Notes under the pieces: model-generated | Told to the model about the DNA's origin: nothing | The model's input: the letters and a program-made list of their open reading frames with translations, nothing else | Databases searched by the model: none | IMG/VR virus record: IMGVR_UViG_3300032293_002112 | Span: 1-33,418 of that record | Source of the DNA: a virus | Length of the DNA stretch: 33,418 bases | Reading direction: 5' to 3' (one strand) | Made by a program: the position numbers and the translations under genes | Shown: piece after piece, positions 1 through 33,418 of the stretch | Layout: every line of letters starts with the position of its first letter | Position numbering within the stretch: position 1 is the first letter of the stretch

Positions 1-281
1 AGTATCAGGGCAAAATGTATATTTTCTCTCATGATAAAGAGGTGAATCAGTGGGGCACCATGAGCAACATCTATCTGGGTTGGATTACATCAACCGCCAC
101 TAATCTGGGCGATGTTGATCTAATCAAGCGGGTTCAATCCGCTGCCGCTGATCCTTACGCTGCCGCTAAATTGTACGGGCAGAATACAGGCACCTGCTCT
201 TGTTGTGGGTTAGAGTTAACCAATCCCCTCTCAATTGAGTTGGGAATCGGTCCTATCTGCAGGGAGAAGTTCGGACTCTAA
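1..281 (+). CDS. DUF6011-like zinc-finger protein, probably 3' part of a longer gene
   Basis: The C-terminal part has the pattern C61-S-C63-C64-G-L-E-L-T-N-P-L-S, then G-I-G-P-I-C82 (numbered from the ATG at 15). This is the compact Cys signature of DUF6011, a small putative zinc-binding domain common in phage and bacterial proteins of unknown role. The reading frame stays open from the first codon of the window through the ATG at 15, with no stop and no clear Shine-Dalgarno upstream. The true start may therefore lie outside the window and the visible part be a C-terminal fragment. A second in-frame ATG at 60 is also possible. Base composition is clearly more GC-rich than the structural genes downstream. 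A hairpin terminator follows the stop immediately. The domain assignment is fairly safe; the biological role is unknown. Confidence 0.7.
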   Translation, partial: YQGKMYIFSHDKEVNQWGTMSNIYLGWITSTATNLGDVDLIKRVQSAAADPYAAAKLYGQNTGTCSCCGLELTNPLSIELGIGPICREKFGL

Positions 282-289
282 GTATAATC

Positions 290-311
290 GGGGGAGGCGC
301 AATCCTCCCCC
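290..311 (+). terminator. Intrinsic terminator-like hairpin after the DUF6011 gene
   Basis: GGGGGAGG (290-297) pairs perfectly with CCTCCCCC (304-311) across a six-base loop CGCAAT. It begins eight bases after the DUF6011 stop codon and is followed by TTAAGTGTT, a weak U-tract. The 8-bp G:C-rich stem makes it the strongest terminator candidate in the window. Confidence 0.75.
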
Positions 312-327
312 TTAAGTGTTCGTATCA

Positions 328-369
328 GCAGTCCTTATCATTCGTGCGTTCGTGATTTGCAGTCCTTAT
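328..369. repeat. 11-bp direct repeat pair GCAGTCCTTAT
   Basis: Exact copies of GCAGTCCTTAT lie at 328-338 and 359-369, a 31-base period. The segment between them contains TTCGTGCG followed by TTCGTGAT, a near-tandem 8-mer. No function can be assigned. Confidence 0.7.
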
Positions 370-469
370 GGGTGGCGGCGGCGGCGCCCTTTAAGCCCAT
401 GGGTCCCTTCCAATCTATAAACGACCCAAATCGACCTCTATATATCTCTCTAAACAAAAAATTTCCGCG

Positions 470-531
470 CCCCATAAGAATCTTCAAGACCCCCATAAGA
501 ATCTTCAAGACCCTCACAAGATCTTCAAGAC
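470..531. repeat. Tandem repeat, about 21 bp, three units
   Basis: The unit CCCCATAAGAATCTTCAAGAC occurs exactly at 470-490 and 491-511 (one base over 20 as a whole: read it as CCCCATAAGA followed by ATCTTCAAGAC). A third degenerate unit, CCTCACAAGATCTTCAAGAC, lies at 512-531 with one base deleted. The units abut without spacers, so this is not a CRISPR array. Confidence 0.85.
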
Positions 532-553
532 CCTCTATATAAAAATCAAAAAT

Positions 554-563
554 ACTATATAAT
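554..563 (+). promoter_or_regulatory. -10-like box ACTATATAAT upstream of the AbrB-like gene
   Basis: ACTATATAAT ends 29 bases before the ATG at 593. The identical 10-mer occurs 32 bases before the next gene's start. It contains a TATAAT hexamer, but there is no -35 at normal sigma-70 spacing, so this may be a phage-specific promoter or an extended -10. Confidence 0.4.
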
Positions 564-592
564 TTTGAAAAAAGTAAACTAATATACAAAAG

Positions 593-766
593 ATGAAAAA
601 AAATTCCGGGGAAATTTTTGAGTCTGTACAGGTCGATCCAATTACTGGTGAATATTATGTGATTATTCCTGAGATTGTGGCGAATGAACTCTCATGGTAT
701 GAAGATACTGAAATTGCCTTTAAAATTGAAGGAAACGAAGTTATTCTCACCGAACGCACAGATTGA
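593..766 (+). CDS. AbrB/MazE-like swapped-hairpin mini-protein (57 aa)
   Basis: This 57-residue ORF starts with ATG at 593 and ends with TGA at 764-766. After a Lys-rich start it reads V-Q-V-D-P-I-T-G-E-Y-Y-V-I-I-P, then E-I-A-F-K-I-E-G-N-E-V-I-L-T-E. This is the alternating beta pattern of the AbrB/SpoVT/MazE swapped-hairpin fold, with the 'tGeyyv.iPeei....L.w..gd.i.f....' spacing of the family. Such proteins bind DNA as dimers, either as transition-state regulators or as antitoxins. No toxin partner is next to it, so a regulator is the likelier reading, although phage homologues are uncharacterised. No clear Shine-Dalgarno is visible. An ACTATATAAT box lies about 30 bases upstream. Fold assignment is moderate; function is inference. 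Confidence 0.65.
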   Translation: MKKNSGEIFESVQVDPITGEYYVIIPEIVANELSWYEDTEIAFKIEGNEVILTERTD

Positions 767-771
767 CAATC

Positions 772-781
772 ACTATATAAT
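772..781 (+). promoter_or_regulatory. -10-like box ACTATATAAT upstream of the glycosyltransferase
   Basis: This is an exact copy of the 10-mer at 554-563, ending 32 bases before the ATG at 814. A TTGACA at 763-768 lies only 7 bases from the TATAAT core, too close for a standard -35. It also overlaps the stop codon of the preceding gene. Confidence 0.4.
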
Positions 782-813
782 GAGTTATGATACTGAAGTA
801 ATCGCTAAAAATT

Positions 814-1572
814 ATGGCTAAAGGATTTACAGTAAAAGCAAAAGCGCCTGTTGTGGGACAATCTCAGGAAGAATGGGATTATAACCTTGCAAGAGAAATG
901 GTGAAGGGTAAGTCAATCGTATTCTGCCTTCCTGGTCGTGGTGTTTCTTACACATATTTGAAGAGTTTTGTACAACTCTGCTTTGATCTTGTTCAGTCTG
1001 GGGCAAGTATTCAGATCTCGCAAGACTATTCATCCATGGTAAACTTTGCAAGATGCAAATGTTTAGGTGCGAATGTACTGCGTGGCCCGAATCAGGTTCC
1101 CTGGGATGGTAAACTGAACTATGATTGGCAACTTTGGATTGATTCTGATATTGTTTTTAATACAGAAAAGTTCTGGCAGTTGGTTCTCATGGACAAAGAT
1201 ATTGCCGCTGGATGGTATGCGACCGAAGATGGTCATACGACCTCAGTTGCACATTGGTTAGAAGAAGATGATTTCCGCAATAATGGTGGAGTCATGAATC
1301 ATGAAACCGTAGATAGTATCTCAAAGCGTCGGAAACCTTTCACCGTTGATTATACTGGTTTTGGTTGGTTGCTGATTAAGAAAGGAGTCTTCGAGCATTC
1401 TGAGATGAAGTATCCATGGTTTGCACCTAAAATGCAAGTCTTTGAATCTGGAGAGGTTCAGGATATGTGTGGAGAAGATGTATCATTCTGCCTGGATGCA
1501 AAAGAAGCAGGCTTTGAAATCTGGTGCGATCCTCGGGTACGAGTCGGTCACGAAAAAACAAGAGTGATTTGA
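814..1572 (+). CDS. Glycosyltransferase, GT-A fold (family 2-like)
   Basis: This 252-aa protein has a GT-A nucleotide-sugar transferase layout. An N-terminal Rossmann-like strand and helix (about residues 34-90, including IVFCLPGRGVSYTYL) is followed by the metal-binding DxD motif W-I-D110-S-D112. A substrate-side segment YTGFGWLLIKKGVFE lies at 180-194. The C-terminal catalytic-type motif G-E-D-V-S-F-C (220-226) is followed by a conserved His in VRVGHEK (242-248). Such enzymes transfer a sugar from a nucleotide-sugar donor. In cyanophages related proteins are common, but acceptors are mostly unknown; virion proteins, phage DNA or host envelope are all possible. There is no signal peptide or membrane segment. 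Enzyme class is well supported; the substrate is not. Confidence 0.82.
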   Translation: MAKGFTVKAKAPVVGQSQEEWDYNLAREMVKGKSIVFCLPGRGVSYTYLKSFVQLCFDLVQSGASIQISQDYSSMVNFARCKCLGANVLRGPNQVPWDGKLNYDWQLWIDSDIVFNTEKFWQLVLMDKDIAAGWYATEDGHTTSVAHWLEEDDFRNNGGVMNHETVDSISKRRKPFTVDYTGFGWLLIKKGVFEHSEMKYPWFAPKMQVFESGEVQDMCGEDVSFCLDAKEAGFEIWCDPRVRVGHEKTRVI

Positions 1573-1576
1573 TACA

Positions 1577-1735
1577 ATGGCAGACAAGTACAATATACTT
1601 TGTAAAGGACGTAAAATATACTCCTCACTTACAGAAGAAGAGTACTTCGACATTATGGAGGATCTGGCAAATGATTTTTATCAGACAGGTTCTCCACATC
1701 CAAACGAAATTGAAACTGAAATTATAGGAGACTAA
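1577..1735 (+). CDS. Conserved cyanophage small acidic protein (52 aa)
   Basis: This short ORF opens four bases after the glycosyltransferase stop and is too short for usual length cut-offs. It is acidic, with a central segment L-T-E-E-E-Y-F-D-I-M-E-D-L that looks helical, followed by N-D-F-Y-Q-T-G-S-P-H-P. I recognise the 'G(R)K-I-Y-x-x-L-(S/T)-E-E-E-Y-F-D-x-M-E-D-L' theme from small unannotated cyanomyovirus genes, but no function is known. Tight spacing on both sides and a strong AGGAG for the next gene (1727-1731) place it in one operon with its neighbours. Coding status is likely, from composition and packing; function is unknown. Confidence 0.65.
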   Translation: MADKYNILCKGRKIYSSLTEEEYFDIMEDLANDFYQTGSPHPNEIETEIIGD

Positions 1736-1737
1736 TC

Positions 1738-1890
1738 ATGGCAAAAGCAAAAGTTGGACTGAATAAGAGTAATTCTTATATTCCGGGGCCTCCTAAGAAG
1801 TCTCGTCAAGGAGATGGAGCAGGAACTAAGTACGCTTCTTCTTCTCGTAACGGAGCACGTAAAAAGTATAGAGGTCAAGGTAAAGGATGA
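1738..1890 (+). CDS. Conserved cyanophage small basic protein (50 aa)
   Basis: This 50-aa, strongly basic protein contains L-N-K-S-N-S-Y-I-P-G-P-P-K-K-S-R-Q-G-D-G and ends in R-K-K-Y-R-G-Q-G-K-G. An excellent ribosome binding site AGGAG (1727-1731) precedes the ATG. The stop TGA overlaps the next start as ATGA (1887-1890), indicating translational coupling. The Pro/Gly/Lys/Arg composition suggests a disordered nucleic-acid-binding or ribosome-associated peptide, but this is inference. I recognise near-identical small proteins as recurrent in cyanomyovirus genomes. It has no assigned function. Confidence 0.75.
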   Translation: MAKAKVGLNKSNSYIPGPPKKSRQGDGAGTKYASSSRNGARKKYRGQGKG

Positions 1891-2390
1891 AATCATTGCT
1901 TTTTATCTCAGAAGATAAAGAAAAAGCATTAATACAGGAAATGACCTATCGCATTCAAGTATCGGGGATTGATATTCATCCCTCCGATACTTGTTTTTTA
2001 ATGGTTTCTCCAGACTATTCTGCAATTGTTACGCAACATTTATCACATGCATTAAGCATAAATCAAGAAATATTTCATATTGAATCGGTTAATGTCCCCT
2101 TTCCTGACGAAGATGTTACCGAATATCTTCAAGAGTTTACTGAAAACTATTCAAAATGGGCGAAACGATGGAAAAAGTTCGTTTTGATTGAGGCAGGAGT
2201 CATTCGTGGTGGTAACTATCGTTGGATTACTGATATAATAGAACAAAAATATTATACTATAGCACTGTGTGAGAATATTCATAGTAAATTTAAAAGTGAC
2301 TTCGTATCTTTATACTATGATGATATGAAAGAAGATCTTCATTTTTGGTGGGAAAAACCAAATAATCACTGGAAGTTTGAGAATAAATAA
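1887..2390 (+). CDS. Hypothetical protein with weak phosphoribosyltransferase-like motif
   Basis: This 167-aa protein is translationally coupled to the preceding 50-aa gene through ATGA. Residues 1-60 alternate strand and helix. Residues 98-111 read F-V-L-I-E-A-G-V-I-R-G-G-N-Y, which resembles the 'vllVDdvitTGgT' PRPP-binding loop of type I phosphoribosyltransferases. However, the usual acidic pair and Thr-Gly-Gly-Thr are not intact, so catalysis cannot be claimed. The C-terminal third is rich in Trp and Tyr (including HFWWEKP at 152-158). It could be a degenerate PRTase fold or an unrelated protein. The gene neighbours speD, which also concerns small metabolites. I do not recognise a firm family. 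Confidence 0.6.
   Translation: MKSLLFISEDKEKALIQEMTYRIQVSGIDIHPSDTCFLMVSPDYSAIVTQHLSHALSINQEIFHIESVNVPFPDEDVTEYLQEFTENYSKWAKRWKKFVLIEAGVIRGGNYRWITDIIEQKYYTIALCENIHSKFKSDFVSLYYDDMKEDLHFWWEKPNNHWKFENK
2382..2389 (+). promoter_or_regulatory. Candidate T4-type late promoter upstream of speD
   Basis: AATAAATA matches the T4-like late -10 consensus TATAAATA in 7 of 8 positions. It overlaps the 3' end of the preceding gene and ends 22 bases before the TTG start of speD, the same distance as the better late promoters before gp25 and the 114-aa gene. Confidence 0.45.
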
Positions 2391-2411
2391 ATTTTTCAAT
2401 AAAATACTGAG

Positions 2412-2753
2412 TTGAAACAATTTTCGATGGGTAAGCACCTCTTATTAGAGGTCTACGATGTTAAATATAACCTCTTGAATGATGGAATTGCCATTCAGGA
2501 AGCCATGGAGCGCGGAATTGAACGCGCTGGAATGACAATTCTTAACATTTTTCAACATTGTTTTGTACCTCAAGGAGTCACAATAGTCATTGCACTTGCA
2601 GAAAGTCATGTTTCTTGCCATACATGGCCTGAAGAGGGTGCAATTGCTATTGATGTGTATACATGTGGAGAAGGAAATCCAAAATTAATTGCACTCGAAC
2701 TATTGAAATATTTTAACTCAAATAACTTTAGACTGAAAGAAATAGATCGTTAA
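2412..2753 (+). CDS. speD: S-adenosylmethionine decarboxylase proenzyme (SpeD), prokaryotic class 1B
   Basis: SpeD decarboxylates S-adenosylmethionine to supply aminopropyl groups for spermidine. The enzyme self-cleaves to create a pyruvoyl cofactor. The processing site is clear: A-E64-S65-H-V-S-C-H70-T-W-P-E, with Ser65 the expected pyruvoyl precursor and His70 the processing residue. The proton-donor Cys85 lies in D-V-Y-T-C-G-E. Length (113 aa) matches the small bacterial class (about 115-130 aa). I chose TTG at 2412 over ATG at 2427 for two reasons: family members begin with M-K-x-(L/M)-G-(R/K)-H, and the TTG lies 22 bases from the late promoter candidate. Neither start has a strong Shine-Dalgarno. 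speD is a known auxiliary metabolic gene of cyanomyoviruses. No spermidine synthase is in the window. Confidence 0.93.
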   Translation: MKQFSMGKHLLLEVYDVKYNLLNDGIAIQEAMERGIERAGMTILNIFQHCFVPQGVTIVIALAESHVSCHTWPEEGAIAIDVYTCGEGNPKLIALELLKYFNSNNFRLKEIDR

Positions 2754-2761
2754 ATAGGTGT

Positions 2762-2815
2762 AGGGAGATAGCAACCTCCTTCCAAAAAAGTTCTGTTTTT
2801 AACAAAAAACAGGAG
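2762..2815 (+). promoter_or_regulatory. Two hairpins in the leader of the 80-aa gene, the second touching the ribosome binding site
   Basis: The first stem, AGGGAG (2762-2767) with CTCCTT (2776-2781, one G:U), is not followed by a U-tract. The second, CTGTTTTT (2793-2800), pairs perfectly with AAAAACAG (2805-2812) across loop AACA. Its last two bases are part of the AGGAG ribosome binding site (2811-2815) for the ATG at 2821. It may modulate translation or stabilise the mRNA 5' end. Confidence 0.45.
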
Positions 2816-2820
2816 CTAAA

Positions 2821-3063
2821 ATGTCAAATTTACCAGTCGATAGAGATTCGAATTATATGAGAGAAATGTGGGGAACAAGTCAGTTAATCACTGATTATAA
2901 TGCAAATCCACCACAAAGAGTGATTCAGGAAGTTATGCATGATTATGCACCAAAGCACGATCTTAAAAAACAATCTGAACTACATGAAAAAATTCGTAAT
3001 GACCAAGATTATGATGATTGGGATTATGGGACAGAACCATCTTATGGTTCTTCCTGGAAATAG
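2821..3063 (+). CDS. Hypothetical small acidic protein upstream of gp25 (80 aa)
   Basis: This is an 80-aa soluble protein with no membrane segment or signal peptide. It has a good ribosome binding site AGGAG five bases before the ATG. The C-terminal third is very rich in Asp, Tyr and Trp (D-Q-D-Y-D-D-W-D-Y-G-T-E-P). The middle (about 35-60) is predicted helical and charged. It lies just before the late promoter and the baseplate gene gp25, so it may be a late or virion-associated factor, but no family is recognised. A stem-loop partly covers its ribosome binding site. Confidence 0.65.
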   Translation: MSNLPVDRDSNYMREMWGTSQLITDYNANPPQRVIQEVMHDYAPKHDLKKQSELHEKIRNDQDYDDWDYGTEPSYGSSWK

Positions 3064-3064
3064 A

Positions 3065-3072
3065 CATAAATA
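3065..3072 (+). promoter_or_regulatory. T4-type late promoter for the baseplate block
   Basis: CATAAATA matches the cyanophage late consensus (N)ATAAATA. It sits in the short gap after the 80-aa gene and ends 23 bases before the gp25 ATG at 3096. Confidence 0.6.
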
Positions 3073-3095
3073 AAATATAGAAATTTCATTTTCGA

Positions 3096-3497
3096 ATGGC
3101 AATACAAAGGATATCTAGATCATTTAAAGATATTAGTTTATCCTTTGAACCACATCCGGTGACAAAGGATCTACCGATACTTAAAAATGAGAGAGCGATT
3201 ACTAGATCAATTCGAAATCTAGTAGAAACAATTCCAACTGAAAGATTTTTTAATTCATTACTTGGATCTGAAGTTCGTTCAAGTTTATTTGAATTTGTAG
3301 ACTATGGTACTGCATCAGTCATACAAACTCAAATTGAAACTACAATCAATAATTATGAACCAAGAGTGAATAATGTAAGAGTAGAAGTAGATCCTCAACC
3401 AGATGATAATTCATTTGAAGTGACTGTAGTATTTGATATTATTGGGCAACAATTTCCCACGCAACAATTTACATTTCTACTAGAGGCAACCAGATAA
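3096..3497 (+). CDS. 25: Baseplate wedge protein gp25 (T4 gp25 / GPW family)
   Basis: gp25 is the small, lysozyme-like-fold wedge protein of the T4 baseplate that sits with gp6 and gp53 near the hub. Length is 133 aa (T4 gp25 is about 132). The family's hallmark E-P-R is present at residues 88-90 in I-N-N-Y-E-P-R-V, the motif that contacts the neighbouring sheath-type handshake. The N-terminal I-S-R-S-F-K-D-I and the N-E-x-A-I-x-x-S-I-x-N-L pattern (31-42) also match. It starts the late baseplate operon. The stop and the gp6 start are separated by a single base. Confidence 0.95.
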   Translation: MAIQRISRSFKDISLSFEPHPVTKDLPILKNERAITRSIRNLVETIPTERFFNSLLGSEVRSSLFEFVDYGTASVIQTQIETTINNYEPRVNNVRVEVDPQPDDNSFEVTVVFDIIGQQFPTQQFTFLLEATR

Positions 3498-3498
3498 A

Positions 3499-5418
3499 AT
3501 GCCTTTTACCAAATTTACAAATCTAGACTTTGATCAAATAAAAACATCCATCAAGGATTATCTCCGTGCTAACTCTACATTCACGGATTTTGACTTTGAG
3601 GGATCGAACTTTTCTGTATTGATTGACACTCTAGCGTATAATACTTATATTACGGCATTTAACTCAAATATGATTGTAAATGAATCCTTTTTGGATTCTG
3701 CAACACTCAGAGAAAATGTAGTTTCACTTGCAAGAAACATTGGATATACTCCACGCTCTAGAACCTGCGCTAAGGCGCAAGTAACCATTACTGGTACTAC
3801 GACTGAAGATACTCCAACAATAACTATTCCAGCAGGTTTAGTATGTGTAGGAACCGCAAATGATACTTCATATACGTTTTCTATTCCAGAAAATATTACA
3901 ACAAAAGTAGTAAATGGATCTGTCACTTTTAATAAAATTGATTCTTCTGGAAATGTTACTGGAATTGATATCTATCAAGGAACATTTTTAACAAAAACTT
4001 TTACAGTAGATGGATCTCTTGACCAAAGATTTATTTTAAATAATCCAAATATTGATACTTCAACGATTTCAGTCTATGTTAAAGGTGTTCAGGATAGTGG
4101 ATTAGGGATCAAATATTCTTTAGTTGATAATATATTGAATATCAACTCAACATCAGAAATTTACTTAATACAGGAAGTTCAAGATGAAAAGTATGAGATT
4201 ATTTTTGGTGATGGCAGATTTGGAAAAAAATTAGAAAACAATGCTGTTATAACAGTTCATTATATTGTGACTGATGGAAAAGATGGAAATGGGGCTTCTC
4301 AATTTACATTCCAATCTACATTAAAAACTTCCTCTGGAGCACCAACTACATTAAACGGAGCAACTGTTACCACAAATCAACGTTCTCAGAATGGTGCAGA
4401 GATTGAGGAAATTAATTCAATTAAGTATTTTGCCCCAAAAATCTATTCATCACAGTATAGAGCAGTTACTGCGCGTGACTATGAGGCAATCATTAAGAAA
4501 ATTTATCCAGATACAGAATCTGTAGCAATTGTTGGTGGAGAGGAACTGGATCCGCCAGAGTATGGGACAGTTTCTATTAGTATTAAACCGAAAAATGGTA
4601 CATATGTTTCATCTTTCAACAAAGAACAGATCGCAAATAAACTAAAGCAATATAGTGTTTCAGGTATTAATCAAAAAATTATTGACCTTAAAATACTTTA
4701 TGTTGAAATTGATAGTTCTGTTTATTACAATTCATCACAAGTATCTGCAGAAGAATCTTTAAAAACAAAGGTATTTAATTCACTTACAGAATATTCAAAA
4801 TCAACAGATTTAAATAAATTTGGCGGAAGATTTAAATACAGTAAAGTTTTACAAATTATTGATAATACAGATGTTTCAATTACATCCAATATTACAAAAG
4901 TAAGAATTAGAAGAGATCTCAAAGCACTAATAAATCAGTTCTCACAATATGAATTATGTTTTGGTAACAAATTTCATGCAAATTCCAAAGGATATAATAT
5001 TAAATCTACTGGATTTAAAATTTCTACAGAAACTGAAATGTTGTATTTTACGGATACACCAAATATTGATGGATTAACTGGAATTATATCAGTTGTAAAG
5101 AAAAATCCCACATCTGAAGGAAAAATTCAAATTATTGTACAATCTGCAGGAACTATAGACTATGTAAAAGGAGAAATTAAATTAGGAACAATTAACATTA
5201 CTTCTACAGAAAAGGAAAATGATATTATTGAAATTCAAGCATATCCAGAATCAAATGATGTACTTGGATTAAAGGATCTATATTTAAGTTTTGATGTTTC
5301 AAAAAGTTCAATAAATATGGTTAGGGATGTGATTGCATCTGGGGATGAAATATCTGGAACAACATTTGCCAGAGATTATTATACATCAAGTTATTCAAAC
5401 GGAAATCTAACAAGATAG
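3499..5418 (+). CDS. 6: Baseplate wedge protein gp6 (gpJ-like)
   Basis: gp6 forms the inner iris ring of the T4 baseplate by dimerising around the hub and is distantly related to P2 gpJ. Length is 639 aa (T4 gp6 is 660). The N-terminal segment Y-L-R-A-N-S-x-F-x-D-F-D-F-E-G-S, followed by NESFLDSATLRENVVSLAR (61-79) and G-Y-T-P-R-S-R (82-88), is the diagnostic gp6 start. Further on, S-S-Q-Y-R-A-V-T-A-R-D-Y-E-A-I-I (starting near residue 317) is the conserved region before the J-like core. It immediately follows gp25 and precedes the giant gene by four bases, consistent with one transcript. No frameshift was seen. Confidence 0.95.
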   Translation: MPFTKFTNLDFDQIKTSIKDYLRANSTFTDFDFEGSNFSVLIDTLAYNTYITAFNSNMIVNESFLDSATLRENVVSLARNIGYTPRSRTCAKAQVTITGTTTEDTPTITIPAGLVCVGTANDTSYTFSIPENITTKVVNGSVTFNKIDSSGNVTGIDIYQGTFLTKTFTVDGSLDQRFILNNPNIDTSTISVYVKGVQDSGLGIKYSLVDNILNINSTSEIYLIQEVQDEKYEIIFGDGRFGKKLENNAVITVHYIVTDGKDGNGASQFTFQSTLKTSSGAPTTLNGATVTTNQRSQNGAEIEEINSIKYFAPKIYSSQYRAVTARDYEAIIKKIYPDTESVAIVGGEELDPPEYGTVSISIKPKNGTYVSSFNKEQIANKLKQYSVSGINQKIIDLKILYVEIDSSVYYNSSQVSAEESLKTKVFNSLTEYSKSTDLNKFGGRFKYSKVLQIIDNTDVSITSNITKVRIRRDLKALINQFSQYELCFGNKFHANSKGYNIKSTGFKISTETEMLYFTDTPNIDGLTGIISVVKKNPTSEGKIQIIVQSAGTIDYVKGEIKLGTINITSTEKENDIIEIQAYPESNDVLGLKDLYLSFDVSKSSINMVRDVIASGDEISGTTFARDYYTSSYSNGNLTR

Positions 5419-5422
5419 TAAT

Positions 5423-8400
5423 ATGATACAAACGGGATTTGAGTCTAGAGTCAAAATACAACAAATAATTGACAATCAACTTCCAGAATTTATACTGGAT
5501 GAAAGTCCCAAAGCTTCAGAATTTTTGAAGCAATATTATATTTCTCAGGAATATCAAGGTGGTCCTGTAGATATTGCAGAAAATTTAGATCAATATTTAA
5601 AATTAGATAATTTAACCTCAGAAGTTGTTGTAGGTAATGTTGGTCTTAGCGCAAATATTGATTCTACAACTGGAATTATCACAGTAACAAGTACAAAAGG
5701 ATTTCCTCAAAAATATGGTCTGATTAAAATTGATGATGAAATTATTACTTATACCGGAATTACTACTAACACTTTTACTGGATGTGTTCGCGGATTTAGT
5801 GGCATTACTTCTTATCATGCAGTATCAAATCAGGAAGAATTAGTATTTTCTACTTCCAAATCTTCAACACATACCTTAGGATCTTCAGTACAGAATTTAA
5901 GTTCATTATTTTTAACAGAATTTTACAAAAAATTAAAATATACTTTAACTCCAGGATTAGAGGATGTAGACTTTGTTTCTGATTTAAATGTAGGAAACTT
6001 TATTAAAAATGCAAGATCTTTTTATCAATCTAAAGGTACTGAGGAATCTTTTAGAATTTTATTCAATGTTCTTTATGGCGTAACTCCAAAAGTAGTAAAT
6101 TTAGAAGATTTTTTAATTAAACCTTCTTCTGCACAGTATGTAAGGAGAAAAGTTATTTCTGCAGAAAGAATTTCTGGAGATCCATCAAAATTAGTTGGAC
6201 AATCAATTTTTAAATCCAATGATCCTACTACCAGTGCATCAGTTTCTGAAGTAGAAATATTTTCTAAAAATACTATAAAATATTATAAGATTTCTCTTTT
6301 TGTCGGTTATGAAGAAAGATCTGTAATTGAAGGAAAGTTTACTATCACACAAAATACAAAATGCTTGGAAAATGTTTCTGTGGGATCATCCGTTATTTCT
6401 GTTGATTCTACAATTGGATTTCCTGGAATTGGGACTATTGTATCTGGTAATAATACTATAAATTATACAGATAAAACAATTAATCAATTTTTAGGATGCA
6501 CTGGAATAGATGAGGAAATTAATACTGCTGATAACATAAGATCTGATGAAATTTATTTTGGATATGAGAATGGTGATACTACTAAAAAAGTAGAATTTAG
6601 AATTACTGGAGTATTGTCTGAATTTGTACCAATATCTGATTATTTTAAAGTTTCTGTTGGGGATGAAGTCCAAATAAAAACTTTGGGAGAAATAATCGAA
6701 GATACTGGGAATTCTTATAAAGAGATTTTTGCAAATTCTTGGATTTACAATACAAGTTCAAGATATGAGATAGAAACTTTTGATGGATCTAAACCAATAC
6801 TCAAAAGTATCACCAATAAATCAAGTTTAAAAGTTGGAGATATTATTGAAATTGTAGAAAGATACAGTAATATAGTAAGATATCCAACTACGAGTTCAAA
6901 TGTACCTTATGTTAAATCTATTGATAATGATTTAAAAACACTTGAATTGAATGATTTTTCATTATCTGGTTGGTACAATAATGATGTAGAATATGATTTA
7001 AGAAGAAAAGTTAATAAAGCAAGTAGTTCAATAATTCCTATTGAATATGGTAATGATGTTATTTTATCTGACGTATTGAATGTATATAATGAAAATGATG
7101 ATTATGCATATGTTGCTTCAAATTCTTTTCCATCAAATAATAGAAACTTATCAAGACCTTACACTTATAATGTAACTGCAAATACTAAATCTTCAATAGC
7201 TCTTCAGTTAACAGATAAAATTGATGAAAATTATTATAGTACAATAAATTTTAGTAGTGCTGTCCCATTTATTACTGGAGATAAAGTTTATTATCAACCA
7301 AGTTCATCAGTTATTTCTGGATTAGAAACTGGAATTTACTATGTTGAGGTTCAAGCAGATAATAAAAAAATCAAATTATATGATTCAAGATCATTTATTG
7401 GTAGTAAAAATTATATAAATTATTTAAGTTCAACTTTTGATTCTCAAAATACTCATAAATTTATATTATATACACAAAAATCTGAAATTATTGGTGCCCA
7501 AAAATTACTCAAGAAATTTCCATTAAATCAAAATATTCAGAATGGAACTGGAGAATTAACTCAACCAGGTTCTGTTGGAATGTTAATCAATGGGGTTGAG
7601 ATTCAAAATTACAAATCAAACGATAAAGTTTATTATGGTCCTTTAACATCTGTAAATGTTTTGAATGGTGGGGATAACTATGATGTTATAAATCCACCAC
7701 TAGTTACAATCTCTGCTGGATTGGGAATAACTGCATTAGTTCAACCAATTTTAAGTGGAAATATTAAAAAGGTATTCGTAGATTCACAAGATTTTGATAT
7801 TAGTTCCATCGTATCAATTGAAGTAAAAGGTGGTAACGGTAAAGGGGCAGTATTAGAACCAATTTTGAAAAAAAGATATCGTGAAATTTATTTTGACGGA
7901 AGATTATCTCCATCTGGTGGAGTAGATTATGAAAATGATACTGTAACATTTTTAACTAATCATAATTTAAATAGTGGTGATAGAGTAATTTACAATTCTA
8001 ATGGAAACAATGAAATCGGTATTGGTGATTTTGGAGGATCAAATAATGACCAAAATAGAATTTTATCCAACAATTCTGAATATTATATAAAAAAAGAAAG
8101 TAATAATACTATTAAATTATATCCATCTTTTTATGATTACTCTTCTGGAATTAACACAGTAGGATTTACTGAGGTATATACTTCTGGGATTCATAAATTT
8201 ACAACAGTACCAAATAAAAAAACAATATCAGAAATTAAAGTAATTGATGGTGGTGAGGGATATCAAAATAGAAAATTAATTGTAAAACCAACAGGAATAT
8301 CCACCACAAATCACACAATCAATTTTGATAATCATGGATTTAACGAGGGAGATCTTATTGAGTATAATTACCAGACTACAGCAATTGTAGGACTTTCTTC

Positions 8401-11400
8401 GTCATATCAATATTATGTTTCAAAACTAAATGATAATTCTTTTAGAGTATTTAACGCTGGAATTGGAGGTACAAATCTTTCAAACTATAATAGAAAAAAT
8501 TACGTCAAGTTTTTGTCAACAGGATCTGGATATCAATATTTTAAATATCCAAATATTTCAGTTTCAATAACTTACTCTAGAGAAAGTTCTAGTGATTATA
8601 GTACTATTGTAGCAACTCCTGTGGTTAGGGGAAGTATTATTGATACTTATTTGTATGAAAGTGGTACAGGTTATGGATCAACTGTATTAAATTTTCATAA
8701 AAAACCATTAATTACCATAAAGACTGGAAAAGAGGCTCAAGTAAAACCAGTTATTGTCAATGGATCAATAAATTCCATTAATCTCCAATATGGTGGATAT
8801 GATTACTATTCTGTTCCGGATTTAATTATAACAGATCCCACTAATTCTGGAGTAGGTGCAGAATTAAGACCAGTAATAGCAAATGGAAAAATAACTTCGG
8901 TAGAAATTACTAATCCTGGAATAGGATATTCAACTTCTACAACTATTTTGGTAAAATCTTCTGGCATTAATGCACTTCTAGAATCTAGAGTTAGAAGTTT
9001 GACCGTAAATAATAACAAGAAATTTGGGGATGAATTATTACTTGAAGAGGGAGGTAAGTTAAAGTATTCTGTTTCTGGATACTTTAATACTCTTAGAAAT
9101 TCCTTTAACGATGTTGGATTAAATCATTCTCCAATTATTGGATGGTCTTATGATGGTAATCCAATATATGGACCTTATGGATATGAAGATGAAGAAAATT
9201 CTTCTTCTTCACTAAAAGTATTAAAATCTGGATATGAATTAAATATTGGTAATATTGAGGATAGACCAAATGGATTTGCAAATGGATTCTTTTTGGAAGA
9301 TTATGAATATAAAAATTCTGGGAATTTGGATGAATATAATGGAAGATTTGGAAAAACTCCAGAATTTCCAAATGGAGTTTATGCATATTTTGCTACATTA
9401 GAAAGTCAAACTTTAGTATCAACATTTCCATATTTTATTGGAAACAAGTATAGGTCAAATTATATAATTGATAATTCTAATCTTAATCAATCATTTGACT
9501 TTAATAATTCACTATTACTTAGAAATACTTTTCCATATAAAATTTCTGACAAATATGCGTCTAATGATTTTATAATAGAGTCAAATGAATTATCAAATCA
9601 AAAATCGGTTATTGAATCAGTAACGGAAGGATCTGTAGAAAATTTTGACATTTTAAATTCTGGATCGGATTATAAAATTAATGATTCTTTAGATTTTAAT
9701 AATACTGATACATTTGGGGGTGGATTAATTGTAAAAGTATCCTCAATAAAAGGAAAAGAGATTGTAAATGTCAATACTTTAGTGCAAACTTATGATAATG
9801 TAGTTTTTAGTTGGAAGAATGGAAGAGAAATAAAGGCGTTTATCAGTCCATATCATACATTATCCAATAAAGATTATGTTACAATTTCTGGACTTTCTAC
9901 TAATCTAAGTCAATTGAATGGATCATACCAAATAGGAGTTACTTCATATTCATCTTCTTGCATTTCTTCGATAACTTCATCAACGGTAGGATATTCTACT
10001 GAAATTTACGTATCCCAATTACCTTCAGAACCAATATCAGTTGGAAGTAGCATTGTTATTGGTTCTGAAACATTAAAAGTTTTAGAAGTATTTAAAAGTT
10101 TAAATATTTTAAAGGTCCAAAGAGGTTCAACTGGAGTATCTCATACTGCAACAACACAAATAAATTTCTTACCAGATTATTTTACACTTACAAAAAATAC
10201 TGATTATTTTAATTCATATCCAACCGATAAAGTTTATTTTAATCCAAAAGAAAGTATTGGAGTTGGTACTAATATTGGAGTTACAAGTTCTATAACTTTT
10301 AGTTTTGGAGTTTCTTCAATAACTAGAATAATTCCAACAAAAGGAATTTATATTGAAAATCATCCGTTTAAAGATAATCAAAAAGTTATTTTTGAAAAAC
10401 CTACAGGTACTCCTCAATTTTCTATATCAACTACATCTGATCCCGCAGATGCAGTTAGTTTTCCAAGTTCTGGAAATTCTCAACTAGTATATATTGTAAA
10501 CAAAAATAAAAATGCAATAGGAATCAAAACTAGTATAAATTCTGCAGAAGTATTTTTCACAAGTATTAATGATGCCAATAATGATGAATATTCTTTCAGT
10601 AGTAGTTATGATCAAGTAATTGGCAATATAGAAAAAATCAAATCTACTGTTTCAGTTTCCACTTCCCATAATTTAACTAATGGAGATTTAATTAATCTGA
10701 CCGTTATACCAAATCTATCAGTTGGTATTGGTACTTCAACTTCAGTTTATGTTAAAAGAAACTCAATTGATAATACAATTTTTATAAATCCGATTGGATT
10801 CAACTCAACTGGTATTAGTACACAAACAAATACTATCACAATTAATTCCCATAACTTAAATACTGGAGATAAAATTTACTATTCATCAACAGATTTAATT
10901 GCATCAGGACTATCTACGGGATCGTACTTTGTATATAAAGTTGATAACAACAAGATTAAACTTTCTGAGACATATATTGATTCCAAAGTTAATCCACCAA
11001 TAGTAGTAAGTATTGCAGGTACTGGTGGAAAATATCAAAATATTTCATTGATAAATCCACAAATAAAATCAGTTAAGAGCAATAATTTAGTATTTAATCT
11101 GTCAGATTCTTCTTTATCTGGTTATAAATTTAAAATTTATTATGATCAGGAGTTCAAAAATGAATTCGTTTCTACTGCCAAAACTACAGGATTTACATTA
11201 ATTGGTGTAGGAACTGTAGGAGTATCCTCAACTGCATCAATAACCATCAAATATGATGAAAATTTACCAACTAAATTATATTATAATTTAGAAAAGTCTG
11301 GTTATATAAGTACTTCAGATAAAGACGTAAGTAATTATTCAGAAATATTATTTGTAGATAGTCAATACACTGACACCCATTCTATCTTTGGTGTGGGAAC

Positions 11401-14400
11401 AACAACTTTTAATATTACATTGAATAAAACTCCAGAAAAATTAACATATTCTCAGTCTGAATGTAGTGTTCTAGAATATTCAACAACTTCTACATCAGCA
11501 AAAGGACCTATTGATAAAATTAATATTATTTCTGGAGGAACTGGATATAAAAAACTTCCATCACTTTCTGGGTCTAATTCTGAAGATGGAAAAGGTATCT
11601 ATGCTATTCCAAAATCAAAAACAATAGGATATCCAAAAGAAGTTAGAATCATTAATGAAGGTTTTGAATATTCTTGCGACAAAACTTTACGGCCGAATGC
11701 TTATATATCACCACTAATTACAATTGAAAATTCAAATACAATTTCTGAAATTAATGTCTTAGATGGGGGCAAAAATTACATAAATCCTCCTTCTATTGTA
11801 ATTGTAAACTCTGAAACAGGAGAGAAGATAGATAGTGGAATTTTAGAAGCAACTTTATCGGGAAGTTCAATTAATTCTTTAAAGATTATTCAAGAACCAA
11901 AAGGATTGCCATCATCAATTGTAAAATTATTTGCTACAAATAATACCAATGGTACTAGTATTCAAAAGGTTGAATCATCTTCTAGTGGAATTTTTACATG
12001 TGCAATAACTACCCCAAGTTTTGGATTTAGTACATATCCATTTAATATTGGTGATAAAGTTTTTGTTGAAGGAATACAAAAACAAAGTTCTACTGGAACA
12101 GGATTCAATTCTGAAGATTATAATTATGAATTTTTTACCGTCAGTGATTATGATAATTCTTCCGGAATTCTTGATAGGGTTACATTTAATATTTCGGGTC
12201 TAACAACAAATACTGGAATAGCAAAAACTATTCAAGATTCGGTTGGAAATATTATAAATTACAATAACTATCCCAAATTTGAAGTTATACAAAAAATATC
12301 TTATTTTAGAATTGGGGAAAAAATTATTTCTGATGGAATAGAAAGAGATTTAGTCATCTCAAATTATGAAAATAATTTTATTAAAGTGTATGGTACTTAT
12401 AATTTATCTTTAGGTGAGGTTATTGTAGGAAAGGAATCTGGAAATATTGCAAAAATAAGTAAAATAGAACCAAATTTGGGAAGATTTGAAATTGATTATG
12501 CAATAGATAGGAAGAATGGTTGGTCAAATAATATTGGAAAATTAAACCAAGATACGCAGTCAATTTCCGATAATGATTATTACCAAAATCTTTCATATAC
12601 TATAAAAAGTCCTATTGAATATGATAACTTCAAAACATCAGTAAATAATTTACTTCATACCAGTGGATTGAAAAATTTTGCAGATACTCAAATCACATCT
12701 AAATCTGAATCAGGAATAACGTCAGTTTCACAATATTTAAATATTGTCAATAATATAGTAGAAGAAAATAAAGTAGATACAATTTATAATTTTGATTTAG
12801 TTAATGATATTGATACAGTAAATAATTCATCAAAGTTTATAAAATTAAAGAATAAAAAATTATCCGACTATATTCAATGTATAAGTAATGTAGTTTTAAA
12901 AATAGATGACATAAGTAAAAACTTTTCTGATATTGATGGAACTCCATTAACATTTTTAAATGTTTTTAAATTAAATCCTTCAGATTCATATAATGAATTA
13001 CTTTTTAAAATTTCGAATACTTCATATACACAGATACAATTAACAGAATTAATAATACTGAATAATGGTACTAATGTTTTCTTACTTGAACAAGAATCAT
13101 TAACTGGAGTTGGAGCAGGAACTACTCATATTCCCGGAGAACAGATTGGGCAATTTTCAATTTATGAAGATGAAATAGGTGAAAATTATATTCAGTTTAT
13201 TCCAACAAATCCATATGATTATGATTATGATATTAAATTAATTCGTAGCAAATTTAATTCATCTACTGCAGGGATTGGAACTACATCTATAGGATTTGTA
13301 AATTTGAGTGGCGTAGTAACAACTTCACAATCCGGAATAACAACTACAATCATTTCTATCCCATCATATAATTTTGAATCTTTATATGCAAATGTTAAAA
13401 TAGTTGACAATTTAACTAATCAAATGAATTTTGTCAATGTTTATCTAAACTATGATGGTACAAATACTTACATTTCAGAATATTATTTTGACTCAGAATC
13501 TTCGACAAATAATTATTCTGGCAATTTGATTGGAACTTTTGGATCCAACATTTCACCTGGTGGAATATTGTCATTAAACTATACTAATAATTCAACAAAT
13601 ACTGTAAATATTAGTTCAAAAATTGTTGGATTTGGATCGACATCAGTTGGAGTAGGGACATATAGATTCAAATTACCTGGAGAAATAGATGGTTATGAGC
13701 AGACTGCAATGTATGAATCTAAGTATCTAAAAAATGTTTCTTCAGCATCTACAACTTTAACAACTTTAAATAAATTTGATTTTAATGCAATTAAATCTTT
13801 TGTTAAAGTAAGCATGGGATCGACTAGTTCTTTACATAAGATTTTATTAGTTCATGACCAAACAAATTTCTATATTCAACAATCTACATTTCTTTCAGTT
13901 GAAGGAGCATTAGGAATAGGAACATTGGGAATAGGAACATTTGGAGCAGAATATTCTGGTAACAATTTCCAATTTAAATTTTATAAAGATCCAAATATAA
14001 ATTCAAATATTAATATTCTTTCATTTAATCAATGCATATACACTGCTACAAATACTGAAAATATTCCACCAAATCTTTCTTATGGAAAAGTTGATGAATC
14101 TTTTGAAATTGTTTCTTATAATGCAATTAATGGTGATAGAATTTCAAGATTGGATTTTGATTTAAAAACAAATGAAATACCAATATTTGCAAAAACTTTT
14201 AATCCTACTGATATAACAGTTTTAAATCCTTCTACTGGTAGATTTACAATTCCAAATCACTTCTTTAGTAATGCTGAGAGATTGATTTATACTCCCAAAT
14301 CTACATTTATTGGAATTGGTGAAAGTGCTGTAGGAATAGGACATACGTTAAATTCTTCTGGAATTGTTACTGATAGGTTGCCATCAGAAGTGTATGTGAT

Positions 14401-17152
14401 CAAAATTTCTGATAATACGTTTAAATTATCAACTAGAAAAGATTATGCATTATTGGGAATAGGTGTAACGTTTACTTCTTATGGACTGGGAAATGCTCAC
14501 CAACTTGAAATGTATCACAAAAATGATAAATCATTAATTACTGTAGATAATATTGCACAATATCCACTATCATATACACCAATAAATTATAGACTTACCA
14601 ACAATGGTGGACAAATTAATGCTACTTCAACTATATTTTCTCTAAGTGGTATTTCTTCAATAGTACCAAAAGATATACTTAGAGTTGATAATGAGTATAT
14701 GAAAGTCATCTCTGTTGGACTTGGTACTACAAGTGTCGGCCCTATTACTAATTCAGGATCTTTCTCATTAGTTGAAGTTTCTAGAGGTTTTGTTGGTTCA
14801 TCTGCAACTAATCATGCTGATACTACGGGAATTGGAACAATTTATAGAGGATCTTTTAATATTGTTGGAAGTAAAATTTTCTTTGTAGAAGCACCAAGAG
14901 GAAATCCACAATTAAGAATAGATAGAAGCAATTTATTATATGAAACTTCAGATTTTTCTGGAAGAGTATTTTTAAGAAATGATTATAGTACAAATCAAAT
15001 TTATGATGATATATCTTATAAATTTACAGGAATAGGAAGAACTTTTACATTAACCAATCAAGGAATTAGTACTATAGGATTGGGAACTATCGGAGGAAAT
15101 GGAATTCTCTTTATAAATGGAATTTTCCAAACTCCAACAACAGATAATAATCCAGAAAATAATTTTATAATTATTGGAAATGACAATTCTGGAATATCAA
15201 GTGTTGTATTTTCTGGCATCCAAAATCCAGCTAATGGACAATTTATTACTTCTGAATTGGATGTAAATCAAAATCAAACACCAAGAGGAGGAATAATTGT
15301 TTCTCTTGGATCAACACTTGGATTAGGGTATGCACCTCTTGTTGGGGTGTCAGTTACTGCCGTAGTTGGCGCAGGAGGTAGTATTGTATCAGTTGGTCTA
15401 GGAACTACCGATAATCTTGGTTCTGGATATAATGGAATTGTTTCTATAGGTGTAAGTGTATATCAAAGTGGACATACTGGAACAGCAGCGTCTATAAGAG
15501 CGTCTGTTGGCGCAGGAGGAACATTATCTTTTACAATTATTGGCGATGGTGGAACAGGATACACAAATCCAAAAATATTAGTTTCTCCACCATCTTATGA
15601 GAATTTGGAAGTTATTGGAATTTCCAGATTGGGGATTGGATCAACAACAGACACAGGAATTGGATTATTATTAACAGTTGATGTTGATGCTGGTATTACC
15701 TCTTCTACTGGAATAGGATCTACTTATTTTGGTGTATCCTCATTTAAAATTGCTAGACAAGGATATTCATTTAATCGTGGAGATGTGTTTAAACCTGTTG
15801 GATTAGTTACTGATAGAAGATTATTGTCTCCAATATCAGAATTTCAACTGACAGTTATTGATACATTTTCAGATTCCTTTGCATCTTGGCAATTTGGTGA
15901 ACTTGATTATATAGATTCAGTAAAAAATTATCAAGATGGAGTAAGAACCAGATTTCCATTATATTATAATTCACAACTACTTAGTTTTGAAACATTACCA
16001 GATTCTACTATAGATTTAAATAACTTATTGTTTATTGTTATTAATGGAGTTATTCAAGAACCTGGAGTTTCATATCAATTCGTTGGAGGAACATCTTTTG
16101 TATTTACTTCTGCACCAAAACCAGAAGATAAAATTGCAATATTCTTTTATAGAGGAACTAAGGGTTCTGATAGTAAACTTAATTTAGACGTGCCAGAAAC
16201 TATAAAAAAAGGTGATACTATTCAAATATTAAAAAGAAATGATATAAGAGAAACAGTATCTCAAAATAAAAGAATAGTATTTGATTTAACATACTCTGAT
16301 AAATTTGAAACTAATTCATATTCTGATCAAGGTGTGGATACTGTAAATTATAAACCAATGAGTTGGATCAAACAAAAAAAAGATAGTTTTATTAACGGTG
16401 AAATAGTTTATAAATCTAGAGATTCCATTGAATCATTAGTATACCCAACTGCCAAAATAATTAAAGATTTTTCTACTACTGATAATGAGATTTTTGTTGA
16501 CAATGCACAATTCTTTAATTATGAGAATGACAATACTCCACAATTTAATGCTATAATTATTGATCCCAATTCTGTAAATACTGTTGGATTAACTACTAAT
16601 TTCAAAAAAGAAGTTATAACTAATATCTCTGTTGTTCAAGGTTCTTCGGGGATCATTACTGGCATAACTACAACATCTGGAATAGGAGTTCCTTTGGCAC
16701 TTAAATTTTATTTAAAGTGCCCTGTTGGAGTAGCGATGAGTGTCCCAACTGGTTATCCAATTTATATTTTTAATACAAATATTGGAATGGGAGTTACTTC
16801 AATTTATACTTCAGATTCTTCAGTTGTTGGAATTGCAAATACCTTCTTAGATAACATTTATAATATTAGTGCATCTTATGTATCACAAAATATTGGAATC
16901 ATTACTTGCAATATATTATCCACAACTTCTACAATAGGTCTTACAACTTTTGAATCTATGGTCGGAAATTTCTCTTGGGGAAGAATGAGTGGATTTACTA
17001 GATCTAGTTCGCCAATTTCAATAGGTGTTTCCGGAAACATAATTGATGTTGGTGCTGGATTAACAACTCTTTCAACAATTCAAAGAAGAAGCACTGGGGA
17101 GCAAGGTATTGGTATACGAGGCACTGGATCATTACCTAAAAAAATATCCTAA
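5423..17152 (+). CDS. Giant 3909-aa baseplate/virion structural protein in the gp7 position, YHYH-domain containing
   Basis: An unbroken 11.7-kb ORF lies between gp6 and gp8, where T4 carries gp7 (1032 aa). The N-terminus has FLKQYYISQEYQGGP (34-48) and KGTEESFRILF (204-214), motifs I associate with large cyanophage virion proteins rather than T4 gp7 itself. A YHYH-type domain covers about 1225-1325, with GWSYDGNPIYGPYGY at 1240-1254 and GVYAYFAT at 1318-1325. The rest is mostly repeated beta modules: G-x-G-Y segments (bases 7640-7870, 8230-8990, 11510-11900, 15280-15600), 'GFP-E-I-x-Y-RG' segments, and 'H-x-L-x-x-G-D' segments. Two 'INGxxQ-P' segments lie near the C-terminus. No signal peptide, membrane segment or catalytic triad was seen. 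A structural role in the baseplate wedge is inferred from position; equivalence to gp7 is unproven. Confidence 0.85.
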   Translation: MIQTGFESRVKIQQIIDNQLPEFILDESPKASEFLKQYYISQEYQGGPVDIAENLDQYLKLDNLTSEVVVGNVGLSANIDSTTGIITVTSTKGFPQKYGLIKIDDEIITYTGITTNTFTGCVRGFSGITSYHAVSNQEELVFSTSKSSTHTLGSSVQNLSSLFLTEFYKKLKYTLTPGLEDVDFVSDLNVGNFIKNARSFYQSKGTEESFRILFNVLYGVTPKVVNLEDFLIKPSSAQYVRRKVISAERISGDPSKLVGQSIFKSNDPTTSASVSEVEIFSKNTIKYYKISLFVGYEERSVIEGKFTITQNTKCLENVSVGSSVISVDSTIGFPGIGTIVSGNNTINYTDKTINQFLGCTGIDEEINTADNIRSDEIYFGYENGDTTKKVEFRITGVLSEFVPISDYFKVSVGDEVQIKTLGEIIEDTGNSYKEIFANSWIYNTSSRYEIETFDGSKPILKSITNKSSLKVGDIIEIVERYSNIVRYPTTSSNVPYVKSIDNDLKTLELNDFSLSGWYNNDVEYDLRRKVNKASSSIIPIEYGNDVILSDVLNVYNENDDYAYVASNSFPSNNRNLSRPYTYNVTANTKSSIALQLTDKIDENYYSTINFSSAVPFITGDKVYYQPSSSVISGLETGIYYVEVQADNKKIKLYDSRSFIGSKNYINYLSSTFDSQNTHKFILYTQKSEIIGAQKLLKKFPLNQNIQNGTGELTQPGSVGMLINGVEIQNYKSNDKVYYGPLTSVNVLNGGDNYDVINPPLVTISAGLGITALVQPILSGNIKKVFVDSQDFDISSIVSIEVKGGNGKGAVLEPILKKRYREIYFDGRLSPSGGVDYENDTVTFLTNHNLNSGDRVIYNSNGNNEIGIGDFGGSNNDQNRILSNNSEYYIKKESNNTIKLYPSFYDYSSGINTVGFTEVYTSGIHKFTTVPNKKTISEIKVIDGGEGYQNRKLIVKPTGISTTNHTINFDNHGFNEGDLIEYNYQTTAIVGLSSSYQYYVSKLNDNSFRVFNAGIGGTNLSNYNRKNYVKFLSTGSGYQYFKYPNISVSITYSRESSSDYSTIVATPVVRGSIIDTYLYESGTGYGSTVLNFHKKPLITIKTGKEAQVKPVIVNGSINSINLQYGGYDYYSVPDLIITDPTNSGVGAELRPVIANGKITSVEITNPGIGYSTSTTILVKSSGINALLESRVRSLTVNNNKKFGDELLLEEGGKLKYSVSGYFNTLRNSFNDVGLNHSPIIGWSYDGNPIYGPYGYEDEENSSSSLKVLKSGYELNIGNIEDRPNGFANGFFLEDYEYKNSGNLDEYNGRFGKTPEFPNGVYAYFATLESQTLVSTFPYFIGNKYRSNYIIDNSNLNQSFDFNNSLLLRNTFPYKISDKYASNDFIIESNELSNQKSVIESVTEGSVENFDILNSGSDYKINDSLDFNNTDTFGGGLIVKVSSIKGKEIVNVNTLVQTYDNVVFSWKNGREIKAFISPYHTLSNKDYVTISGLSTNLSQLNGSYQIGVTSYSSSCISSITSSTVGYSTEIYVSQLPSEPISVGSSIVIGSETLKVLEVFKSLNILKVQRGSTGVSHTATTQINFLPDYFTLTKNTDYFNSYPTDKVYFNPKESIGVGTNIGVTSSITFSFGVSSITRIIPTKGIYIENHPFKDNQKVIFEKPTGTPQFSISTTSDPADAVSFPSSGNSQLVYIVNKNKNAIGIKTSINSAEVFFTSINDANNDEYSFSSSYDQVIGNIEKIKSTVSVSTSHNLTNGDLINLTVIPNLSVGIGTSTSVYVKRNSIDNTIFINPIGFNSTGISTQTNTITINSHNLNTGDKIYYSSTDLIASGLSTGSYFVYKVDNNKIKLSETYIDSKVNPPIVVSIAGTGGKYQNISLINPQIKSVKSNNLVFNLSDSSLSGYKFKIYYDQEFKNEFVSTAKTTGFTLIGVGTVGVSSTASITIKYDENLPTKLYYNLEKSGYISTSDKDVSNYSEILFVDSQYTDTHSIFGVGTTTFNITLNKTPEKLTYSQSECSVLEYSTTSTSAKGPIDKINIISGGTGYKKLPSLSGSNSEDGKGIYAIPKSKTIGYPKEVRIINEGFEYSCDKTLRPNAYISPLITIENSNTISEINVLDGGKNYINPPSIVIVNSETGEKIDSGILEATLSGSSINSLKIIQEPKGLPSSIVKLFATNNTNGTSIQKVESSSSGIFTCAITTPSFGFSTYPFNIGDKVFVEGIQKQSSTGTGFNSEDYNYEFFTVSDYDNSSGILDRVTFNISGLTTNTGIAKTIQDSVGNIINYNNYPKFEVIQKISYFRIGEKIISDGIERDLVISNYENNFIKVYGTYNLSLGEVIVGKESGNIAKISKIEPNLGRFEIDYAIDRKNGWSNNIGKLNQDTQSISDNDYYQNLSYTIKSPIEYDNFKTSVNNLLHTSGLKNFADTQITSKSESGITSVSQYLNIVNNIVEENKVDTIYNFDLVNDIDTVNNSSKFIKLKNKKLSDYIQCISNVVLKIDDISKNFSDIDGTPLTFLNVFKLNPSDSYNELLFKISNTSYTQIQLTELIILNNGTNVFLLEQESLTGVGAGTTHIPGEQIGQFSIYEDEIGENYIQFIPTNPYDYDYDIKLIRSKFNSSTAGIGTTSIGFVNLSGVVTTSQSGITTTIISIPSYNFESLYANVKIVDNLTNQMNFVNVYLNYDGTNTYISEYYFDSESSTNNYSGNLIGTFGSNISPGGILSLNYTNNSTNTVNISSKIVGFGSTSVGVGTYRFKLPGEIDGYEQTAMYESKYLKNVSSASTTLTTLNKFDFNAIKSFVKVSMGSTSSLHKILLVHDQTNFYIQQSTFLSVEGALGIGTLGIGTFGAEYSGNNFQFKFYKDPNINSNINILSFNQCIYTATNTENIPPNLSYGKVDESFEIVSYNAINGDRISRLDFDLKTNEIPIFAKTFNPTDITVLNPSTGRFTIPNHFFSNAERLIYTPKSTFIGIGESAVGIGHTLNSSGIVTDRLPSEVYVIKISDNTFKLSTRKDYALLGIGVTFTSYGLGNAHQLEMYHKNDKSLITVDNIAQYPLSYTPINYRLTNNGGQINATSTIFSLSGISSIVPKDILRVDNEYMKVISVGLGTTSVGPITNSGSFSLVEVSRGFVGSSATNHADTTGIGTIYRGSFNIVGSKIFFVEAPRGNPQLRIDRSNLLYETSDFSGRVFLRNDYSTNQIYDDISYKFTGIGRTFTLTNQGISTIGLGTIGGNGILFINGIFQTPTTDNNPENNFIIIGNDNSGISSVVFSGIQNPANGQFITSELDVNQNQTPRGGIIVSLGSTLGLGYAPLVGVSVTAVVGAGGSIVSVGLGTTDNLGSGYNGIVSIGVSVYQSGHTGTAASIRASVGAGGTLSFTIIGDGGTGYTNPKILVSPPSYENLEVIGISRLGIGSTTDTGIGLLLTVDVDAGITSSTGIGSTYFGVSSFKIARQGYSFNRGDVFKPVGLVTDRRLLSPISEFQLTVIDTFSDSFASWQFGELDYIDSVKNYQDGVRTRFPLYYNSQLLSFETLPDSTIDLNNLLFIVINGVIQEPGVSYQFVGGTSFVFTSAPKPEDKIAIFFYRGTKGSDSKLNLDVPETIKKGDTIQILKRNDIRETVSQNKRIVFDLTYSDKFETNSYSDQGVDTVNYKPMSWIKQKKDSFINGEIVYKSRDSIESLVYPTAKIIKDFSTTDNEIFVDNAQFFNYENDNTPQFNAIIIDPNSVNTVGLTTNFKKEVITNISVVQGSSGIITGITTTSGIGVPLALKFYLKCPVGVAMSVPTGYPIYIFNTNIGMGVTSIYTSDSSVVGIANTFLDNIYNISASYVSQNIGIITCNILSTTSTIGLTTFESMVGNFSWGRMSGFTRSSSPISIGVSGNIIDVGAGLTTLSTIQRRSTGEQGIGIRGTGSLPKKIS
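13910..13939 (+). repeat. 15-bp tandem duplication within the giant gene
   Basis: TTAGGAATAGGAACA (13910-13924) is followed directly by TTGGGAATAGGAACA (13925-13939), encoding L-G-I-G-T twice. It is one visible case of the many G-I-G-T micro-repeats in this protein. Confidence 0.8.
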
Positions 17153-17160
17153 TGATGGAT

Positions 17161-17168
17161 TATAAATA
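17161..17168 (+). promoter_or_regulatory. T4-type late promoter upstream of gp8
   Basis: This is a perfect TATAAATA, the canonical T4 late -10 element, in the 33-base gap between the giant gene and gp8. It ends 17 bases before the gp8 ATG at 17186. Confidence 0.75.
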
Positions 17169-17185
17169 TAGAAAAAACTAGTAAT

Positions 17186-18736
17186 ATGTCTGCAGTCGTA
17201 ACAGATCAATTTAGAATTATAAATGCAAGTAATTTTGTGGATTCTGTAACAGATTCTGCAAATGCATATTATGTATTTCTTGGATTGACTAATCCTACGC
17301 AAGTTGGATTTGGGAGGACTGATGATTGGAATACTGATCCATTGTCACCTGTTGATAATTTAGACTACCTATCTCATTATCGTGATACCTCAATTTTTGG
17401 CAAAAGAATTACAAGTTCAAATATTAGAAGAATTATAAGAAAAATTGAATGGACTGCTAATACAAAATATGAAATGTATAGGCACGATTATAGTATTTCA
17501 AATCGAAGTCCATTAACTGATTCTAGTAGACTTTATGATGCGAATTATTATGTCATTAATAGTGACTATAGAGTTTACATTTGTATTGATAACGGATCTT
17601 CTGGTATAAATCCGTCCATTAATGGATCTTTAGATCAACCAAAATTTACAGATGCAGAACCATCCCCAGCTGGAGAAAGTGGAGATGGTTATGTTTGGAA
17701 ATATCTTTTTACCATTTCACCATCAGATGTAATTAAATTTGATTCTACAGAGTATATTGTTGTTCCTAATGATTGGAATTCGGATTTACTTGATGATGCG
17801 GAAATACTTCGTATTAAAGAAAATGGAGATTCTTCTGCTAATAATAATCAAATTAAAAAAGTTTATATTGAAAATGGTGGAAGTGGATACAGTACTGGAA
17901 CTTGTAATATTCTTGGAGATGGTAGTGGTGGCAGGGTTTTAGTTGAAACACAAGATGGAGTAATAGTTTCAACTAGTGTCGTTACTGGAGGCAGCGGATA
18001 TACTTATGGTATAGTTGATTTAGGACCAATTCAACCTTCAACTATTGATAATCCAGCAAAACTTATACCTATTATTCCACCCTCTAAGGGACATGGATAT
18101 GATCTTTATACCGAATTAGGTACTGATAAAGTCTTAATTTATGCGAGATTTGACGATTCTACAAAGGATTTTCCAACAGACACTAGTTTTTCACAAATTG
18201 GTATTTTGAAAAATCCAATTACATATGGTACTAATGATATTTTTAAAGATAATCAATATTCATCATTGTATTCAATAAAATTATCTTCTAGTTCTAACAC
18301 TCCTACTATTGGACAAGAAATTACACAAACAGTTAGTGGAGGAACTGCGAGGGGATACGTTGCTTCTTATGATAGTGAAACTAAAGTTTTAAAGTATTAT
18401 CGAGATAGATCATTGTTTTTTGGATCTACTGGAAATAGTGATCAGACCGACTATGATTCTGTAAGTGATGATTCTAAAGTTTTACCATTTAGTTCATCTG
18501 GGGGATCAATTGGACCCTTTTCTGGATCTATTGATACATCTTTTGGAAATCCTACTCCCACAAATAAAGTTACTGTAGGAAGTAAAGTAATAGACCTAGG
18601 TGTTACTTTTACTCAAGGACTGGCAAATCCAGAGATAAATAAATCATCGGGCGATATTATTTACATTGATAATCGACCTCTAGTTTCTAGAAGTTCACGA
18701 CAAAAAGAAGACATTAAAATTATCCTGGAATTTTAA
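17186..18736 (+). CDS. 8: Baseplate wedge protein gp8
   Basis: gp8 is a wedge protein that dimerises in the outer part of the T4 baseplate. T4 hallmarks are present: an N-terminal V-T-D-Q-F-R; then G-D-G-Y-V-W-K-Y-L-F (166-175) followed by E-Y-I-V-V-P (189-194); and at the extreme C-terminus G-D-I-I-Y-I-D-N-R-P with K-E-D-I-K-I-I-L-E-F, which closely parallels the T4 C-terminus. The protein is 516 aa against 334 in T4. Much of the extra length includes an insertion around residues 222-285 carrying two G-S-G-Y modules (232-235 and 269-272), like those in the giant protein and gp14. It has its own late promoter, and the DUF4815 gene follows six bases later. Confidence 0.93.
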   Translation: MSAVVTDQFRIINASNFVDSVTDSANAYYVFLGLTNPTQVGFGRTDDWNTDPLSPVDNLDYLSHYRDTSIFGKRITSSNIRRIIRKIEWTANTKYEMYRHDYSISNRSPLTDSSRLYDANYYVINSDYRVYICIDNGSSGINPSINGSLDQPKFTDAEPSPAGESGDGYVWKYLFTISPSDVIKFDSTEYIVVPNDWNSDLLDDAEILRIKENGDSSANNNQIKKVYIENGGSGYSTGTCNILGDGSGGRVLVETQDGVIVSTSVVTGGSGYTYGIVDLGPIQPSTIDNPAKLIPIIPPSKGHGYDLYTELGTDKVLIYARFDDSTKDFPTDTSFSQIGILKNPITYGTNDIFKDNQYSSLYSIKLSSSSNTPTIGQEITQTVSGGTARGYVASYDSETKVLKYYRDRSLFFGSTGNSDQTDYDSVSDDSKVLPFSSSGGSIGPFSGSIDTSFGNPTPTNKVTVGSKVIDLGVTFTQGLANPEINKSSGDIIYIDNRPLVSRSSRQKEDIKIILEF

Positions 18737-18742
18737 AGAAAA

Positions 18743-21700
18743 ATGGCACAAAAAACAAATTTAAATGTTAGTCCATATTATGATGATTTTAATTCTGAGA
18801 AGAATTATTATAAAGTCTTATTTAATCCAGGGCGACCAGTTCAAGCTAGAGAACTAACAACTTTTCAATCGATTCTTCAAAATCAAATAGAATCTTTTGG
18901 TAGTCATATGTTCAAAGAGGGATCCATGGTGATCCCAGGTAATGTGGGATATGATGGACAATACTATTCAGTAAAACTTAATCCAACCAATTTTGGCATT
19001 GATGTTTCAGTATATATTAATTATTTTGTAGGTAAAAAAATAACAGGACAATCTTCGGGTACAACTGCAATTATTCAATATGTTGCATTACCTGATGGAA
19101 ATAATGTGACAGATTTAACAATATATGTAAAATACTTGGATTCTGATAATAATTTCAAATTTAATCCATTTGAAGACGGGGAATCTTTATCTGCAAATGA
19201 AACTATAGTATATGGAAATACTACTATTAATTCAGGAACTCCTTTTGCATCATTGATATCATCAAATGCAACTTCTATAGGATCTGCAGTTTCTATTGCC
19301 AAGGGTGTATATTTTATTAGAGGGTATTTTGCTAATGTAGAAGCAGACACATTGATTCTTGATCATTACACAAATACTCCATCTTATAGAGTTGGTTTGA
19401 AAGTTGATGAATTAATTATAACCTCTAAAGATGATAAAACACTATATGATAATGCAAAAGGGTTCACTAACTATGCAGCTCCTGGCGCAGATAGATTTAA
19501 AATTAATTTGAGTCTAACAAAAAAACTTTTAACAGATACAAATGATACAGATTTTATTGAATTATTAAGAGTTCAAGATGGAAAGATTAAAAAAATTGAA
19601 ACACAAACTCAATATTCTTTAATCAAAGATTATTTTGCACAAAGAACTTATGATGAATCTGGAGACTATTCAGTAAATCCATTCATTCCTTCAGTACATA
19701 ATTCATTGAATGATAGACTTGGTAATAATGGAATATTTTTTAGTAACGAAAAAACTGATCAAGGAAATACGCCATCAGATGATTTGATGTGTGTAAAAAT
19801 ATCTCCAGGAAAATGTTACGTTAAGGGATATGATGTAACTACAACTGGAACAACAATTCTTGATGTTGATAAACCTAGAGATAAAGAAACTATATCTGCA
19901 GCAAATGTTCCATTTGAGATGGGAAATCTCTTAAGGGTTAATAATGTCTCCGGAACCCCAAAATTTAATAAAACAATAGCACTTTATGATCAAAGAAAAA
20001 ATTCAACTTCATCTCCAAATGGAACAAAAATTGGAGATGCTAGAGTATATACATTTAATTTAACGGATGCTGCATATTCTAATGCATCCACAAAATGGGA
20101 TTTATACTTATATGATATTCAAACATATACTAAAATAACATTAAATTCTTCAGTATCTTCATCAGAATTAAAGAAAACTTCATTTATTAAAGGAAAAAGT
20201 AGCGGTGCAAGTGGATATGCTACTGTTGATGGGAGTGGATCTGCAGTAATATATTTACGCCAAACTTCAGGATCATTTTCTGTTGGAGAACAAATTCAAC
20301 TTGATGGAGTAGATTTTCCAAGAACAATAAAATCAGTTCAAACATACTCTACAGATGACATTAAATCGGTCTATCAATCGACTTCTACATCTGGATATGC
20401 AATAGCATTTCTTGCAGATTCTTATCTCGAAAAATTTACTTTGCCAAATGGGGTAACCTCAGTAAATATTGATGGAAGCACTGGAACTACTACTTCTAAT
20501 GGATCAGTTTTTACTGGAATAAAAATAGGAAGTATTATTAGATATCAAGAACCTGGAACAACTGTAGAAACTTTTAATAGAGTAACTGGTGTCTCTGCTG
20601 ATGGGCTTTCAATTACACTTGCAACAGTTACTAGCGTTTCAAATGTATGTGAAGGAAGTCTCCCATCTACTGGATTATATAATGTTTCAATTGGAATGCC
20701 AACTATAAGAAATAATACTGCAGGATTTTTATATACGCCGTTGCCCAATAAAAATATTGCATCTGTAAATTTATCAGGATCAAATCTTTCCATTTCTGCA
20801 CAAGTAACTGTATCTGTAGCATTTGGTGAGGCAGAAATCTCTATTTCAGATTTTGGACTGACTAATTCATTTTTGCAAGCATTTGATGAGGAAAGATATT
20901 CACTTCATTATGATACTGGAGCAACAGAACCATTGACATCTGATAAATTTGTATTATCAGAAGATTTAACTACTGCAACTTTAACTAATTTATCTTTAAG
21001 TGGGGATGTTGTAGTTAATGCATCATTGATTAAAAATGGAATTACCAGTAAGAAAAAAGAATATAGTAGAAGTCGTACAATTAATATAACATTATCAAAA
21101 TATTCACAATCTGGAAGTAATGCTAGTTCATCAATTAATGATGGATTGACCTATAATAGGTTTTATGGTTTGAGAGTTCAGGATGAAGAAATTTGCCTAA
21201 ATTATCCTGATGTTGCAAAAATTATTGCAATTTATGAATCCTTTGATACTAGTGCTCCTGTATTAGATCAAATTGAATTTAGTGCTAGTGCAAATGTAAT
21301 TACAAATGCGATAATTGGTGAAAATATCCTAGGAAATTCAAGTAAAGCAGTAGCAAGAGTCGTTACAAAACCATCTGCAAATACTTTAGGAATTGTATAT
21401 TTAAATGAAAATACATTCTCTGCTGGAGAATCAGTAACATTTGAAGAATCGAATATTACTACAGATATTGTTTCAATAACTGAAGGAAAATATAAAAATT
21501 TAACATCTTCATATAAGTTGGACAAAGGACAGAAAGAACAATATTATGATTATTCTAGAATTGTTAGGAACGATAATAATGTAGAACCTTCCAAACAATT
21601 GCTAATAGTATTTGATCATTACACTGTACCCGCAAGTGACTCTGGAGATGTTTTCACGGTACTAAGTTATGATGAACAAAGATTTTTAAGTGACATACCT

Positions 21701-24700
21701 TCCATTGGATCTAAAGGAGTTAGATGCTCAGATACTTTAGATTTTAGACCAAGAGTTCCAGTATTTTCTTCAACAACTGAATCACCATTTGATTTTGAAT
21801 CTAGAATTTTTACAAATGATCCTAAAATTATTTTATCTCCAAATGAAAGTTCTTTAATTGGATATGAATATTACTTACCAAGAATTGATAAGTTATATGT
21901 TAATAAATTTGGAGTTTTATTACTTCAAAAAGGTGTTCCTGCAAAATCACCAAAACCCCCAACTAAAAATGATGATGTAATGGAAATTGCAACCATTACT
22001 TTACCAGCATATCTTTACAATCCTTCGGATGCAAAAATAACTGCTGTTGACAATAGAAGATATACTATGAGAGATATTGGATTAATAGAAAATAGAGTAG
22101 AAAATTTAGAAAGAGTCACTTCTTTATCATTACTTGAGGCATCAACGGCATCACTTCAAATTCAAGATGCTGAAGGAAAGGATAGATTCAAATCTGGATT
22201 CTTTGTGGATGATTTTAAAAATTATAGTTTGATCAATATGGATGTGTCCAAAATTCAAATTTCACAATCTAGATCATCTATTGGTGGAAATGAATTAAGA
22301 CCTATTGTAAGTAGAAATACCCTTAAAAGTCAGTTAGCACCTGCAAAAAATTTAATTGATGAGGAATTAGATCTATCAACTAATTTTGAATTATTAGATT
22401 CAAATGTACAAAAAACTGGAAAAGTTGTAACCTTAAAATATAATTCTATTGGATGGATAGAGCAACCTTTTGCAACTACTCAAGAAAATGTAAACCCTTT
22501 CCATATTTTAGAATATATTGGAAATATAAAACTTACTCCTGAAGAAGATCGTTGGGTTAGAACTGTACAATTGGCAGATAGACAGGTTTCAGCATCAGTA
22601 AATCTCAAATTAGATCTTGGTATAGTTAATATAAATGATGTTAATAGGACTGGAGAATCTACCGGTAGTGGAAGTGCAGTAAGATATGAAACTGAAATAT
22701 TTGATCGTAGTAACGTAGTAACAACTAGTTCTTCCAATACAAATCAATCCACGACACGAGCATTTTTAGGATCTTCTATAGATCAATATATGAGATCTAG
22801 AAATACTGAATTCTCGGTATCTTCCTTAAAAGCAAAAACACAATTTTATCATTTTCTTGATGGAAATAGTTCTGTTGATTTTATACCAAAACTTATAGAA
22901 ATTGCAAATGATACTACATTACAAAATTATGGATCATCAAAACAATTTGAAGTAGGTGAAACTGTTATTGGAACTTATGGTGGACAAGATTTAATTACTT
23001 TTAGAGTTGCTTCAGGAGATCATAAATATGGACAATTCAATTCTCCATCTAAAACATATCAAATAAATCCATATTTTCCAGATGAAAAATTATCTTCTAC
23101 ATATAGTTCTTCTTCAAAAGTTTTAAATGTTGATACTTACTCTTTATGTGAAGAAGCACAAGGAAAATATCGTGGATATTTAGTAAAGGGTATGAGACTA
23201 GTTGGACAAACTAGTGGAGCAGTTGCTTATGTCAAAGATCTCAGATTAATTACTGATAATTATGGAGATTTAATCGGAACATTTTTCTTAAAAGATCCAA
23301 ATACAGATCCTGCACCTACAGTAAGAATTAATACTGGTAAGAAGACATTCAAATTAAATTCAAGTGCCACTAATGAAGCACCACTTCCAGGAAATAAAGA
23401 TCTTTCTAGTGCGGAAGTACTTTATACTTCAGAAGGAACAGTCGAAACCTTTGAAAATGTAGTTACTACTACAATAACTACCGTTGAAACGACACAAACT
23501 CAAACATGGAAAGAACGTGTAACTCACGCTAGATATTATGATCCTCTAGCACAGACTTTTGCTGTCGGTGGCAGAATTGAGGCACCTTCTGCTATTAATA
23601 CAAATGATGATTCAAATGGTGCATTCGTAACTGCAGTTGATTTGTATTTTGCCACAAAAGATGAGGGAAATAATGTAGTAAGAGTAGAAATAAGGACTGT
23701 AGAATTTGGAACTCCAACGAGAACTGTTCTTGGAACTCCTGCTACATTAAGACCCGAAGATATTTCTATTTCTAACAATGCGGAAGTTGCAACTCATGTA
23801 GTATTTCCAGAACCAATTTACTTAGCCCCAGGAAGACAATATGCAGTAGTAATTATTGCTGATACAAGTGACAAGTATTACTTATGGACTGCAGTGATGA
23901 AAGAGAAGACAGTTAATACAGCATCATTACCAGATGCTGATCAAGTGAAATATACTAAACAATTTGCCCTTGGAAGATTATATAAATCTCAAAATGGTGC
24001 AGAATGGACTCCAAGTGATGATCAAGACTTAAAATTTAAACTTTATAAAGCAGAATTTACGTCAAACACTGGAACAACATTTTTCTATAATCCAACACTA
24101 GATGAGAGTAATGGGTATGTCCAAAAACTCAATAATAATCCGTTAACAACATTACCAAAAACTGCTTCTATTGGCATCACAACTTCATATATTCTTTCTG
24201 ATATATTAACACCAGGAAGAAAAATTGGAGAAGACACAATTACATATAGATATGGAACTATTGTTGGTACTGGAAGTTCAGTTTCTTCTGTAGGACTTAC
24301 TACTGGTGGAAAAAATTATGTTAATGATAGTAATGTAAGTACATTTAATATTACTGGAAAAGGATCTGGTCTAACTTTAAATATTTCAGCGACTAATGGG
24401 GTAGTTAACGAAGCAATAACTATTGTATCTACAGGACATGGATATGCAATTGGAGATGTAGTTGGCATTGTTACATCAACTGTAGGTACAGGAAGTGGAT
24501 CTGGTGCAGGTGCAGTAATTACTATTACTGGAAATAGTAACAGTATTGATACTTTATATCTTACTGGAGTTCAAGCACTAGATTTTACTAATAATGGAAG
24601 TGCGAGATTGGTATATTATGACAACTCCGGAAATAGGATTTCTCTTGCTAATACTTATATAACTAGTTCTTCAGTAACTCCTCAAATAAGTCCAACAAAT

Positions 24701-26068
24701 ACAAATTCGGGCAATTTCTTAAAGGTTGATCATTTTGATCATGGGATGTATTCAAATACAAATCAACTAATTGTGAAAAATGTTCAATCTAGTACTTCTC
24801 CAGTTGTATTAACTTCTGAGTTACTTGCAGAAAATATAACTTCAATTAGTATCGGTGCTGGAGACACTACAAATTTTGCAACCTTTGAAGGAATTCCAGT
24901 AACTCCAACTAATCCAGGATATGTAAAAGTTAATAATGAAATTATTGGATACAGTAATGTTAGTGCTAGTGGAGTTTTGACGATAATTTCTGGTGGAAGA
25001 GGAATTGATTCAACAATTGTTTCTACCCATTCAATTAATAGTTTAATGTATAAGTATGAATTAAATGGAATTTCTTTGAGAAGAATTAATAAAACACATG
25101 ATATTAGTGACTTAAATATCGGATTAGATGGTTATTATCTGGAAATTGATACTTCAGCAAATGGAAACTATGGTATAGATCGAAGTGCTGATGCATCTGG
25201 TCGTCCTCAACTTTCATTTACAAGTCAACAAACTGTTGGCGGTTCTGAAGTTTTAGTAACAGAAAATATTCAATTCAATGCACTAGTACCAACTTATGAT
25301 ATTTTAACTCCAGGATCCACAACTTTTGTAAATGCAAATATTAGAACTGTAAGTGGTACTAGTGTAGGTGGAGATGAAACTTCATTCTTAGATGAAGGAT
25401 TTGAACCTGTACAATTGGGTCAATTAAACAGTTTAAATTCTACAAGAATTGTATGCTCTAAAATAAATGAATCCGTAAAACTGACTAATTTACCTAGAAA
25501 TAAATCTTTTACCACTGGAATAACATTTTCTTCAGAAGATAAAAATTTATCTCCAGTATTATTCACCGACATTGCATTCACTGAATTTTATAGCAATAGA
25601 ATTGATAAACCAATTTATGATTATGCATCAGATGGGAGAGTTAATTCTATACTTTATGATCCACATGCTTCGGCATATGTTTCACAAACAATTTCATTGA
25701 GCAATCCAGCAAAATGTCTGAAAGTTATTTTATCTGCATATTGTCACGAATCTTCGGATTTTAGAGTTCTTTATAGTTTAGATAGAGCAGATTCTAGTGA
25801 AATTTCACAATCATTTGAACTTTTTCCAGGATATGATAATCTAAAATATAATGATAATGATGGATATCTTGTTTTGGATCAATCTAGAAATAGTGGAAGA
25901 CCAGATGTTAAAGTTCCTTCTAGTTTAAATGGAGAATTTAGGGAATATGAATTCACAGCAGATAATCTAGATTTATTCGTTGGATATCGAATTAAAATTG
26001 TAATGTCAGGAACAAATCAAGCATATGTTCCAATTATTAAACAACTTAGAACATTAGCAGTAAGATGA
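18743..26068 (+). CDS. Large virion structural protein, DUF4815-type (2441 aa)
   Basis: The N-terminus (Y-K-V-L-F-N-P-G-R-P-V-Q-A-R-E-L-T, residues 23-39, then F-Q-S-I-L-Q-N-Q-I-E) is the signature of DUF4815, found in large cyanophage and T4-like structural proteins. R-C-S-D-T-L-D-F-R-P-R (994-1004) closes that half. A second conserved region starts at Y-D-P-L-A-Q-T-F (1599-1606) and runs through T-A-V-D-L-Y-F-A-T-K to a Y-L-A-P-G-R-Q-Y-A segment, a beta-rich module. A G-x-G-Y type segment (bases 24290-24535) and a 'V-N-N-E-I-I-G-Y' module (24835-25035) lie before the C-terminal adhesin-like end. It occupies the place of T4 gp9-gp12 and may form the outer baseplate or fibre attachment. The exact role is inference. 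Its stop overlaps the next start. Confidence 0.85.
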   Translation: MAQKTNLNVSPYYDDFNSEKNYYKVLFNPGRPVQARELTTFQSILQNQIESFGSHMFKEGSMVIPGNVGYDGQYYSVKLNPTNFGIDVSVYINYFVGKKITGQSSGTTAIIQYVALPDGNNVTDLTIYVKYLDSDNNFKFNPFEDGESLSANETIVYGNTTINSGTPFASLISSNATSIGSAVSIAKGVYFIRGYFANVEADTLILDHYTNTPSYRVGLKVDELIITSKDDKTLYDNAKGFTNYAAPGADRFKINLSLTKKLLTDTNDTDFIELLRVQDGKIKKIETQTQYSLIKDYFAQRTYDESGDYSVNPFIPSVHNSLNDRLGNNGIFFSNEKTDQGNTPSDDLMCVKISPGKCYVKGYDVTTTGTTILDVDKPRDKETISAANVPFEMGNLLRVNNVSGTPKFNKTIALYDQRKNSTSSPNGTKIGDARVYTFNLTDAAYSNASTKWDLYLYDIQTYTKITLNSSVSSSELKKTSFIKGKSSGASGYATVDGSGSAVIYLRQTSGSFSVGEQIQLDGVDFPRTIKSVQTYSTDDIKSVYQSTSTSGYAIAFLADSYLEKFTLPNGVTSVNIDGSTGTTTSNGSVFTGIKIGSIIRYQEPGTTVETFNRVTGVSADGLSITLATVTSVSNVCEGSLPSTGLYNVSIGMPTIRNNTAGFLYTPLPNKNIASVNLSGSNLSISAQVTVSVAFGEAEISISDFGLTNSFLQAFDEERYSLHYDTGATEPLTSDKFVLSEDLTTATLTNLSLSGDVVVNASLIKNGITSKKKEYSRSRTINITLSKYSQSGSNASSSINDGLTYNRFYGLRVQDEEICLNYPDVAKIIAIYESFDTSAPVLDQIEFSASANVITNAIIGENILGNSSKAVARVVTKPSANTLGIVYLNENTFSAGESVTFEESNITTDIVSITEGKYKNLTSSYKLDKGQKEQYYDYSRIVRNDNNVEPSKQLLIVFDHYTVPASDSGDVFTVLSYDEQRFLSDIPSIGSKGVRCSDTLDFRPRVPVFSSTTESPFDFESRIFTNDPKIILSPNESSLIGYEYYLPRIDKLYVNKFGVLLLQKGVPAKSPKPPTKNDDVMEIATITLPAYLYNPSDAKITAVDNRRYTMRDIGLIENRVENLERVTSLSLLEASTASLQIQDAEGKDRFKSGFFVDDFKNYSLINMDVSKIQISQSRSSIGGNELRPIVSRNTLKSQLAPAKNLIDEELDLSTNFELLDSNVQKTGKVVTLKYNSIGWIEQPFATTQENVNPFHILEYIGNIKLTPEEDRWVRTVQLADRQVSASVNLKLDLGIVNINDVNRTGESTGSGSAVRYETEIFDRSNVVTTSSSNTNQSTTRAFLGSSIDQYMRSRNTEFSVSSLKAKTQFYHFLDGNSSVDFIPKLIEIANDTTLQNYGSSKQFEVGETVIGTYGGQDLITFRVASGDHKYGQFNSPSKTYQINPYFPDEKLSSTYSSSSKVLNVDTYSLCEEAQGKYRGYLVKGMRLVGQTSGAVAYVKDLRLITDNYGDLIGTFFLKDPNTDPAPTVRINTGKKTFKLNSSATNEAPLPGNKDLSSAEVLYTSEGTVETFENVVTTTITTVETTQTQTWKERVTHARYYDPLAQTFAVGGRIEAPSAINTNDDSNGAFVTAVDLYFATKDEGNNVVRVEIRTVEFGTPTRTVLGTPATLRPEDISISNNAEVATHVVFPEPIYLAPGRQYAVVIIADTSDKYYLWTAVMKEKTVNTASLPDADQVKYTKQFALGRLYKSQNGAEWTPSDDQDLKFKLYKAEFTSNTGTTFFYNPTLDESNGYVQKLNNNPLTTLPKTASIGITTSYILSDILTPGRKIGEDTITYRYGTIVGTGSSVSSVGLTTGGKNYVNDSNVSTFNITGKGSGLTLNISATNGVVNEAITIVSTGHGYAIGDVVGIVTSTVGTGSGSGAGAVITITGNSNSIDTLYLTGVQALDFTNNGSARLVYYDNSGNRISLANTYITSSSVTPQISPTNTNSGNFLKVDHFDHGMYSNTNQLIVKNVQSSTSPVVLTSELLAENITSISIGAGDTTNFATFEGIPVTPTNPGYVKVNNEIIGYSNVSASGVLTIISGGRGIDSTIVSTHSINSLMYKYELNGISLRRINKTHDISDLNIGLDGYYLEIDTSANGNYGIDRSADASGRPQLSFTSQQTVGGSEVLVTENIQFNALVPTYDILTPGSTTFVNANIRTVSGTSVGGDETSFLDEGFEPVQLGQLNSLNSTRIVCSKINESVKLTNLPRNKSFTTGITFSSEDKNLSPVLFTDIAFTEFYSNRIDKPIYDYASDGRVNSILYDPHASAYVSQTISLSNPAKCLKVILSAYCHESSDFRVLYSLDRADSSEISQSFELFPGYDNLKYNDNDGYLVLDQSRNSGRPDVKVPSSLNGEFREYEFTADNLDLFVGYRIKIVMSGTNQAYVPIIKQLRTLAVR

Positions 26069-26271
26069 TAAAAGTTGAAGGATATCCCAATTTATATCGG
26101 GATGAACAAACTGGTGCTATTATCAATCATGACACAATAGCATATAATAACTATGTAAATTCTCTTCATAAAAGAGATTCTCAAAAAAGAGAAATTGATA
26201 ACATAAAAAATGAAATAAGTGAGATAAAATCTTTATTGAAACAATTACTTGAGAAAAATGGATCCCTCTAA
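26065..26271 (+). CDS. Small coiled-coil protein (68 aa)
   Basis: The ATG at 26065 overlaps the stop of the 2441-aa gene, so translation is probably coupled. The first half contains G-Y-P-N-L-Y-R-D-E-Q-T-G-A-I-I-N, a short beta-type segment. Residues from about 36 to the end form a charged amphipathic helix with heptad spacing (I-D-N-I-K-N-E-I-S-E-I-K-S-L-L-K-Q-L-L), likely a coiled coil. Similar small genes recur at this place in cyanomyoviruses, as far as I recall. A virion or assembly role is plausible from context, but no function is known. Confidence 0.75.
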   Translation: MIKVEGYPNLYRDEQTGAIINHDTIAYNNYVNSLHKRDSQKREIDNIKNEISEIKSLLKQLLEKNGSL

Positions 26272-26434
26272 AATAGAACTTACTTCAATATCAAAACTTT
26301 TTGAATATGAAAAAATTTCAAGAGAAATAGAAAATTGTGAAGATGTTGAAATATTGAAAAATATTTCCAAATCTTATGTAAAACTTTATTTTGCTCAACA
26401 AGAATGTTTATCTCAGTTGAATATCAATACATAA
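26258..26434 (+). CDS. Small helical protein (58 aa), NblA-like helix pattern possible
   Basis: The ATG at 26258 (reading M-D-P-S-K-I-E-L) is preferred over an in-frame TTG at 26249. The gene overlaps the 68-aa gene by 14 bases in another frame. The protein is almost entirely helical, with two amphipathic helices split near N-C-E-D. Size, two-helix shape and the spacing F-x4-I-x3-I-x-N followed by K-x-Y-V-K-L-Y resemble the phycobilisome-degradation adaptor NblA, which some cyanophages carry. The similarity is weak and could be chance between small helical proteins. It also sits in a structural operon. No family can be asserted. Confidence 0.65.
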   Translation: MDPSKIELTSISKLFEYEKISREIENCEDVEILKNISKSYVKLYFAQQECLSQLNINT

Positions 26435-26442
26435 TATAAATA
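26435..26442 (+). promoter_or_regulatory. T4-type late promoter upstream of the 114-aa structural gene
   Basis: This is a perfect TATAAATA that begins just after the stop of the 58-aa gene and ends 22 bases before the ATG at 26465. It should drive the small structural genes and the gp13-gp16 block. Confidence 0.75.
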
Positions 26443-26464
26443 AAAAGAGATCTGGTTCTTATAA

Positions 26465-26809
26465 ATGGCTGCAGTATATGTTAGTAATTTAGTCATTAAT
26501 GCTGGAGCAGATTTTAGCCAAGTTTTTACATTAGAAAGCACGGCCACAAACTCAGTATTAAATTTATCTACTTATACTATTACTTCGCAGATGAGAAAGC
26601 ATTCTGCTAGTTCTACTGCAATTAATTTTACATCATCAATAGTAAATGCATCTGAGGGAACTATAAGAATTGGATTGACTAGTACGACTACAAAAGTTAT
26701 AAAACCTGGAAGATATATTTACGATATTAATGCATATAATTCTACCGACAACACTACAACCAGAGTTATTGAAGGAATGGTTTTAGTGAGAGAAGGGGTA
26801 ACTAAATAA
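26465..26809 (+). CDS. Small beta-sandwich-like virion protein (114 aa)
   Basis: This 114-aa protein is dominated by Ser/Thr/Ile-rich strands. The pattern is A-D-F-S-Q-V-F-T-L early, a strand pair Y-T-I-T-S-Q-M-R-K, and G-R-Y-I-Y-D-I-N-A-Y near 82-91. This layout resembles the N-terminal immunoglobulin-like domain of baseplate upper proteins (BppU type), where 'G.Y.YDi' is typical, but the match is by pattern only. It has its own perfect late promoter and overlaps the next gene by one base (TAATG). A virion or baseplate accessory role is inferred from context; I know no experimental function. Confidence 0.7.
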   Translation: MAAVYVSNLVINAGADFSQVFTLESTATNSVLNLSTYTITSQMRKHSASSTAINFTSSIVNASEGTIRIGLTSTTTKVIKPGRYIYDINAYNSTDNTTTRVIEGMVLVREGVTK

Positions 26810-27150
26810 TGTCTAATATAAGGGTAAGAGTTGGTCAACCAGATTTACATGTAAATGTTGGTCAACAGGATGCTATAAAAGTATTAGCATCAAATACTGC
26901 CGTTGTAGGTGGAATTGCTTCTCTCGCTGTTCAAGCTGGATTTGCAAATACCTCAGCATATGCATATTATGCAGATGTATCTGGATTATCGGGAATTTCT
27001 ACATCTGTAATTGGTGGTATTGCATCAGTTACTCATCTCAATGTAAGTGGTATGACAACTTTTGTTGGAGTAACTACATTTCTTGGTGATGCGTATTTTA
27101 GTGGCAATATTACTGGAAATTTAACATCAATAGATGGAGGTAGATTCTGA
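26809..27150 (+). CDS. Small repetitive virion/fibre-like protein (113 aa)
   Basis: This 113-aa protein is rich in Gly, Ser, Val and Ala. Its second half has the rhythm V-T-H-L-N-V-S-G-M-T-T-F and Y-F-S-G-N-I-T-G-N-L-T, typical of triple-stranded beta-helix repeats in phage fibres and collar whiskers. Its place just before gp13 corresponds to T4 wac (fibritin), although no coiled-coil fibritin motif is visible, so equivalence is only positional. It overlaps its upstream neighbour (TAATG) and gp13 (TGATG), so the three are probably translated in a coupled way. Confidence 0.7.
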   Translation: MSNIRVRVGQPDLHVNVGQQDAIKVLASNTAVVGGIASLAVQAGFANTSAYAYYADVSGLSGISTSVIGGIASVTHLNVSGMTTFVGVTTFLGDAYFSGNITGNLTSIDGGRF

Positions 27151-27992
27151 TGGCAAAACCAGCATCGAGACAGGAGTTAATAGATTATTGTCTAAGACGC
27201 CTAGGTGCTCCTGTATTGGAGATTAACGTCGATGATGATCAAGTAGATGATTTAGTTGATGATGCCCTTCAGTACTTCCATGAGAGGCATTTTGATGGTG
27301 TCGAAAGAATGTATTTGAAATACAAAATAACACAAGAAGATTTGAATAGAGGTCAAGGTAAGGGAACAAATGGAGTAGGAATTGTAACGACTACAGGGTC
27401 TGCAAACATTAGTGGAATTGGAAATACAACTTTTAATTTTTATGAAACTTCAAATTTTATTCAAATTCCAGATTCTGTAATCGGAATTGAAAAAGTCTAT
27501 AAATTTGATACTAGTGATATTTCTGGAGGAATGTTTAGTATTAAATATCAATTATTTTTAAATGACCTTTACTACTTCAATTCTGTTGAACTTCTCCAAT
27601 ATGCAATGGTTAAGTCATATTTGGAGGACATTGATTTTCTGTTAAAAACTGATAAACAGATAAGATTTAATAAAAGACAAAATAGAATGTATTTGGATAT
27701 TGATTGGGGAGCACAAAAGGCAGGTACATTTTTTGTGATTGATTGTTATAGAATATTAAATCCAAATGATTTTACTAAAGTTTATAATGATAGTTTTCTC
27801 AAAAGATATCTTACAGCATTGATTAAGAGACAATGGGGACAAAATTTGATTAAATTTAGAGGAGTAAAACTTCCTGGTGGAATTGAATTAAATGGTAGAG
27901 AAATGTATGATGATGCAGAAAGAGAAATAGAAGCAATAAGAGAAAGAATGTCAATGGATTATGAATTACCACCTTACGATTTTATCGGATAA
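27150..27992 (+). CDS. 13: Neck protein gp13
   Basis: gp13 and gp14 form the neck that seals the filled head and joins it to the tail. The N-terminus R-Q-E-L-I-D-Y-C-L-R-R-L-G-A-P and VLEINVDDDQVDDLVDDAL (22-40), followed by Y-F-H-E-R-H-F-D-G-V-E-R, is diagnostic of the gp13 family in T4-like phages. Length is 280 aa (T4 gp13 is 309). A Gly/Thr-rich stretch near 70-100 is a small loop insertion of the G-x-G-I-V-T type. The conserved R-Q-W-G-Q-N-L-I-K-F and the P-G-G-I-E-L-N-G-R segment mark the C-terminal part. It overlaps gp14 by one base. Confidence 0.94.
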   Translation: MAKPASRQELIDYCLRRLGAPVLEINVDDDQVDDLVDDALQYFHERHFDGVERMYLKYKITQEDLNRGQGKGTNGVGIVTTTGSANISGIGNTTFNFYETSNFIQIPDSVIGIEKVYKFDTSDISGGMFSIKYQLFLNDLYYFNSVELLQYAMVKSYLEDIDFLLKTDKQIRFNKRQNRMYLDIDWGAQKAGTFFVIDCYRILNPNDFTKVYNDSFLKRYLTALIKRQWGQNLIKFRGVKLPGGIELNGREMYDDAEREIEAIRERMSMDYELPPYDFIG

Positions 27993-29392
27993 TGGCACTT
28001 AATCCCTTTTTCTTACAAGGATCTCCAGGAGAACAAAGACTCGTTCAGGAATTAATTAACGAGCAACTAAAGATTTATGGTGTGGAAGTTTTATATATTC
28101 CTAGGAAATTTGTAAGGCAAGAAACTATTATAAGAGAAGTTACTGCATCAAGATTTGATGATAATTTTGCCATCGAAGCATATGTAAGTAACTATGATGG
28201 GTATGCTGGGTCTGGTGATATTTTGACTAAATTTGGAATGAATTTAAAAGATGAATTAACAATTATTATATCAAGAGAAAGATTTGAGGATTTTATAGCA
28301 CCATTTTTAGATAGTATGGATAATGATGAAATCATCCTATCTACAAGACCAAGAGAAGGAGATATTATTTATTTTCCATTGGGAAAACGATTATTTGAAG
28401 TTAAATTTGTAGAACATGAGCAACCATTCTATCAACTAGGAAAAACTTATGTTTATGAGTTAAGATGTGAACTCTTTGAATATGAAGATGAAATTGGTGG
28501 ATTTAGTGATGTAAATTCTGTCGTGGAAGAGATAGATGGAACTTTACAAAATCAAGGTTATATAACATCTCTTCAATTATTTACAAGCAATCAAACAGCT
28601 ACTGCAGATTCAGTTGGAGTTTCATCTGGATATGTTAGAAGGGTCATTTTAAATAATGATGGACATGGATATACACAAACTCCAAACATTTCATTTACAT
28701 CCGCACCTGTAGGGGGGCAAACTGCTTCTGCAATTGCAATTACAACTTGTAAAGGTGGGGTTTGTTCCATTAAAGAAATACTATTAACTGCTGCTGGATC
28801 TGGATACACTGTAGCACCATCAATCACAATTAGTGGTATTGGATCTGGGGCGGAAGCAATATGTGAATTGGTTACTCAATCTAGTGGGTTAAATGTTGTT
28901 GGAATTGCAACTTATGGTTCTGGGTATGCAAATGCTCCAATTGTAACTGTTAGTTCTCCAAGTCCAGGAATTGGAATTGTAACATCTAAAGTTAGAGCAT
29001 TTATTACAAATGATGGACAAATGGACTTTCTTGCTATTGAAGATGCTGGAAAAGGATATGAATTTCCACCGACTATTACTATAGCACCACCACCATTGGT
29101 AACTGGAATTGGTACGTATTCATTTAATGAAATTGTCACTGGATCTATTTCTGGCACTACTGCAAGAGTCAAATCTTGGTATAAAGATTCAACTACTTTA
29201 GAAGTTGGCGTTATTGATGGACAATTTATTCCAGGAGAAGCAATTGTTGGATCGGCATCATCAGCACGTTATACACTTAAAAATACTTCCAAAAGTGAAT
29301 CTGCAGATAAATATGAACAAAATGATGAAATTGAAAGTGAGGCAGATCTCATTGTAGATTTCTCAGAATCAAATCCATTTGGTAACTATTAA
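27992..29392 (+). CDS. 14: Neck protein gp14 with inserted G-x-G-Y repeat domain
   Basis: Residues 1-175 are typical gp14: N-P-F-F-L-Q-G-S-P-G-E-Q-R-L-V-Q-E-L-I, then Y-I-P-R-K-F (35-40) and F-G-M-N-L-K-D-E-L-T (81-90). The C-terminal stretch (about 435-466) is an acidic E-A-D-L-I-V-D-F-S-E-S-N-P-F-G type tail. In between, residues about 205-370 hold four modules with G-x-G-Y at 224-227, 269-272, 309-312 and 353-356, a period of about 40-45 residues. They alternate with P-x-I-x-I strands. T4 gp14 is about 256 aa, so this 466-aa form is nearly twice as long. The insertion probably projects from the neck surface. Start and stop overlap gp13 and gp15 by one base. Confidence 0.94.
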   Translation: MALNPFFLQGSPGEQRLVQELINEQLKIYGVEVLYIPRKFVRQETIIREVTASRFDDNFAIEAYVSNYDGYAGSGDILTKFGMNLKDELTIIISRERFEDFIAPFLDSMDNDEIILSTRPREGDIIYFPLGKRLFEVKFVEHEQPFYQLGKTYVYELRCELFEYEDEIGGFSDVNSVVEEIDGTLQNQGYITSLQLFTSNQTATADSVGVSSGYVRRVILNNDGHGYTQTPNISFTSAPVGGQTASAIAITTCKGGVCSIKEILLTAAGSGYTVAPSITISGIGSGAEAICELVTQSSGLNVVGIATYGSGYANAPIVTVSSPSPGIGIVTSKVRAFITNDGQMDFLAIEDAGKGYEFPPTITIAPPPLVTGIGTYSFNEIVTGSISGTTARVKSWYKDSTTLEVGVIDGQFIPGEAIVGSASSARYTLKNTSKSESADKYEQNDEIESEADLIVDFSESNPFGNY

Positions 29393-30189
29393 TGCTAGGA
29401 ACTTACTATTATCATCACATTATACGAAAGACAATTATTGCTTTCGGTACGGTTTTTAACCAAATTTATATTAAGCACCAAGATGCTAATGATGAAATTT
29501 ATAGTGAACTGAGAGTACCATTGGCATATGGTCCAACACAAAAATTTCTTGCTCGTTTAACGCAGCAAGCAGATTTAAACAAACCTGTTCAGATCACTTT
29601 ACCAAGAATGTCATTTGAAATGACCTCTATTAGATATGATCCAGCAAGGAAAGCAAGTGTTACCCAATCTTTTAAGGCATCTGATGGGCAAAATTTAAAA
29701 AAAGTTTATATGCCTGTCCCATATAACATTGGATTTGAATTAAGCATTATGTGCAAATTAAATGATGATGCTTTACAAATTATAGAACAAATTTTACCAT
29801 ATTTTCAACCAGCATTTACTTTAACTGTAGATCTTGTAGATTCAATCGGAGAAAAAAGAGATATTCCTTTAAATTTAGATGATATAACCTTTAAAGATGA
29901 CTATGAAGGAGATTTTTCTACTAGAAGGTCATTAATTTATACATTAAAATTTACTGCAAAAACTTATCTCTTTGGTCCTATTTCTGATACTACAGATGGA
30001 CTTATTCGTAAGGTACAAGTTGATACATATACTAGTACAGATACGGTAAATTCAAAAAGAGAAATGAGATATACTGTTGTTCCAGAACCTATTGATGCAG
30101 GTCCAGATGATGATTTTGGATTTAATGAAAATTGGGAGTTCTTTAACGATTCCAAGTCTTATAGTCCAAATCAGCAAACAGATATTTAA
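29392..30189 (+). CDS. 15: Tail sheath stabiliser / tail terminator gp15
   Basis: gp15 caps the tail tube and sheath and joins them to the neck. Length is 265 aa, against 272 in T4. The N-terminus G-T-Y-Y-Y-H-H-I-I-R-K-T-I-I-A-F-G-T and the segments V-P-L-A-Y-G-P-T-Q-K-F-L-A-R and L-P-R-M-S-F-E-M are the conserved family signature. The central I-L-P-Y-F-Q-P-A-F-T and S-L-I-Y-T-L-K-F-T-A-K match as well. It begins by overlapping the gp14 stop and is followed 12 bases later by the small terminase gene. No unusual insertion is present here, unlike in gp14 and gp8. Confidence 0.94.
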   Translation: MLGTYYYHHIIRKTIIAFGTVFNQIYIKHQDANDEIYSELRVPLAYGPTQKFLARLTQQADLNKPVQITLPRMSFEMTSIRYDPARKASVTQSFKASDGQNLKKVYMPVPYNIGFELSIMCKLNDDALQIIEQILPYFQPAFTLTVDLVDSIGEKRDIPLNLDDITFKDDYEGDFSTRRSLIYTLKFTAKTYLFGPISDTTDGLIRKVQVDTYTSTDTVNSKREMRYTVVPEPIDAGPDDDFGFNENWEFFNDSKSYSPNQQTDI

Positions 30190-30201
30190 TGGTTAATTAA
30201 T

Positions 30202-30630
30202 ATGGTAAATGATTTTGAATCCATTGATAAAGCACTGAATACTGAAAGTAGTATCATTGAAGTTGATGCAAAGACATCGGATGTTGAATTAATAAAAACA
30301 ACTCCCGATGACATTCAAAAAGATTATGAATATAGTAGGGCACAATTATATTCACTTATTGAAAAAGGTCAAGAAACTTTGAATGGTATTATGGAACTGG
30401 CAGCAGAAACTGCTAGTCCAAGAGCATATGAGGTTGCTGGTCAAATTTTAAAAAGTGTTGGTGATACTGCAGATAAATTAATTGATCTTCAAAAGAAAAT
30501 GAGGGGAATTGAAGATGATAATGCTAAAACTACTAATAATGTGACCAATAATGCAGTGTTTGTTGGATCTACATCAGAATTGCAAAAATTACTGAAACAA
30601 GGTTTTCTAAATAATAAAGAGAAACCTTAA
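30202..30630 (+). CDS. 16: Small terminase subunit gp16
   Basis: gp16 recognises concatemeric phage DNA and regulates the large terminase during packaging. Length is 142 aa (T4 gp16 is 164). An acidic N-terminus contains the conserved D-Y-E-Y-S-R-A-Q-L-Y-S-L-I-E-K-G (starting at about residue 41). A central helix pair follows, with A-S-P-R-A-Y-E-V-A-G-Q-I-L-K-S and L-I-D-L-Q-K-K-M-R, the usual oligomerisation coiled coil. The C-terminus has N-N-A-V-F-V-G-S-T-S-E-L-Q-K-L-L-K, matching the family. In T4 the large terminase follows at once; here other genes intervene. Confidence 0.93.
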   Translation: MVNDFESIDKALNTESSIIEVDAKTSDVELIKTTPDDIQKDYEYSRAQLYSLIEKGQETLNGIMELAAETASPRAYEVAGQILKSVGDTADKLIDLQKKMRGIEDDNAKTTNNVTNNAVFVGSTSELQKLLKQGFLNNKEKP

Positions 30631-30638
30631 ATACATAA

Positions 30639-32624
30639 ATGCGACTGAAATCCCATAAAACAGTTGAACAAATTGCCAAAAAGCATCGTCTTGATGTTTC
30701 TTTTGTGAAGCATCAACTTGAAATGGGAATTCCAATTGAACATGAGCATACCCGCGATAAAGTTTTAGCAACTGATATTGCTCTTCAACATTTGGACGAA
30801 ATTCCAGATTATTATACTCGTTTGAAAAAAATGGAGGCGTCTGCTAAAAAAGAACATAAAAAGTTCAAAGATGTGAAAGAAGATGCAGTGACTGATCTTC
30901 AAAGAGGTATTGCAGAATTACCTGACGCCTCTTATGGATCTATTGATAATTTGATGAGACGCATTATGAAGAAAAGAAAAATGAGTGCTAAAAAACTTCA
31001 TAATGATTTTGTTGATAAGCATCATCAAACTCCAGATACTTGGGCAAAAAGAAACATGAAAGAAGATCTTCGACTTTGGTTTGGAAAAAATGATGAAGGT
31101 GGCGTTGGTGGTGGTGGATGGGATAGATATAACAGTAAAGGAGAGAGAATTGGCAAATGTGCGAAGGAAAATCCAAACGAACCGAAACCGAAATGCCTAA
31201 GCAAAGAGAAAGCATCCCAATTACGTTCTCAAGGGGGTGCAAAGGCGATTGCAAATGCCGTGACAAGAAAGAGGAAACAAGATCCAATATCGGATAGATC
31301 AGGTAAAGGAGGAAAACCGATCATGGTATCTAACAAAATTAAAGAAGAATATATTCAAGAAAAAAATGTACCGACAAATCCTTCACTTTGGTCTCGCATG
31401 AAGTCAAGAGCAAAATCAAAATTTGATGTTTATCCAAGTGCTTATGCAAACGGTTGGGCAGCAAAAGAATATAAAAAGGCAGGTGGTGGTTGGAAAACTA
31501 TTAATGAAAGTAATCTCACTCAAGAAGCAGCAAATGCAGCACAGCAAGCAGCGATTGCAATTAATATGAAGAAAAAAGGAATCAAACCAAAATCAGAAAT
31601 GAAAGAAGATTGTTGGGATGGTTATGAGCAAAAGGGTATGAAAAAGAAAGGTAAGAAAATGGTTCCAAATTGTGTACCAGTAAAAGAGGAGTATGGTATG
31701 AGATATTGTCCAAAATGTGCAAAAGAAGAAACTCGCAATGAATGTAAATATGGACCAAGGTATTGGGATATGTTCTCAATGCCAATTAATTTAAAGACGT
31801 ATACACCAAATACTCCACATCCTGGCAATTTTCCAGAATCATATGATCATGAGCACTCAATGGCTCGCTCAGAAATTTCCACAATTGTTTCTGCAGCAAA
31901 AAGACTTCGTAAAAAAATGAAAGGTGAGGGTAACATTGAGGCATGGGTTCAATCAAAAATTACTAAAGCAGCAGATTATCTTGACGCTGCTGCAGATTAT
32001 GTTGATAGTGGTGAGATGAAAGAACAGGTTGCAGATACTGATTCAATGTCAGATAAAAAACCCTTTGATATTGCTGTTGAAAAAATTATGAAAAGAAAGG
32101 ATAAAATGACTCCTAGACAAAGAATTGTTGCTTTGAAACAAGCAGGAAAACTTCAAGGAATTGATGAACAGCAAGTTGGTGGGTCTGTAAAATTAAAATC
32201 TGGGTCTGGTCTTGGAGGAGGAGTTCTTTCATATCCAGAAGGTAAAGCACCTAAAAAGCACGGAGATAAAGAACCAAAACTTCCCAGTCTTCAGCAAGCA
32301 CATTATGAACCAGAAAATGATCTAGTTGAATATTCAAATTGGAGAGCAGACTTTGGATTGTCTGAAGATTGGCAAAAAGTAAATCGTCAAGATAAAACTG
32401 ATGGATTAAGTCAAAAAGCAGTAAATGCTTATCGTCGTGAAAATCCTGGTTCAAAACTTCAAACTGCCGTAACTGAAAAGAAACCAAAAGGCAAAAGAGC
32501 AAAACGTCGCGCTAACTTCTGCCGTCGTATGTCGGGAATGAAAGATAAACTCACTTCCACAAAAACTGCAAGAGATCCAGACTCAAGAATCAACAAAGCA
32601 CTTCGTCGTTGGAACTGTAACTAA
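30639..32624 (+). CDS. Mosaic of phage DUF domains (DUF5661-, DUF5872- and DUF6321-like), 661 aa
   Basis: This Lys/Arg-rich protein looks assembled from separate small domains. Residues 1-66 are DUF5661-like (M-G-I-P-I-E-H-E-H-T at 29-38; H-L-D-E-I-P-D-Y-Y-T-R-L at 51-62). Residues 145-230 are DUF5872-like (W-D-R-Y-N-S-K-G-E-R-I-G-K-C174 and P-K-C186-L-S). Residues 250-285 hold W-S-R and V-Y-P-S-A-Y-A-N-G-W. Residues 325-347 hold C-W-D-G-Y-E and V-P-N-C-V-P. A C-P-K-C pair is at 357-360, W-V-Q-S-K-I-T-K-A-A-D-Y at 436-447, and a DUF6321-like end (N-F-C-R-R-M-S-G-M near 626-634; S-R-I-N-K-A-L-R-R-W-N-C at 649-660). Family names are from memory. It lies between gp16 and other late genes, so it is probably packaged or structural; function is unknown. 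Confidence 0.75.
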   Translation: MRLKSHKTVEQIAKKHRLDVSFVKHQLEMGIPIEHEHTRDKVLATDIALQHLDEIPDYYTRLKKMEASAKKEHKKFKDVKEDAVTDLQRGIAELPDASYGSIDNLMRRIMKKRKMSAKKLHNDFVDKHHQTPDTWAKRNMKEDLRLWFGKNDEGGVGGGGWDRYNSKGERIGKCAKENPNEPKPKCLSKEKASQLRSQGGAKAIANAVTRKRKQDPISDRSGKGGKPIMVSNKIKEEYIQEKNVPTNPSLWSRMKSRAKSKFDVYPSAYANGWAAKEYKKAGGGWKTINESNLTQEAANAAQQAAIAINMKKKGIKPKSEMKEDCWDGYEQKGMKKKGKKMVPNCVPVKEEYGMRYCPKCAKEETRNECKYGPRYWDMFSMPINLKTYTPNTPHPGNFPESYDHEHSMARSEISTIVSAAKRLRKKMKGEGNIEAWVQSKITKAADYLDAAADYVDSGEMKEQVADTDSMSDKKPFDIAVEKIMKRKDKMTPRQRIVALKQAGKLQGIDEQQVGGSVKLKSGSGLGGGVLSYPEGKAPKKHGDKEPKLPSLQQAHYEPENDLVEYSNWRADFGLSEDWQKVNRQDKTDGLSQKAVNAYRRENPGSKLQTAVTEKKPKGKRAKRRANFCRRMSGMKDKLTSTKTARDPDSRINKALRRWNCN

Positions 32625-32625
32625 A

Positions 32626-32937
32626 ATGAAATCATTTCAACAGTTTATTTCAGAAAGTATCAATATTGCCGGAAATTTTAACGGCAATCTTTATATGAAT
32701 TCTTCCCAATCAGAACCAGTAAAAGAATCTTTCCTTGCTGATGTAGTTTGGCAGGGTAAGATCTATCGCATGGAAGTTGAAGGTAAGATGATCAGCAAGA
32801 ATGAACTTACAGAACAACTTCAAGGTGAATATCCAGGAGCAATTGTTCATAACATTTATCCAGCATCTAACCAAAGTTCTTTAAAAATTAAAAAGACACA
32901 AAGATATCAACCAGAAAGATTGGCATGGGGTGAATAA
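32626..32937 (+). CDS. Candidate internal capsid protein with T4-type capsid-targeting N-terminus (103 aa)
   Basis: The protein begins M-K-S-F-Q-Q-F-I-S-E-S. T4 internal protein III carries a ten-residue capsid-targeting sequence (M-K-T-Y-Q-E-F-I-A-E) that is cut by the prohead protease gp21 after Glu in the pattern (L/I)-x-E. Here I-S-E10 fits that cleavage rule, and the ten residues match with mostly conservative changes. The body (about 36-80) contains D-V-V-W-Q-G-K-I-Y-R-M-E-V-E-G and N-I-Y-P, a compact alpha/beta segment I recall as recurrent in cyanomyovirus proteins. In T4 such proteins are packed in the head and injected with DNA. The gene starts one base after the previous stop and overlaps the next by one base. 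The role is inference from the leader. Confidence 0.75.
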   Translation: MKSFQQFISESINIAGNFNGNLYMNSSQSEPVKESFLADVVWQGKIYRMEVEGKMISKNELTEQLQGEYPGAIVHNIYPASNQSSLKIKKTQRYQPERLAWGE

Positions 32938-33418
32938 TGGCACAATTTAATAAAAGTACTCAAGATTTTTTAAATCAAGAGAGAACTCTTTTTGAAGTTA
33001 ATATGGTCGCCAATAAGAATGGCGAAGTAGTTACTGTTGATAATCCATTTCCAGTATCTCTTGGAAGTTCCAATATTACTATTAATGGTAATATTACAAT
33101 TCCAGGAATAGTAACAGTTACAAGCACTCCAGATAATCCAATTCATAATCACATAGTTGAAGTTGGGACAGGTGGAACATTAACAACTCCATATCTTCCA
33201 GTTGGGATTTCTACATTACTGAATACTGTAGGTATTGGAACCACAGGGCAAGTATCAATCAACCTCAACAATTCACCAGTCAGCACTTCAAACCCATTTC
33301 CAGTTACTGGAACAATGGGAATTTCTACATCATCAATAGTATCAGTTACTCTACCTTCAACATCAACTGACGCATTTGGTAGACAAAGAACTTCAAGTCC
33401 ATTAACACTTTTTGATAG
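32937..33418 (+). CDS. Large virion structural protein, 5' part only
   Basis: The ATG at 32937 overlaps the preceding stop (TAATG). The frame is open to the last base of the window, giving about 160 residues of an incomplete product. It opens M-A-Q-F-N-K-S-T-Q-D-F-L-N-Q-E-R-T-L-F, a start I associate with large cyanophage virion proteins found near the terminase genes. It continues with Ser/Thr/Gly-rich beta strands and G-I-G-T-T repeats. Just before the cut it has D-A-F-G-R-Q-R-T-S-S-P-L-T-L-F-D, a conserved motif of these structural proteins. Location in the particle is not known. Confidence 0.85.
   Translation, partial: MAQFNKSTQDFLNQERTLFEVNMVANKNGEVVTVDNPFPVSLGSSNITINGNITIPGIVTVTSTPDNPIHNHIVEVGTGGTLTTPYLPVGISTLLNTVGIGTTGQVSINLNNSPVSTSNPFPVTGTMGISTSSIVSVTLPSTSTDAFGRQRTSSPLTLFD

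Follow-up and report, generated by a model that had tools for sequence, protein, structure and literature searches.

The first ten residues of a 103-aa protein encoded in the window, i.e. the whole analyzed stretch of 33,418 bases, very probably function as a capsid-targeting sequence of the T4 kind. The window is a virus record whose neck, tail and packaging genes are T4-like. Cyanophages likely have a capsid-targeting system of their own that corresponds to that of T4 but carries a much larger set of cargo proteins. For the 103-aa protein itself, we infer targeting, cleavage, presence in the virion and injection: there is good inferential support for head targeting and for trimming behind Glu10, packaging and trimming of the protein are likely, and its injection is possible. 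The explanation that we consider probable as a whole is that of a leader-targeted, gp21-trimmed protein that would work inside the head together with an adjacent mosaic protein. If the leader is the packing signal, the T4 capsid-targeting system extends to one of the most abundant virus groups of the ocean. In the open-access literature, we found no account of capsid-targeting sequences in cyanophages, which were co-mentioned with such sequences only in the title of a reference.

The leader and its gene

The gene of the 103-aa protein occupies positions 32626..32937 (+), and its start at 32626..32655 (+; ATGAAATCATTTCAACAGTTTATTTCAGAA) encodes the leader MKSFQQFISE, followed by Ser11. At this position, an earlier note had described a capsid-targeting leader of T4 type that ends in a prohead-protease site, and on re-reading its coordinates, its sequence and the (L/I)-x-E site proved right, with I8-S9-E10 agreeing with the rule. 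The cleavage site I-S-E/S between Glu10 and Ser11 (32653..32658, +) is predicted from the T4 rule. The annotated start of the gene is credible, because the ATG lies 1 nt past the stop codon of the upstream gene, the stop codon of the gene overlaps the next ATG (TAATG), and the same start Met is found in 105 of 105 relatives. Among 72 distinct orthologues, F7, S9 and E10 are found without exception, position 4 is occupied by F or Y and position 8 by I, L or M. The leader codons vary synonymously among the orthologues, and the constraint therefore acts on the protein. According to mutations in T4 leaders, targeting depends on residues 4 and 7, and processing on residues 8 and 10 (PMC9026906). 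These are the positions that are kept in the 103-aa orthologues, and in the 103-aa protein F4 and F7 would thus be assigned to targeting, I8 and E10 to processing. AF2 predicts a helix for residues 4-11, with low confidence.

In this part of the window, the gene order is gp13, gp14, gp15, gp16, a 661-aa protein, the 103-aa gene, and a gene for a virion structural protein (PHROG 1645), which is cut by the window end and represented by its 5' part (32937..33416, +). The terminase small subunit gp16 (30202..30630, +) serves as syntenic anchor, and the 661-aa protein (30639..32624, +) is a basic (pI 9.7) mosaic of the PHROG 727 type that contains the modules DUF5661 (residues 10-66), DUF5872 (residues 245-284, a weak sub-threshold match) and DUF6321 (residues 584-658). 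Several phages keep the order gp16, mosaic, 103-aa gene, virion structural gene and gp17, albeit with insertions; an endonuclease VII-type gene that is not present in the window lies between the mosaic and the 103-aa gene in S-SRM01 (MW015081 126172-126582).

Over its full length, the 103-aa protein belongs to PHROG 1742, which is T4-GC 1019 in Syn33, with the profile matching residues 1-101 of 103 at an E-value of 7.1e-39. By tblastn, the protein was found in 139 phage records, all of Synechococcus or Prochlorococcus phages, and in hundreds of viral contigs. At a looser limit, the extra matches outside cyanophages were weak and partial, and confident matches to the family are thus restricted to cyanophages. 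Pfam searches gave no significant match for the 103-aa protein.

Recurrence of the leader and the gp21-type protease

Within the window, the 103-aa gene is the only gene with such a leader, but a search for further proteins that start with the same leader, as suggested in the earlier note, found it on many unrelated cyanophage families. In S-SRM01, four genes start with the strict form of the leader, and several leader genes are found in two contigs that carry the 103-aa gene (G001 and G002). In nine complete T4-like genomes, the regular expression for the leader starts 18 predicted genes, as compared to a total of about 0.085 expected after shuffling of residues 2-13 of every gene, and it matches none of the 711 internal Met-Lys sites of these genomes. 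As the motif is short and Met-Lys starts are common, one could suspect a chance likeness in a Lys- and Phe-rich N-terminus, but these two counts rule this out for all practical purposes. When searched as DNA pattern in 11 genomes, the leader gave 19 matches, and the reversed pattern gave one. In T4, P-SSM2 and S-SRM01, leader pairs ranked first or close to first in an all-against-all comparison of N-termini that used no preset motif; this test is weaker, because in four phages (Syn33, S-SCSM1, S-SKS1 and Syn9) leader pairs were absent or not above the null. A conservation that is merely lineage-specific was also considered and rejected, as the leader occurs on unrelated families.

The two halves of the leader can be separated. 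When families were chosen by residues 2-7 only, which resulted in 19 unrelated cyanophage families with three probably spurious ORFs kept in, a hydrophobic residue 8 together with Glu10 was found in ten of them, versus 2.3% of the other Met-Lys genes (P = 3e-12). The enrichment of the processing half does not depend on the targeting half. Of 12 unrelated leader families of cyanophages, 11 have A, S or T behind Glu10. In T4, which served as control, the same rule recovers IPI, IPII, IPIII and gp61.1. T4 gene 61.1 (NC_000866 19130-18966, -) encodes a hypothetical protein of 54 aa that begins with MKTFKEFIKED, a leader of the internal-protein type, and judged by this N-terminus gp61.1 may be a further T4 head protein.

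The processing half of the leader bears on a different reading, according to which the N-terminus is nothing but a helix that binds a neighboring structural protein, being neither packaging signal nor protease site. The conserved block indeed runs past residue 10 (E-S-[IV]-N-I-x-G-D-F-N-G), and structural genes abut the 103-aa gene on both sides. However, the same ten residues sit on dozens of unrelated proteins, many of them encoded far from the 103-aa locus and enzymes included, and together with the independent enrichment of the processing residues this renders the helix-only function very improbable.

T4 internal proteins IPI, IPII and IPIII are cut by gp21, and they share with the 103-aa protein the N-terminal ten-residue pattern M-K-[ST]-[FY]-x-x-F-[IL]-x-E with a small residue thereafter. 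As in the T4 system, the leader is common to proteins with unrelated bodies, and a gp21-type protease is encoded in the genomes: the protease family (PF03420, Peptidase_S77) is detected above the cut-off in 16 of 17 relatives, and the remaining one is a 68-kb fragment. The window is a 33-kb fragment and has no gp21 gene because it ends before that region. In S-SRM01, a gene between the portal and scaffold genes (MW015081 135233-135883) is annotated as ‘primosomal protein’ and matches the gp21 prohead protease family. In contrast to these likenesses, no relation was detected between the T4 internal proteins and the 103-aa protein, whose product is neutral and whose gene is part of the gp16-gp17 head/neck cluster.

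A sister leader, MK[ST]F.[QE]F[QR][ED], with Q or R as residue 8, occurs on further unrelated genes of S-SRM01 (MW015081; 81722, 82315, 83142 and 138614) and S-CAM9 (134099 and 141442), one of which adjoins the major capsid gene. Some leader-bearing proteins contain a second leader-like stretch internally, which is RSFLLFITEA in L208:3047-4303 (+) and KNFAQFMLEG in L274:2677-3564 (-), and these two proteins are possibly cut twice.

Tagged cargo and virion proteomes

How broad is the set of tagged proteins? When viral contigs were scanned for the leader as a DNA pattern with Glu-Ala at its end, at least 82 genes in at least 33 sequence clusters were identified. NMNAT was found at least 20 times, DUF5661-type mosaics and short YPGA proteins, which form one cluster, at least 11 times, GNAT acetyltransferases at least six times (e.g. 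L308, L326), DPBB-fold proteins at least five times (e.g. L210:16623-17036, L339), stand-alone DUF6321 proteins at least three times, and glucosaminidases at least twice (e.g. L318:6253-7065, -). Among the matches listed, there were also a DUF6267 protein (L291), a SAM-lyase-family protein, and many proteins without recognized family. In comparison to T4, the putative cargo set of the cyanophage relatives is thus much larger and includes enzymes. Virion kinases have been reported in cyanophages, and one leader-bearing protein of 240 aa without Pfam or PHROG match (L335:2453-3172, -) appears kinase-like by eye.

A link between leader and virion is seen with NMNAT/cytidylyltransferase, the product of a cyanophage core gene that is unrelated to the 103-aa protein. 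In three published proteomes, NMNAT was detected in the virions of S-SM1, S-SCSM1 and S-SZBM1, and in all three phages it carries the leader or a form that is one residue shorter (MKKFSAFLNE, MKSFLQFLKE and MRFRQFIIE, respectively). The genes are found at L267 from 1501 (S-SM1), L109:1820-3049 (S-SCSM1) and L271:14390-15478 (-; S-SZBM1), and S-SRM01 has a leader-bearing NMNAT as well (L194:5429-6751). A leader on NMNAT would explain why this enzyme has repeatedly been detected in cyanophage virion proteomes. The leader looks like a general way of packing proteins together with the DNA, and probably also of delivering them. To our knowledge, the set of cyanophage proteins that enter the host together with the DNA is largely uncharted. 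It could be read from genome sequences if the leader is the packing signal, and such a list would flag NMNAT, the SAM-lyase-family protein, the acetyltransferase, cell-wall enzymes and many uncharacterized proteins. In its widest form, this would mean that T4-like cyanophages possess a general delivery system in which a cleavable ten-residue tag loads dozens of exchangeable cargoes, the basic mosaics among them, into the head for injection, with the 103-aa protein being a packaged module and possibly a host-binding effector, and for this wide form we see slightly less than an even chance.

Leader-bearing proteins of the SAM-lyase family are candidates for packaged anti-restriction enzymes. One of them (L325:7160-7690, +) scores above the Pfam cut-off, and a second one (L216:11172-11726, -) has a sub-threshold match (E 1.5e-5, 25.4 bits versus a cut-off of 28); the latter is encoded on contig G001, which carries also the 103-aa gene. 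A SAM hydrolase has been detected in the virion of S-CREM2 (PMC10665884). Together with the SAM-lyase-family cargo, this gives some footing for anti-defence functions within the tagged system, albeit not for such a function of the 103-aa protein.

In case of the 103-aa protein, orthologues are absent from two virion lists, i.e. S-SCSM1 gp030 from a list of 45 proteins and S-SZBM1 gp085 from a list of 30 proteins. Their neighbors were found: counterparts of the PHROG 1645 protein were detected in virions of both phages, and the S-SCSM1 counterpart of the 661-aa mosaic is labelled as virion protein. Both neighbors of S-SCSM1 gp030 have the label ‘virion protein’, and gp030 is without it; this label apparently reflects detection by mass spectrometry and, as regards NMNAT and standard structural proteins, is consistent with the paper. 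In S-SZBM1, the downstream neighbor (424 aa, matched by length and order) was detected, and the 103-aa orthologue is missing from the table. A low copy number or a loss together with the core would possibly account for this. It could therefore be that the 103-aa protein is a transient core or assembly factor of the prohead, which is brought in by its leader and then destroyed or expelled during gp21-dependent maturation, never reaching the host. Apart from the missing orthologues with their detected neighbors, this agrees with the fact that T4 removes most of its core proteins likewise (PMC9026906). On the other hand, small proteins yield few peptides, with two tryptic peptides of S-SCSM1 gp030 and six of S-SZBM1 gp085 being suitable for mass spectrometry, and the T4 proteins with such a leader (IPI-III) are retained as internal virion proteins. 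We thus regard a purely transient role as rather unlikely, though as the most serious competitor to a protein that stays and works in the head.

The YPGA domain and the role of the 103-aa protein

Behind the leader, residues 11-34 (32656..32727, +; SINIAGNFNGNLYMNSSQSEPVKE) probably form a disordered linker, in agreement with the low AF2 confidence in this region (pLDDT mostly <50 over residues 8-31). Residues 35-79 (32728..32862, +) are predicted with a pLDDT of about 90 to adopt a beta-beta-alpha-beta arrangement with a Y-P-G-A motif, and this “YPGA domain” is the sole folded part of the protein in the AF2 model. A YPGA profile detected the domain in an 82-aa paralogue with the same leader (Sf-FS3; contigs L246-L258), inside large basic mosaics, some of them with DUF6321 or DUF5872 (L259-L265; S-SCSM1 gp029; S-CAM9), and also in mosaics that themselves begin with the leader. 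Of these, S-SCSM1 gp029 is labelled as virion protein. The 661-aa mosaic of the window has no YPGA domain according to this profile, but its relatives fuse modules of the DUF5661, DUF5872 and DUF6321 types to the domain, and a stand-alone DUF6321 protein with leader exists as well. Since mosaic virion proteins contain the YPGA domain too, the 103-aa protein gives the impression of a single module from this virion-protein set, equipped with a packing tag of its own. The mosaics are large, basic and multi-modular, whereas in the 103-aa protein the YPGA domain stands alone, and the predicted mature 93-aa product has a net charge of 0, which is unlike a DNA-binding protein.

The earlier note had also suggested an anti-defence role in the manner of T4 IPI*. 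More generally, the 93-aa product might be an injected host-takeover or anti-defence effector that binds a host target, e.g. the RNA polymerase, as T7 Gp2 does, or a nuclease, as in the case of IPI*. The leader is the tag of T4 effectors, other leader cargo includes a SAM-lyase-family protein, and T7 Gp2, an inhibitor of the host RNA polymerase, was the best Foldseek match in the PDB (E 0.14, probability 0.96) and tied best by VIA-align, where the predicted beta-beta-alpha-beta arrangement aligned with Z 4.4 and 2.6 A over 49 residues. However, no sequence similarity to T7 Gp2 was found, none of the Foldseek matches in the PDB had an E-value <0.001, and no VIA-align match reached Z >=5, with values of Z <8 possibly reflecting merely a common arrangement. 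Ribosomal proteins and phi29 p6 scored about equally well in VIA-align, and ribosomal proteins, phycobilisome chains and YkzG were the other weak Foldseek matches, with IPI* not being among the listed rows. With the family profile as query, the sequences of solved structures yielded nothing meaningful and no match to IPI*, and in BFVD the six matches at E <=0.001 were members of the own family, DUF6321 mosaics and unnamed entries. The anti-defence role of the 103-aa protein thus did not gain support, unlike the leader and its cleavage site, for which the key residues are kept, the leader recurs and gp21 is present in relatives. Mosaic virion proteins contain the YPGA domain as an embedded module, which suggests a part in the head or virion as readily as an effector function, and with the orthologues undetected in two virion proteomes we regard an effector that acts on the host as improbable.

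The favored mechanism of a trimmed protein that works in the head would proceed as follows. The 103-aa protein would be made together with the head and neck gene products, and the F4/F7 face of its leader would draw it into the prohead core. The gp21-type protease of the phage would then cut after Glu10 and leave the 93-aa product, consisting of the flexible linker and the small beta-beta-alpha-beta domain. Given that the YPGA domain and the adjacent mosaic draw on one module set, this product would most likely work together with the mosaic inside the head, be it as part of the core, associated with DNA, or co-ejected. Finally, the product would either leave with the core debris or be injected in low copy.

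The basic mosaics (window 30639-32624; L215, which is G001 164873-167065, -) are composed of recurring modules, namely DUF5661, RDWF..., WPSAYASG..., PNCV..., YPGA and DUF6321, and contain many I/L/V-x-E stretches between these modules. Judged by these stretches, the mosaics could be multiply cut by gp21.
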